A stretch of 50,635 nucleotides of DNA from Terriglobia bacterium. GTDB taxonomy: Bacteria; Acidobacteriota; Terriglobia; Terriglobales; Acidobacteriaceae. A program made the position numbers and the translations under genes. The notes beneath the pieces were generated by a model that was not told the origin of the DNA, did not search any database, and was given only the letters and a program-made list of their open reading frames with translations. The stretch spans positions 1 through 50,635 of the forward strand of contig JAIQFW010000040.1 in NCBI GenBank assembly GCA_020073105.1, in the 5' to 3' direction. This document shows, one piece after another, positions 1 through 50,635 of the stretch; position 1 is the first letter of the stretch, and each line of letters begins with the position of its first letter.

Positions 1-54
1 TGTCTTCCATGGCATCGATAGGTATGCTCCCGCGCTCGCTGCGCCGCGCCGGAG

Positions 55-102
55 TGTAAAGGATGTCTAGAGACATTTTGTAAAGGATGTCATGAGACTG
101 AA
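55..102. repeat. Two-copy 24-bp tandem repeat at left edge
   Basis: TGTAAAGGATGTC occurs at 55-67 and again at 79-91, exactly 24 bases apart, and each copy is followed two bases later by GAGAC. The two units are therefore imperfect tandem copies. Repeats of this type can sit at the ends of insertion elements, but no transposase gene is visible on this side and the window edge is 54 bases away. The element identity is therefore a guess; the repeat itself is seen directly. Confidence 0.5.
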
Positions 103-151
103 CACAAAACCAAACCGGGCTTGAGTGGGCCACCCGCCGAGATCAAGAACA

Positions 152-1393
152 CTACTCGTACCTCAGCGCTTCAATCGGATCCAGACGCGAGGCCCGGATC
201 GCAGGCAACATCCCGCTCACCAGTCCCACCACACCGAGGATCACCGTCGCCACCAGCAGCGTGACCGGGTCGAGCACCAGACGGATATCGCCGCCCTCGG
301 CGTGTTGGGCGACGGCGCTGTACAGCGTCAGCCGGCCCACAGAAAGAGAAACGATGTAAGCAAGAATCACACCCGCCAGGCCGCCCACAAAACTGATGGT
401 CAGCGCTTCCGCCAGGAACTGCAGGAAGATGTCGCGGCTGCGCGCCCCGAGCGATTTCTCCATACCGATCTCCCGGGTGCGCTGCGTCACCGAGACCAGC
501 ATGATGTTCATCAGGCCCACGCCACCGATCCCCAGAGTCAGTGTGCCGATGAATCCCAGCAAAATCTTCAAGCCGAGGGTGATGATTTCAAACTGGTGGA
601 CCTGCTCCATCAGGTTGAAGATCACCAGGGCGCGGCGGTCGGCCGGGTTGAACCGGTGCTGCGCTCCCAGGGTGTAGCGCACCGATTGCTCCAGCCTCAA
701 ATACTCCATGGTTTCGTAGTTGAACCAAACGGAGTCGAGATAGCGGGTATCCTTCAGGTCGGCCATGGTGGTGAAAGGAACATAGAGGGCGCGGTTGATG
801 TTGTCATTGCCAGCCTGCATCTTGGCTTCGAGAATTCCGATGACCTCGAAGCTGATGCCGTCGATGCGTATCCGCTCGTGCAGGGCATTGCGTCCGGAGA
901 AGAGCTTTTCCTTTGCTTCGGAGGCGAGCACGGCCACGTGCGCCCGCTGCATTTGGTCCTGGAGATTGTAGAAGCGCCCCTGTGCCATGGTGAGCGCGCG
1001 GATGCGAACCGCGCTGGGATATTCGCCGCGCACATCGAAATTGTAGGTGCGTGTCTCGTATTGAATGCTGGCCCGCTTACTGACCTCCGGTGTGATGTGC
1101 ATGATCTGGGGAACGTTCTGGTGCAGGAGATCGATGTCCTCCAGGGTCAGGCGCAGCTGGGTGCCCGCTTTCTGCCCTCCAGCCTGCATGGAGGAGCGGC
1201 CGGGAATAAGGACCATCAGTTTGGTGCCAAAGTTGGCGAAGATGTTGGCACAAGCCTGGCCAAAACCGTTGCCATAGGCGAGGAGCATGACCACGGTGGC
1301 GATGCCCCAAGCCATGCCCAGCATGGTGAGTGCGGTACGGCGGCGGTTGTGCTTCATGGCACCGTAGGCTTCGTGAAGTAAATCTCTCAACAT
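152..1393 (-). CDS. MacB/FtsX-type ABC transporter permease
   Basis: A 413-residue inner-membrane permease. The N-terminus (MLRDLLHEAYGAMKHNRRRT, then a hydrophobic helix) is followed by a large periplasmic MacB_PCD-like domain at about residues 45-240. Three C-terminal transmembrane helices of the FtsX domain follow, with the cytoplasmic coupling segment TQRTREIGMEKSLGAR and the ending PIEALRYE, both typical of the family. Such proteins work with an ATPase and a periplasmic adaptor in mechanotransmission-type efflux or lipoprotein transport. The gene begins 3 bases after the stop of the upstream permease, so the two are almost certainly cotranscribed and probably translationally coupled. The substrate is unknown. 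An adaptor and ATPase lie at 17.0-19.3 kb, but not next to it. Confidence 0.9.
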   Translation of the reverse strand: MLRDLLHEAYGAMKHNRRRTALTMLGMAWGIATVVMLLAYGNGFGQACANIFANFGTKLMVLIPGRSSMQAGGQKAGTQLRLTLEDIDLLHQNVPQIMHITPEVSKRASIQYETRTYNFDVRGEYPSAVRIRALTMAQGRFYNLQDQMQRAHVAVLASEAKEKLFSGRNALHERIRIDGISFEVIGILEAKMQAGNDNINRALYVPFTTMADLKDTRYLDSVWFNYETMEYLRLEQSVRYTLGAQHRFNPADRRALVIFNLMEQVHQFEIITLGLKILLGFIGTLTLGIGGVGLMNIMLVSVTQRTREIGMEKSLGARSRDIFLQFLAEALTISFVGGLAGVILAYIVSLSVGRLTLYSAVAQHAEGGDIRLVLDPVTLLVATVILGVVGLVSGMLPAIRASRLDPIEALRYE

Positions 1394-1396
1394 CGC

Positions 1397-2647
1397 CTAC
1401 TCCTGTCGCAGGGCTTCCACGGGCTGCAACATGGCGGCTTTGCGAGCGGGGTAGAGACCCGCGATCACGCCGGCCAGGGTCAGACAACTGATGGCCAAAG
1501 CCGCCGTGGCCGGCACCAGCCGGGGCGGATCGAAACCCTCCGGGCCTTTGACCGTGCCGAGCGCTGCCATCAAGCCGCCGGCGAAAACCATCCCGACCAG
1601 CCCACTTAACAAGGTGAGCAGTACTCCTTCCAGGAAGAACTGCAGCAGAATGCTGCGGTTGGTGGCGCCCAAAGCTTTGCGCAGTCCGATCTCCCGCGTG
1701 CGTTCGCTCACCGCCACCAGCATGATATTGATGACCCCAATTGCGCCCAGCGCCAGCGTGACCAATCCCACCGTGCCCAGGAACGTGTTCATGGCGTCAA
1801 AAAGCGTGCCCATCATTTCCGCTTGCTTCACCGTGTCCCAGCCGTCAAAGGCGTCTTCGTCGCGGTAGTCGAAACCGTGGTTGCGGGCCACCACCTTGTG
1901 GATCTCCTCGGTGGCCAGCAGATGCTCGGCGGCAACGCGCGGCTGATAGTTGAGGAAGGAGATGGCATCGCCGCGCTCTTGCTCGCCCTTGATAGGAAAA
2001 TAGGTGGCCATCACCTGGTAGGGAATGTAGCCCCGCATGTTGGTGGAGTTGTCGTCGCCACGCCCCACCCGCTCGATGGTCCCGACGACTTCGAAGCTGA
2101 GGCCGTTAAGCAGAATGCTGGAGCCCACCGCAGGTCGTCCCGGAAAAAGGTTCTTCGTCATCTCCTCGCCCAGCACGATTACGTTGCGCCGCTGGGCCTC
2201 ATCCAACCAGTTGAGCCAGCGCCCCTGCTTCATGGGCAAATAGCGGATTCCGTTGTACTGCGGCTCGATGCCGGTGATTTCTCCGTTGGCGGTGGCAAAG
2301 TCGCTGACCGCCCGCACGTCGCCGCGTACCAGGACCGGAGTGACAGCGTGCACGTGCGGTGCTTCCCGGCGAATGTCCAGGTAGTCCCGGTAGGTCAGAC
2401 GATAGAAGCGCGCTGAACTCATGCTTCCCGCGATCACCGGAGCTCGCCCGGGAAACAGGAACATGATGTTCTCGCCGTACTGCGACAAGCTGCGCTTGTT
2501 GCCGGAGCGGAAGCCTTCGCCCAGGCCGACCAGCAGCAGCAGCGACCCCACGCCCCAGGCAATCCCGAACATGGTGAGAAAGGAGCGTAGTTTGTGGGCC
2601 CACAGAGTGCGGAAAATCTGCGCGAAAATGTCCACCACGATCCGCAT
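1397..2647 (-). CDS. MacB/FtsX-type ABC transporter permease
   Basis: A 416-residue permease with the same architecture as its downstream neighbour. It has one N-terminal helix (about residues 20-42), a periplasmic MacB_PCD-like domain (about 45-270), and a C-terminal FtsX domain with three helices. The conserved segment SERTREIGLRKALGAT and the ending PVEALRQE are present. The pair differs clearly in sequence, so they could form a heterodimeric permease. It is the first gene of the two-gene unit, and no convincing Shine-Dalgarno sequence precedes its ATG. No ATPase is encoded beside it in this window; one could lie past the left edge. The substrate is not predictable. Confidence 0.9.
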   Translation of the reverse strand: MRIVVDIFAQIFRTLWAHKLRSFLTMFGIAWGVGSLLLLVGLGEGFRSGNKRSLSQYGENIMFLFPGRAPVIAGSMSSARFYRLTYRDYLDIRREAPHVHAVTPVLVRGDVRAVSDFATANGEITGIEPQYNGIRYLPMKQGRWLNWLDEAQRRNVIVLGEEMTKNLFPGRPAVGSSILLNGLSFEVVGTIERVGRGDDNSTNMRGYIPYQVMATYFPIKGEQERGDAISFLNYQPRVAAEHLLATEEIHKVVARNHGFDYRDEDAFDGWDTVKQAEMMGTLFDAMNTFLGTVGLVTLALGAIGVINIMLVAVSERTREIGLRKALGATNRSILLQFFLEGVLLTLLSGLVGMVFAGGLMAALGTVKGPEGFDPPRLVPATAALAISCLTLAGVIAGLYPARKAAMLQPVEALRQE

Positions 2648-2872
2648 ACAGCTCAGTGCTCTGACGCCCCGATTCTACATGGAACGAAGAAGGGCGGTCA
2701 TCGGATCAGGGCGACCCCTGGGGGCCCTCCTCGTTCCAGGAATGGGGGTGGTCACGGCTCAATCTGGTTACTAGAGTCACGACTGTCTTGTGTTGCAAAT
2801 CACTCTCGCATTCGATCAGTTTTGGATAATCTGAACCTGATGACGAACAGCTCACTTTGACGAGGTGTTCCA

Positions 2873-3289
2873 ATGACTCCGGTGCGTTCAGGAACGGCCA
2901 ACAAAGTGGTGGTTGCTTGTCTTGACGGGCGGCGACTGAAGGGTCACGTCTACAATTTTTCCATGGCCAACGCAGATTTCCGCCTGTTCCCCGAGGATGA
3001 TTCAGGCGAGCACGCGGGTACCGAGTTGTGGCTCAAAGACCTGAAGGCGATCTTCTTTGTGAAGGATTTCGCCGGGCATCCCGAGCGGCACGATCGCACC
3101 GAGATGCTGCCCCACGGGCACGGCCGGGTACTGCAAGTGACTTTCGCAGATGGCGAGAGAATCCTGGGAACTACCGAGGCTTTCAATCCCAGGCGAATTG
3201 GTTTCTTCCTGTTTCCCCTGGATCAAGAGGGAAATAACACCCGCGTCTTTGTCATCAGTCAAAACGCGCGCGAAGTGAAAACGCTCTGA
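2873..3289 (+). CDS. Hypothetical protein, possibly DUF6982-like
   Basis: A 138-residue soluble protein with no signal peptide or membrane segment. The ATG follows GAGGTG at a good distance. The sequence opens with NKVVVACLDGRRLKGHVYNFS. In the second half VLQVTFADGERILGTTE-AFNPRRIGFFLFP resembles the first, so it may contain two copies of a small beta-barrel fold. I associate this pattern with a domain of unknown function seen in Acidobacteriota (DUF6982-type), sometimes found near PilZ-like proteins, but that assignment is from memory. It stands alone, divergent from the permease pair. A weak GATAAT (2825-2830) lies upstream without a convincing -35. Confidence 0.7.
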   Translation: MTPVRSGTANKVVVACLDGRRLKGHVYNFSMANADFRLFPEDDSGEHAGTELWLKDLKAIFFVKDFAGHPERHDRTEMLPHGHGRVLQVTFADGERILGTTEAFNPRRIGFFLFPLDQEGNNTRVFVISQNAREVKTL

Positions 3290-3328
3290 CATCGCGCGGT
3301 GAGTCAGGTCGAAGATTCCGCTGTTTCT

Positions 3329-3406
3329 AACCACAGGGTTCACAAGGGCGCACAGAGGAAAGCACTTGCAAGACCGCCTCTGTGGAACCCAGTGTCCTCT
3401 GTGGTT
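3329..3406. repeat. Nested inverted repeat, long hairpin
   Basis: Outer arms AACCACAG (3329-3336) and CTGTGGTT (3399-3406) enclose inner arms CACAGAGG (3351-3358) and CCTCTGTG (3377-3384). The transcript could fold into a long interrupted hairpin. Similar CCACAGA-type sequence occurs between lgt and the pseudouridine synthase gene (32144-32236), suggesting a dispersed intergenic family. It fills most of the spacer between two small plus-strand genes. There is no T-run, so it is not an obvious terminator. Confidence 0.6.
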
Positions 3407-3587
3407 GCTGGCTTCTTGGCCTGATGTGTTACCGTCACTGGTGGTTCGGACAGGCCACCCCTTAAGAGGACAATATCCCGCTTTCCGCCCAGGGACTTAC
3501 GGCGTTCACTATTAGCTCACGCAACCTTCGTAACCTAGACCGCCGAAGAGGCCGCAACTAACCTCTGCGGCGGGGGTTTTGACACGC

Positions 3588-3962
3588 ATGACCAACAAGA
3601 TCAGCAACACGCTCTTAGTCCTGGCAGTGGGGGGTCTGATGTTCGCCGGTTCCGCCGCTGCTCAAACCGCAACCACCGGTTCCGGCGCCGGCCCCGGAGT
3701 AGTCGATCCTGGACATCCGCGCGTCAACCAGGTAAACCGCCGCCAGACGCGCCAACAGAACCGCATCGCCAACGGCGTGAAGAATGGCTCGCTGAGCCCG
3801 CAGGAAACCGCGAATCTGGAGCGGCGGGAAGGCAGCGTGCAAAGGCGAGAACAGCGCGATATGGCCAAGCACAACGGGCATCTCACCAAGAAAGAACAGG
3901 CGGGGATCAACCGTCAACAGAACCGCATCAGCCGCGGCATTGCGCGCGACAAACACAACTAG
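3588..3962 (+). CDS. Small exported protein with EF-hand-like repeats
   Basis: A 124-residue secreted or periplasmic protein. A signal peptide is clear (MTNKISNTLLVLAVGGLMFAG, cleavage expected after SAAAQ). The mature part is basic and helical. It holds two related units, QNRIANGVKNGSLSPQE and QNRISRGI preceded by KHNGHLTKKE. The NGxL(S/T)xxE patterns resemble the loop-to-helix start of EF-hands, but most of the acidic calcium ligands are absent. I start it at the ATG (3588) behind a G-rich stretch; an in-frame TTG three codons upstream is less likely. A rho-independent terminator follows directly. The function is unknown. Confidence 0.75.
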   Translation: MTNKISNTLLVLAVGGLMFAGSAAAQTATTGSGAGPGVVDPGHPRVNQVNRRQTRQQNRIANGVKNGSLSPQETANLERREGSVQRREQRDMAKHNGHLTKKEQAGINRQQNRISRGIARDKHN

Positions 3963-3987
3963 GCAGAGGCCATATTTGGTGACAAAG

Positions 3988-4020
3988 AAGCCGCAGCCGT
4001 CTGCGGCTTTTTGTTTTGTT
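3988..4020 (+). terminator. Rho-independent terminator
   Basis: A 9-bp stem AAGCCGCAG / CTGCGGCTT with the four-base loop CCGT is followed by TTTTTGTTTTGTT. It lies 25 bases past the stop codon of the small exported protein. It also faces the 3' end of the convergent barrel gene. Confidence 0.9.
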
Positions 4021-4054
4021 GAGAAGTAAGACGTGGACCCAGACTGAGCGATAT

Positions 4055-5743
4055 CTAGAACGTGAAGTTCAGTCCGCCCCGTACGGCGCGCGCGGATTGC
4101 ACCAGATAAACGGTGTGGCCGTCGTGGCCAAGCACTGGCACGTAGCCCTCCGCAAGAAGATTGCGCAGGTCGACCACGGCTTCGAAGTGCCCCGGCAGGA
4201 AGCCAGTCCCTGGAATAGGCTGGCGGAAGAAAATATTGAGGTACGGGTCAGCCCGCCCCGCGGATGCGTTGAACATATCTACCGGCGTCAGGGCCTGTCC
4301 ATCAATAAAGCGATACGAGGCAACCCAATGGGTTCTGGTCTTGGGCATGATGCCGCTGATCTTTCCCGACCAGCTGCGCCGAGTGCGAGTTCCGATCCAG
4401 CGCTGCGCGTCTGCCAGATTCACTCCCGGCTTCTCCAGATCCAGCACCCCACCATACGCAAAGTCCAGGGTCGCCGTAAGGTCGTCGGCGAGTTTGCGCT
4501 GCACCACCAAGCGCAGCCCCTCGGTCTTCAGATTGTTGCCTTGATAGGTAAAGGTCCCGGAGTAAATATCTGGCAAAACCATGCCGTTGTTCGACGCGAA
4601 CTCGCCTACTCCGGTCAGGGCTGGATCTACCACCCGATCGTAATAAGCGGCCATCTGCAGACTGGCCCTGCCCATCCGCCGGGAGAGCGAGAGTTCATGG
4701 TGGTGGGCGTGTTCCAGGGCGGATGTGTATCCGACCATGCTGACTCGCGGTCCGGATTCGCTCAAATCCGCCGGCGCCGATTCGAAGCCTTTCTCCAAAC
4801 GGCTATCCGGCTCCGAAGTAGCATAGCGATATTCCAGCACGGTGTTCGGCGAGAAGTGCACATCGGCCGAACCGAAGGGCCGGAACGCGGTCACGCGACC
4901 CATGAACTGAATGGTCTGCAATTCACTGCCGAACTTCAATTCCACCACGTCGCCCAAGGTAAAGGTGTCGGAGGTGGTAAGCGAAATGGCCTGCAATGAA
5001 CCGCTGTGCAAGCCGATATCCGGCGCGGGCAGATTGCGCAGGGTCAAAGCAAACTGCGGCACCGTGCCATCGCCCATCTTGTGGCTAAACGACGTGCGCA
5101 GCACCGTGGCCGGGGAGGCACTCCCGTACCCGATGTTTCCCTGGAACCCGATAACGTCAGAAGAGAAAATCGATCTCTCCACGGAGAAATTGGTGCTCAT
5201 GTCGGAGGAGCCACCGAACCCCTCGGAGGTTGATCCGGCCAGAAATGACAAACTGCCCTTCAGGTCATGGTTGCTACGCCCCGACTCTCGCCCGGCACCC
5301 GCGGACGTATCGTCCACTAAGCGGAGAATCGGGCGGTTGGATGCCGAACGCAGAACCCATTTCCACTCGTCCTCCTCCGCCGCGCCGCGAACCGGGGCCA
5401 GCTTTACTGCGTCAAACAGCGTGTTGAGGGTCATGTTCACCAGCACCTTGGCGCCGGGACGCAGACCCACGTGCTCCCGCCATGCCGGCAGAAAAGAAGC
5501 GGCGGAGACCCTGATGTTGTAGAGGCCGGGAAGAAGTCCTGCGACCGAATAGAAACCGTTTTCGTCCGTGAATACCGTCAACGTCTGCGCTGCCGTACCC
5601 AGGAGTTCGACCACGGCCCCCATTTGCGGCACACCACTGGCGCTACGCACGTACCCGGAAATCGTGCCGGGGCTGTCCGCAGACCACACCGGAAGCGCCA
5701 GGCCCACTATCGCGAGCAAGAACCCGAGCTTACGGAGCATCAC
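4055..5743 (-). CDS. Outer-membrane barrel protein with carboxypeptidase-regulatory domain
   Basis: A 562-residue exported protein. A signal peptide (about 1-22, ending PVWSA) is followed by a carboxypeptidase-D regulatory-like beta-sandwich at about 25-105 (GTISGYVRSASGVPQMGAVVEL; DENGFYSVAGLLPGLYNIRV). The rest is rich in alternating polar/aromatic strands and ends in NFTF, with a C-terminal phenylalanine as in outer-membrane barrels. It is about half the length of Oar-like TonB-dependent receptors, and I see no clear plug domain or TonB box. It may be a short relative with a smaller barrel. The GWxTD protein gene ends 31 bases upstream on the same strand, so the two probably form one operon. 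Confidence 0.8.
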   Translation of the reverse strand: MMLRKLGFLLAIVGLALPVWSADSPGTISGYVRSASGVPQMGAVVELLGTAAQTLTVFTDENGFYSVAGLLPGLYNIRVSAASFLPAWREHVGLRPGAKVLVNMTLNTLFDAVKLAPVRGAAEEDEWKWVLRSASNRPILRLVDDTSAGAGRESGRSNHDLKGSLSFLAGSTSEGFGGSSDMSTNFSVERSIFSSDVIGFQGNIGYGSASPATVLRTSFSHKMGDGTVPQFALTLRNLPAPDIGLHSGSLQAISLTTSDTFTLGDVVELKFGSELQTIQFMGRVTAFRPFGSADVHFSPNTVLEYRYATSEPDSRLEKGFESAPADLSESGPRVSMVGYTSALEHAHHHELSLSRRMGRASLQMAAYYDRVVDPALTGVGEFASNNGMVLPDIYSGTFTYQGNNLKTEGLRLVVQRKLADDLTATLDFAYGGVLDLEKPGVNLADAQRWIGTRTRRSWSGKISGIMPKTRTHWVASYRFIDGQALTPVDMFNASAGRADPYLNIFFRQPIPGTGFLPGHFEAVVDLRNLLAEGYVPVLGHDGHTVYLVQSARAVRGGLNFTF

Positions 5744-5774
5744 CTACCACCTCGAGGGAGTCCAAGTTTCGGTG

Positions 5775-7556
5775 CTATTCGACCGCAAACATCGCTGTCG
5801 GATCCACCGTCTGCTTGGAAATGTTGTCGTTCACCTTGATCTGTATGCGATACACGCCGGGATCTAGATTGGCAGCCGAGAGGGTCTTCTGCAGCGTCAC
5901 CTGGTCCCCCACGTTGCCCATCTGGTCCGTAGATTCCGTGGCATGAATTACGGCCTTGTTGGTTGCCGCATTCACCACGTTGTACTCGACCGTGGCCGAA
6001 GGCTTATGCGTCTTCTCGTCCACGCTCAAGTTATACACCTGCATCCAGAAATTCAGCTTCTGTCCGCGCTTGAAGCTGGCCGGCTTCCCGTCAGAGGGCG
6101 GAACCCGCGGCCGCACCTTAGTGGCACCGATGACAAAATTCCCCGTGCCTACGTTCTTGGACGCCACCGGCTCCATCTGGTCTGCCACGATCAGGGAAGA
6201 TACCTCCAGCCGGTCATCCGCGTAGTCTGGAACCTGAATTCCCTTGCTCCAGGTACCCACGCGGTCTCCATTCACATCCTTTACCACGATGTCAAAGCGG
6301 TAACGCCCGGAGCGAAGGGGTAGCGCCTTCCAATAAACTTGAGAGTTCTCCGCAGCCTGCGCCAGCAACTCCGCTGGGATCATCGCCTGTACTGTGTCCT
6401 CAAAGGTTTGCGCGATCCTCCCGGTCAGTGTGGTGACACGGGCGAAGATATTCACCGTGCCACGCTGCACTCCATCCTTATTGACGAAGGTGATATCCCG
6501 GTTCTTCAGCTGGATGGTCACGGGGACCAGCACGGTATCTCCGGTGACTTTGACGAAATCCGTCAGCACGTCAAACGGCATCAGATTGACGCTGATCTTG
6601 TGGCTGACCACTTCCTCAAGGTCTTTGAACTTGACCGGCGGAGGGGCGTTCAGTTTTGCAAATTGCTCGAGGCGGTCAAACTGCTTGGTCTGGATTGAAC
6701 TGCTCATCGGGCCTGCGCCCAGTCTTTCCAAGCCGCCACCGCTGAAACGTGCTGCCTTGTTGGACATACCCATTTGCTCGTACAGAGTGAGCCCGGCATT
6801 GGGCGTGTGCAAAAGGGCGTCCTTTTCCGAGCGGTCGATGGTCATGTGGTAGTCGCCGCACATGCAGCTATCCACGAACTCAATGATAACTTCCTGTCCG
6901 ATGCCTTCGAGGTAGCGATAGCGCCAGTCCTCAAACGGGTAGGTAGAGGTGCTGCCTCCCCCCTCTTCGATGGGACGTTCGTAGGTGCCCCCCGAGGGAT
7001 GCGAGTCAATCTCGTCCGCCGGCCCATACATGACATAGATGCGGCCGCGATCGGTTCTCCACCCTGGAATGCCGGCCGCGAAGTGCTCATTGGCGTAGGC
7101 GATCCGGCGGTAGTGCTCTTCTTTGAACTCGTTCTCTTCGGTGTCTGGCGTGGGGTCGCGGCGTTGCCAGAAGGCTTCGATGAACTGGTCGCGCTCCTCA
7201 TCGTTGGAGAGCTGCTTGAAAGCCTTACGCTCTTCGTCGGAGATAATGTACGAAACGTCTTCGTCCAGCCACTTCCTATAAGTCTTGCTGAGTTCCTGTT
7301 TCAGAGACTTGGCATTCTCTTTCTTCTGCTTGTCGCTAAGAGGGCGTTTCAACGGGTCGGCCTGCTGGTCGGTTCCCCCCCTGACATCCCCAGATGTGGC
7401 CTTGTCGCCGCCGGCAGCCGCGGAACCCTGTTGCGCTACGCTGTCCCCCCCTAACCCGAGGAACAGGAGCAACAGGAGCGTACCAAGAAAGTACCGACGC
7501 AAACCTACCAGGAACATAGCCGGGCCACTCCTCGCAGACACTCTTGTGAACAGCAT
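5775..7556 (-). CDS. GWxTD domain-containing exported protein
   Basis: A 593-residue protein with an N-terminal hydrophobic segment (RYFLGTLLLLLFLGLGG, about 21-37) that should act as a signal peptide or anchor. At about residues 90-260 is a GWxTD domain: SDEERKAFKQL, FIEAFWQRRDPTPDT, and the signature GWRTDRGRIYVMYG at 165-178. A long C-terminal region of predicted beta-sandwich character follows (about 300-590). The role of GWxTD domains is not established; they are frequent in Acidobacteriota and Bacteroidota surface or periplasmic proteins. The start at 7556 puts 13 residues ahead of another in-frame ATG (7517), which would give a more typical signal peptide. The barrel gene lies downstream in the same unit. 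Confidence 0.85.
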   Translation of the reverse strand: MLFTRVSARSGPAMFLVGLRRYFLGTLLLLLFLGLGGDSVAQQGSAAAGGDKATSGDVRGGTDQQADPLKRPLSDKQKKENAKSLKQELSKTYRKWLDEDVSYIISDEERKAFKQLSNDEERDQFIEAFWQRRDPTPDTEENEFKEEHYRRIAYANEHFAAGIPGWRTDRGRIYVMYGPADEIDSHPSGGTYERPIEEGGGSTSTYPFEDWRYRYLEGIGQEVIIEFVDSCMCGDYHMTIDRSEKDALLHTPNAGLTLYEQMGMSNKAARFSGGGLERLGAGPMSSSIQTKQFDRLEQFAKLNAPPPVKFKDLEEVVSHKISVNLMPFDVLTDFVKVTGDTVLVPVTIQLKNRDITFVNKDGVQRGTVNIFARVTTLTGRIAQTFEDTVQAMIPAELLAQAAENSQVYWKALPLRSGRYRFDIVVKDVNGDRVGTWSKGIQVPDYADDRLEVSSLIVADQMEPVASKNVGTGNFVIGATKVRPRVPPSDGKPASFKRGQKLNFWMQVYNLSVDEKTHKPSATVEYNVVNAATNKAVIHATESTDQMGNVGDQVTLQKTLSAANLDPGVYRIQIKVNDNISKQTVDPTAMFAVE

Positions 7557-7636
7557 TCTATGTTGTTTGACAATCTGAACGCAAGGTTAAGCCCCACGTT
7601 CTAACAGATTTATAGGATGCAGGCAGCCCGTGGGGA

Positions 7637-7727
7637 GGTGCCTACGTCACCCCGGGAGCAAGCACTCCCGCAACGGCTATCTTGGTCGGTTGAGTCTGAG
7701 TCCGTATGCCGCTCCCGGTTTACCGGG
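7637..7727. other. Spacer with three small hairpins
   Basis: The 367-base spacer between the divergent GWxTD and kelch genes has no believable gene. It holds three compact inverted repeats: GGTG/CACC (7637-7640, 7648-7651), CGGGAG/CTCCCG (7653-7658, 7665-7670) and CCCGGT/ACCGGG (7714-7719, 7722-7727). They could belong to a structured leader of the kelch gene or to a regulator-binding region. I could not match them to a known riboswitch. Confidence 0.3.
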
Positions 7728-7923
7728 CGAACCATGCGGTCGCGCCCACCCAAGGCCTTCCATATGCATGTAACCGGCTCCTTCTCAACTACCTAAGACA
7801 GTATTTGCGCAGCGGAAATTCTTTGCCCAAGGTTGGGTTCATTTGCTACCATTACGCCGCTGCCGATCCTCCCAAAAGGCAGAATTTGCTCCCAGCTGCA
7901 ACTCTCAAGAAAGGTGACCCATC

Positions 7924-9369
7924 TTGCGAAAACTATCTCTTCGTTTGATAACCATGTTGCTACTCGCCGCTTCCGGCGTTTCGCCAGCCCAGTCGATACA
8001 GCGGCTGACGCACGCAGCGCCGGACGGCGCGATTTTTGCTCTTCAGCTGACAGACGGAACCGTGATGGTGCAGGGTAACGGTGAGACGGATTGGTGGAAA
8101 CTGACGCCCGACAACAAAGGAAGTTATCTCAACGGGACCTGGTCCCAGCTTGCCAGCCTGCCTGCCGGGTATGAACCCTACGCATCTGCCTCAGCAGTTC
8201 TGGCGGACGGCCGGCTGCTGGTTGAAGGCGGCGAGTACAATTTCGGCAACTTTGATTTGACGAATCTGGGAGCGATATATGATCCCAAGACCAATACCTG
8301 GACCAAAGTGACGCCGCCGCCTAAGTGGAGTTTTATTGGCGATTCTCCCTCGTCGGTGCTTGCGAACGGTTTGTACTTGATCGGGAACAAGTTGGTCAAA
8401 AACATCGCGGTGCTGGACCCAAAAACCATGACATGGCGGCAGGGCATAGCACCCGGCAAAAGCGACTTCAACGCCGAGGAGGGCTGGACGCTGATGCCGG
8501 ACGGCAGCATTTTGACGCTCGACGTTAAGAATGCTCCCAACACCGAGAGATTCATCCCCTCAAAGAAAAAGTGGGTCAGTGCCGGGAGCACGATCGTGGA
8601 TCTGCACTCGCCTTCCCCCTTCGGTTGCTTGCCTTTTGGTCCCGGGGGCAAGTATTGCTACTACCCACCCGGAGAAATCGGCCCCGCGATACTCCGTCCT
8701 GATGGAACTGTCTTTGCCACCGGGTCCTACACGCAGGATGGAAGCCCTGCCCACACTGCCATCTATGCTCCGGGGAAGAATCCCTCGGACACCGGCACCT
8801 GGACCGTGGGCCCGGACTTCCCCAATGGCGACGACGCGGGCGATTCCTTTGCCGCACTGCTGCCGAACGGTGATGTGCTGGTGGAGGGTGAATCTGGAAC
8901 CTTGTACGTTTTCGATGGGAAGAACTTAACCCCAGGCCCCTTCGCCGGCGGCAGCTTGCTGGTCCTTCCCACCGGGCAGATTCTGATCGGGGGAACGGAA
9001 CTCTACAACCCGGCGGGCTCCTACCAGTCATCGTGGGCGCCGACGGTAACCAATTGTCCGGCGGCTGTGACTCGGGGAAACTCCTACAAAATCTCGGGCA
9101 CCCAGTTCAACGGACTGTCACAAGCAAACTCTTTCGGCGACGAGTTTGAGACGGCAACCAATTACCCGCTGGTGCGCATCACGAATCAGGCTTCGGGCCA
9201 CGTATTCTATACGCGCACGCATGACCACAGCAGCATGGGGGTGGCCACCGGAAGCAAGATAGTTTCGACGACCTTCGATGTTCCGTCGAACATGGAAACC
9301 GGAGCCAGCTCACTCGAGGTCGTGGCTAACGGGATACCGTCCATCCCCGTGAGCATTACGATCAACTAA
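7924..9369 (+). CDS. Exported kelch-repeat, galactose-oxidase-like protein
   Basis: A 481-residue secreted protein. It starts at a TTG preceded by AAAGGTGA at good spacing. A signal peptide (about 1-20, ending GVSPAQS) leads into repeated kelch-type blades, for example SASAVLADGRLLVEGG, AIYDPKTNTWTKVTPP, GWTLMPDGSILTLD, FAALLPNGDVLVEGE and LLVLPTGQILIGG. The C-terminal 100 residues (GTQFNGLSQANSFGDEFETA, NYPLVRITN, then a THDHSSMGVATG segment) resemble the DUF1929-like domain that follows the propeller in glyoxal/galactose oxidases. I cannot identify the Tyr-Cys copper site, so enzymatic activity is uncertain. A strong terminator separates it from the multicopper oxidase gene. Confidence 0.85.
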   Translation: MRKLSLRLITMLLLAASGVSPAQSIQRLTHAAPDGAIFALQLTDGTVMVQGNGETDWWKLTPDNKGSYLNGTWSQLASLPAGYEPYASASAVLADGRLLVEGGEYNFGNFDLTNLGAIYDPKTNTWTKVTPPPKWSFIGDSPSSVLANGLYLIGNKLVKNIAVLDPKTMTWRQGIAPGKSDFNAEEGWTLMPDGSILTLDVKNAPNTERFIPSKKKWVSAGSTIVDLHSPSPFGCLPFGPGGKYCYYPPGEIGPAILRPDGTVFATGSYTQDGSPAHTAIYAPGKNPSDTGTWTVGPDFPNGDDAGDSFAALLPNGDVLVEGESGTLYVFDGKNLTPGPFAGGSLLVLPTGQILIGGTELYNPAGSYQSSWAPTVTNCPAAVTRGNSYKISGTQFNGLSQANSFGDEFETATNYPLVRITNQASGHVFYTRTHDHSSMGVATGSKIVSTTFDVPSNMETGASSLEVVANGIPSIPVSITIN

Positions 9370-9378
9370 ATGCTCTTC

Positions 9379-9422
9379 GCCGCGCTCGTGCCAAGTACCC
9401 GGACGAGCGCGGCTTCTTTTAT
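9379..9422 (+). terminator. Rho-independent terminator
   Basis: Perfect 11-bp arms GCCGCGCTCGT (9379-9389) and ACGAGCGCGGC (9403-9413) are followed by TTCTTTTAT. It lies just after the kelch gene stop, so the multicopper oxidase gene downstream probably has its own promoter. Confidence 0.9.
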
Positions 9423-9482
9423 TTGGTTGGCTCTGAGTAGCTGGCTCCGAGAAAACATTCGTTCAGCGCCAGGGGAATGAAC

Positions 9483-11030
9483 ATGCGCCAGTTCGTTTTC
9501 GGCATCACGTTGGCTCTGGGAATCTGTCAGGCAGCTTCCTGGGCGCAGATTTGTCCCACCCGCCCGATTCCCGGCAGCACCGTCGTGGACCCGTTTGCCG
9601 TCCAGAGCCAGGACGGAGTGGCACACCTTGATCTTGCGATTTCAAACTACAAAGACCTGCACACGCGAGATATGTTCTACTGCCTGGCGTATGCACCGGG
9701 TATCGAGGCCCCGACCATCCGGGTTAATCCTGGAGACACGATTTCGTTGAACCTTTCGAACAGGATCCGCTCGGTACCGACGGAGCCTCTGATGCATGTC
9801 CCCGTTACACCAGGCGACCCGGCCTGCCATGGCACCATGACAGCCTCGTCGACGAACCTGCATTTTCACGGCCTCAATGTTCCTCCCAAATGCCACCAGG
9901 ACGAGGTGATCTTCACGCTGATCAACCCAGGGGACCCGCCTTTTCACTATAGGACGACCATACCCCGCAACGAACCGCCGGGACTGTACTGGTACCATCC
10001 TCACCCACATGGGATGACCCAAGTCCAAGTGATGGGAGGCGCCTCCGGCGCCATCATTGTGGAAGGCATGGAAAAGATCAAACCGGAAGTCACGGGTCTC
10101 ACCGAGCGCGTGTTTATTTTCCGTGACGTCATCAACAACGGCGACGCTGACGAAGGTACGATGACGCTGAATTTCATCCCCGTGAACCCGCCTCACCTGC
10201 CTTTGCCCGCCATCGAGCTTAATGCCGGGGAGAAGCAGTTCTGGCGGGTCTTGAACGCGCAGGGAGAGAGCTTCCTGAAGCTGCAGTTACAGTACGACAA
10301 CCAGCCGCAAACCGTTCAAGTCGTCGCCCTGGACGGGACGCCTCTGCCGAGCGACATCCGAACCAACACAGTCTTGATCCCGCCGGCAGGAAGAGCAGAG
10401 TTCATCATGCAAGGCCCAGCCTCATCGAACGTGAATGCTGCGCTGGTAACATTGGCTGTTAACACGGGGGCGGACGGAGATCCAAACCCAGCGCATGCTA
10501 TTGCCGCTATTTTCGTTGACCAGGCAGCGAGTCCAGGAAGGATCCCGCCTCGCATTGAGAGAGAGAAGGTCAAGCGTTTTGCCGGCCTGGCGGACGTCAC
10601 GCCCCTTGCTCACCGGAAACTATACTTTTCCGAAGACTTGTCCGATCCTGATGACCCGAAGTTTTTCATCACCGTGGACGGCCAGACTCCGAAGCAGTTC
10701 GACCCGAACGACCCTCCGGCCATCGTTACCAAGCAGGGGGCCGTGGAAGACTGGACCATTGAGAATCGCTCGAAAGAGATCCACGCATTTCACATGCACC
10801 AAATCCATTTCCTGTTGCTAGCTAGAAACGGACGCCCCCCTCAACACCGCGAGGTCATGGATACGGTAACGGTGCCGCCCTGGTCGGGGAGCGGCCCCTA
10901 TCCTAATGTGAAGGTGCGGATGGATTTTCGCTGGCCGGAGTCGGTGGGAACATTCGTTTATCACTGCCACATTCTCGACCACGAAGACGGCGGAATGATG
11001 GCGAAAATTGAGGTGGATCCGGCGAAGTAG
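9483..11030 (+). CDS. Multicopper oxidase
   Basis: An exported laccase-like enzyme of about 515 residues that oxidises a reduced substrate and passes electrons to O2. A signal peptide covers roughly the first 23 residues (FGITLALGICQAASWA). All four copper-binding blocks are present: LHFHGLNVPP (~128), WYHPHPHG (~171), HAFHMHQIHF (~436) and HCHILDHEDGGMM (~496). Together these supply the T1 Cys/His/Met and the T2/T3 histidines. I start it at the ATG at 9483 because AGGGG (9471-9475) sits 7 bases ahead; an ATG two codons earlier is too close to that site. There is no methionine-rich insert as in CueO. It converges with treT, leaving a 9-base gap. The substrate is not predictable. Confidence 0.92.
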   Translation: MRQFVFGITLALGICQAASWAQICPTRPIPGSTVVDPFAVQSQDGVAHLDLAISNYKDLHTRDMFYCLAYAPGIEAPTIRVNPGDTISLNLSNRIRSVPTEPLMHVPVTPGDPACHGTMTASSTNLHFHGLNVPPKCHQDEVIFTLINPGDPPFHYRTTIPRNEPPGLYWYHPHPHGMTQVQVMGGASGAIIVEGMEKIKPEVTGLTERVFIFRDVINNGDADEGTMTLNFIPVNPPHLPLPAIELNAGEKQFWRVLNAQGESFLKLQLQYDNQPQTVQVVALDGTPLPSDIRTNTVLIPPAGRAEFIMQGPASSNVNAALVTLAVNTGADGDPNPAHAIAAIFVDQAASPGRIPPRIEREKVKRFAGLADVTPLAHRKLYFSEDLSDPDDPKFFITVDGQTPKQFDPNDPPAIVTKQGAVEDWTIENRSKEIHAFHMHQIHFLLLARNGRPPQHREVMDTVTVPPWSGSGPYPNVKVRMDFRWPESVGTFVYHCHILDHEDGGMMAKIEVDPAK

Positions 11031-11039
11031 GGCACGATT

Positions 11040-12404
11040 TCAGGCAGTTCCGATGTGCAGCAGGACTCGCAGCAACAACAGCCACCGCCGGACATTGGTG
11101 GTCATCAAGAAATTCTCCTTCACGTGCTCGCGTCCATTCCTGCCCAGCTGCGCGGCAAATTCGGGGTGGGTTAGCAGATAACGTATTTGATACGCACAGC
11201 CCTCGACGGAATGCACCAGCATGCCAGTGAGCTTATGGATGATCTGGTTAGGAATGCCGCCCACCGCACCGGCAATGGTGGGCTTCCCTTTCCACAGGGC
11301 TTCGGTCACGGTCAGTCCAAACCCTTCCTTGATTGATTTCTGAATGATGAGTGTCGACGCGCGTTGCAGGGCGTTGATTTCCAGCGCGCACCACGGAGGC
11401 AAGTCGAGAATAATGACGTCGGGATCGTCACCGGCGGCGTCCTTGACCTCTTTCAGAACGGTTGCGCCCTCCGGGTCGTCGCTGGCTCCTCCGCCAGCCA
11501 GCACCAATTGGCAGTCCACATATCTTCTGGCCAGCTTGAAGGCCTGGACTACACCCAGCGGGTCCTTCAACCGGTCGAAGCGCGAGACCTGGGTCACGAT
11601 GGGCCGTGCGCGGTCAATGCCGAATTCCTCACAGACCTTCTGAACAAAGCTTTCATCCAGCTCCTTGTTCTTCTCCGACAGCGGATCGATGCATGGATAG
11701 AACAAGTACTGCGGGATCGGCAACTGGCGGGCAAAGGATTGCGAGGAGAAGATCGCCGCGTCGTACTGTTCGATAAAGGGCCGCAGGAAACCCCAGACTT
11801 CAGGGTGTGGGTTGGACAGATCGATGTGGCAGCGCCAAACCCAGCGAGCAGCCGTCTCCTGACGCGCACGGATGAGTGCAGCGGGCTGGGGGTCGTGGAT
11901 CACGACCATATCTTCGGTGAATTGCATGCGCTGGCGGTTTTGTTCGTTGTACATCAGAAATATTTCTTCGGCATGTCGCGTCGGTTCGTAATCGCTGCCG
12001 TGCAGCGCATTGTGGAAGGCCTTGGTCACCTCAAAGAAATCGTTGCCTCCGGTAATGACGTCCCAATGGGTCGTCACCTCTAGTTCGTTCATCAGGGGAA
12101 CCAGACGGTTGAGCATTTCGGCCACTCCTCCGCCGACCGCCGTGGAGTTGACCATCTTGACGGTTTTTCCTTTGAGCTCGCGGGCAAGAAATCGCAATTC
12201 GTCGATGTCGGCGGCGCCGACAATGCTTTGGTAGTCGTCCAGATGGGGCGGCGGCACCGGTGCCGGAGGAGTCTCCCAGGTGCGAGGCGCCCTGCGCCGC
12301 TCTGGCTGTACACCGGGGGATGGGGCAGGCACTGCAGGAGTGGCCGTTGTTGTCTCAGCCGCCGCTAAGTGGCTCCCTACGGATTGGTCTTTCACCGGTT
12401 CCAT
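11040..12404 (-). CDS. treT: Trehalose synthase TreT-type glycosyltransferase (GT4)
   Basis: A 454-residue cytoplasmic glycosyltransferase. TreT enzymes join NDP-glucose to glucose to give trehalose. An N-terminal tail of about 45 residues rich in Pro/Ala precedes a GT-B fold. MVNSTAVGGGVAEMLNRLVPLM marks the nucleotide-sugar enzyme N-domain, VTQVSRFDRLKDPLGVVQAF the linker to the C-domain, and EGFGLTVTEALWKGKP the donor-binding E-x7-E region of GT4. It is the last gene of a four-gene minus-strand operon, 17 bases after the DUF5752-like gene and downstream of otsA/otsB. The cell would then have a one-step and a two-step trehalose route under common control. A trehalose phosphorylase of the same family remains possible. 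Confidence 0.88.
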   Translation of the reverse strand: MEPVKDQSVGSHLAAAETTTATPAVPAPSPGVQPERRRAPRTWETPPAPVPPPHLDDYQSIVGAADIDELRFLARELKGKTVKMVNSTAVGGGVAEMLNRLVPLMNELEVTTHWDVITGGNDFFEVTKAFHNALHGSDYEPTRHAEEIFLMYNEQNRQRMQFTEDMVVIHDPQPAALIRARQETAARWVWRCHIDLSNPHPEVWGFLRPFIEQYDAAIFSSQSFARQLPIPQYLFYPCIDPLSEKNKELDESFVQKVCEEFGIDRARPIVTQVSRFDRLKDPLGVVQAFKLARRYVDCQLVLAGGGASDDPEGATVLKEVKDAAGDDPDVIILDLPPWCALEINALQRASTLIIQKSIKEGFGLTVTEALWKGKPTIAGAVGGIPNQIIHKLTGMLVHSVEGCAYQIRYLLTHPEFAAQLGRNGREHVKENFLMTTNVRRWLLLLRVLLHIGTA

Positions 12405-12421
12405 CCTTTACTCATCCGCCC

Positions 12422-13099
12422 TCATAGCAATGCTCGCTCCAGGATTCGCACCATCTGGGTGCGCACCCCCTCCAGGGTCGCAGTGTAGATATCAACCCGG
12501 TTCAATGCCCGCGCCGTCTCCGTCAAGCCCACGTCCTCGTGCAACCATTGAGAAAAATCGTTCGACATGAGCTTGAGCCGCAAGCGTGCTTCGATGAAAT
12601 GGTGGTGGATGGAATGCACGCTCACCCGCCTTAGCCCCTCGACAAACTCGTGCAGGGCGTGGGCGACAAAGCTGGTGGGCATCACGACAATGTCCGAGGC
12701 GCAAAAGTAAAAAGTGTCATCTGCCCTGCGCGGGCCCGCTGCCGGCTTCTGCTCGAGATACTCCTCCACAATCTGGATGAATCGTTCGCGCAACTCTGCC
12801 ACCGAGGTGAATTCGCGCACGTCCACGCTGGCCAGCCGCTCCGCCAAGCTTGGCTCGTTGCAGGCAGAGAGCGCCCAGTGCGCAAAGTCGTTGGAAAACC
12901 CCTCGCGAATGAAGTGATGTTCCTGCAAGGTGCGAAAGGAGTGCTGGAAGATGGAATCTTCCGGGCACTCCCGCAGTGCGTCCCGCAACTCCGCCAGCGT
13001 ATTCGCTTTGTAACGGGTGATACGCAGCAGGTGGGCGGAGGTATTGAAATAGAAGGGTTTCGCCGGCGTGCGCTGGAGGGCGGGTGTAAGGCTGGTCAT
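12422..13099 (-). CDS. DUF5752-like protein of the trehalose operon
   Basis: A 225-residue soluble, mainly helical protein with no signal or membrane segment. It opens with PFYFNTSAHLLRITRYKANTLAELRDALRECPEDSIFQHSFRTL, continues with FSNDFAHWALSACNEPSLAERLASVDV, and ends in a second helical half. I recognise it as the DUF5752 type from memory of proteins seen beside TreT-type genes; no biochemical role is known to me. Its ATG overlaps the otsB stop by 4 bases, and treT follows after 17 bases. It is therefore locked into the trehalose operon and may help or regulate TreT. Confidence 0.75.
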   Translation of the reverse strand: MTSLTPALQRTPAKPFYFNTSAHLLRITRYKANTLAELRDALRECPEDSIFQHSFRTLQEHHFIREGFSNDFAHWALSACNEPSLAERLASVDVREFTSVAELRERFIQIVEEYLEQKPAAGPRRADDTFYFCASDIVVMPTSFVAHALHEFVEGLRRVSVHSIHHHFIEARLRLKLMSNDFSQWLHEDVGLTETARALNRVDIYTATLEGVRTQMVRILERALL

Positions 13100-13923
13100 C
13101 GGTTCACCGCCGCCACCGCCTCACTGCCGGAAGCATCGAGTGCCTGGCAGGCCTTGAGCCACCGTGCCAGAAAGTCGAGCAGTTCCTCCGGCGGCTTGAG
13201 CCACAGCCGCGCGGCCGTCTGCCGCCACTGCGGTCGCACCAGGACGCTCAGGCCGCGGCCATTGATGGCCCGGAAAGCTCGCTCATCCGTGTTGTCGTCT
13301 CCCAGATATGCGGCTGGCGTGTTCGCACTCATTTCGCTCAACAGGGAGCGCACCGCATCACCCTTGTCGGGTGCCGACGCGCGGATTTCCACTCCACCGT
13401 CGAATTCCAACAGATCGAGTCCAGCCTCCTGAGCAAGGTGGATCCAACCCAACAGCACCCGGCCCCGAATTTCAGCCGCCTCCCGTTCACCGAGATCACG
13501 CCAATGGATGGCGATACTTCCGGTCTTAAACTCTGCCATGTGGCGGAGTTGCTGGTAGCCCAGCCAGTTGTCGGCAGCGGAGAGGGCGTCGAGAGTGCTC
13601 TCATGCAGTTGCGGGGTCTTTACAGTCCCGTCCGGTTTCAGCCGCTGGGAACCGTGCAGACCCCAAATTTCCGGACTGGGATCCAGGCCCAGCAGGGGTG
13701 CGGTCTCGCTTGCATCCCGTCCAGAAATAATCACGACCCTTGTGCGGCCGTTGCGGACGATCTCCTGCAAGACCGGAGCCACCCCGGGATACGGCAGCGC
13801 CTGGTCACGTTCCTTGCGGAACGGGGCCAGCGTCCCGTCATAGTCCAGCAACAGTAATGATCGGGATGCACGCGCGACCGTTTGCAAGAACGGTTCAATG
13901 TCAGGTTGCGTTTCTGGCCTCAC
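13096..13923 (-). CDS. otsB: Trehalose-6-phosphate phosphatase
   Basis: A HAD-family phosphatase that removes phosphate from trehalose-6-phosphate. Motif I is LLLLDYDGTLAPF (nucleophile and acid/base aspartates), motif II is VVIISGRD, and motif IV is YLGDDNTDERAF. I choose the GTG at 13923, giving 275 residues (RPETQPDIEPFLQ...). GGAGG stands 9 bases upstream, this start avoids overlapping otsA, and an extension to the ATG at 14004 would add only an arginine-rich stretch read from inside otsA. The otsA stop is 28 bases upstream and the DUF5752-like gene overlaps by 4 bases downstream. It completes the OtsA/OtsB pathway. Confidence 0.92.
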   Translation of the reverse strand: MRPETQPDIEPFLQTVARASRSLLLLDYDGTLAPFRKERDQALPYPGVAPVLQEIVRNGRTRVVIISGRDASETAPLLGLDPSPEIWGLHGSQRLKPDGTVKTPQLHESTLDALSAADNWLGYQQLRHMAEFKTGSIAIHWRDLGEREAAEIRGRVLLGWIHLAQEAGLDLLEFDGGVEIRASAPDKGDAVRSLLSEMSANTPAAYLGDDNTDERAFRAINGRGLSVLVRPQWRQTAARLWLKPPEELLDFLARWLKACQALDASGSEAVAAVNR

Positions 13924-13951
13924 TGCCCTGCTCCTCCGTCGCGGTGGCCGA

Positions 13952-16243
13952 TCAGGCCATCGATGCGCTCTTGCGAAGTGTCTCCTGCCCGTCCTCAGCC
14001 GCATTCAGCCGGACCTCGCAGAGTTCTGTAATCAAACTTCCCGCCCAGCGGTAGATGTTGTGCTCCCGAACCACCCGGCGCATGCGATGCATGCGAACTT
14101 GCTTGTCCTCCGGCTCCATTTCCAGCGCCACGCGGATGGCTTCCGCCATCTGCTCGATGTCGTAGGGGTTGACCAGGAGTGCATCCCGCAGCTCGCGCGC
14201 CGCTCCGGTAAACTGGCTCAACACCAGCACACCTCGTTCGTCAGGGCGCGCGGCCAGGAATTCCTTGGCCACCAGGTTCATGCCGTCGTGCAACGAGGTG
14301 ACCAGGCAAAGATCAGCGGCCCGATAGTAGGCTGCGATCTCGCTGTGACTGTGTTGCCGTTTCAGAAACACGATGGGTCTCCACTTGCTCGTTTGAAAGC
14401 GCCAGTTGATGCGCTCGGCTTCGGCCTCGACTTCGGCCAGCAGATCGTGGTAGCGCTTGATATGAGTGCGGCTTGGCGCCCCGATCTGCACGAATGCAAA
14501 CTTCCCTTGATAGTTGGGATGCTTCTCCAGAAAGCGCTCAATCGCCAGGAAACGCTCGAGGATCCCTTTTGTATAGTCGACCCGGTCCACACCCACGCCC
14601 AGGAACGTGGCCTCAACTCCCAGGTTCCGCAGTAGTGCGGAGCGCTCGATGTAGCCGAGTTCATGATCCTTGCTTTCTGCCGACTCGTCGTCGACAAGGT
14701 CCACGCTAATCGGGAACGGGCGGACGGCGGTGCGATGGTCCTGGCGCAGCACAGAAAAATGCTCCCAGTCCACGCGCGACTCAACTACCCGATCCACAGT
14801 TTGCAGGAAGTTGTTGCAGTGCGACTGAATGTGAAAACCAATCAGGTCCGCGCCCAACAGGCCGTCCACCAATTGGCGCTGCCAGGGACAGATGCCGAAA
14901 GCTTCCGGGTTGGGCCACGGGATGTGCCAGAAGATCGCCACCCGCGCATCCGGCCGTCTCTCCTTGACCAGCCGGGGCAGCAGAGCAAAGTGATAGTCCT
15001 GAGCCAGCACGACGGGATTGGGGATATCTTCGATTTCCTCTAATAACGCCTGGGTGAATTTCCGGTTAACGTCCTGGTAGTGTTGCCAGTCGTCCGCCCG
15101 AAAAATGGGACGGGTATGAGCAATGTGGCAGAGCGGCCACAGACCCTCGTTGGCAAAGCCGTAGTAGTAGCCTTCTTCCTGCTCTTTGGTCAGCCATACC
15201 CGGCGCAAGGTGTAGCGCGGATCCTCGGGCGGAACCCGCAGCCGATCCTGTGCGTCCACGACTTCCAAGTCGGCGTCCCCGCTGCCGTGAGCGATCCAGG
15301 TGCCATCACAGGCGTTGAGTACCGGCTCCAGGGCGGTTACCAGGCCGCTCGCCGGCACCACGACTTCCAGGGCCTTGCCGTTGCGCTGGTGGAGGTAGGG
15401 CTCGCGGTTCGAGACAGCAAACAGGCGGCTGCCATCCAGGCGGGTCTGAACCTGCACCGCAAGCCGGTCCGCCGTCCACAGCGATTCCGCCGCTTCCCGC
15501 AAACGGGCCTCGTTCTCGGCAGCGTTACGCGCCTGGTTCAGGCTCTCGGCCAGTGTGGCGACCTCGCGAGCCAGCGGCCGGAAGAGATCGAGGTCCGGCA
15601 TTTCCTGACGCGAGGAAACCTTTCCCATGCGGAGGGCGCGCATCCAATGCGCGGCACGGGCGATCGGACCGGCGATGCTCCAACGCACGATCAGCAGGGT
15701 GATAAGAACGATGAGGAAGACTTGGGCCAAGACGCGCTGAAAAGTGTCTCGCCACACGCGAAGGGTCTGTTCGTGGATGTAGCTTACGTCGTGGACAACC
15801 GCCAGGCCACCGACCACCTCGTCTTGCTGCTGGAGGGGTAAGGCCAGGATGTAGACCGGGACACGGTTCAGACGGAGAAACGCGCTTTGTCCCTGATTTT
15901 CCGCGATCGCCTGAGTGACCACGTCCGGACTGGCAGTCAGCATCTTCTCCAGTTCGGGAGTCATCGCCACCAGATTCCCCCGCCGGTCGTAGACAGCCAC
16001 CCCAATCAGGTGTTCACGGTTCCCGAAGCGCTGCACCAGTCGCTGTAGTTCGCGATTCGAGCTCACGTTCCAGGTTCGCTCGACATTATTAGCGAGGCTC
16101 TCGGCCAGCACCTCCGCTCGCCGTTGCACCTCACCGCGCAGGCCACGTCTTTCCCCTATCACCTGGTAGTAGGAAAACAGAAGGGACACGAGTGTGATGC
16201 CCAGAATCAGGGAGACAATCAGCCGAACACTCAGCAATCGCAT
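13952..16243 (-). CDS. otsA: Membrane-sensor/HAMP-fused trehalose-6-phosphate synthase (GT20)
   Basis: A 763-residue protein, about 280 residues longer than a plain OtsA. Residues 7-26 form a transmembrane helix. Residues 27-171 are a predicted extracytoplasmic sensor domain ([18 protein letters not shown] is Cache/PAS-like). Residues 172-190 form a second helix. Residues 187-245 are HAMP-like followed by a short coiled coil ([23 protein letters not shown]). The GT20 domain starts at about 273 ([10 protein letters not shown]) and contains [47 protein letters not shown] and [13 protein letters not shown]. The reaction joins NDP-glucose and glucose-6-phosphate. The layout implies synthesis at the inner membrane under control of an external cue. 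It is the first gene of the trehalose operon. A related glucosyl-phosphate acceptor specificity cannot be excluded. Confidence 0.9.
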
Positions 16244-16320
16244 CCACCGGCCTCCAGTTGTGAACTGAGAATCCTGTACGAGGGTGTGTCAGCCCAGAGG
16301 TTGTCTGTTTCTCAAACTGG

Positions 16321-16352
16321 AAAAGGAAAAGGGGGCGGTGGCGCGCGCCACC
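16321..16352 (-). terminator. Rho-independent terminator (minus strand)
   Basis: A perfect 16-base palindrome GGTGGCGCGCGCCACC (16337-16352) is followed on the minus strand by GCCCCCTTTTCCTTTT. It lies 16 bases after the stop of the small exported protein gene and would separate that gene from the trehalose operon on the same strand. Confidence 0.7.
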
Positions 16353-16367
16353 CCGGGTGCGGACGAA

Positions 16368-16727
16368 TTAGACGAGTTCGATAGCGCTCACGCGAATGGT
16401 GCCGCTGGAGATGTCCAGCACACCAGTCACTTTCACGTTCTTGTTCACGAACTCTTTTGCTTTCTGTTGGTCGTCGAGCTGGTAGGTGGTCTGGTTCGTG
16501 CCATCCGCGAGCACCAGTTTGCCGCCCGATTTCACAATCTTGCCAGTGAAGGTGGCAGCCTCTGCCGCGGTTCTCTGATCGTCCGGCGGCGTGGGCTGCT
16601 GTTGAGTTGCGTTGGGGTTAGGGCTGGTCGAATTCTGCGCGATTGACGGCTGACCCATCAGACACAGGCCGACAATCACGGCTACCGCCGGCAACACAGT
16701 GAGCAGTGCTGTTTGCACTTTCTTCAT
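16368..16727 (-). CDS. Small exported DUF5818-like protein
   Basis: A 119-residue exported protein. The ATG at 16727 is chosen because GGAGG lies 6 bases upstream and MKKVQTALLTVLPAVAVIVGLCLMG then gives a proper signal peptide; a longer reading to 16787 lacks both. After a Pro/Gln/Thr-rich linker comes one small beta domain: AATFTGKIVKSGGKLVLADG, TTYQLDDQQKAKEFVNKNVKVTGVLD, TIRVSAIELV. This matches the DUF5818/OB-like small secreted proteins common in Acidobacteriota, and the fold suggests binding rather than catalysis. It is monocistronic, with its own terminator. Confidence 0.75.
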   Translation of the reverse strand: MKKVQTALLTVLPAVAVIVGLCLMGQPSIAQNSTSPNPNATQQQPTPPDDQRTAAEAATFTGKIVKSGGKLVLADGTNQTTYQLDDQQKAKEFVNKNVKVTGVLDISSGTIRVSAIELV

Positions 16728-17008
16728 TACAGCCTCCTTGGGGAAGGGATTTGTGTTTAGCTGCAAAGAGTGCAACTCCCCTGCCAAACCGGGGATACGG
16801 GCTTTAAGTCGTTGAAATGGGGTTTATTTCCGGTGAGCCGAAACGATTGGCACAGTGCAAGGATGACCAGGGGGGAGAAAATTGTTCCGTTTGCGGGTCT
16901 GATGCCGGAAGTCTTGGCAGCAACCTCCCCGCTGTACCGGGCAAGTTATAATCTAAGTGTTGGAAGGAAAATCCACTGCGTTTTTGACCTTTCTGGTCGT
17001 TCCAGCCA

Positions 17009-18403
17009 ATGGGAACTTTTGGGTGGCGGAAGCCGTACTGGAAGAAAATCGCGATCGGCGCTGGAGCAGTGGTTGCTCTGCTCGCCGTCGCGGGCTTCAC
17101 TGTGTACCAGAGCCGCAAGAATGTGGTGACAGTGCAAACCGGGAAGGCACTGCGCCAAGACCTGGCCGCAGTGGTGAGCGCTTCCGGAGAGATCAAGCCC
17201 AAGACTTACGTCAACATCGGGGCCAACGCATTCGGCAAGATCACGAAGCTGTATGTGAAGGAAGGTGAGCGGGTCAGGCGGGGACAGATGCTGGCGCAAC
17301 TGGAAAACGTGCAGCCTGAGGCCGACGTGAACGCCATGCAGGCTTCGCTGGATGCCGCTCGCACCGATGCTCTCGCCGCGGAGGCCGCGCTCAACACCGC
17401 CCAGGCGGACCTGAATCGCGCCAAGGCAGACGCGGAGCGTTCCGAACTCGACTGGACGCGCGCTCAGGGCCTGTACAAGGCTGCCCTGATCGCGCGGTCC
17501 GATTTCGACAGTCAAAAAGCTGCACACCAGACGGCAGTGGCTGGACTCGCCCAGGCGCAGGCACGCGTGGCACAGGCCAAGGCCCAGAAGGAATCGGCGG
17601 ACCGCCGGGTCTCGCAGGCCGGCGCGAACCTGACGCACGCTACCGACGTGTTGCGCAAGACCACCTATCAGGCGCCGTTCGACGGAGTGATCACCAATCT
17701 TCCCGTTCGGGAAGGCGAGACGGTGGTCATCGGCATCCAGAATTCTCCCGGCAGCACGCTGATGACGCTTGCGGACATGTCGGTGATTACCGCCGAGGTC
17801 AAGGTGGATGAGACCGATATCGTCAACGTGCAACTCGGCCAGCCTGCCCAGGTGACCATCGATGCCATCCCCCGCAAGAGTTTCAAAGCCGTGGTGACCG
17901 AGATCGGCAATAACGCCATTGTGCGCTCCACCGGTGTATCGACTTCGCAGCAGACCAGCAGCAGTCAGGAAGCCAAAGACTTCAAAGTCGTGGTGACCCT
18001 GCAGGATCCACCCGAAGACCTGCGGCCAGGCCTTACCGCGACCGCCAAGATCACGACCGCCACGCGAAATAAGGCACTGACCATCCCCATTCAAGCTTTG
18101 ACGGTGCGGCAACAGGAGGACCTGCTTCCAAAAGGCGAAAAGGGCTCGGTCGAGGCTGCGGTGCCGCAGAAATCTCCTTCTAGCAAAGAGGAGATTCAAG
18201 GCGTCTTTGTCATTCGCAACCGCAAGGCAGAGTTCGTGCCGGTCGAGACCGGCATCGCGGGAACCACGGATATCGAAGTATTAAAAGGACTTGGGGACGG
18301 AGACGAGATCGTAACCGGCAGTTACAAGGTGTTGCGGACTTTGCGTCCGGGCAGCAGCGTCAAGGTTGACAATTCTGCTCCGAAGAAGGAAGAAGAAACA
18401 TAA
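17009..18403 (+). CDS. HlyD/MacA-family periplasmic adaptor
   Basis: A 464-residue membrane-fusion protein. One N-terminal transmembrane helix (about 14-32, IGAGAVVALLAVAGFTVY) anchors it. A biotinyl-lipoyl-like half follows (VSASGEIKPKTYVNIGANAFGKITKLYVKEGERVRRGQMLAQLE). A long alanine-rich coiled-coil hairpin spans about 105-215. The second lipoyl half (YQAPFDGVITNLPVREGETV) and beta-barrel and membrane-proximal domains reach to about 440, and a charged tail (KKEEET) ends the protein. MacA-type adaptors connect an inner-membrane ABC permease to the outer membrane. The ATPase gene follows about 100 bases downstream. The matching permease is not adjacent; two candidates are at 0.15-2.65 kb. 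Confidence 0.92.
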   Translation: MGTFGWRKPYWKKIAIGAGAVVALLAVAGFTVYQSRKNVVTVQTGKALRQDLAAVVSASGEIKPKTYVNIGANAFGKITKLYVKEGERVRRGQMLAQLENVQPEADVNAMQASLDAARTDALAAEAALNTAQADLNRAKADAERSELDWTRAQGLYKAALIARSDFDSQKAAHQTAVAGLAQAQARVAQAKAQKESADRRVSQAGANLTHATDVLRKTTYQAPFDGVITNLPVREGETVVIGIQNSPGSTLMTLADMSVITAEVKVDETDIVNVQLGQPAQVTIDAIPRKSFKAVVTEIGNNAIVRSTGVSTSQQTSSSQEAKDFKVVVTLQDPPEDLRPGLTATAKITTATRNKALTIPIQALTVRQQEDLLPKGEKGSVEAAVPQKSPSSKEEIQGVFVIRNRKAEFVPVETGIAGTTDIEVLKGLGDGDEIVTGSYKVLRTLRPGSSVKVDNSAPKKEEET

Positions 18404-18505
18404 CCTTCGCGCTTGCGGCTCGTCCAATGGAAGAGCCGGCCGGGTCTGCGAAGAAGACGAAGATCGGAGAGGCCGCGAGTGTCCCAAGAGGGCCAGGAGA
18501 AGAGG

Positions 18506-19255
18506 ATGGCAACCGCTGAAGTGGTCGATTTTTCGCAACCCGTAGTGTCGGCGCCGCCCGACTCCTGCATGATCAGCACGGTCGACCTGTGGAAGACCTA
18601 TGACATGGGGTCGGAGCAGCAAGTGCAGGCATTGCGGGGCGTCAACCTGAACATTCGCCGCAACGAGTACGTCGCGATCATGGGACCTTCCGGATCAGGT
18701 AAATCGACGCTGATGAACCTGATCGGCTGCCTGGACACACCCAGCAAAGGCCAATACTGGCTGAATGGTCAACTGGTGAGCGAACTGGATGACGATGAAC
18801 TGGCACGCATCCGCAATAAGGAAATCGGATTTGTGTTCCAGACGTTCAACTTGCTGGCCCGGGCCACGGCACTGCATAACGTAGAGTTGCCGCTGATCTA
18901 TGCCGGCGTGCCCGCGGAAGAGCGTGTCGAACGAGCCAAGGAAGCGTTGAGTTCGGTGGGCATGGCGGAGCGGATGATGCATAAGCCGAACGAACTGTCA
19001 GGCGGGCAACGTCAGCGGGTGGCAATTGCGCGTGCGCTGGTGAATCGGCCGTCCATCATCCTTGCCGACGAGCCGACCGGGAACCTGGACTCACAAACCG
19101 GAAACGAAATTATGGCGCTGTTCGATCGCTTGCACGCGCAGGGGAACACTATCGTGCTAGTCACCCACGAGCACGACATCGCTGAATACGCGCACCGAGT
19201 AATTCACATCAAGGACGGTGTAGTGGAACGCGACGTGGTGAAGCCCAAGGGATAG
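18506..19255 (+). CDS. ABC transporter ATP-binding protein (MacB/LolD type)
   Basis: A 249-residue ATPase. The ATG at 18506 follows AGGAGAAGAGG and is preferred to a GTG-type extension at 18413. Walker A is GPSGSGKST, the Q-loop region is [10 protein letters not shown], the signature is [15 protein letters not shown], and Walker B is [19 protein letters not shown], followed by an H-loop (VTHEHD). The short family-typical insert [22 protein letters not shown] places it in the LolD/MacB class that powers FtsX-fold permeases. It forms an operon with the upstream adaptor gene. No permease gene follows; the next gene is convergent. Confidence 0.93.
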
Positions 19256-19324
19256 CAGCCTCTTCGCCACGGATTTTCACGGATCAATTCCGCAGGGGAT
19301 GCGCTGGTCTGGACCACGCGCCGC

Positions 19325-20836
19325 CTACTTCTTCAGCGAAACCGCCTTCACGTTCCCACTGCAAGCAGGGTCCTGGTAGCACTTGCGGAAAGCGGGCACG
19401 ACCAGCGCCTGCTCCAGGGTTGCGTCGTTCATATTGGCCAGGGTTTCGTTGGTGCGCTTGACTCCCGCACTGTAGCCGATCTTCTGATAGGCCGCGGCCA
19501 GCAGCTTCAATGAAAGCGGGTTGTTGACGTCTTCCTCGAGGTGGGAAATGGCGTCGTCGTATTTGTGTTCGGAGAATGCCAACGCACCAGCCGCTCCCTG
19601 GTAGGCAATCTCGATCAACCTGTCGTTCGAATTGGCCGCCATGTTCGCCAGCCGCGTCAGCGTGGCGCCTGCCATTTGCTGGTTTCCCGTTTTCAATGCC
19701 ACTTCCACCCGAACCCGCAAGATCTGCGCCCGTTCCTGCTGGATCGCCGCCTGCATGGCATTCTTTCCTTCCTTGAGAGCAGCTTCAGCTTTGCCCAGGA
19801 AGACGATCGCTTGTTTTGGGTTGCTTTGATACATCGCCATTTGCCGATAGGTGTCAGCCTCGGCCTGGCTCAGGTGCTTGGCGTGCGCATGGTCAGCAAT
19901 CGACTGGAATGCCCGGTCGGCACCCTTGTAGTCGCCCTCCCGGATGTAAGTCTGCGCCTCGCGGGTCTGCCATTGGACAAGGTGCAGTTCGGGCAGAGGA
20001 AACTTCTGGAATGCAATCTCGTACTCCTGGCGGGCACGGGTTTGATCTCCCATAAGCGAATAGGTGTCCGCGATCCCGAACTGTGACGAATAGAACTCAG
20101 GGTTGATCGCCAGGGCAGCCCGGTAGTGCTCGATGGATTTGTCAAAACTCCCCGCCATGCGCAGGATTTCCGCATAAGAATCCTCCGGGTTGGCGTCGCG
20201 GGGCAACGCTGCCACGTACTTGTCCATGAGCACATATGCCTTGTCGAACTGCCGCATATAGGCATACGTGTATCCCATGTTGTTCATCAGGCCCGGGGAA
20301 CTGGTGATTCCGGAGCGCTCGTACACGGTGATGGCGCGTTCGTACTGAGTTTGCGTGATCAGCCAGTTGGTCATCATAAAGATCACCCACTTGTCATGGG
20401 GGTACTGGCTGAGCACATCGTTCATTTTGGTGATCGCGGAAATCAATTTGTGATCGGAGGCGTCCTGCCACCACTCGATCACCAGCCGTTCCGCGGGGCC
20501 CACATGATTTCTGAGGGCAAAGGCCTTGGCATTCTCGCTCACCTGTTCGGCGGGATCAAGACTGCTCTGGGCCAGCAGTTCGTGGGCCATGGCAAAATCG
20601 GGATCAATCTTGATCGCTTTGCGCAGCAGTTCGTCCGCCTGCTCCTGTTCGACCAGGTCCAGGTCCAGACGCATGGCCTCACCGACCAATCGCAAAGCTT
20701 CCGGAGACTTGGTGGTGAGCGGCAATGTGGCGGTTTGTGGGCCGGGCTGCTGCCCTACCGCGCTCACCGCGGCCAACCACAAGCCAGCGACGACCAAGCA
20801 AACAGAGAGGCTGCAAGTGTTGTGTCCCCGAATCAT
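19325..20836 (-). CDS. Exported tetratricopeptide-repeat protein
   Basis: A 503-residue protein with a signal peptide (about 1-28, SVCLVVAGLWLAAVSAVGQQ). Many TPR-like helical pairs span most of the length, for example AIKIDPDFAMAHELLAQSSLDP, HYRAALAINPEFYSSQFGIADTYSLMGDQTRARQEYEIAFQKFP and ALAFSEHKYDDAISHLEED. Two cysteines near the C-terminus (FRKCYQDPACSG) could form a disulfide. It starts 3 bases after the stop of the PstS-like gene, so the two are coupled. The partner and function are unknown; a periplasmic scaffold is the natural reading. Confidence 0.8.
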   Translation of the reverse strand: MIRGHNTCSLSVCLVVAGLWLAAVSAVGQQPGPQTATLPLTTKSPEALRLVGEAMRLDLDLVEQEQADELLRKAIKIDPDFAMAHELLAQSSLDPAEQVSENAKAFALRNHVGPAERLVIEWWQDASDHKLISAITKMNDVLSQYPHDKWVIFMMTNWLITQTQYERAITVYERSGITSSPGLMNNMGYTYAYMRQFDKAYVLMDKYVAALPRDANPEDSYAEILRMAGSFDKSIEHYRAALAINPEFYSSQFGIADTYSLMGDQTRARQEYEIAFQKFPLPELHLVQWQTREAQTYIREGDYKGADRAFQSIADHAHAKHLSQAEADTYRQMAMYQSNPKQAIVFLGKAEAALKEGKNAMQAAIQQERAQILRVRVEVALKTGNQQMAGATLTRLANMAANSNDRLIEIAYQGAAGALAFSEHKYDDAISHLEEDVNNPLSLKLLAAAYQKIGYSAGVKRTNETLANMNDATLEQALVVPAFRKCYQDPACSGNVKAVSLKK

Positions 20837-20838
20837 GG

Positions 20839-21291
20839 CTAGTTTCCTTTCAACAGATAACCTTGCTCGACCGGCAGCTTGCCGTCGACCTTCAACACAT
20901 GAACGTCCTTGGTGAGCGAATAAAGGTCGACCACGCCGACCGCTCCGCGGGTGGCCGCCACAAAATGAATGACGGCGTCATCGGAGTCCGCAACCATGAC
21001 CGCAGCTTTGTGAGCCTGGATGAACTCGCGTGCCTGACCGGGCGTCATGTTGAACAGCTTGCGCAGAACCATCTGCATGTCGCTCGACGACGGGTCGCGC
21101 ACCACCACAATGACGGGTTTCCCATCCGGCCAAGTGCGGGTATGCGCAGTAAACATCTTGACTAGGTCCGCCGTGGTGAGGTTGGTGGTTGTATTTGTGG
21201 TTTCAGTCACCACCGCCAATTGCTTGGCTTGGACACAGTACGGCGCCATTGCCACCGACCACAGCACCAGCAGTCGCTGCCAACCCCTCAT
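20839..21291 (-). CDS. PstS-like substrate-binding protein, single domain
   Basis: A 150-residue exported protein with a signal peptide (about 1-22, WQRLLVLWSVAMAPYCVQA). It has the pattern of small phosphate-ABC-type binding proteins: LTTADLVKMFTAHTRTWPDGKPVIVVVRDPSSSDMQMVLRKLFNM, then FIQAHKAAVMVADSDDAVIHFVAATRGAVGVVDL. At 150 residues it is about half the length of PstS and covers one lobe, like other short members of the family. It is the first gene of a two-gene unit with the TPR protein. Phosphate binding cannot be inferred from sequence alone; there is no pst transporter nearby. Confidence 0.75.
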   Translation of the reverse strand: MRGWQRLLVLWSVAMAPYCVQAKQLAVVTETTNTTTNLTTADLVKMFTAHTRTWPDGKPVIVVVRDPSSSDMQMVLRKLFNMTPGQAREFIQAHKAAVMVADSDDAVIHFVAATRGAVGVVDLYSLTKDVHVLKVDGKLPVEQGYLLKGN

Positions 21292-21397
21292 GTCGGATTA
21301 ATTCTTACTGATGCCGGGGTTGCGCGATAGTAACGAACGTAACTGGGGAGAATAGTTCTGGCGGTGGCGTTGAGGTTGGCTGGCTCCTACCTCACAC

Positions 21398-21429
21398 ACA
21401 AAAAGGCGCCCCGAAACCGGGACGCCTTT
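21398..21429 (-). terminator. Rho-independent terminator (minus strand)
   Basis: On the minus strand AAAGGCGTCCCGG and CCGGGGCGCCTTT pair around TTT and are followed by TTGTGTG. It lies 24 bases after the stop of the lactonase-like gene. Confidence 0.85.
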
Positions 21430-21452
21430 CGTGCTGCGAGTTGGCCCAAAGC

Positions 21453-22610
21453 CTAGCGGGTTTGGGGATAAATGAAGAACGACAGCGCGCCGTTCGCGTT
21501 GTTGTCGGTTACCGGGCCCTGGCTGGTGGCAGTCAGAGAGCCGTCGTTGTTGATCTTGAAGACTTGAAGCTGATTGAACCACTCCGATACCACCATCCAA
21601 GTACCGGTGTTCTGAATCATTCCGGCATAGCCGCTGGCGGTGTTGATTAGGTTAGCCTTGACCTGGGTGATCACGCCGCCCGACAGATTGGTGGTCAGAA
21701 CGCCCGACTGGCAGCCTGCGCCAAACCCGGAGTAGCCGATGAACAACGGGCCACTTCCGCTGCTGTAAGCCGCCGCGCTCAACCACGGAACTTCGCCGTT
21801 GCACAGGCCGGATGAGGTCTGGTCAGTATAGTTGATGTTGGTGAAGAAGGGGCTGCTCCCCTTCAACTGCATGCTGAACACACCGGCGCCGAGGATGGCA
21901 TTGCCGGAAACCAGGAACTCACCCTTCGTGATGTCGATCCCGGTGGGGAAGCAGCCGACATTGACGCAGGAAGTATTGTTCAGGTTGGCCGCGGCCAGGT
22001 CCTTCAGGGTGCCGTTGCTGTTGATCGCGAACAGCTCGAGGTAGCCCAGATCGTCAACCGAAACCACGAGTCCCTTGCCGCTGGGGTCGACGATGAGGTT
22101 GCTGTAGGTGTCGATGCCAGAATTGGCGACATAGGTGCTAATGAAGCTGAGTGAGCAGTCGGCATTTCTCTTCCACGCGCCGATGTTCTGGGTGCCAGCG
22201 TAGGTAGCGTACAGGTACTTGCCGTTCGGCGTCATCGCCATACTGCCACCGGGGAAAGCCCCATTCAAAGCTGCGTTGCTGTAGTTACCAACCTTGGCGA
22301 GGCCGGGCACGGTAAACGCAGCGATGTCGCTGGTGCCGCCGTCGTAAACGTACATGCACTTTGCGTCACGCGAGATGGTGTTGCCCACCGATGCAAAGAA
22401 TCCACCGCAATTGCCCAGGCCACCCGTGTTGAGCGTGGTCATGAGCGACAGATTGCCGTTACTGGTGTTGAGTTTGTAAATGCTCGAAGTGTTGCTGGCC
22501 GCACTGCAGTTGTCATCATTAGTTACGACATAACTCGTCGCTGCAAAGCTGGTCGAGGAAATAATCAGAATCATGCTGACGAATGCGAGAAGCACGAGAG
22601 CCTTTTTCAT
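21453..22610 (-). CDS. Exported lactonase-like beta-propeller protein
   Basis: A 385-residue protein with a strong signal peptide (MKKALVLLAFVSMILIISST, cleavage near SFAA). The mature part repeats short propeller-like blades with recurring phrases such as SSIYKLNTSNGNLSLMTTL, GGSMAMTPNGKYLYATYAGTQNIGAWK, NLIVDPSGKGLVVSVDDLGYLELFAINSNGTLK and WMVVSEWFNQLQVFKINNDGSL. This resembles the YVTN or 6-phosphogluconolactonase-like propellers often exported in Acidobacteriota. Lower charge and many Ser/Thr/Asn suggest an extracellular location. No catalytic residues can be assigned. It has its own terminator. Confidence 0.8.
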   Translation of the reverse strand: MKKALVLLAFVSMILIISSTSFAATSYVVTNDDNCSAASNTSSIYKLNTSNGNLSLMTTLNTGGLGNCGGFFASVGNTISRDAKCMYVYDGGTSDIAAFTVPGLAKVGNYSNAALNGAFPGGSMAMTPNGKYLYATYAGTQNIGAWKRNADCSLSFISTYVANSGIDTYSNLIVDPSGKGLVVSVDDLGYLELFAINSNGTLKDLAAANLNNTSCVNVGCFPTGIDITKGEFLVSGNAILGAGVFSMQLKGSSPFFTNINYTDQTSSGLCNGEVPWLSAAAYSSGSGPLFIGYSGFGAGCQSGVLTTNLSGGVITQVKANLINTASGYAGMIQNTGTWMVVSEWFNQLQVFKINNDGSLTATSQGPVTDNNANGALSFFIYPQTR

Positions 22611-22813
22611 CTGCTGTTTCTCCTTGGAGTTCTTGATTTTCTCAGCCGAACATCGACGGAATGCTGTGCTGACGATCCAGAAGCCGCGGCAATCCTATGC
22701 CCGGAGCGAGTTCGACGCAAGAGAGAAGGAAGACCCCATTCCAGCTTGGGCGTTTTGGCCACAGCTAGGCCCCCCGGCCGGAATGCCTTAACCTACGGGC
22801 CGAACCGCGGACC

Positions 22814-23479
22814 TCAGGGTTTTGGTGGAGGCGCCGGCGAAGGGTCGGGCTCAGGTGTAGGCGGGGGGGGCTGCGCGGCCTTGGCGGCCGCTTCCAGTTC
22901 CTGATTCGAGCGCCAGAAACCACCCATTTCATAATGCATCCTGATCTCGTCGTACTCCTCCCAGATTTGCCGGACTTTTCCATCTCGTATCTCAAACATC
23001 CACATGGCAGTTGCACGGATACCACGCTCGGGATCTTTGTGTGCCTGAGGATCGATAGTATTGGGAAAGAGAAGGTGTTTATAGGTTCCTGTGAACACCA
23101 GGCGCATGGCCACCTTCTCCCCTTGCACCATGGTGTCTTCGACTTTGAAATTGAGGTCGGGCATGGAGTACCGCCAAGCATTGATCACCCTTTTCAACAG
23201 GGTCGAATCCAGCCGCGTCCGGTGGCCTCGCGACGTCATGATGACCGGAAACTCGAATACGGAATTGATGAGATCAAAGTTGCCCGTGTTCCACAACTCA
23301 ACGTACTTCCGGGCCAGTTCCTCCGGCGGTTGCTTCTCTGCTACCGGCTTGGGTTGCTCCGACGCTGCGGCCGCTTGGCCCGAAGATGCTGGAGGAGTCG
23401 CGGCCTGCGTCTGGCTTTGTGCCAGCGCGGCAAGACAACAGAACATTGCCAAGATCACCATCACAGCTACCGGTTTCAC
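22814..23479 (-). CDS. Exported SnoaL-like (ester cyclase type) protein
   Basis: A 221-residue protein. The N-terminus (MKPVAVMVILAMFCCLAALAQ) is a signal peptide, followed by a low-complexity Ala/Ser/Pro/Gln linker. A SnoaL/NTF2-like domain spans about 52-185: ELARKYVELWNTGNFDLINSVF, VEDTMVQGEKVAMRLVFTGTYK, MWMFEIRDGKVRQIWEEYDEIRMHYEMG. The end is proline-rich (PPPPTPEPDPSPAPPPKP). SnoaL-like domains include polyketide cyclases but also many binding proteins of unknown role, and I would not assign an enzyme activity here. Confidence 0.75.
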   Translation of the reverse strand: MKPVAVMVILAMFCCLAALAQSQTQAATPPASSGQAAAASEQPKPVAEKQPPEELARKYVELWNTGNFDLINSVFEFPVIMTSRGHRTRLDSTLLKRVINAWRYSMPDLNFKVEDTMVQGEKVAMRLVFTGTYKHLLFPNTIDPQAHKDPERGIRATAMWMFEIRDGKVRQIWEEYDEIRMHYEMGGFWRSNQELEAAAKAAQPPPPTPEPDPSPAPPPKP

Positions 23480-23627
23480 GTCTCAAGGCCCTCCTCAAGG
23501 TCGTTCAGCATATCGCAATTCGGAGTCTGCCTGCAAAGGCAGGGTGTGGAATCGGGCCGGCAGAATCCGCAAGTGAGGGTCCAGCAGGAGAATCCCTCCG
23601 CTTGCAACGCGCTGTCCTGATCTACCA

Positions 23628-23636
23628 TGTTATAAT
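23628..23636 (+). promoter_or_regulatory. Extended -10 promoter of infC operon
   Basis: TG at 23628-23629, one spacer base, then a consensus TATAAT at 23631-23636. No good -35 hexamer stands 16-18 bases upstream, which fits an extended -10 promoter. Transcription would start near 23643, about 30 bases before the infC start codon. Confidence 0.6.
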
Positions 23637-23673
23637 TTGCAGGAATTTGCCGCTGTCGCGGACGGAGGACTGT

Positions 23674-23735
23674 ATCGACAAGCGTTTTATCCGCACTAAC
23701 GAGCGTATTCGGGCGCGGGAAATCCGCGTGATTGC
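23674..23735 (+). pseudogene. infC: infC 5' fragment (IF-3 N-terminus), out of frame with the rest
   Basis: Reading from an ATC at 23674 gives IDKRFIRTNERIRAREIRVI, which is the conserved beginning of initiation factor IF-3. GGAGG (23664-23668) is 5 bases upstream. Rare non-AUG start codons are the known hallmark of infC autoregulation. After RVI the frame runs on into unrelated residues, while the expected continuation (PVCRIMDYGKY) appears immediately but in another frame. About 35 codons that normally separate these blocks are missing. Either the gene carries a deletion of roughly 100 bases or this is an assembly error. Confidence 0.75.
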
Positions 23736-23750
23736 CCCGTATGCCGCATC

Positions 23751-24143
23751 ATGGACTACGGGAAATACCTGTACCAACAAGAGAAGAAGGAACGCGAGGC
23801 CAAAAAGCACCAAAAGACGATCACGGTCAAGGAAGTCAAGTTCCGCATCAACGTGGATGACCATGATTACGAGACCAAGAAGAACCACGTGCTGCGGTTT
23901 CTCGACGAGGGCGACAAGGTCAAGGCAACGATCTTCTTCCGGGGCCGCGAGATGACCCGGACGAATCTGGGCCGCCAGATTCTTGACCGGCTGATCAAGG
24001 ACGTCGAAGAGAAGAGTATTGTGGAGTTCCGGCCGCGGCAGGAAGGCAACACCCTGCATGCGATTCTGGCGCCGAAGAAGGAAGCCGGCCACAAGCCGCA
24101 CCCGGCGCCGCCGCCCATGCAACAGGGGGCGAAGCAAGCGTAG
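23751..24143 (+). CDS. infC: Translation initiation factor IF-3, C-terminal part
   Basis: From the ATG at 23751 this reads MDYGKYLYQQEKKEREAKK, the linker and whole C-domain of IF-3: TITVKEVKFRINVDDHDYETKKNHVLRFLDEGDKVKATIFFRGREM, then RLIKDVEEKSIVEFRPRQEGN. It ends in a Pro/Gln-rich tail. IF-3 binds the 30S subunit, blocks premature 50S joining and checks the start codon. The N-domain is encoded just upstream in a different frame, separated by what looks like a deletion. The C-domain alone retains most 30S binding in studied IF-3, so a shortened product from this ATG could be partly active, but no clear Shine-Dalgarno sequence precedes it. rpmI and rplT follow in the usual order. Confidence 0.85.
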   Translation: MDYGKYLYQQEKKEREAKKHQKTITVKEVKFRINVDDHDYETKKNHVLRFLDEGDKVKATIFFRGREMTRTNLGRQILDRLIKDVEEKSIVEFRPRQEGNTLHAILAPKKEAGHKPHPAPPPMQQGAKQA

Positions 24144-24147
24144 AAAG

Positions 24148-24252
24148 CAGCATTCAGCTCTCAGCCGTCAGCATTCAGCCCATTGATAGCGCTGCCGGTT
24201 TCAGCAACGGCCTGATCTGCCTGAATGCTGAGTGCTGACTGCTAATTGCTGA
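24148..24252. repeat. Heptamer repeats forming a long inverted repeat in the infC-rpmI spacer
   Basis: CAGC recurs every 7 bases from 24148 (CAGCATT, CAGCTCT, CAGCCGT, CAGCATT), and GCTGA-type heptamers recur at 24224-24252. The arms TCAGCATTCAG (24168-24178) and CTGAATGCTGA (24221-24231) are perfect complements. TCAGC/GCTGA extends the stem outward after a 2-base mismatch. The transcript would carry a tall hairpin between infC and rpmI. Confidence 0.7.
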
Positions 24253-24264
24253 TTTTGAGGACTT

Positions 24265-24459
24265 ATGCCGAAATTGAAAACTCACAAGGGCGCCGCGAAG
24301 CGCTTCAAGAAGACGGCGACGGGCAAGGTGAAACGTCATCACTCCTACTTGCGCCACATGCTGACGTCGAAGCCGCATAAGCGGAAGAAGAAGCTGAGCG
24401 GATCTGTGCTGGTCAGTGATGCCGATACGCCCAAAGTGAAGCGGATGATTCCGTACTAG
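24265..24459 (+). CDS. rpmI: 50S ribosomal protein L35
   Basis: A 64-residue basic protein: [44 protein letters not shown]. This is full length and typical for bL35, a late-assembling protein that lies within the 23S rRNA fold. The ATG follows GAGG at proper spacing. It sits between infC and rplT in the canonical order. A repeat-derived hairpin in the 5' spacer takes the place where leader structures for L20-mediated control are found in other bacteria. Confidence 0.97.
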
Positions 24460-24606
24460 TCGAACCATGGAGGACGGGCGTCCTCGCCCGTCAGCAAGTG
24501 GTCGCGGTCAATGAACCGGCGGCCCCGGCGCGTGAAGAGGTCACAAAGACTGCCACAGTCTCCTACCTCCAGCCGCCGAAAATTGAAGTAAAAAAAGGAG
24601 CCAATC

Positions 24607-24969
24607 ATGCCTCGTGTAAAACGCGGGACCAAACGCCACGCCAAGCGCAAGAGGATTCTGGAGCGCGCCAGTGGCTATTTCCTCACAAAGTCCAAGCTGT
24701 ACCGTTCCGCCAAGGAGGCGGTCGAGCGCGGCTTGAAGTTCGCCTACTCCGGACGCAAGCAGCGCAAACGGCAGTTTCGCTCGCTATGGATCGTGCGCAT
24801 CGGCGCCGCTGCCAAGCTGAACGGAATGAGCTACAACCAGTTCATCCACGGGCTGAAGAAAGGCGGCGTGGAACTGGACCGCAAGATTCTGGCCGACCTG
24901 GCAGTGAACGATGCGGCTGCCTTTAAGAGCCTCGCCGAGCAGGCGAAGGGCGCTCTCAGCTTGCCCTGA
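24607..24969 (+). CDS. rplT: 50S ribosomal protein L20
   Basis: A 120-residue bL20: [25 protein letters not shown], then [37 protein letters not shown] and [36 protein letters not shown]20 organises early 23S rRNA assembly and, in well-studied bacteria, represses its own operon. A strong AAAGGAG precedes the ATG. The last residues (ALSLP) and the stop codon are read from the beginning of a dispersed intergenic repeat (CTTGCCCTGAGCGAAGTCG, 24960-24978), so the C-terminus has been recoded by repeat insertion. Confidence 0.97.
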
Positions 24970-24996
24970 GCGAAGTCGAAGGGGCGGGGCCGCGTA

Positions 24997-25031
24997 ACAG
25001 CTCTCAGCATTCAGCACTCAGCGTTCAGCCA
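24997..25031. repeat. Heptamer repeat array (CAGCNNT) before pheS
   Basis: CAGCTCT, CAGCATT, CAGCACT and CAGCGTT follow one another without a gap from 24998, ending in CAGCC. The unit is the same as in the infC-rpmI spacer about 850 bases upstream. Confidence 0.65.
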
Positions 25032-25071
25032 GAACCGGTGGGACGACCGCCCTCGGACGTCCCTTATACAA

Positions 25072-25195
25072 TTGTCATTCCGAGCCGTCCGCAGCCGAGC
25101 GCAGCGTGGCGAGGAATCCGCGGTTCGCGTGCAAAGCAGGTCCCTCGACTGCGCCGACGGTTCGCAAGCGAACCGTCGTACTCGCTCGGGATGAC
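25072..25195. repeat. Dispersed palindromic intergenic repeat, copy 1
   Basis: Arms TTGTCATTCCGAG (from 25072) and CTCGGGATGACAA (to 25197) are near-perfect complements at the ends. Internal GACGGTTCGC/GCGAACCGTC forms a smaller hairpin. Related copies lie at 26399-26513, 29928-30000 and, partly, 24960-24983 and 30815-30870. It fills the spacer between rplT and pheS. Confidence 0.75.
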
Positions 25196-25223
25196 AAGAC
25201 CTAAGAGATGAGTTGAGAAGAAC

Positions 25224-26399
25224 GTGGCCTACACCGTTCAAAAGCTGAAGGATTATTCGCCGGCGGCGCTCGACAAAGCTGCTGAGAAGCTGCTTGCTGC
25301 CTTGGAAAAAGAGGCGGCCGAGGTAAAGACCGAGCCCGACGGGAAAGCGTTCCGTGACCGCTGGGTGGCGCGCAAGAACGGCGTGCTCACGCAGATTAAC
25401 GATCTCTGGCTGAAAGCGGCGCCGAAGGACGCGAAGCGCGAAGTCGGCCAGCGGGTCAACGAACTGATGGGTAGGGTTGAAACGCGCGTCACTGAGGTGG
25501 AACTTCAGTGCCGTGATCTAGCCATCCTGAAGAAGGCTCGCGAGGCGGGCCTTGACGCTCGGATCGACGAGGCACGACGAGCACTCGAATTGTCCGACCG
25601 TCTCGACATCACCCTCCCCGGAATCCCCCGTCCCCTCGGCGCCGAGCATCCCGTCATCAAGACGATGAATGAAATCGTCTCGGTATTCCGTAATCTCGGT
25701 TACTCAGTGCAGGAAGGGCCGGTGATCGAGACCGACTACTACAACTTCGAGGCCTTGAATTTTCCGCCCAACCATCCGGCGCGAGACACGCAGGACACGC
25801 TGTTCATTGCGAACCAGGAAGCCACGCCGTTGCGCGAGCGGCTGTTGCTGCGCACGCACACTTCCCCGGTGCAGATTCGAACCATGGAGAAGATGAAGCC
25901 GCCGATCCGCATCGTGATTCCGGGCAAAGTGCACCGCAACGACCCGCCCGACGCCAGCCACTCGCCGATGTTTCACCAGATCGAGGGCCTGGCGGTTGAT
26001 ACAAACATCACCTTCGGCGATCTCAAGGGGACGCTGGATCATGCCATGAAGGCTTTATTCGGTTCGAACGTGAAAACCAGCTTCCGACCGTCGTTCTTCC
26101 CTTTCACGGAGCCGAGCGCCGAGATGATGGTGACTTGCTTCATTTGCGGCGGTGGTGGCAAGCGCGGCGCCGAGCCCTGCCGCCCCTGTAAGCAGACGGG
26201 ATGGATTGAGATTTTGGGCTGCGGGATGGTCGATCCCAATGTGTTCGAGTTCGTGAAGGACAAAGGCTACGACCCCAAGAAGATTTCTGGATTCGCTTTC
26301 GGCATGGGTGCGGACCGCGTGGCTTTGTTGAAGTACGGCGTGGATGATATCCAATTGTTCTTTCAAGGGGACGTGAGATTTTTGCGGCAGTTTGCATAA
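25224..26399 (+). CDS. pheS: Phenylalanine--tRNA ligase alpha subunit
   Basis: A 391-residue subunit that carries the catalytic site for charging tRNA-Phe. The GTG start at 25224 is chosen because the family-like N-terminal helix begins there. An N-terminal coiled-coil region covers about 1-115. The class II core follows with HPVIKTMNEIVSVFRNLGYSVQEGPVIETDYYNFEALNFPPNHPARDTQDTLF (motif 1 region), HTSPVQIRTMEKMKPPIRIVIPGKVHRND, HSPMFHQIEGL (motif 2) and FAFGMGADRVALLKYGVDDIQLFFQGD (motif 3). Before the last block an insert with CFIC and CRPC gives a possible four-cysteine zinc site, known in some PheS lineages. pheT follows after a repeat. Confidence 0.97.
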   Translation: MAYTVQKLKDYSPAALDKAAEKLLAALEKEAAEVKTEPDGKAFRDRWVARKNGVLTQINDLWLKAAPKDAKREVGQRVNELMGRVETRVTEVELQCRDLAILKKAREAGLDARIDEARRALELSDRLDITLPGIPRPLGAEHPVIKTMNEIVSVFRNLGYSVQEGPVIETDYYNFEALNFPPNHPARDTQDTLFIANQEATPLRERLLLRTHTSPVQIRTMEKMKPPIRIVIPGKVHRNDPPDASHSPMFHQIEGLAVDTNITFGDLKGTLDHAMKALFGSNVKTSFRPSFFPFTEPSAEMMVTCFICGGGGKRGAEPCRPCKQTGWIEILGCGMVDPNVFEFVKDKGYDPKKISGFAFGMGADRVALLKYGVDDIQLFFQGDVRFLRQFA

Positions 26400-26513
26400 T
26401 GTCATGCTGAGCGTAGAGTGACCTTCGCCTTGCGAAGGTCACTCGAAGTCGAAGCATCCCTACCAGCGCTGCTGCTGGCTATAGGGATCCCTCGACTTCG
26501 CTCGGGATGACAT
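26399..26513. repeat. Dispersed palindromic intergenic repeat, copy 2
   Basis: Arms ATGTCATGCTGAGCG (from 26399) and CGCTCGGGATGACAT (to 26514) enclose a smaller perfect hairpin GTGACCTTCGC/GCGAAGGTCAC and a second ATCCCTA/TAGGGAT pair. It occupies the whole pheS-pheT spacer, so any pheST transcript carries it. Confidence 0.8.
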
Positions 26514-26523
26514 TGATGATGAA

Positions 26524-28563
26524 ATGAAACTTTCTCCACAATGGATTCGGGATTTCGTCGAGCTGAGGGTGGACGATCGTCAGCTCGCCGAGGATTTGAC
26601 GGCCGCTGGCATCGCTGTCGAAGGCATCAGCGGGCAGGGAGCGAACCTGGTCTACGAGATGGAGATCGGGACCAACCGTCCGGACGCCATGAATCACTAC
26701 GGCGTCGCGCGCGAAGCCTCAGCGATCTACGACGTCCCGCTCAAGCCGATCGAACCCAAGCTGCCCAAGGTGGAAGGCGATGCGAATTTTGCCATTGAGA
26801 TCGAAGACATCGACGGCTGCCCGCGTTTCACCGCTCGCGTCATCCGAAACGTGAGCATTAAGCCTTCGCCAGCCAGGGTCGTACAGCGGCTGGCATTGCT
26901 CGATCAGCGTCCCATTAACAATGCCGTAGATGCCACCAACTACACACTGTGGGAAATGGGGAAGCCGACCCACGTGTTCGACCTCGATCTGCTTGAAGGC
27001 GGGAAGATCGTGGTGCGGCGAGCGCGCGACGGGGAGAAACTCAAAACGCTGGACGGTGTGGAACGCAAACTGACCGCGGAGGATTTGGTTGTCGCCGATG
27101 GCGTGAAGCCAGTCGGGTTGGCCGGCACCATGGGCGGCTACGACACCATGATTACCGAGAAGACGCGCAACATTCTCGTCGAATCGGCATGGTGGGACCC
27201 GGTCACGGTGCGCAAGATGGCGCGGCGGCACGGGTTGCATACCGATGCTTCCCACCGTTTCGAACGGGGAGCGGATTTCGAGTCGACGGTTCTCTCCTGT
27301 GACCGCGTCTCCGAACTGATTTTGCAGTCGGGCGGAGGCCAACTGGTCGGCGGTCCGATTGATGTCGTTGCCCGGCACATCGATCAGGCTCCGGTGGCAT
27401 TGCGCATGTCGGAAGTGCATCGCATTCTCGGAGAGGGTGTGGACGCCAACCAGGTGGTGCGAATCCTCAAGCGCCTGGGATTTGACCTGGTGCCGGAACC
27501 CGGGGAAGAGTTTGAGTTCACGGTGCGGATTCCGAGCTGGCGGTTAGACGTCGAGCGCGAGATTGACCTGATCGAAGAGATCGCCCGCCTGCACGGCTAC
27601 GACAAGTTTGCGAATACGCTCCCGGCGTACTCGGGAGCGGTAGTGGAATTGCCCGAGGCTGCGAAAGATAGCAAGCTGCGGAGCTCGCTGCTGGCACTCG
27701 GCTACAACGAAGCGGTTTCACTGACCTTTATTTCGCACCAGGACGCAGAGCAGTTCTCTGCCGTGCCCGTGATTGAACTGGAAAATCCGTTAAGCGAAGA
27801 GGCTTCGGTGATGCGCACCTCATTGGTGCCGGGCATGCTGAATATGCTCGCGTATAACCTGAACCGTGGCAACGATGACGTGCGTTTGTTCGAGGCGGGG
27901 AGCGTGTTCCAAGCTGACGGGCCAAATGCGTTGGAGCTGAAGCGAGTCTGCCTGGGCGCAACGGGAAGCGCGGTGGAGCCGGGTGTGCATCAGCCGCCAA
28001 GAACGCTCTCGGTTTTCGACTTAAAGGGCGACGTGGAAGCCCTGTTGCACTCTTTTCAGTGCAAGTCGGTTTCTTACGACGCGCAAACTGTCGATTACTA
28101 CCATCCGGGACGCTCGGCGCGAGCAGTGATGGATGGTGAGATGGTCGCCCAGTTTGGGCAGATCCATCCCGACACTGCGGCCCGGTGGAAAGTAAAGCAG
28201 GATGTTTTCATCGCGGAACTGTATGTCGATCGCCTGTACAAACATGGCCTGCGGAAAGTCTGGTACGAAGCGCTGCCACGCTATCCCGCGGTGGAGCGGG
28301 ACTTCTCGTTCATTTTCGCCGATTCGGTGGTCTTCGAGGGAATCCGGAAGAGCGTGATGGGGTTGGGGATCGCGGAGCTGCGTAGGTTTGTCCCGGCGGA
28401 AATTTTCCGCGGCGGCTCGATTCCCGCGGGCAAGTATTCCCTGCTTCTGCGCGCAACCTTCCAGTCGCAGGAGCGGACCCTGCGTGAAGACGAAATTGCT
28501 CGATGGTCGGCGCAGATCATCAAGACACTGGAAGGGGTGGGTGGGACGTTGAGAGCCTCATGA
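26524..28563 (+). CDS. pheT: Phenylalanine--tRNA ligase beta subunit, short form
   Basis: A 679-residue subunit, about 120 shorter than the usual ~800. It opens with MKLSPQWIRDFVELRVDDRQLAEDLTAAGIAVEGIS and passes straight to YEMEIGTNRPDAMNHYGVAREASAIY. The tRNA-binding (EMAP-II-like OB) domain, normally at about residues 40-150, is therefore absent. The B3/B4 editing domain, the B5 domain (ALRMSEVHRILGEGVDANQVVRILKRLGF) and the catalytic-like fold follow. The C-terminal FDX-ACB anticodon-binding domain (LPRYPAVERDFSFIF to the end) is intact. The domain loss is clean and the gene is otherwise complete, so it is probably functional. The start ATG has only a weak ribosome-binding site. Confidence 0.96.
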   Translation: MKLSPQWIRDFVELRVDDRQLAEDLTAAGIAVEGISGQGANLVYEMEIGTNRPDAMNHYGVAREASAIYDVPLKPIEPKLPKVEGDANFAIEIEDIDGCPRFTARVIRNVSIKPSPARVVQRLALLDQRPINNAVDATNYTLWEMGKPTHVFDLDLLEGGKIVVRRARDGEKLKTLDGVERKLTAEDLVVADGVKPVGLAGTMGGYDTMITEKTRNILVESAWWDPVTVRKMARRHGLHTDASHRFERGADFESTVLSCDRVSELILQSGGGQLVGGPIDVVARHIDQAPVALRMSEVHRILGEGVDANQVVRILKRLGFDLVPEPGEEFEFTVRIPSWRLDVEREIDLIEEIARLHGYDKFANTLPAYSGAVVELPEAAKDSKLRSSLLALGYNEAVSLTFISHQDAEQFSAVPVIELENPLSEEASVMRTSLVPGMLNMLAYNLNRGNDDVRLFEAGSVFQADGPNALELKRVCLGATGSAVEPGVHQPPRTLSVFDLKGDVEALLHSFQCKSVSYDAQTVDYYHPGRSARAVMDGEMVAQFGQIHPDTAARWKVKQDVFIAELYVDRLYKHGLRKVWYEALPRYPAVERDFSFIFADSVVFEGIRKSVMGLGIAELRRFVPAEIFRGGSIPAGKYSLLLRATFQSQERTLREDEIARWSAQIIKTLEGVGGTLRAS

Positions 28564-28566
28564 GGT

Positions 28567-28665
28567 TTGGTTTCGGTCGTCCCTCCGGGACTTGTTCGTC
28601 TCTGCCGTTTTCCCGCCGCTGAAGCGGTGGACTACTATCGGTCGCCCCTCCGGGGCGCAGTCGCC
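28567..28665. repeat. CCCTCCGGG-type intergenic repeat
   Basis: GGTCGTCCCTCCGGGAC (about 28573-28589) and GGTCGCCCCTCCGGGGC (about 28640-28656) are near-identical self-complementary units 67 bases apart. Between them CCGCTGAAGCGG is a further small hairpin. They lie in the spacer after pheT. Confidence 0.5.
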
Positions 28666-28727
28666 TGACGACAGGCACGGGAGGCTGCCGCGCAATGCCA
28701 GCCGCTGCTGTGCTAGCCTAGCCCACT

Positions 28728-29930
28728 ATGGCGGACGTGGGCGCCCAACTGAAGCATTTTCTCAGCGACAAAGTCCAGCATTTCACCGAATCGGTGATCC
28801 GCGAGATGACCCGCCAGGCCATGCTTCATGGCGCCGTTAACCTGGCGCAAGGCTTCCCGGACTTCCCTGCCCCCGCAGACATCAAGCAGGCAGCGCAAGA
28901 AGCAGTCGCCAGGGATGTTAATCAGTACGCCATCACCTGGGGAGCCAAGAACCTGCGCAACGCCATCGCCCGGCAGATGAAGGAATGGCAGGGAATGGCG
29001 GTGGACCCCGAAACCCAGATCACCGTCTGCTGCGGTTCGACGGAGGCGATGATTTCGACGCTCCTGGCGGTGTGTAACAAAGGCGACGAGGTCGTGATCT
29101 TCGAGCCCTTCTACGAAAACTACGGGCCGGATGCAATTCTTTCGGGTGCCAGGCCGGTATTTGTGAAGTTGCGGCCTCCGACGACGGCGGATGGCGAGTG
29201 GACTTTCGATGAGCACGAACTGCGGACCGCGTTTCACCATCACACCAAAGCCATCATCCTCAACACGCCGAACAATCCTACGGGCAAGGTGTTCACCCGC
29301 GCAGAACTGGAATTGATCCGCGATCTCTGCGTCGAATTCAACGTGCTGGCGATCACCGACGAAATCTACGAGCACATCATTTATGACGACACACAGCATG
29401 TCTCGATCGCGAGCCTCGACGGCATGGCGGAGCGAACCGTCACCATCAACGGCCTGTCGAAGACATACAGTGTGACCGGGTGGCGCGTGGGTTGGGCGGT
29501 AGCGCCGCCGCCCATAACCAGTGCCATTCGCAAGGTCCACGACTTTCTGACCGTGGGGGCTCCGGCGCCGCTGCAGGAAGCCGGCGCGGCGGCTTTGGGC
29601 CTACCGTCCAGCTACTACCAGAGCCTCGCAACCGCGTACTGCACCCGGCGGAACCGATTGATGCCAGCCCTGACGGAGGCGGGGTTTCAGTGCTTCAAGC
29701 CGCGTGGCGCTTATTACGTGATGACCGACATCAGCCGGTTCGGATTTTCCGACGATGTCACCTTCGCGAAGTACCTGGTGAAGGAGATCGGCGTGGCCGT
29801 GGTGCCGGGATCGAGTTTCTATCACAATCCGGGAGATGGAGCGAGGCAAGTGCGTTTCGCATTCTGCAAACGTGCGGAGACGCTGGATGAGGCGGGAAGA
29901 CGACTGAAGAAGCTGACGTTGTCATCTTGA
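28728..29930 (+). CDS. PLP-dependent class I/II aminotransferase
   Basis: A 400-residue fold-type I aminotransferase. NLAQGFPDFPAPADIKQAAQEAV, NQYAITWGAKNLRNAIARQM and VCCGSTEAMISTLLAVCNKGDEVVIFEPFYENY match the methionine/kynurenine aminotransferase group (YbdL/CCBL-like). NTPNNPTGKVF holds the substrate-contact asparagine, AITDEIYEHI the PLP aspartate and tyrosine, and NGLSKTYSVTGWRVGW the Schiff-base lysine. The arginine binding the substrate carboxylate is expected near VRFAFCKRAETLDEA. The exact amino acid used cannot be told from sequence. It lies in the housekeeping run between pheT and zapB without obvious coupling. Confidence 0.92.
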   Translation: MADVGAQLKHFLSDKVQHFTESVIREMTRQAMLHGAVNLAQGFPDFPAPADIKQAAQEAVARDVNQYAITWGAKNLRNAIARQMKEWQGMAVDPETQITVCCGSTEAMISTLLAVCNKGDEVVIFEPFYENYGPDAILSGARPVFVKLRPPTTADGEWTFDEHELRTAFHHHTKAIILNTPNNPTGKVFTRAELELIRDLCVEFNVLAITDEIYEHIIYDDTQHVSIASLDGMAERTVTINGLSKTYSVTGWRVGWAVAPPPITSAIRKVHDFLTVGAPAPLQEAGAAALGLPSSYYQSLATAYCTRRNRLMPALTEAGFQCFKPRGAYYVMTDISRFGFSDDVTFAKYLVKEIGVAVVPGSSFYHNPGDGARQVRFAFCKRAETLDEAGRRLKKLTLSS

Positions 29931-30000
29931 GCGTAGCGATCTTTCTACTCCGCAAGTCCACTCGCAAGCGAGCGGCCACGCTGCGCTCAGGATGACAAGG
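29928..30000. repeat. Dispersed palindromic intergenic repeat, copy 3
   Basis: Arms TTGTCATCTTGAGCG and CGCTCAGGATGACAA are complementary with one mismatch. The inner CCGCAAGTCCACTCGCAAGCGAGCGG adds a smaller hairpin. The left arm begins at the stop codon of the aminotransferase gene, so the last codons overlap the repeat. Confidence 0.75.
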
Positions 30001-30085
30001 GTCTATAGGCTTATCTTCATCCGTCCACAGCGTTCTGCGGTATACTGCGCTAAAGTTTGAATTCCTTCGGGGAACAAGTGCAATC

Positions 30086-30382
30086 ATGGCTGTGAGAATG
30101 GCAGAAGAGGTATCCACGCAGGTTCCGGCCGACGATTTTCAGGCGTTGGAGCAGAAGGTCTATCGCACCATTGAGCTGTACAAAGCGGCGCGCGAGGCGC
30201 GCGCGGTGGCCGAACGCGACATCAAGCGCCTGCGGGAACAATTGGAAGAGCGCGAAGAGGAAGTCGAAGGGCTGCGCCGTGAGATGGTGCAACTGCGGCG
30301 CGAGCGCGAGGAAATCCGCGGCCGGGTCGAGAAAATGCTGCAGCAGATCGAGACCATCGCCGAGCAGCAGGCCGCGAGCTGA
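30086..30382 (+). CDS. zapB: ZapB-like cell division coiled-coil protein
   Basis: A 98-residue, highly charged protein. Residues about 18-92 form an uninterrupted coiled coil: LEQKVYRTIELYKAAREARAVAERDIKRLREQLEEREEEVEGLRREMVQLRREREEIRGRVEKMLQQIE. The size and pattern match ZapB-type proteins, which bridge FtsZ rings through ZapA. The zapA gene begins 47 bases downstream, supporting the name; sequence alone would only say coiled coil. A TATACT (30041-30046) upstream may be its -10 box, with no clear -35. Confidence 0.75.
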   Translation: MAVRMAEEVSTQVPADDFQALEQKVYRTIELYKAAREARAVAERDIKRLREQLEEREEEVEGLRREMVQLRREREEIRGRVEKMLQQIETIAEQQAAS

Positions 30383-30429
30383 TTTTGGATTCTGCTTCCG
30401 CTCCGCATCTGAGAGGGGCAAAATAGGGT

Positions 30430-30765
30430 ATGGCAACCGCCACTAAACAGCCGCCGGTGAAGGACGCCGGCAACAGCAGCGTGCGCGTGGAGATCTTCGA
30501 CCAAGCCTACAATCTGCGCGGCTCCGATCCAGACTACATTCTCAAGCTTGCCGAGTACGTGGACGGCAAGATGCGCGCCGTCGCCGAGCAGACCCACACC
30601 GTGGACACGGTGCGCCTGGCGGTGCTGGCTGCCTTGAATATTGCCGACGAATATCATCTTCTTAAGCGAAACCATGACAGCGGGTCGGTGGAATATCTGA
30701 AGCGCGCCAATAATCTGGCAGATGCGCTGGACGAGGTGCTTCAGGAGAAGCACCGCGCCGGGTAA
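30430..30765 (+). CDS. zapA: Cell division protein ZapA
   Basis: A 111-residue protein with the ZapA pattern: VRVEIFDQAYNLRGSDPDYILKLAEYVDGKMRAVAEQTHTVDTVRLAVLAALNIADEYHLLK, followed by a C-terminal helix. ZapA tetramers bind FtsZ and bundle its filaments at the division site. It follows the ZapB-like gene and precedes a structured RNA that I read as 6S RNA, a neighbourhood conserved in many bacteria. Confidence 0.9.
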   Translation: MATATKQPPVKDAGNSSVRVEIFDQAYNLRGSDPDYILKLAEYVDGKMRAVAEQTHTVDTVRLAVLAALNIADEYHLLKRNHDSGSVEYLKRANNLADALDEVLQEKHRAG

Positions 30766-30814
30766 CCGCGGTTGGACGGACTGGTCGACTGTCGGCTGTG
30801 CCCGAGTGATCGCC

Positions 30815-30905
30815 AATAGGGATCCCTCGCTTCGCTCGGGATTTCGCCTGCGGGCTCGTTAGCCTGCCCTGAGCAACTGAGCACAGCGAAGTTGTCGAAT
30901 GGGCC
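30815..30905. repeat. Dispersed intergenic repeat, partial copies
   Basis: AATAGGGATCCCTCGCTTCGCTCGGGATTTC matches the right half of copy 2 (26494-26510). CCTGCCCTGAGCAACTGAGCACAGCGAAGTTGTCGAATGGGCC resembles the unit at the rplT end. CGGGCTC (30854) and TGGGCCCGC (30899) face each other as weak arms. The stretch fills the space between zapA and the RNA gene promoter. Confidence 0.55.
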
Positions 30906-30970
30906 CGCAGAACGACTCAACTTACCAAAGTCGCTGGCAAACGGAGTGCCAACTATTTCGCTTCTCCCTC

Positions 30971-30999
30971 TTGCGAATCCCGGCGAAATTGCCTAGCAT
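30971..30999 (+). promoter_or_regulatory. Putative promoter of the 6S-like RNA
   Basis: TTGCGA (30971-30976) and TAGCAT (30994-30999) are separated by 17 bases; each matches 4 of 6 consensus positions. A start about 7 bases downstream (31006-31008) coincides with the first base of the paired RNA described next. Confidence 0.45.
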
Positions 31000-31006
31000 C
31001 CAGATT

Positions 31007-31209
31007 GAAAGCCGGCCTACGAAGTTGGTGATGGTGGTAACCGATTTTTGAACCAACACCTGAATGAACGGGGGCCCGACTCGACATAGATCCGGTGTGC
31101 CATGCTCCGCCACGCGGAGACGCCTAAAGGGTCTCGGCGGGTTCCCACACGTCTCTAGACGGTTCATTCTCGGCCCACCACACGGCTCAGTGGGTCGGCT
31201 TGCTTTTTT
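31007..31209 (+). ncRNA. ssrS: 6S RNA (candidate), RNA polymerase regulator
   Basis: A structured RNA of about 200 bases right after zapA, the classical position of 6S RNA. The ends pair over 12 bp (31009-31020 with 31190-31201). Inside are UGGUGG/CCACCA (31032-31037, 31175-31180), CCGA/UCGG (31041-31044, 31170-31173), GAAUGAAC/GUUCAUUC (31062-31069, 31162-31169), GUGUG/CACAC (31095-31099, 31146-31150) and an apical CCGCC/GGCGG, GAGAC/GUCUC hairpin. An internal loop of about 25 bases (31070-31094) faces 31151-31161, which can form the small GUCU-CU-AGAC hairpin seen on the 3' side of 6S central bubbles. It ends in a T7 run (31204-31210). 6S RNA mimics an open promoter and sequesters sigma-70 polymerase. 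Identification rests on fold and synteny, not on an alignment. Confidence 0.72.
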
Positions 31210-31210
31210 T

Positions 31211-31281
31211 GTCGTTCGTCGTTCGTCGTAGGTCGTTGGCCAGGCCTGGCTTCGACGAAGAATCTGCGAACGACGAACGAC
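31211..31281. repeat. Long inverted repeat upstream of lgt
   Basis: GTCGTTCGTCGTTCG (31211-31225) is the exact complement of CGAACGACGAACGAC (31267-31281). The spacer holds a further palindrome, GCCAGGCCTGGC. It follows immediately after the T-run of the 6S-like RNA, so it may reinforce termination or block read-through into lgt. Confidence 0.75.
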
Positions 31282-31334
31282 CTCTCAGTTCTGCTAGACT
31301 TTCTTCAATACCCATATTGAGCATCTAAGCAACA

Positions 31335-32138
31335 GTGTTTCCACAACTGTTTCATATCGGACGGTTTTTTCTGCCCACCTATGGCCTCCTGGTTTCTCTG
31401 GGAGTGCTGATCGGGCTGTGGATCAGCGTGCGCAATTCTGAAAAGCAGGGCATTAATCCGGAACATGCGTGGAACCTGGGGATTCTGGTCGTACTGTGCG
31501 GAATTGTCGGAGCCAAGATTCTTTACATCGTGAACGACTGGGGCTACTACACCTCGCATCCCAGTGAGATTTTCAGTTTCGCCACCCTGCAGGCCGGTGG
31601 CGTTTTTTCCGGCGGGCTGATTGGAGCCGCAGTGGCCGCGGCGTGGTATATCCGGCGGCGCCACATGCCTCCGCTGGGCACCTGGGACGCGTTCGCACCG
31701 GGATTGGCCATGGGCCATGCCATCGGGCGGGTCGGCTGTTTCGCTGCCGGTTGCTGTTACGGCAAGCCGACTACACATTTCTGGGGCGTGACCTTCAAGA
31801 ACCCTTTGGCGGCGGCTTGGGTCGGCACACCGCTAGGGGTTCCGTTGGAGCCGACCCAGCTGTTCGAATCTGCGGTTGAGTTGGCGACCTTTTTCATCCT
31901 GATGTGGCTGCTGAAGCGCAAGAAGTTCGACGGTCAGGTACTCGGCGCTTATCTTTTTCTCTATGGAATCGCCCGCTACTTTCTGGAGTTCATTCGTGAC
32001 GATCCTGGGCGTGGGTCGGTGTTTGGCGGTTTGATGACCGGCACGCAGTTGATCGCGATCGGACTGGTCCTCACCGGCGGGCTGATCTGGTGGCTGCGGC
32101 CGGAATTGAAAACCGTGCCGGCGCCGGCGGCACGGTGA
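31335..32138 (+). CDS. lgt: Prolipoprotein diacylglyceryl transferase
   Basis: A 267-residue inner-membrane enzyme that moves diacylglycerol from phosphatidylglycerol to the lipobox cysteine of prolipoproteins. It starts at GTG 31335 (MFPQLFHIGRFFLPTYGLLVSLGVLIG), with no good Shine-Dalgarno sequence. Six or seven hydrophobic segments are visible. The Lgt signature is intact: MGHAIGRVGCFAAGCCYGKPT (the key Arg lies in GRVGCF), followed by LEPTQLFESAVEL and ARYFLEFIRDDPG. It stands alone between the RNA gene and the pseudouridine synthase gene, with repeats on both sides. Confidence 0.96.
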   Translation: MFPQLFHIGRFFLPTYGLLVSLGVLIGLWISVRNSEKQGINPEHAWNLGILVVLCGIVGAKILYIVNDWGYYTSHPSEIFSFATLQAGGVFSGGLIGAAVAAAWYIRRRHMPPLGTWDAFAPGLAMGHAIGRVGCFAAGCCYGKPTTHFWGVTFKNPLAAAWVGTPLGVPLEPTQLFESAVELATFFILMWLLKRKKFDGQVLGAYLFLYGIARYFLEFIRDDPGRGSVFGGLMTGTQLIAIGLVLTGGLIWWLRPELKTVPAPAAR

Positions 32139-32143
32139 TCCTT

Positions 32144-32236
32144 TTTCGCCACAGATCGCGCTGAGACCGCAGATTCCCATTCTCATCGCACGCTGAACCT
32201 CCTTTCGCCACAGATTACGCTGACAACGCAGATTCC
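32144..32236. repeat. Two direct copies of a 34-bp CCACAGA-type repeat
   Basis: Copies at 32144-32177 and 32203-32236 both begin TTTCGCCACAGAT and end CGCAGATTCC, with CGCTGA in the middle; they differ at about 5 positions. A weaker relative (CGCCACGGATTTTCACGGAT) lies after the ATPase gene at about 19265. They fill the lgt to pseudouridine-synthase spacer. Confidence 0.7.
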
Positions 32237-32297
32237 TTATCTAACACCCCCTTCACCCTGACGCGCTGTCGTAAGATTCCTTCGGAGCTGGCCTTCG

Positions 32298-33287
32298 ATG
32301 CCGGAGACACTGGATTCGGGCATGACTAGATTTCCCATCAGCCTTGTGGTCGCACCGGACGACGCCGGTAAGCGCCTCGACCAGTATCTGGTCAGCCAAC
32401 TTCCCGACACCAGCCGCGCTCGGGTTCAGCAACTCATCACTGAAGAGAAGGTGTTGGTTAACCAGGCGTCTGCGAAGGCGTCGTTGAAGCTGCGGGGCGG
32501 GGAGAGCATCAAGATTCTGGGTTCGGCCAAGCTCGCGCCCTTGCGCGCGATGGCTGAAGACATTCCGCTCGACATTGTTTATGAGGACAACGACCTTGCC
32601 GTGGTCAATAAACCGGCTGGAATGATGGTCCACGCTGGGGCCGGCGCTACCGACGATGAACGCAATCGCGGCACCCTGGTGAATGCGCTGCTGCATCGGT
32701 TTGGGCAGCTTTCCGGCGTGGGCGGCGAAATCCGGCCAGGAATTGTGCACCGCCTCGACAAAGAAACGAGTGGTCTCATCGTCGTCGCCAAGAACGACAC
32801 GTCGCATCGCAAGCTGGCGAAACAATTTGCTTCCCGGCTGGTCAAGAAGACGTACATCGCCCTGGTGCACGGCTGGATGAAGCAGGACCGGGGGACGATC
32901 AGCAGCAGCATCAGCCGCGACCGGGTACGGCGCACACGCATGACGACGCGCGGGTCCGGTGGGCGCGAGGCGATCACGCACTACGGAGTCCAGAAGAAGA
33001 TCGACTCTAGCTACGGCAAATTTTCCTTGCTGGAGGTGCGCATCGACACCGGACGCACCCACCAGATACGCGTGCATCTGGCCTCGCTCGGGCACCCCGT
33101 GGTGGGAGATACGCTGTACGGCGCGCCCAGGGAGCTTCGCGGAAAGAACCAACAAAAGATCTCGCTGCAGAGAAATTTCCTGCACGCTGCCCACTTGGAG
33201 CTCCAGCAGCCGACAACCGGCGAGGCGCTCTCCTTCTCCCGATCCTTGCCTTCCGAACTCGCTGAGTTTCTCGAGCGAATCAGTTGA
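32298..33287 (+). CDS. rluD: RluA-family 23S rRNA pseudouridine synthase (RluD-like)
   Basis: A 329-residue RNA-modifying enzyme. An S4 RNA-binding domain (about 18-75, GKRLDQYLVSQLPDTSRARVQQLITEEKVLVN) precedes the RluA-type catalytic domain. The catalytic aspartate lies in HRLDKETSGLIVVAKND (about D154). VVNKPAGMMVHAG and GRTHQIRVHLASLGHPVVGDTLYG are the other family blocks. RluD-type enzymes modify uridines of 23S helix 69, but RluA/RluC relatives cannot be told apart by eye, so the symbol is tentative. The ATG at 32298 has GGAG upstream; a second ATG 8 codons later is possible. It converges with the TIR-WD40 gene. Confidence 0.88.
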   Translation: MPETLDSGMTRFPISLVVAPDDAGKRLDQYLVSQLPDTSRARVQQLITEEKVLVNQASAKASLKLRGGESIKILGSAKLAPLRAMAEDIPLDIVYEDNDLAVVNKPAGMMVHAGAGATDDERNRGTLVNALLHRFGQLSGVGGEIRPGIVHRLDKETSGLIVVAKNDTSHRKLAKQFASRLVKKTYIALVHGWMKQDRGTISSSISRDRVRRTRMTTRGSGGREAITHYGVQKKIDSSYGKFSLLEVRIDTGRTHQIRVHLASLGHPVVGDTLYGAPRELRGKNQQKISLQRNFLHAAHLELQQPTTGEALSFSRSLPSELAEFLERIS

Positions 33288-33392
33288 AGGGGCTGCCCCT
33301 CATAAGCGCTGACTTAAGGCCGAACTCCTCTTGGGCCGTCAAACCGCCACCTGCCGGAAACAGGCGCCCCGGTTACTGGAGTGTCCAACTTC

Positions 33393-33410
33393 CCAGAAGC
33401 CGACTTCTGG
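33393..33410. other. Hairpin between convergent genes
   Basis: CCAGAAG and CTTCTGG form a 7-bp stem with the 4-base loop CCGA, midway between two convergent stop codons. There is no T-run on either side, so bidirectional termination is only a possibility. Confidence 0.35.
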
Positions 33411-33454
33411 CCCGGAATGCCTGCTTGGGGCGAGCCGGAGCATCCCCTCCCATG

Positions 33455-36400
33455 CTAATCCCCCGAAAGAACTTGCCCCAAGGCCGTGTCCCGCCAACGA
33501 CGCACGCTCATCACGTCGAAGCGAGTGCCCTTGAAGACTATTTGCTTTACGGGCTTCCTGCCATTGTTGCTAACGTCTCTGAGATATTCGCGCACTTCCA
33601 TCCAACGAACCTCACCCTCTGAGGTGCGGATCACCAGCATTACAGGAAACGCCTGTGCCATCCAATAGCGGGCGTGCCGTTCTTCTTTCATCGTGAAGAT
33701 TTCCGCGCCATCGCCCTTACGTTCTCGCAGATAGGAATCGCCCGACTTGAGTTGAAGATATAGCTTTTTCCCGGTGGCTTCACCCGCTTCGTTCTTGAAT
33801 TCGATTTCCATGTCGATGCCATGGTCGCTCACGTTGAACTCCCGGCTGATTTGCCCGGCAAGGGCTGCTGTGGAAATCACTTCGCCCACCAACGCACGTT
33901 CCTTGCTCTCGTTGTCGAGCACAATGGCCGACTGCTCCTGCAGCTCCCGTACCCTCTGTTGTATCTCCAAGCTGGCGAACCACTGCTCTAGCTCGTCCCA
34001 CAACGGCACGCGTTCCTCGCATTCGGAGCAGACGATCGTTGGCGCCTCAGGCCTCCCGAGTCCACCTTGGGTCCGATCGCCCGCTGCTTGGTTAGTTGCC
34101 TTCTTCTTCAGCCACGCCTCAAGTCGACGCATCGCCACTTCCCGGTTGCCAGCCAGCGTGCCGCAGTGCGGACACACGTAATGCCGCAGCCGCACAACAT
34201 CCTGTCCCTTTTGGAGTAGGTGCTCGTGGACATACCGGCTGAAAATAATCTTTTCTTCCACTGGGATGACCGGGTCGAAATAGACCTCCAGTTCGCCCGC
34301 CCCCTCAGCTCGACGTGTCAGCTTCACGCCCAGTTGTTTGCCGGTCAGGGTCTTGAAGTCCGCTGCGTAACGCCACAATTGATCTTGCTCGAACGGATTC
34401 GTGTTGTGCAGTCGCACCACCAGCGTGGCGTAAACGTCGTCGAGAAACCCGTTGAAGCGGTAGGTCAACAGCACAGCTGGGTGCTCCACCAACTCTGGAC
34501 GCTCACGGCGATAATAACTGGGGAAGATAAGCTGCGTTCCCTTATCCGTGTGCTCGCGAAGACACAAGCCTCGCTCGACCAGCATCTGGTGCATTGCCAG
34601 CAGAACGAACCTTTCTTCCTCGGGTTCAAGTCGCCTCACTGAAGAGTGGTACACTAGGTGGCCGCCAAGCACTCGTTCCTCCGCAATTGAGCCGCGCTCG
34701 TGCTTGTCTGCACGCATCGTCTGGATTACCGCCTGGGCATAGGCGTTGATCCGTTCCGGCTGGAGCAACACCCAGCTTCCGAACGAGAGCTCCCACACTA
34801 CGCCTGGGCCAGCCAGCAAGCCCACCACCGCCTTCAAGTCCTCATCGTTGAACTGCACGTCCTCGCGCGCTAGCCGTAGTCGCAAGGCATCGCGCAGTTC
34901 GTTAAACCGAATCAGCACTCGGCCCTCGTCTCTTAGGCGAAGGATCTGCTCCTTAAGACGCTTAAACAGCCGTGGCGACGAGCGCCACGGGATGTCTGCC
35001 CAGTGAATTCCGCTCAAGATGGCATCCTTGAGTTCTTCGCAACCCAGGTTGGCCTTGGCACTCGTCTCTAGGCAGCAGGTAAAACCACGCTCGTTTGCAA
35101 ACTTGGTAATCTGGTTTCGGCTTACACGTAAGCCGCCAGCGTCAACGCGGCCTGCTACGAGGACCTTCGCAAAGGCCTTGCGCGAGGCCCGCGTCAGGTC
35201 GCGGTCCCACTGGCCCAGTGTCTCGAACAAATCATCCTTCTGCCCGTCAAAGACGAGCACAGCCAGGGCCGTGTCCTCCATGTAAAGCTGGTGGATCAGC
35301 CGCTGGTCAGCCTGGCCGCCGAAATCCCAAAGCCAGATTTCGCGTTCGACACCATCGGCCGGGGAGACCGGTAACCTCCAATGCGTGGCCCAGGCGCCGA
35401 CTGTCGAGTCGCTCGGTTTCCAGTCGTTCAACGCCAGCCGCATCGAAAGCGCGGTCTTGCCTGCACCCGTATCGCCGACAAGGAGGACCTTAGCGTTCGT
35501 GTATTGGATCTGATCCGGCAAGGGCGCCAAAGCTGATACAGCGGCGTGCGCTGTACGCGACTCGCTGACGATTTTCGATAGGTCCCACATACGAATGCAG
35601 CCGGTTGCGTCACCGGAGAAGGCCCGGTGACCATCGGGGGCCCACGCGGCGCTCATGACACTGCCAGAATGACCTACCAACACACGAAGGCAGCGCCCGA
35701 TGTCAACGTCCCACAACCTCACGGTGTGGTCCTCGCTACCAGAAAGGACGTGCCAACCATCGGCGTTCCACGCCACGCTATAGACACTACCTGTATGACC
35801 TTCGAGTACACGCAGGCAACGTCCTGTCTCAACGTCCCACAGTCGCACCGTCCGGTCGTCCGAGCTGGAAAGAATGCGGCGTTGATCAGCGTTCCACGCC
35901 ACACTATAGACGCTGCCCGTATGACCTTCGAGTACATGCAGGCAACGTCCTGTCTCAATGTCCCACAGTCGCACCGTCCGGTCGTCCGAACCGGAAACGG
36001 CAAGGTCTTCGGCGCTCCATGCCACGCTCCTTACGCCGCCGGTATGGCCCGTCAACACTCTCAGGCAGCGCTCCGTCTCCACATCCCATATTCGCAGGGT
36101 GCCGTCTCCAGAACCGGAGATAGCACGGCAGTTATCGTTGCCCCACGCGACAGGGCCAACCCAAGCTGTATGGCCTTCGAGGAAATGCACGCAGCGTCCT
36201 GTCTCCACCTCCCACACCTTGACGGTACCGTCTGGCGAATCGAAGTTTTTTGTGGCGCCGGAAAGGGCGAGCCTGTTATCGGCACTCCACGCCACGCTGT
36301 CAACTGCCGCTCTGTGGCCAACGAACACTTGCACCCACCTCCCCTTCTGCAAGTCCCACATCCGCACGCGGCAGTCTTGGCCACCGGTAAGGGCGCGCTT

Positions 36401-36919
36401 GCCATCCGGACTAAATGCGTAGGTACGGATCATCGCATTGCATTCAAGCTGGATAGTCTTTTCTGCAGTCTCCTCGCTCACAGCCTCCGTTGCGCCCATC
36501 GGAGGCTTCGCTGGCGGTCGACAAGCTTCAAGGAGCCTTGCGTACTCCTCCTCGCTGTCCTCAGACAGCCAGTTGATGTATAGGAATTGCGCCAGGGAGC
36601 CTTTAATCGGGGCGTCGTCGAGCCGCAGGGGTATGAAGCGACGCTCCTTGTTCAGCGGGTCGCGAAAACGGAATGTGCCCGCTTCCAACTGGGCCCAGTC
36701 GGAGCCAAATGCGTTCGCAGACATGCACAGCACGAGTACGCGAGAGCGCTCCAGTCCATCATCGATCTTCGCCAGAATGTTGTCGCCGGGGCGGATTTCC
36801 TGGTCATCGAGCCAGACTCGCAAGCCATCTGCCCGTAACCGCTCGGCGACGGCGTGGACGACCATCTTGTCCTTGGAGCTGTGGCTGAGAAAAACGTCAA
36901 AGAAGAACGAATCACTCAT
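33455..36919 (-). CDS. TIR - WD40 - Roc GTPase/COR - Zn-cluster - DUF4365-like multidomain protein
   Basis: About 1,154 residues, no signal or membrane segment. Numbering here starts from a GTG at 36931; I prefer the ATG at 36919, with GAGGTG 9 bases upstream. TIR domain 8-140: FDVFLSHSSKDK, WLDDQEIRPGD, and SDWAQLEAG with the WxxxE glutamate (E83) used by NAD-cleaving TIRs. Seven WD40 blades 165-452 (GHTGSVYSVAWNAD, TVRLWDVETGRCL). Roc-type GTPase ~478-645: P-loop GDTGAGKT (486-493), switch II DFGGQ (536-540), degenerate G4 GRVD, G5 ETSAK. COR-like region ~650-910. Cysteine pairs CPHC (920-923) and CSEC (968-971). DUF4365-like end ~1015-1150 with GID and QLK (1038-1062), a possible PD-(D/E)xK nuclease core. 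Best read as an intracellular sensor with two candidate effectors. It is monocistronic. Confidence 0.88.
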   Translation of the reverse strand: MSDSFFFDVFLSHSSKDKMVVHAVAERLRADGLRVWLDDQEIRPGDNILAKIDDGLERSRVLVLCMSANAFGSDWAQLEAGTFRFRDPLNKERRFIPLRLDDAPIKGSLAQFLYINWLSEDSEEEYARLLEACRPPAKPPMGATEAVSEETAEKTIQLECNAMIRTYAFSPDGKRALTGGQDCRVRMWDLQKGRWVQVFVGHRAAVDSVAWSADNRLALSGATKNFDSPDGTVKVWEVETGRCVHFLEGHTAWVGPVAWGNDNCRAISGSGDGTLRIWDVETERCLRVLTGHTGGVRSVAWSAEDLAVSGSDDRTVRLWDIETGRCLHVLEGHTGSVYSVAWNADQRRILSSSDDRTVRLWDVETGRCLRVLEGHTGSVYSVAWNADGWHVLSGSEDHTVRLWDVDIGRCLRVLVGHSGSVMSAAWAPDGHRAFSGDATGCIRMWDLSKIVSESRTAHAAVSALAPLPDQIQYTNAKVLLVGDTGAGKTALSMRLALNDWKPSDSTVGAWATHWRLPVSPADGVEREIWLWDFGGQADQRLIHQLYMEDTALAVLVFDGQKDDLFETLGQWDRDLTRASRKAFAKVLVAGRVDAGGLRVSRNQITKFANERGFTCCLETSAKANLGCEELKDAILSGIHWADIPWRSSPRLFKRLKEQILRLRDEGRVLIRFNELRDALRLRLAREDVQFNDEDLKAVVGLLAGPGVVWELSFGSWVLLQPERINAYAQAVIQTMRADKHERGSIAEERVLGGHLVYHSSVRRLEPEEERFVLLAMHQMLVERGLCLREHTDKGTQLIFPSYYRRERPELVEHPAVLLTYRFNGFLDDVYATLVVRLHNTNPFEQDQLWRYAADFKTLTGKQLGVKLTRRAEGAGELEVYFDPVIPVEEKIIFSRYVHEHLLQKGQDVVRLRHYVCPHCGTLAGNREVAMRRLEAWLKKKATNQAAGDRTQGGLGRPEAPTIVCSECEERVPLWDELEQWFASLEIQQRVRELQEQSAIVLDNESKERALVGEVISTAALAGQISREFNVSDHGIDMEIEFKNEAGEATGKKLYLQLKSGDSYLRERKGDGAEIFTMKEERHARYWMAQAFPVMLVIRTSEGEVRWMEVREYLRDVSNNGRKPVKQIVFKGTRFDVMSVRRWRDTALGQVLSGD
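35765..35997 (-). repeat. Near-identical tandem WD40-coding repeat
   Basis: Bases 35765-35871 and 35891-35997, exactly 126 bases (42 codons) apart, match at about 99 of 107 positions by hand count, and all differences are transitions. They encode blades 5 and 4 with their junctions. Other blades of the same propeller are much more diverged, so this is a recent duplication or gene conversion. Confidence 0.85.
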
Positions 36920-37276
36920 GAGGTCTGCCACCTCGCTTTGCTGAATGCTCTGTTTTGCTAACCAAATGGCAGATCGTAAGTATATAGCTGTCTTATGGGC
37001 TCTTGACGCTCAACGTTGTCGGGCTCGACGACCAGTTTCGGACGATTCGGCTGACTGGAAGCTATCCAGAAACCGGCCTCGAGGAAGTTGGCGGATCCTA
37101 AATGGAGAAGGCTCAAGTTAGCCTCATTGGGCTGCCCTGCGGGCGCATGCGCGCCACGCATGACTTGCAGTCATTTATACATACTGTGTCTCCTGTATGT
37201 TTTGAAAAATATCTTGACTAACAGGGGGTTGCGTAATGAACAATGACTGCACCTTGAAATGACCCAAGGAGCGGAA
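36920..37276. other. Intergenic region between the TIR gene and the methyltransferase gene
   Basis: About 360 bases with no convincing gene. Near the right end is a more AT-rich stretch with the inverted repeat ACATAC (37179-37184) / GTATGT (37195-37200) and a TTGACT (37214-37219) that could be a -35 for the methyltransferase gene, without a good -10. On the other strand it must contain the promoter of the TIR gene, which I could not place. No tRNA, attachment site or direct repeat flanking the TIR gene was found. Confidence 0.4.
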
Positions 37277-38275
37277 ATGAAGAAAAACATTCTCGAGCGG
37301 CTGAAGGACGGCCCAGTCCTTGGCGACGGTGGCTACCTGCTGGAGCTGGAAAAGCGCGGATGGGTGCGGGCGGGTCCGTTCACTCCCGAGGTCGCGCTGA
37401 CGCGCCCCGACGCGCTGCGCGAACTGCATGTGGAATTTCGTGAGGCCGGCGCCGACGTGCTGCAAACCCTGACTTTCTACGCCAGCCGCGACAAACTCGC
37501 CACGGTCGGTCTGGAGAACAAGCTGGAGGATCTGAACCGCGCAGCAGTCAGAATTGCGCGCGACGTGGCCGGGGACAAATGCCTGGTTGCCGGCAACATC
37601 AGTCTGACCTGGATGTACGAGCCGGGAAGTCCCGCCGCTGCGGACCGCGTCCGCAAAACCTTCGACGAGCAACTCGCGGTCCAGGTGGAGGAAGGTGTGG
37701 ACTTCATTATTGGCGAGACCTTTTCCTGGCTGGGCGAGGCGCTGATTGCAGTTGAACGCGCCAAAAAGACCGGCCTGCCGGTCATGGTGACCATCTGCTT
37801 CGAGAACAAGAACGAAACTGCCGATGGCAAGACCGCCGCAGAGTCCGCGAAAGCGCTGCGGGACGCCGGCGCTGACATCGTGGGCATGAACTGTTTGCGG
37901 CCGCCGCGGCACATGCTCGCGCACATGGAAGAGATGCGCAAAGCCGTTGATGGCTACCTTGCTTGCCAGCCAGTCGCTTATCGCACGCCCGACGACAAGC
38001 CCGATTTCACCAGCTTGCCGGAGTTTCCTCTCGGGCTGGATCCCCTGCAGCTCACTCGCAAAGAGATGGCCGACTACGCGCTGAGGGCGAGGGAGATTGG
38101 GGTCAACTACATCGGCGCCTGCTGCGGCGCGGTGGCGATCCACATTCGCGAGATGGCACGAGCGCTGGGAAAACTCAAAGAGGATCAGCGGTTATGGAAG
38201 AAAGGTGGCGAGAAGCCCATGTCAGCGTATGAATACTACGATCATGACAAGCTGGCCGCCGGCAAGCAGAAATAG
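37277..38275 (+). CDS. Homocysteine S-methyltransferase (BHMT-like)
   Basis: A 332-residue zinc enzyme that methylates homocysteine to methionine. The ATG at 37277 is chosen because GGAGCGG lies just upstream (KKNILERLKDGPVLGDGGYLLELEKRGW follows); a longer start at 37259 lacks this. The zinc cysteines are in GMNCLRPP (about residue 205) and IGACCGAV (about 275), as in betaine-homocysteine methyltransferases. FREAGADVLQTLTFYASRDKL and DFIIGETFSWLGEALIAV are barrel blocks typical of that group. The methyl donor could be betaine or S-methylmethionine; the animal-like BHMT features favour betaine, but I cannot settle it. It is monocistronic. Confidence 0.88.
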   Translation: MKKNILERLKDGPVLGDGGYLLELEKRGWVRAGPFTPEVALTRPDALRELHVEFREAGADVLQTLTFYASRDKLATVGLENKLEDLNRAAVRIARDVAGDKCLVAGNISLTWMYEPGSPAAADRVRKTFDEQLAVQVEEGVDFIIGETFSWLGEALIAVERAKKTGLPVMVTICFENKNETADGKTAAESAKALRDAGADIVGMNCLRPPRHMLAHMEEMRKAVDGYLACQPVAYRTPDDKPDFTSLPEFPLGLDPLQLTRKEMADYALRAREIGVNYIGACCGAVAIHIREMARALGKLKEDQRLWKKGGEKPMSAYEYYDHDKLAAGKQK

Positions 38276-38481
38276 CACGGCACAAACGGGCCCCCGGCAA
38301 GTCTGAACAGCATCTCAAAATTGTTTTGAGGTTCCGGAACCTCTCGCCGGGAACGGGCCAGCAGCGGATCACCCGTTCACGTTTGTCGGATCCTAGAATT
38401 TGCCGGGCAGGCGATTGTCACGAAGGCTTCATGCAATTGTAATTTTTTGGTTACATGGAGCAAGCCGCGCACAATCCGCTT

Positions 38482-39210
38482 TCAGGGGCGCTGGTACCCG
38501 GGGCTGCCCGGCGCCGGCGGCGCGTAGTCGTGACCATACATGTTCTTGTGCGCTTCCTTGGGCTTGGATGCCGGCAGGCGCAAGACTCCCAAAGTCGAGT
38601 TGTCTTCGGAAATCGTGACCTCGCGAGTGAAGGAACTCAGTGTCTCCGGGAGTGCCGCTTCGTACCACACGTGAGACGAGTAACGGCCGGGGGCGACGTG
38701 GGGAATTACGATCTGGCCTTTGCGGTCTGAGATTCCATAGTAGGGCGTGCTAATCGCGATCACCACCGCGCTCATTTCCGCGTGAATGTTGCAGAAGATG
38801 TATGAGATGCCAGGCTTATCGAAGCGCACGTCACGCGTGCTTCCAGCCTCATAAAGACCAAGGTCGAAGCGCTTTCCGTCGAACAGAGAGAACACATTGT
38901 GGAAGAACGGATCACGATTGGGGAACTCCACCAGCGACCCGACCGGTACGACCAGAACATGGGGTTCGAACCTCTTGTTGTGTTGCATTAGCCTCGGATG
39001 GGGTGGCGACTGCGGCGTGGGTACTGCGGGCCCGGCACCCTCCAAGGGGGTCAACCAGACGACCACGTTACTGGCGTCCCGGGTCTTCATCTTCTTCCCA
39101 TCGTTCACCAGGGCGACACTGCCGGTCACCGTAGTCTCCTGGGCGCAGGCAAGACGGCTGCAAATCAGCAGCATGAACAGGTAACGAGACAAGAGACGCC
39201 GTAAGCTCAT
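38482..39210 (-). CDS. Exported plastocyanin-like cupredoxin
   Basis: A 242-residue exported protein with a signal peptide (about 1-23, LFMLLICSRLACAQ). A cupredoxin-like fold spans about 25-155, with a complete type 1 copper set: H104 in PFFHNVFS, then C140, H143 and M146 in SYIFCNIHAEMSAVV. A second beta-domain (about 155-220, IPHVAPGRYSSHVWYEAALPE) resembles carboxypeptidase-regulatory domains. A Pro/Gly-rich tail ends the protein. It should be a periplasmic electron carrier or copper-binding protein. The start overlaps the stop of the porin-like gene by one base, so they are coupled, and both lie downstream of a two-component system on the same strand. Confidence 0.85.
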   Translation of the reverse strand: MSLRRLLSRYLFMLLICSRLACAQETTVTGSVALVNDGKKMKTRDASNVVVWLTPLEGAGPAVPTPQSPPHPRLMQHNKRFEPHVLVVPVGSLVEFPNRDPFFHNVFSLFDGKRFDLGLYEAGSTRDVRFDKPGISYIFCNIHAEMSAVVIAISTPYYGISDRKGQIVIPHVAPGRYSSHVWYEAALPETLSSFTREVTISEDNSTLGVLRLPASKPKEAHKNMYGHDYAPPAPGSPGYQRP

Positions 39211-40811
39211 CAGAATAGGATCCCCATCATCATGTTCACTTGCTCTGCCGTGTTGTCGATGCCGTAAAGTTGAAACGTCTGCAGATGTCTGTATTCGGTC
39301 GAAAACAGCAAATTCGAACGTGGCCGGTAAACAAAATTAACCAGGCCCCCGCGATTCTGCACCCGTAACGGCCCGACATACTGCTCACTGGCCGCGGCTG
39401 CCCGTACTTCCGAACTGGTCGGGTTGTCCAATCCGAAAGCCGCGTTAAATTCTAGCTTGCTGTTGGCCTTGAACTTGAACTGGGACCATCCGCCGATGGA
39501 GTTCAGCCCTCGCACCGCTGTGGCAGGACTGGTGGGATCGCCGCCAAACAGTACGCTGCGACTGACGCCACCGCCGATGCCGCCCACCGCGCGTCCGCGA
39601 TAAAACTCGCCAGATAGGCTAAGTCGCGAAACGATGGGAATGTCCCAGTCTGCCATGCCTGCCCAACCGTCGGTGTAGTGATCGAAGGCCCAGACCTGGC
39701 GGCCGTAGTAGCCGGCGCCACCGAGGGTAAGCGGCCGACCAAAAAGCCGCCTGGTCCAGGCGGTGCGGAATCCATACGCGGGCTGTCCCGACCTCTCCCC
39801 CGGCCCGGCTGATCGGAAATAAGAACTGGCGGGAAATTCTCCCGTGAGATTGTCGAAGATCCCTCCCTGGACTGTGATGTTCTGATCGTCGGCCAGATCG
39901 AATCGGTGCTCCACTCGCACTTGCGGCGTCCACGACCAGAGGTTCCCTGCATAGCTAAGCGACGGGACTGCGAGGGAAGCGAACGAGGTAGGAGAGAGCG
40001 GGGAAACAAAAAGCTCGTCCTGTCCCACCAGCAAAGAGGTGCGCCGCCAATCCATGCGCATGCTGGCTATACGCAAGCGGAATACTCCCGCGCTCGCGCC
40101 GTTCCACGTGTCGACGAAACCGCCGGCAAAGTCGGCTTGGAGGTTCCCGGACGTCCGAGCCCCGGCGATGGTAGGTCCGAACACTTCCAGACCGATTTCC
40201 GACTGCCGCAGGGTGGCGCCAAAGTTGCCGTTATCCTGGTTCGGCCCGATGGCGAAACTCGGAAAATCGGTGTTGTCCGTTTGTCCCCGGTTGCTAAAAA
40301 GATTCATCAGGACGATGCCAGACAGCCGCACCCTGTACTTCGAGGCGCTCTCCACTTTGGTCTGATACTGATCGTCGATTTTGCTGTTGAGCAACTGCGA
40401 GGTCTCCTCCAGCGAGGCGACTCGTTGCGCCAAGGACTCCTGGCGCGCTGTGGGAGGCGCGGCTTCCGCTGGAGTGGCCGTATCAGATTGGGCGGCAGCA
40501 GCGTATGAACCTGCCCGGGGTGCGGCTTCGACCCCGCCGGATTGTCCGCGCACGGTCTCGAGCTCACGCCGCAGAGCGGCGGTCTCAGCGCGATACTGGG
40601 CAGCTTCGTGGCGAATCTCCACCACTGCCGCGCGCAGTTCGTCGACTTGCTGCTGCAGGTCGTGAACCGCGGAGGTCAAGGCCGCGCTCTCGCCCGGAGG
40701 CGCCGGCCCGCTGGAGGTTTGCGTCCAACCACAAACTGACGACGCCAGCAAGAACACCCCGATGATGCTGCGTCCCCCAATCCAATCAGGCAAAACATTC
40801 CCCTGCTTCAC
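39210..40811 (-). CDS. Porin-like outer-membrane protein with N-terminal coiled coil
   Basis: A 533-residue exported protein with a signal peptide (about 12-30, RSIIGVFLLASSVCGWTQT). A coiled coil at about 45-95 (LTSAVHDLQQQVDELRAAVVEIRHEAAQYRAETAALRRELETVRG) and a low-complexity linker lead into a long series of amphipathic strands (KYRVRLSGIVLMNLFSNRG, MRMDWRRTSLLVGQDELFVSPLSP, VEHRFDLADDQNITVQGGIFDN). The C-terminus VNMMMGILF ends in phenylalanine, as in outer-membrane barrels. Coiled-coil-plus-barrel proteins often form trimeric porins. It lies about 100 bases after the kinase gene and is coupled to the cupredoxin gene, suggesting a regulated outer-membrane/periplasm pair. Confidence 0.8.
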   Translation of the reverse strand: MKQGNVLPDWIGGRSIIGVFLLASSVCGWTQTSSGPAPPGESAALTSAVHDLQQQVDELRAAVVEIRHEAAQYRAETAALRRELETVRGQSGGVEAAPRAGSYAAAAQSDTATPAEAAPPTARQESLAQRVASLEETSQLLNSKIDDQYQTKVESASKYRVRLSGIVLMNLFSNRGQTDNTDFPSFAIGPNQDNGNFGATLRQSEIGLEVFGPTIAGARTSGNLQADFAGGFVDTWNGASAGVFRLRIASMRMDWRRTSLLVGQDELFVSPLSPTSFASLAVPSLSYAGNLWSWTPQVRVEHRFDLADDQNITVQGGIFDNLTGEFPASSYFRSAGPGERSGQPAYGFRTAWTRRLFGRPLTLGGAGYYGRQVWAFDHYTDGWAGMADWDIPIVSRLSLSGEFYRGRAVGGIGGGVSRSVLFGGDPTSPATAVRGLNSIGGWSQFKFKANSKLEFNAAFGLDNPTSSEVRAAAASEQYVGPLRVQNRGGLVNFVYRPRSNLLFSTEYRHLQTFQLYGIDNTAEQVNMMMGILF

Positions 40812-40910
40812 AAGCGCCTCCCGAAGAAGACTGTGGAAGTACCGGAACTATCTGTCGTTTAAACCTGAGACGGTCCTGAGACTGAGTTGCGCTACTTCTG
40901 CTCGGGAATC

Positions 40911-42713
40911 CTACTCCACGGGAATCCTTCTTGTCCGGGCGAGTGCCGGGGTCTCCAGTTTGACCTCCCCCCCATTATCGGGCGGGGCCAAGGCAGAGAC
41001 CGGAAGGATCAGCCGGAAGACCGTTCCCGCTGCCGAAGTGCTCTCCACCACAATGTCGCCACCGTGGTCCTGAATGATCTTCTGCACAACTGTCAACCCT
41101 AGGCCGGTGCCGTTCTCCTTTCCAGCGCTGACGAAAGGTTCGAACAGCTTGCCGCGTACCGATTCCGGGATACCGCGTCCGTTATCGGCGACCCGAACCT
41201 GAACCCCGCCGGGAACTTCCGCGAGCTCGATGGTAATCCGGCCATGATCGGGCGCTGTCGCTTCACATGCATTCAGCAACAGGTTGTACAAAACGCGCTC
41301 CAACTTTCTCGTGTCGAACCAGCCGCTGCAGTCCCCCTCCTGGCGGACGCTGATCCAGGCCGGATGAAACCGGGGATTCGCCCGGATCATTTGGATGACC
41401 CGGTCGACGGATTCCTTCACGTTCCCGTGGGTCAGCCGCAGGGATTCCCGGGTCCGGGAGAATTCCAGCAAGGAATCAATCAGGTCCGTCATCTGATTCA
41501 CACCGATGCGCACTTCCTGGTAGAGCTCCTCGCGCTGCTCCGAGGACAAGCGGCTTTCCAGGAGAAATTCGGCATTGGCGACAATGGCGGCCAATGAATG
41601 TCGCAAGTCGTGGGATATCGAGCTGGCCATACGTCCGATGGTTGCCAGCCGCTCTGCTTCCAGCAGTTCCTGCTGAGTTTTAAGCAAGCTGGCACGCATC
41701 CGGTTGAAGGCGCCGGTGAGTTCGGCCACTTCATCCTCGCCGTGGACATCCAGCCGGTAGTGGAAGTCGCCTTTTTCCAGGGCGCGCACACCCGCCACCA
41801 GATTTCCCAAGGGCCGGGTGAAGGTGTGGGAAATGAAGAACACCAACCCACTTCCTCCTGCCACTGCGGCCAGCCCCACAGCCAACAGCAAGCGGTTCAG
41901 GCTATCCAGGAAGGCCGTTTCCCGGTCATACGATTTCAACACGCTCAAACGAACCGAGGGCCCCTCCCCGGGTGCCAGTTCCAGGGAAGTACCCAAGAAG
42001 TGTTCGTCGCCCAGTTGCACGTCTTCCGGCCCGGTTGCGTCGGCGCTGGCATGGACAATCGGATGCCGCGCCAGTTCCGCTTCGTGGGTAGGGTCGAGCG
42101 TGCTCCGCACGATGGTGTCACCATAATAAAAGGCCACTTGGCTGGCAGCGATGCGGCTCATTTGCGCAGCCACGCTGTCGTCAATCTCGTAGCCAATCAC
42201 CAGGAGTCCGAGCTGCCGGTTTGCGGTTGCAGGTCCGAAGTAGATGGGCTTGAGAAACACCTGATAAAGATGCTGCGCGCCAAACCACCACTGCCCTTCG
42301 CGGTTCTGGGAGCCCTTCAGAGCGGCCTGAGCCATCTCCCGGGTAAAGCCCGGACTGGCGGTGTGGAGCGCTACGACCCTGCCCTCCCTGTCCGCCAGCA
42401 CGAACAGGTCGCTGCCCGCAAGCCGCCACAGATCGGTCGAAGCATCCTGAATGGTAGCTTCGTGTTGGGTGGTCATGAGTGCCCGCAGATTGGGCAAGTC
42501 GGCAAGCAGTTCCGCAGAGTGGGTCAGCGTGACTTCGCGTTCCCGCTGGAAGCTCCGAAAGGTGGTGACGGAATTATGCAGGTCGGCGAAGATGCTCTTT
42601 CGCACCTGCGCCTGGACGCTTTGCCGGACCAACAGCAAGCTCATCCCCGTCAGTCCGGCAGAGATCAGAAGCATGGAGAGGAGGAACTTGCCGCGCATCC
42701 GAAGTTTCAACAT
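40911..42713 (-). CDS. Sensor histidine kinase
   Basis: A 600-residue membrane kinase. TM1 is about 9-28. A large periplasmic double-Cache-like sensor occupies 30-270 (FVLADREGRVVALHTASPGF, LGLLVIGYEIDDSVAAQM). TM2 is about 275-297. A HAMP domain follows at 298-350 (ALEKGDFHYRLDVHGEDEVAELTGAFNRM). HisKA is at 357-425 with H368 in SSISHDLRHSLAA, and HATPase_c at 465-575 with the N-box LLLNACEA, G1 DNGRGIP and G2 GTGLGLTVV. It lies 54 bases after the response-regulator gene, so the two form a two-component system. The signal is unknown; the downstream porin and cupredoxin genes suggest the output concerns the envelope or copper. Confidence 0.93.
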   Translation of the reverse strand: MLKLRMRGKFLLSMLLISAGLTGMSLLLVRQSVQAQVRKSIFADLHNSVTTFRSFQREREVTLTHSAELLADLPNLRALMTTQHEATIQDASTDLWRLAGSDLFVLADREGRVVALHTASPGFTREMAQAALKGSQNREGQWWFGAQHLYQVFLKPIYFGPATANRQLGLLVIGYEIDDSVAAQMSRIAASQVAFYYGDTIVRSTLDPTHEAELARHPIVHASADATGPEDVQLGDEHFLGTSLELAPGEGPSVRLSVLKSYDRETAFLDSLNRLLLAVGLAAVAGGSGLVFFISHTFTRPLGNLVAGVRALEKGDFHYRLDVHGEDEVAELTGAFNRMRASLLKTQQELLEAERLATIGRMASSISHDLRHSLAAIVANAEFLLESRLSSEQREELYQEVRIGVNQMTDLIDSLLEFSRTRESLRLTHGNVKESVDRVIQMIRANPRFHPAWISVRQEGDCSGWFDTRKLERVLYNLLLNACEATAPDHGRITIELAEVPGGVQVRVADNGRGIPESVRGKLFEPFVSAGKENGTGLGLTVVQKIIQDHGGDIVVESTSAAGTVFRLILPVSALAPPDNGGEVKLETPALARTRRIPVE

Positions 42714-42767
42714 GCCCCGTTCTCCTCGGACCCGAATCCTTCGCAGAGCACTGCTCGCTCCCCACCG

Positions 42768-43541
42768 TTATCGAACAAATTTGTAACCCACGCCGTGGAC
42801 AGTCCGGAAATGCGTGGGATTCGCAGGATCCCTTTCCAGCTTCTGCCGCAACTTCAAGATATGATTATCGACCGTACGGGTGGAAGGATAGTTCTGGTAT
42901 CCCCACACCTCATTCAATAGTTCGTCCCGCGAGACCACGCGCTCCGGGTTCTGGACCAGAAACTTCAACGTCTTGAACTCCTGCGCGGTCAGGGCAATCG
43001 TCTCCCCGCTGCGCGTGACCTCCATCTTGGAGAAGTCCACGGAGATGCCATCGAATGCCACCAGTTCCCCCATGTCCTTGCGAACCGTACGCCGCAATGC
43101 GGCGCGGACGCGCGCCAACAGTTCCCGCGGACTGAACGGCTTGGTGACGTAGTCGTCGGCGCCCAGTTCCAGCAGTAAAACCTTGTCGGAAACATCGCTG
43201 GCGGCGCTCAACACGATGATGGGGAGTGTCGGGGCCAGTTGTTTGATCTCGCGGCAAACATCGCGGCCGGACATGAGCGGCAGGCGCAAGTCGAGTACGA
43301 TCGCCGACGGCGTAGCCCTGCGAAACGCTTCCAGAGCGGCCTTTCCGTCGGCGCTGATTTCAATTTCAAATCCTTCTGTTTCAAACAGCCGCCTCAGCGC
43401 CTTCTGCACCGCGTGGTCGTCTTCCACCACCAGGATTCGATCGCCCGCGTTCACCCCCTGAACAGTTCGCGAGGTTTCTTTGGGCAAAGTATGGGGAGGA
43501 TGCTGAAATTCTGTCTCCCGGTTAGTTTCCACTCGTATCAT
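42768..43541 (-). CDS. OmpR/PhoB-family response regulator
   Basis: A 257-residue regulator. The ATG at 43541 has AAGGAG 6 bases upstream. A 33-residue N-terminal tail precedes the receiver domain (ILVVEDDHAVQKAL). The phosphoacceptor is D84 (IVLDLRLPLM), with S112 and K134 (VTKPFSPREL). The C-terminal winged helix reads LTAQEFKTLKFLVQNPERVVSRDELLNEVWGYQNYPSTRTVDNHILKLRQKL. It is the first gene of the run RR-HK-porin-cupredoxin. It should bind direct repeats upstream of its targets; I did not find a convincing repeat in the short spacer before it. Confidence 0.94.
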   Translation of the reverse strand: MIRVETNRETEFQHPPHTLPKETSRTVQGVNAGDRILVVEDDHAVQKALRRLFETEGFEIEISADGKAALEAFRRATPSAIVLDLRLPLMSGRDVCREIKQLAPTLPIIVLSAASDVSDKVLLLELGADDYVTKPFSPRELLARVRAALRRTVRKDMGELVAFDGISVDFSKMEVTRSGETIALTAQEFKTLKFLVQNPERVVSRDELLNEVWGYQNYPSTRTVDNHILKLRQKLERDPANPTHFRTVHGVGYKFVR

Positions 43542-43790
43542 GTATGCTCCTTAAGTTCGCTCTATTCCGCAGAATTACCTTGTCAGCTTACTACTTCTCC
43601 GCCCAATAGATGCAGCAAGATACGAATTGTTGACAATGTTTTTACAAGTCAGAGACATTTGTGCGGTTTGGGGAGACATTTTCCCACGACTCCAACGAAA
43701 GGCGGTTTTAGCTTGGCTCCCCGCCGGGAGACGAGCCGCGCCGAGCGGGTCTAAGGTAGCTGCGGCTGCATCACCTGCGAGCAGAGATTT

Positions 43791-44720
43791 TTACAGATCG
43801 AAACTCCATCCGTCTTCCGCGACTTCCCAGCCTGCTGCGCAAACTTCGCGATATTCCGGGCAGGATTCGTCCAGCATGGGATTGGTGTTATTCACATGGA
43901 CAAACACCTTGCGTGGGCGGTGCAATCCGGCCAGTTTCCGCAGACTGCCATCTGGCCCGGACACCGGAACGTGCCCCATGTCACGCGCTGTCGCCCCGCT
44001 TCCCTGCACCCGAATCAACTCGTCGTCGCTCCAGAAGGTTCCATCGAACAGCAACACGTCAACCGTTTCCAGACACTCCAGCAACGGTTCGTCAATAGCC
44101 GGAACGGCTGGCATGTAGGCGAGGCGTCCCCCGGTTGAAGACTTGAGGACTAGGCCGAGCAAGGCTTCTTCGGGCTTGAGTTCGGCGGATCGCTTGGGCG
44201 AAACATAGGCTGGATAGTGGCTCCCCAGGCAAATGCCGGAGCAACAAATCCCTGATTCGGTGCCGTCAATCGTAGGCAAGGCCAGGCTCTGGCTTGGATG
44301 TATGTCAGTCCACACCACCTGGTTCGATATGCGATTCAACATCGCAAAGACAGAATTGTCCTGGCGCAAAATGCGGCGAAGGGATGGCGTGCAGTAGATG
44401 TGAAAGGGTTGCAGTTCCCGCAAAGACAACAAGCCCGCGACCTGGTCGATATCCGCGCTGGTCAGAACAACGCCGCTGATCGGAGAATCCCTAAGTCCGC
44501 TGCACGGGTGGAGAGAGGGCGTTGCTTCGATCTGCAGGCGCAGATCGGGAGAAGCATTCAGGAGAAACCAATGCTGGTTGTCGTTGGTGAGAGCTACCTG
44601 GGTCTGAGTACGAGCCTTGCCCTGGAAGGTCCCGGCACGCAAGGACTGGCAATTACGGCAGTTGCAATTCCACTGCGGAAACCCGCCCCCTGCGGCCGAG
44701 CCCAGGATTTCGACGCGCAC
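43791..44720 (-). CDS. pqqB: Pyrroloquinoline quinone biosynthesis protein PqqB
   Basis: A 309-residue protein of the metallo-beta-lactamase fold that hydroxylates a precursor in PQQ synthesis. MRVEILGSAAGGGFPQWNCNCRNCQS holds the family's CxCxxC structural zinc site. LTSADIDQVAGLLSLRELQPFHIY, MLNRISNQVVW and RDMGHVPVSGPDGSLRKLAGL follow the PqqB pattern. In the IDQ segment a Gln stands where many members have His. It starts at a GTG 3 bases after the pqqA stop. The next gene on this strand is the unrelated two-component system, so pqqC, pqqD and pqqE are not here. They may be elsewhere in the genome. Confidence 0.93.
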   Translation of the reverse strand: MRVEILGSAAGGGFPQWNCNCRNCQSLRAGTFQGKARTQTQVALTNDNQHWFLLNASPDLRLQIEATPSLHPCSGLRDSPISGVVLTSADIDQVAGLLSLRELQPFHIYCTPSLRRILRQDNSVFAMLNRISNQVVWTDIHPSQSLALPTIDGTESGICCSGICLGSHYPAYVSPKRSAELKPEEALLGLVLKSSTGGRLAYMPAVPAIDEPLLECLETVDVLLFDGTFWSDDELIRVQGSGATARDMGHVPVSGPDGSLRKLAGLHRPRKVFVHVNNTNPMLDESCPEYREVCAAGWEVAEDGWSFDL

Positions 44721-44723
44721 AGG

Positions 44724-44801
44724 TTACATTGCGGCGCTAGCGTAGGAGTTGATCTCGCAATTCAACGAGATCTCTTCAAACTGCGGTGTAGTCCATTCCA
44801 T
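44724..44801 (-). CDS. pqqA: PQQ precursor peptide PqqA
   Basis: A 25-residue ribosomal peptide read directly from the minus strand: it opens MEWTTPQFEEISLNCEINSY and ends in Ala-Ser-Ala-Ala-Met. In PqqA the conserved Glu and Tyr three residues apart (E-I-N-S-Y) are cross-linked by PqqE and become the PQQ skeleton. GGTGAG stands before the ATG. Its stop lies 3 bases ahead of the pqqB start, so the two are coupled. Peptide length, motif and neighbour agree, which makes the call secure despite the size. Confidence 0.93.
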   Translation of the reverse strand: MEWTTPQFEEISLNCEINSYASAAM

Positions 44802-44994
44802 ATTTCTCACCCCTTGAAACGATTACCAGGCGTTAGATTAGCACAACCCCACGCCAGATTTCGTTACTTTAACTCGAAGCGGGCATTAAATCCATGCTCT
44901 CTTTGCACCCTACCGTTAGTAGGTACTTTCGTCTCCATCAGAACGGCGAGAGCCCCCTGTAAGAACCGCTCGTATATAGTGTCTTGAATCCTTT

Positions 44995-46002
44995 ATGTCC
45001 CGCCGATCCTCTGTGCTTTGCTGCGCGCTCGTGAGTGTGGTGTTCTCCGGGACCGTAAGCCACGCTGCCTCTTACAAATACATCCGCATTGGACAGAAGA
45101 GCGATGTGCAGACGACCCCAATCCCGGGCATCGCCATGATGGGCGGGGGAAGCGACCTGGACGAAGCCTTCCGCTGGCTTTGCCAAAAAGCCAGTGGAGG
45201 TGACCTGGTGGTTCTGCGGGCCCGCGGAGGAAGCGATTACAACTCCTATATCAACGGCTTGTGCAAGCTCAACTCGGTTGCAACTCTGGTCATTCCAAGC
45301 CGCAAGGCGGCCAACGATCCGGCAGTGGCCGAAGTTATTCGCCAGGCGGAAGCAGTCTTCATTGCGGGAGGAGACCAAGCCCGCTATGTCAACTTCTGGC
45401 AAGGAACACCAGTCCAGGATGCCATCAACGCTGCCATCGCCAGTGGCAAGCCACTCGGGGGCACCAGCGCGGGCCTGGCCGTAGAGGGTGAGTTTGTGTA
45501 CGGGGCGTTGGGAGACAAGCCTCATGATAAAGATCTCGCCTCGACCGATGTGTTGCCCAATCCTTACTTCAAGCGAGTGACCCTAGTCAGAGATTTTCTC
45601 CATGTCCCGCTTTTGACCAATACTCTCACCGACAGCCATTTCGCCAAGCGCGATCGTATGGGCCGCACCTTGGGATTTCTTGCCCGCATCATTGCGGACG
45701 ACTGGTCGAAGAATCCGCGCGAAATAGCAGTCGATGAGAAATCCGCCGTGTTGGTGGAACGCGACGGCACCGCGTTGATCGTGGGCCCCGGCCGCGGCGC
45801 GTATTTTCTGCAGCCTTCGCAGGCCCCGGAGGTTTGCCAGAAGGCGGTCCCCCTGACCTTCCGCAACGTCTCTGTCTACACGGCACCCAATGGGCTCCGG
45901 TTCAACCTTGCCTCCTGGACAGGCGAGGGCGGCACCAGCTATTCGCTTTCAGTCGAACACGGCGTGATCCGTTCGACCCAGCCAAACAATGCCATCTACT
46001 AA
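44995..46002 (+). CDS. Exported cyanophycinase-like peptidase (S51 family)
   Basis: A 335-residue protein with a signal peptide (about 1-24, SVLCCALVSVVFSGTVSHAA). The S51 core reads GIAMMGGGSDLDEAFRWLC, GDLVVLRARGGSDYNSYI, ADAVFIAGGDQARY-like AEAVFIAGGDQARYVNFW and KPLGGTSAGLAVEGE, where the nucleophile serine follows GGT (about residue 157). DSHFAKRDRMGRTLGFL carries the conserved His/Arg segment. Cyanophycinases hydrolyse the Asp-Arg storage polymer outside or inside the cell; an exported form suggests scavenging of polymer from other organisms. Other aspartyl dipeptidase-like specificities remain possible. It is divergent from the pqqAB unit. Confidence 0.88.
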   Translation: MSRRSSVLCCALVSVVFSGTVSHAASYKYIRIGQKSDVQTTPIPGIAMMGGGSDLDEAFRWLCQKASGGDLVVLRARGGSDYNSYINGLCKLNSVATLVIPSRKAANDPAVAEVIRQAEAVFIAGGDQARYVNFWQGTPVQDAINAAIASGKPLGGTSAGLAVEGEFVYGALGDKPHDKDLASTDVLPNPYFKRVTLVRDFLHVPLLTNTLTDSHFAKRDRMGRTLGFLARIIADDWSKNPREIAVDEKSAVLVERDGTALIVGPGRGAYFLQPSQAPEVCQKAVPLTFRNVSVYTAPNGLRFNLASWTGEGGTSYSLSVEHGVIRSTQPNNAIY

Positions 46003-46279
46003 GTCGCGAACAGCGGGCGAGCATGTGACATTCGTCATTGACTCCGGCAACATTCTTTGACACACTGCCGCAGTCGGGCTTTCCTTTGGGGCGTGGCCAT
46101 GACTAGAAATCTGTCTCCTCAAACCGCCGTTCACGGCAATCTGGAGCAGGTCGCCCATCTGGTCGATCCCGGCAAGCTCGAATCCGGCCTGTGATCCTGC
46201 CTCGGTTCTCTGCGCACCGTCTTGAATCAACTCAGCCTGTACTGTGAGATCTTCAGCGGATCCGTAACCAGGAGCCCTT

Positions 46280-49200
46280 ATGAAATTCATTCGCGTTGGC
46301 CTAGTCAGTATTCTGGCAATGGTGCTATCCGGTAGTTGCATTCTGGCCCAAACCTTCCAGGGGCGCATTCTGGGCCGCGTGACCGATTCTTCCGGCGCCG
46401 TCATTCCTAACGCCACGGTCACGATCGAGAACACGGGAACGGGACTGAAACGAGTCCTGCAAACCAACTCCTCCGGGGATTACTTTGCGCCCAACCTGAA
46501 TCCCGGAATCTACTCGGTGAACGTAGAGGCACCGAACTTCAAGACGATGCGGCGGTCCGAGATCCGGCTGGAGGTCGCGAGCGACGTGCGCATCGATGCC
46601 ACCCTCAGCCCGGGGGCCGTCTCTGAAGTGATGCAGGTAACCGGCGAGCAGCCGATGGTCGATATCGTCACCGACACGCTCGGTGGCACCATGACCAACA
46701 AGGCGATCAATGAACTGCCGCTGCAGGGAAGAGACTTCCAGAATTTGTTGGAGCTTCGCCCAGGCGTTCAACGCACACCCGGCGGTGGCTTCCACACAGT
46801 GACTTCGAACGGCAATCGGTTAGAGGACAACAATTACACCGTGGACGGTACCGACGACAACGATGTTTATTACGGCGAGACGGTGATCAATGATGCCGGA
46901 GTTGCCGGCACGCCCGCCAGCCATCTTCCGCTCGATGCCATCCAGGAATTCAACACGCAAGAGAATCAAGGTGCCGAATACGGGTGGAAACCCGGGGCTG
47001 TCGTCAACATTGGCCTCAAGTCGGGCACGAACGACTTTCACGGCACGGGATACTATTTCCACCGCAATAGCACCTTCGATGCGCGCAACTACTTCAATGC
47101 CGCCCCGCAGCCGGTTGCCGATCTTTTGTTACACGAGTTCGGGGCTTCCGCCGGCGGACCGATCATCAAAGACAAGTGGTTCATCTTCGGGAACTATGAG
47201 GGTGTGCGGCACAAGGTCGGGAACCCCTACGCCGTAGAGAGCCCGGTCACCGCGGCCATCGGAGATCCTTCCATCAGCCTCGCGGATGCCAAGGCTGCAG
47301 CGGGATGTCCAGCCGCCTGCAGTCCCGTCAGCTTGCAACTGGCGGACCTGTTTTTGTCCAACCGAGGTTCTACGTTTTCTTCCGCCGATCCGTCAAAGAT
47401 CAACTTCAACTTCAACAATCAAAACCGCGAAGACAATTTCGTGGTCAAGTCGGACTACCATCTCAACCAGAACAACCTCATCTCGGGCCGCTACTTCTAC
47501 GCCAACAGCCTGCAGACCGAGGAAGACACGGCTCCCATCCGGTCCGACTGGCTCTCGATCGCCAATACGAAGGTGAGTGTGATGGGGGTGAATTGGACCT
47601 GGACACCCAATGCCCGCTGGGTGAACGAAGCCCGCTTCGGCTACAACCGCTACTGGCAGAATGACAATGTCGCCGATTACAAAAAGAGTGCCCAGTCTTA
47701 CGGGCTGAATACGGGTGTCACCGATCCTAAGCTGTTCGGTTTCCCTGAGATCGATATCGGCACGCTCTTCGAAATGGGAGGAAACCTGAGCTGGCCGCTT
47801 TACACCACACCCACCTACACCTATCAGGCCGTGGACAACGTATCCATCACCCGCGGCCGGCACAATATCCGCTTTGGCGGTGAGTTTCGACGAGGCGGAA
47901 CCGATCTTTATCGGGCGCGCAGAGGACGCGGACTCATCGTCTTTGACGACACGACCGATGACAATGGCGACGTGGTTACCCCTGCCCTCGTGAACTTCCT
48001 GCAAGGCAATTTCGGGGACGCCGGCTACGCCAGGGTGCTCACTGGCAACATACCTCGCACGGTTCACATGAGCGCCTTCGGCGCATTCGTGGCCGATGAC
48101 TGGCGCATCCTGCCCCGCCTCACCCTGAACCTCGGGCTTCGCTACGATTTGTCATTGCCCATCAAGGAGGCCAATAACCAGATCGCCAACTTCATCCCCA
48201 GTAAAGGCGGCCTGATCCAGGTAGGCAAGGGCATCGACTCTCCCTATGACACAGACTGGAACAACTTCTCTCCCCGCATCGGATTTGCCTTTGACATGTT
48301 TGGAACAGGCAAGACCGTCCTGCGCGGCGGCGGTGCCCTCATCTACGAGCAACCTACGATCCGCGAATTCGTTGATCGCGGCGGGTTGAACGAGAATCCC
48401 AGCGGCCTCGCAGGGGTGACACCCGGGACCGGCAACATCCAACTGGTGACCCGCGAGATCGATGACACCACCCAGCTCAGCAATGCCTGGTTGGGGAAGA
48501 CCCCGCTGTTTGCCGGCGCCGGCACCATACCCTGCGCCCAGAGCGATCCCTGCACCGTCTTTGGTGTGAAGCCCAACCTGGCGACGCCTTATGTGTTGTC
48601 TTGGAACTTGAACGTGCAGCAGGAAATCTCAAACTCCATGGCGCTGCAGATTGGCTATGTGGCCAATCGCGGTGTCAAGTTGTACAGTCATCGCGACATC
48701 AACCAATCGATCGGCCCGCTGAGCTTCGATTGTTACAACAATGGCGACGACAGCTATCACGGCTGCCGTCAGGATACGCGTCCTTTCGTCCTGAACTGTG
48801 CTTCCGGCGCCAGCCCCTGCTTGCCCTGGGTCGATTACGCCAACCTCCTCGAGAACTTAGGGAACTCGATCTACAACGCACTGCAAGTGACCTTCACGCG
48901 CCGGACCTCGCACGGGCTCGACTTCCTCGCCGGCTACACCTGGTCCCATGCCATTGACAATGGAACCAGCAACCGGGGCGGGTACCCGCAGGACAGCACA
49001 AATTTCAATGCCGAGCGCGGGAACGGCGACTACGATCTCCGCCACCACTTCACCTTCTCGATGACCTATGAGTTGCCACGGTGGAAAACTCCGCTGCAGC
49101 TGGGAGAGGGGTGGCAGATCACCAGCATTCTCAACGTGCAGAGCGGATTGCCCTACACGCTTTACGATTCCTACGACGACATCAGCTATACCGGCGAATT

Positions 49201-49699
49201 TGTGGATCGCTGGAACTTCTTCGGTGATCCATCGGACGTCAAATGGACCGTGGACCCCGCCAAGCAGTTCCACTATTACGATTACACCGTGGCGGCGACT
49301 GTCCCCCAGTGTGCGGCGCACGCTTCCCAGGACCAGCTGGCCTATTACGGCTGCTTCGCCTCCGGTAACGCCGTTCTGACGCCGCCAGAGAATGGCACGT
49401 TCGGCAACCAGGGACGCAATACATTCCGTGGCCCGAGGTTTGTCAATCTGGACATGTCGGTCACGAAAAAATGGAAACTGTCGGAGCGCATGGATCTCCA
49501 GCTACGAGGGGAGTTCTTCAACATTCTGAACCACCCCAACTTCGATTGGTACACCTTACCCGTGGATGTCTCGGATCCCGTCTATGGCACCAACGATCTG
49601 GCGGTAGCCCACACCACCCCGGACGTAGGGGCTTCCAACCCGGTCGTCGGCTCCGGCGGTTCACGGCATATTCAGTTGGGAGCGAAGCTGATCTGGTAG
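46280..49699 (+). CDS. Oar-like TonB-dependent receptor with carboxypeptidase-regulatory domain
   Basis: A 1,139-residue outer-membrane protein with a signal peptide (about 1-23, SILAMVLSGSCILAQ). A carboxypeptidase-regulatory domain at about 27-110 (GRILGRVTDSSGAVIPNATVTIENTGTG, SGDYFAPNLNPGIYSVNVEAPNFK) is followed by a plug domain at about 115-240 (NELPLQGRDFQNLLELRPGVQRTPGGG, NNYTVDGTDDND, PLDAIQEFNTQENQGAEYGWKPGAVVNIGLKSGTNDFHGTGYYFHRN). The rest is a long beta-barrel ending in GAKLIW. This is the Oar-like class expanded in Acidobacteriota, probably importing oligosaccharides, peptides or other large nutrients. AGGAGC precedes the ATG. It is monocistronic with a strong terminator. Confidence 0.93.
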   Translation: MKFIRVGLVSILAMVLSGSCILAQTFQGRILGRVTDSSGAVIPNATVTIENTGTGLKRVLQTNSSGDYFAPNLNPGIYSVNVEAPNFKTMRRSEIRLEVASDVRIDATLSPGAVSEVMQVTGEQPMVDIVTDTLGGTMTNKAINELPLQGRDFQNLLELRPGVQRTPGGGFHTVTSNGNRLEDNNYTVDGTDDNDVYYGETVINDAGVAGTPASHLPLDAIQEFNTQENQGAEYGWKPGAVVNIGLKSGTNDFHGTGYYFHRNSTFDARNYFNAAPQPVADLLLHEFGASAGGPIIKDKWFIFGNYEGVRHKVGNPYAVESPVTAAIGDPSISLADAKAAAGCPAACSPVSLQLADLFLSNRGSTFSSADPSKINFNFNNQNREDNFVVKSDYHLNQNNLISGRYFYANSLQTEEDTAPIRSDWLSIANTKVSVMGVNWTWTPNARWVNEARFGYNRYWQNDNVADYKKSAQSYGLNTGVTDPKLFGFPEIDIGTLFEMGGNLSWPLYTTPTYTYQAVDNVSITRGRHNIRFGGEFRRGGTDLYRARRGRGLIVFDDTTDDNGDVVTPALVNFLQGNFGDAGYARVLTGNIPRTVHMSAFGAFVADDWRILPRLTLNLGLRYDLSLPIKEANNQIANFIPSKGGLIQVGKGIDSPYDTDWNNFSPRIGFAFDMFGTGKTVLRGGGALIYEQPTIREFVDRGGLNENPSGLAGVTPGTGNIQLVTREIDDTTQLSNAWLGKTPLFAGAGTIPCAQSDPCTVFGVKPNLATPYVLSWNLNVQQEISNSMALQIGYVANRGVKLYSHRDINQSIGPLSFDCYNNGDDSYHGCRQDTRPFVLNCASGASPCLPWVDYANLLENLGNSIYNALQVTFTRRTSHGLDFLAGYTWSHAIDNGTSNRGGYPQDSTNFNAERGNGDYDLRHHFTFSMTYELPRWKTPLQLGEGWQITSILNVQSGLPYTLYDSYDDISYTGEFVDRWNFFGDPSDVKWTVDPAKQFHYYDYTVAATVPQCAAHASQDQLAYYGCFASGNAVLTPPENGTFGNQGRNTFRGPRFVNLDMSVTKKWKLSERMDLQLRGEFFNILNHPNFDWYTLPVDVSDPVYGTNDLAVAHTTPDVGASNPVVGSGGSRHIQLGAKLIW

Positions 49700-49724
49700 C
49701 TGTGCCTTCCAATATCACCCAGGT

Positions 49725-49751
49725 GGCCCCGGTCCTCCCGGGGCCTTTTTT
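49725..49751 (+). terminator. Rho-independent terminator
   Basis: GGCCCCGG (49725-49732) and CCGGGGCC (49738-49745) pair around TCCTC and are followed by TTTTTT. It lies 26 bases after the stop of the TonB-dependent receptor gene. Confidence 0.92.
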
Positions 49752-49935
49752 CATCGGCGCGGTGCTGGTGTTTTCCACAGCTTTTTGGCTCCAAGCCAGT
49801 GATTCTGCATTCCCAGTCAAAATCCGAACCACGATGCTAAACCCCATTAGTTGTGGTCACCTACTCAGTTAGCTACAACTTCTCGTAGTTTCCAAAGGCA
49901 GCCCCCCTTCCTCCGACCGACCTATAACTTTGTTA

Positions 49936-49963
49936 TTGACAATAAGAGGTTTAGGCGTAGGAT
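49936..49963 (+). promoter_or_regulatory. Promoter of mraZ
   Basis: A perfect TTGACA (49936-49941) and TAGGAT (49958-49963, 4 of 6) are separated by 16 bases. Transcription would start near 49970, inside the GTGGT boxes, leaving a leader of about 200 bases before mraZ. The surrounding sequence is AT-richer than the rest of the window. I see no gene between 49700 and 50168. Confidence 0.65.
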
Positions 49964-49988
49964 GTGGTGAAAAGTGGTAGAAAGTGGT
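49964..49988 (+). promoter_or_regulatory. MraZ-box-like triple GTGGT repeat
   Basis: GTGGT occurs at 49964-49968, 49974-49978 and 49984-49988, each separated by 5 A-rich bases. MraZ is known to bind three or four TGGGN-type pentamers with 5-base spacers upstream of its own gene in several bacteria. The spacing here is the same and the pentamer differs slightly (GTGGT). It begins one base after the -10 box, a position suited to autorepression. Confidence 0.7.
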
Positions 49989-50168
49989 CTTGACAGTAGA
50001 GGTCGTGGGCAAGAGTGAAGCAGAGAGAGGCGCCAGTGGATTTTGAAGCTGACACCCCCAAAAACAGCCCGAACGAACCCGGAATGACCGATTTCTTAGC
50101 CGCTTTTACCTCCCTCGTAATTGTGGCCGTTGCAAAAAAGCTTTCAGCTCCGCTAAGGGGCAGAACTC

Positions 50169-50609
50169 ATGTTTCGCGGCAATCATCCAACTCGCGTCGA
50201 CGAAAAGGGACGGTTGAAGGTCCCGGCCGAGTTCAAGCGGGTGATCGACGAGAAATATGGCACACAATTTTACATCACCAGTCTGGATGGGAAGGTTGCT
50301 CAAGTGTATCCCTTCGAGGAATGGGAACGGATCGAGCAGAAACTGGCAGCGCTCTCCACCTTCAATCCTACGAAGAAGAAGTTTCTGGACCGGGTGAATT
50401 ACTGGGGGCAGGTAGTGGAACTGGACGGCCAGGGCCGTTTGCTGATGCCGCAATTGTTACGCGACTCAGCGCGGATCAAGGGAGAGGTGGCGGTGACCGG
50501 CAACTTGACACACCTGATCGTGCGCAACCTGGAGCAGTACCGGCAGGAGATCGAGCAGCAACCGTTTACGCCTGAGGATGAGAAGACGCTCGACGATCTG
50601 GGCATCTAG
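50169..50609 (+). CDS. mraZ: Transcriptional regulator MraZ
   Basis: A 146-residue protein with two SpoVT/AbrB-like halves: FRGNHPTRVDEKGRLKVPAEFKRVIDEKYG (DxxGR in the first) and VNYWGQVVELDGQGRLLMPQLLRDSARIKGEVAVTGNLTHLIVRN (second). MraZ forms a ring and represses the division and cell-wall gene cluster from its first promoter. It has its own promoter and three matching boxes about 180 bases upstream. The window ends 26 bases after its stop, so rsmH and the rest of the cluster should follow outside. Confidence 0.95.
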   Translation: MFRGNHPTRVDEKGRLKVPAEFKRVIDEKYGTQFYITSLDGKVAQVYPFEEWERIEQKLAALSTFNPTKKKFLDRVNYWGQVVELDGQGRLLMPQLLRDSARIKGEVAVTGNLTHLIVRNLEQYRQEIEQQPFTPEDEKTLDDLGI

Positions 50610-50635
50610 TGGCGGAGGGTTACACAGACACCCCC

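What the first reader, a model, noticed from the sequence alone, without database searches (positions are those of the whole stretch)
13952..16243. Trehalose-6-phosphate synthase fused to a two-TM sensor and HAMP module
The N-terminal 270 residues have the exact plan of a chemoreceptor or histidine kinase (TM, Cache-like sensor, TM, HAMP, coiled coil), but the output domain is a GT20 synthase instead of a kinase or cyclase. This suggests direct control of osmolyte synthesis by an external signal without a phosphorelay. HAMP-enzyme fusions are common for cyclases and diguanylate cyclases, and unusual for a sugar transferase.
Basis: partly seen in the sequence, partly recalled or inferred. Interest (0 to 1): 0.62.

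Follow-up and report, generated by a model that had tools for sequence, protein, structure and literature searches.

The report
Membrane receptor fused to trehalose-making enzyme
This bacterial gene joins a cell-surface receptor module to the enzyme that makes the trehalose precursor, so an outside signal may directly control production of a stress-protecting sugar; the same design appears in many bacterial groups.

Summary
It reads TM1, WalK-like single-Cache domain, TM2, divergent HAMP, short conserved stalk, GT20 enzyme. The ten substrate-contact residues of OtsA checked outside the uracil pocket are kept, and the predicted fold matches solved trehalose-6-phosphate (T6P) synthases.

It is not a misassembly: the architecture occurs in at least 20 of 199 sampled Acidobacteriota genomes, 11 of 99 from an Elusimicrobia member's phylum, and named records of nine phylum-level groups. 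On the GT20 tree it needs two changes. Trehalose-phosphatase, DUF5752 and TreT genes are frequent neighbours. Eight of 11 soluble relatives nested in the family start at the fusion point. A sister clade is fused to a Na+/H+-exchanger-type domain.

Best reading: a one-component receptor-enzyme in which the periplasmic or membrane state gates T6P synthesis through HAMP and stalk. Architecture, fold and intact active site are computed; activity, gating, dimerisation and signal are inferred. HAMP, Cache and the OtsA equivalog all fall below curated cut-offs. Eight searches on the architecture (open-access library) listed no description. Verdict: real, widespread, apparently undescribed variant of a known enzyme.

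The parts
13952..16243 (-). Membrane receptor-type GT20 (2TM-sCache-HAMP-stalk-T6P synthase), 763 aa
16181..16237 (-). TM1 (residues 3-21)
   Evidence: hydropathy; helix 2-60 in the model
15764..16168 (-). Periplasmic single-Cache (PDC) sensor domain, residues about 26-160
   Evidence: sCache_3_2 in 23 of 71 members at E<=0.1, best 1.4e-8; Foldseek to WalK extracellular domain, target TM 0.75-0.79
15680..15763 (-). TM2 (residues about 161-188)
   Evidence: hydropathy window 168-186; distance W164 to P193 columns is 30 residues in 91 of 91 aligned rows
15524..15679 (-). Divergent HAMP, residues about 189-240
   Evidence: hhalign probability 88, score 38.5 against best 18.9 of 30 shuffles; Pfam HAMP in 10 of 71 members at E<=0.1
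15479..15523 (-). Coiled-coil stalk, residues 241-255, with conserved E245 and R249
   Evidence: E in 82 of 91, R in 76 of 88 ungapped rows
14009..15478 (-). GT20 catalytic module, residues 256-745; W256 and L261 invariant in 91 of 91 rows; most nested soluble relatives start here
13096..14004 (-). Trehalose-6-phosphate phosphatase (OtsB type); ORF overlaps the GT20 gene by 53 nt, and the true start may lie further in
   Evidence: PF02358 68.4 bits over cut-off 27; TIGR00685 88.7 bits over cut-off 68.05
12422..13099 (-). DUF5752 protein, recurrent operon partner, function unknown
   Evidence: PF19027 209 bits; 39 of 109 family loci
11040..12404 (-). TreT-like trehalose glycosyltransferring synthase
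   Evidence: PF21269 191.8 bits, but NCBIfam TreT_Thcocales 379.5 of 775; 35 of 109 family loci

Best explanation
A one-component, membrane-embedded receptor-enzyme. The single-Cache domain outside the membrane (or the packing of the TM bundle itself) reports a ligand, an osmotic or an envelope condition. Movement of TM2 passes through HAMP and a short parallel coiled coil with a conserved Glu/Arg layer into the W256-L261 helix just before the N-terminal Rossmann domain of the GT20 enzyme, shifting it between less and more active states. The enzyme makes T6P from a nucleotide-glucose and glucose-6-phosphate, and the co-encoded phosphatase converts T6P to trehalose. Shown by computation: the domain order, the predicted folds, the intact substrate-binding residues, the conserved linker, the phosphatase neighbour, and family-wide conservation. 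Inferred: enzymatic activity, dimerisation, gating, the direction of gating, and the nature of the signal.
For: Domain order and folds. The ten substrate-contact residues of OtsA checked outside the uracil pocket are kept in the window (Arg9, Asp130, Tyr131, His154, Arg262, Lys267, Arg300, Asp361, Leu365, Glu369), nine of them in 53 of 53 other two-TM rows and Tyr131 in 48 of 53 (roles from passages of PMC3441724). The stalk is more conserved than the sensor: mean majority-residue share 0.585 against 0.416, GT20 0.699, i.e. variable input and constant output. TM2-to-HAMP spacing is 30 in 91 of 91 aligned rows, and P223-to-W256 spacing is 34 in 73 and 35 in 10 of 91. The AS2/stalk helix has a 3.5-residue hydrophobic period, shuffle fraction 0.014. 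Of 11 soluble relatives nested in the family, 8 start within two residues of the W256 position, so the receptor module was added to or lost from a complete enzyme. Same-strand trehalose-phosphatase, overlapping or within 350 nt downstream, in 60 of 109 family loci. A sister clade is wired to a Na+/H+-exchanger-type domain.
Against: No functional data for any member. No ligand pocket was identified, and the sensor is the least conserved part. Two members (L139 and L141) keep the TM hairpin, HAMP and stalk but lack the sensor, so a periplasmic ligand is not needed in every case. Spacings of 27 (5 rows) and 26 (3 rows) are not a clean heptad series. The period at 3.3 residues is slightly stronger than at 3.5. 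Pfam HAMP is below its cut-off for the window protein and matched by only 10 of 71 members at E<=0.1; SMP_2, annotated as a 'bacterial virulence factor haemolysin' family, is matched by more members (29 of 71) than sCache_3_2 (23). A soluble clade nested in the family works, presumably, without the module. 32 of 109 family loci show none of the three trehalose genes on the same strand, partly through short contigs.
Confidence: 0.66

Rival explanations
1. Membrane anchoring only: the N-terminal module fixes T6P synthase at the membrane (beside a transporter or envelope machinery) and does not regulate it.
For: The sensor domain is poorly conserved (0.416) and two members lack it (L139, L141). 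Soluble relatives in the same operon context exist (L071, L065).
Against: A plain anchor does not need HAMP, a constant TM2-HAMP spacing or a stalk with conserved Glu/Arg, and keeping a Cache-like domain across nine phylum-level groups would be unnecessary.
Confidence: 0.17
2. The GT20 domain makes a different product (another acceptor or another nucleotide-sugar), so this is a receptor-controlled glycosyltransferase but not a T6P synthase.
For: Scores lie below the four NCBIfam GT20 equivalog cut-offs matched: OtsA TIGR02400 429 of 564.85, PRK10117 267 of 759, bifunctional 493.7 of 634, glucosylglycerol-phosphate synthase 314.9 of 569. Family-specific changes near the site (Trp for Leu before His154; His for Arg before Asp361; Ala for Pro297). 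A TreT-type trehalose synthase sits in the same operon.
Against: Residues that bind glucose-6-phosphate and the nucleotide-glucose are kept. Best solved relatives are T6P synthases, including one solved with ADP-glucose. Trehalose-phosphatase adjoining in 60 of 109 loci.
Confidence: 0.14
3. Assembly or gene-call artefact joining two genes.
For: The window genome is in 308 contigs, and 78 of 80 named relatives are titled MAG.
Against: The same fusion occurs in 20 of 199 and 11 of 99 sampled genomes, and in Niastella soli, named as a strain; the nearest tree row has the same layout at 85% GT20 identity.
Confidence: 0.01

Closest known systems
OtsA-type trehalose-6-phosphate synthase (GT20; E. 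coli OtsA, Mycobacterium thermoresistibile OtsA)
   Same: GT-B fold (target TM 0.85-0.92 among the 50 listed matches); substrate-binding residues; phosphatase neighbour
   Different: Carries a 255-residue receptor module; below the OtsA equivalog score; lies in a group with SH-aLRT 100 that holds only two-TM, exchanger-fused and some soluble rows
WalK (YycG) sensor histidine kinase
   Same: TM, single-Cache, TM, HAMP layout; best structural match of the whole N-terminal module (query TM 0.69); NCBIfam WalK model matches residues 12-247 (E 3.6e-9)
   Different: No HisKA or HATPase among Pfam matches; the output is a glycosyltransferase
HAMP-linked one-component receptor-enzymes (diguanylate and adenylate cyclases; recalled)
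   Same: Sensor-HAMP-coiled coil-enzyme plan
   Different: The output makes a metabolite precursor, not a second messenger
Arthrobacter OtsA as osmotic stress sensor (PMC5685639, abstract and section list seen)
   Same: A T6P synthase tied to osmotic sensing
   Different: In the abstract, OtsA self-assembles into networks promoted by T6P; no membrane receptor module is mentioned

Membership tests
GT20 glycosyltransferases (PF00982) | Score over the curated cut-off across the domain | tested here: met
   403.6 bits, cut-off 32.5, positions 2-471 of 473
T6P synthase | Conserved glucose-6-phosphate and nucleotide-sugar residues of OtsA | tested here: met
   Ten of ten contact residues outside the uracil pocket kept in the window, Ser299 too; of the four uracil-pocket residues Ile295 is kept, Leu344 is Ile, Pro297 is Ala, His338 is Gln
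T6P synthase | NCBIfam OtsA equivalog cut-off (TIGR02400) | tested here: not met
   429 bits against 564.85; so it is filed as GT20 with inferred T6P synthase activity, not as the OtsA equivalog
T6P synthase | Catalytic activity | not testable with these tools
   Needs an enzyme assay
HAMP domain | Pfam cut-off (PF00672) in the window protein | tested here: not met
   15.1 bits against 25, E 0.029
HAMP domain | Colinear profile match and two-helix structure just after TM2 | tested here: met
   hhalign probability 88 with shuffles at most 3.3; helices 154-205 and 222-254
Single-Cache sensor domain | Pfam cut-off for sCache_3_2 | tested here: not met
   17.9 bits against 28.4 in the window; 23 of 71 members match at E<=0.1, best 1.4e-8
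Single-Cache sensor domain | PDC/Cache fold between two TMs | tested here: met
   Predicted model: target TM 0.75-0.79 to WalK extracellular domain; 0.64-0.72 to DcuS and CitA
Histidine kinase | HisKA and HATPase domains | tested here: not met
   Not among Pfam matches at E<=0.1
One-component receptor-enzyme | Signal-dependent enzyme activity | not testable with these tools
   Needs an assay in membranes

The most novel reading that the evidence does not exclude
One GT20 clade across many bacterial phyla has been wired straight to membrane input modules, a Cache-HAMP receptor in one branch and a Na+/H+-exchanger-type domain in its sister, so that osmolyte synthesis is switched allosterically by the envelope or ion state with no kinase, second messenger or transcription step.
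Probability: 0.45. Interest if true: 0.78.

Novelty: new variant of a known kind. Interest (0 to 1): 0.6.

Why it matters
How bacteria match compatible-solute synthesis to outside water stress is mostly explained through gene regulation, ion changes or transporters (recalled). A receptor whose output is the trehalose-synthesising enzyme itself would be the shortest possible circuit, directly testable with one purified protein. It would also add a metabolic glycosyltransferase to the known outputs of HAMP signalling. The natural series (full receptor, sensor-less TM hairpin, soluble enzyme, exchanger fusion) offers built-in controls.

Tried and rejected
Misassembly or frameshift: rejected by independent occurrences. 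Inactive GT20: not supported, since the contact residues are kept. Phosphorelay: no kinase domain among Pfam matches. A clean 'multiples of seven' rule for stalk length: not supported, since 34, 35, 27 and 26 occur. A solved relative of the exchanger domain by sequence: none at E<=0.01 for L059. A conserved membrane Asp in the exchanger domain: the Asp of the aligned fifth-segment motif is Gln in L052 and L054, 2 of 8 rows (that this is the transport position is recalled). Promoter-like scan: no site found, 1.1 expected by chance, uninformative. PHROGs: two families of unknown function. Plasmid scan: 359 records, none where one place covers 80% of the query.

L113 (Edwardsbacteria) looks broken upstream and L143 (Deltaproteobacteria) is cut by its contig end, so these two groups are not counted among the nine. 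The 109-locus neighbourhood set dropped four known duplicates; it includes contigs too short to show neighbours (79 of 109 have at least 3.5 kb downstream; of these 57 have any of the three genes, 50 phosphatase, 29 DUF5752, 30 TreT), and eight rows were labelled two-TM by hand (L100, L101, L113, L139, L141, L179, L184, L187). Four phosphatase frames overlap the GT20 gene by 216 to 2160 nt (L047, L050, L053, L125), probably over-extended frames, and they are in the 60. The tree used every second two-TM row and 8 of 20 phosphatase fusions, without contig-cut frames or GT20 matches of 430 residues or less (104 rows, quick method). In one search several GT20 hits with open frames under 600 aa, three of about 755 aa with 500-518 bits, and contig-cut fragments were not fetched; all hits of 700 aa or more with 380-430 bits were. 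So 20 of 199 is a minimum.

Of the ten answered paper searches, eight concern the architecture; one search was for OtsA residues and for DUF5752. Searches found nothing; in the others I judged titles and abstract starts (20 of 21 listed).

Full report
What is there. The gene at 13952..16243 is on the minus strand, 763 codons, ATG start with a GGAGG 7 nt upstream. It carries two TM segments (3-21, 168-186) and GT20 at 273-741. It is the only GT20 match in its genome, which is 97.6% complete. Downstream on the same strand follow a trehalose-phosphatase, a DUF5752 protein and a TreT-like synthase.

The receptor half. Standard profiles barely see it: in the window's N-terminus SMP_2 E 0.00028, sCache_3_2 E 0.0034 and HAMP E 0.029, all below the curated cut-offs. 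Over 71 family members at E<=0.1, SMP_2 is matched by 29 (best 1.5e-6), sCache_3_2 by 23 (best 1.4e-8), dCache_1 by 13 and HAMP by 10 (best 4e-5). A profile of the 71 N-termini against an alignment of 12 HAMP domains from the same genome gave probability 88%, score 38.5, placed right after TM2; 30 column-shuffled controls reached at most 3.3% and 18.9, and a reversed control 0.2%. The AlphaFold2 model (pLDDT 86.3, monomer) shows a long TM1 helix, a mixed alpha/beta periplasmic domain, a continuous TM2-AS1 helix and a second helix to residue 254. Foldseek's best match is WalK, with target TM 0.75-0.79 to its crystallised extracellular domain; DcuS and CitA sensor domains follow at 0.64-0.72.

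The enzyme half. The best solved relatives are T6P synthases (35% identity to M. thermoresistibile OtsA; target TM 0.85-0.92 among the 50 listed). Using E. coli OtsA and residues named in PMC3441724 (passages read; that paper names Arg9, His154, Arg262, Lys267, Leu365, Glu369, Ser299 and the uracil pocket directly, while Asp130, Tyr131, Arg300 and Asp361 are my mapping of its VldE residues), the window keeps Arg9, Asp130, Tyr131, His154, Arg262, Lys267, Arg300, Asp361, Leu365 and Glu369. Nine of these are invariant in 53 of 53 other two-TM rows and Tyr131 is kept in 48 of 53; the uracil pocket is partly changed. Scores are below the NCBIfam OtsA equivalog cut-off (429 of 564.85), so T6P synthase activity is inferred and not assigned by that rule.

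The joint. The stalk is better conserved (0.585) than the sensor (0.416). Its core positions are hydrophobic in 95-100% of rows (224, 228, 231, 235, 238, 242) and then carry E245 (82 of 91) and R249 (76 of 88), ending at W256 and L261, invariant in 91 of 91. A polar Glu/Arg layer in such a linker recalls the S-helix described for other receptor-enzymes; that is a lead from memory, not a test. Of the 11 soluble relatives nested in the family on the tree, 8 begin within two residues of the W256 position; the other three have longer frames. This marks the natural fusion point.

How widespread. In 199 sampled Acidobacteriota genomes, 77 have a GT20 above cut-off and at least 20 have the two-TM type (22 loci); in the window's own family 7 of 20 sampled genomes have a GT20 and all 7 have this type. 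In 99 genomes of the phylum of an Elusimicrobia MAG (L107), 24 have GT20 above cut-off and 11 carry the two-TM type: 7 by the strict hydropathy rule, 4 more on inspection of TM1, TM2 and the W-T joint. Named records with the two-TM layout include Acidobacteriota, Nitrospirota, Elusimicrobiota, Omnitrophota, Methylomirabilota, Rokubacteria, Gemmatimonadetes, Bacteroidota and Patescibacteria. 78 of 80 titles say MAG; Niastella soli is named as a strain and Omnitrophus fodinae carries a single-cell style name, so binning errors are possible for single groups.

Descent. On a 104-row GT20 tree the two-TM type needs 2 changes (shuffled mean 34.8), with a soluble clade of 11 nested inside; the exchanger fusions plus two soluble rows (10 rows, SH-aLRT 100) stand beside the two-TM branch (67 rows, 93), and the two together have SH-aLRT 100. 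This fits one gain and one loss, though the direction is not proven.

The sister fusion. Eight Acidobacteriota loci (L052, L054-L060), one per genome, have 10 or 11 hydrophobic segments before GT20 (L055 was mis-parsed there and counted by eye). Pfam's Na_H_Exchanger is matched in the two that were scanned (70.7 and 71.8 bits against 26.2), and the other six align with them.

Operon. Of 109 two-TM loci, 77 have at least one of phosphatase, DUF5752 or TreT on the same strand; 68 have phosphatase, 60 overlapping or within 350 nt downstream, 39 DUF5752 and 35 TreT.

Mechanism. The parts argue for a receptor that gates T6P synthesis directly. Sensor-less members with TM hairpin, HAMP and stalk (L139, L141) suggest that some forms read the membrane itself. 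Tethering alone and a different product remain possible.

What is known. Eight full-text searches on the architecture listed no paper that, by title and abstract start, describes HAMP-GT20 or exchanger-GT20 proteins; no paper holds both 'HAMP domain' and 'OtsA'. The library is open-access only, and of the listed papers I opened PMC3441724 (passages) and PMC5685639 (abstract and section list). Automatic databases may already list the architecture.

Noticed in passing
L052, L054, L055, L056, L057, L058, L059, L060: GT20 fused to a multi-TM domain (Pfam Na_H_Exchanger in the two scanned, L058 and L059) in 8 of 199 Acidobacteriota genomes; beside the two-TM family on the tree.
   Followed up: partly
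window 33455..36931 (-): 1158-aa protein with TIR, WD40 propeller, Ras-like GTPase and DUF4365 domains; partial similarity to TIR-type and other defence-protein models. Looks like a TIR/GTPase immune-type protein.
   Followed up: partly
window 11040..13099 (-): DUF5752 and TreT genes recur beside receptor-type and soluble GT20 genes in several phyla; two trehalose routes in one operon is unexplained, and no paper in the library mentions DUF5752.
   Followed up: partly
L139:4854-6716 and L141:4953-6791: Natural sensor-less versions: two TMs joined by a short loop, then HAMP, stalk and GT20.
   Followed up: partly
L018, L019, L021-L025: A GT20 group of one Acidobacteriota family (f47) appears to have Thr at the Arg9 position (7 soluble rows with Thr; L018 read); it may have another substrate.
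   Followed up: no
L053:4926-8462: ORF with about 400 extra N-terminal residues before the two-TM module; arginine-rich and without a Pfam match, probably an over-extended reading frame.
   Followed up: partly
window 7924..11030 (+): Kelch-repeat (galactose-oxidase-like) protein next to a multicopper oxidase.
   Followed up: no
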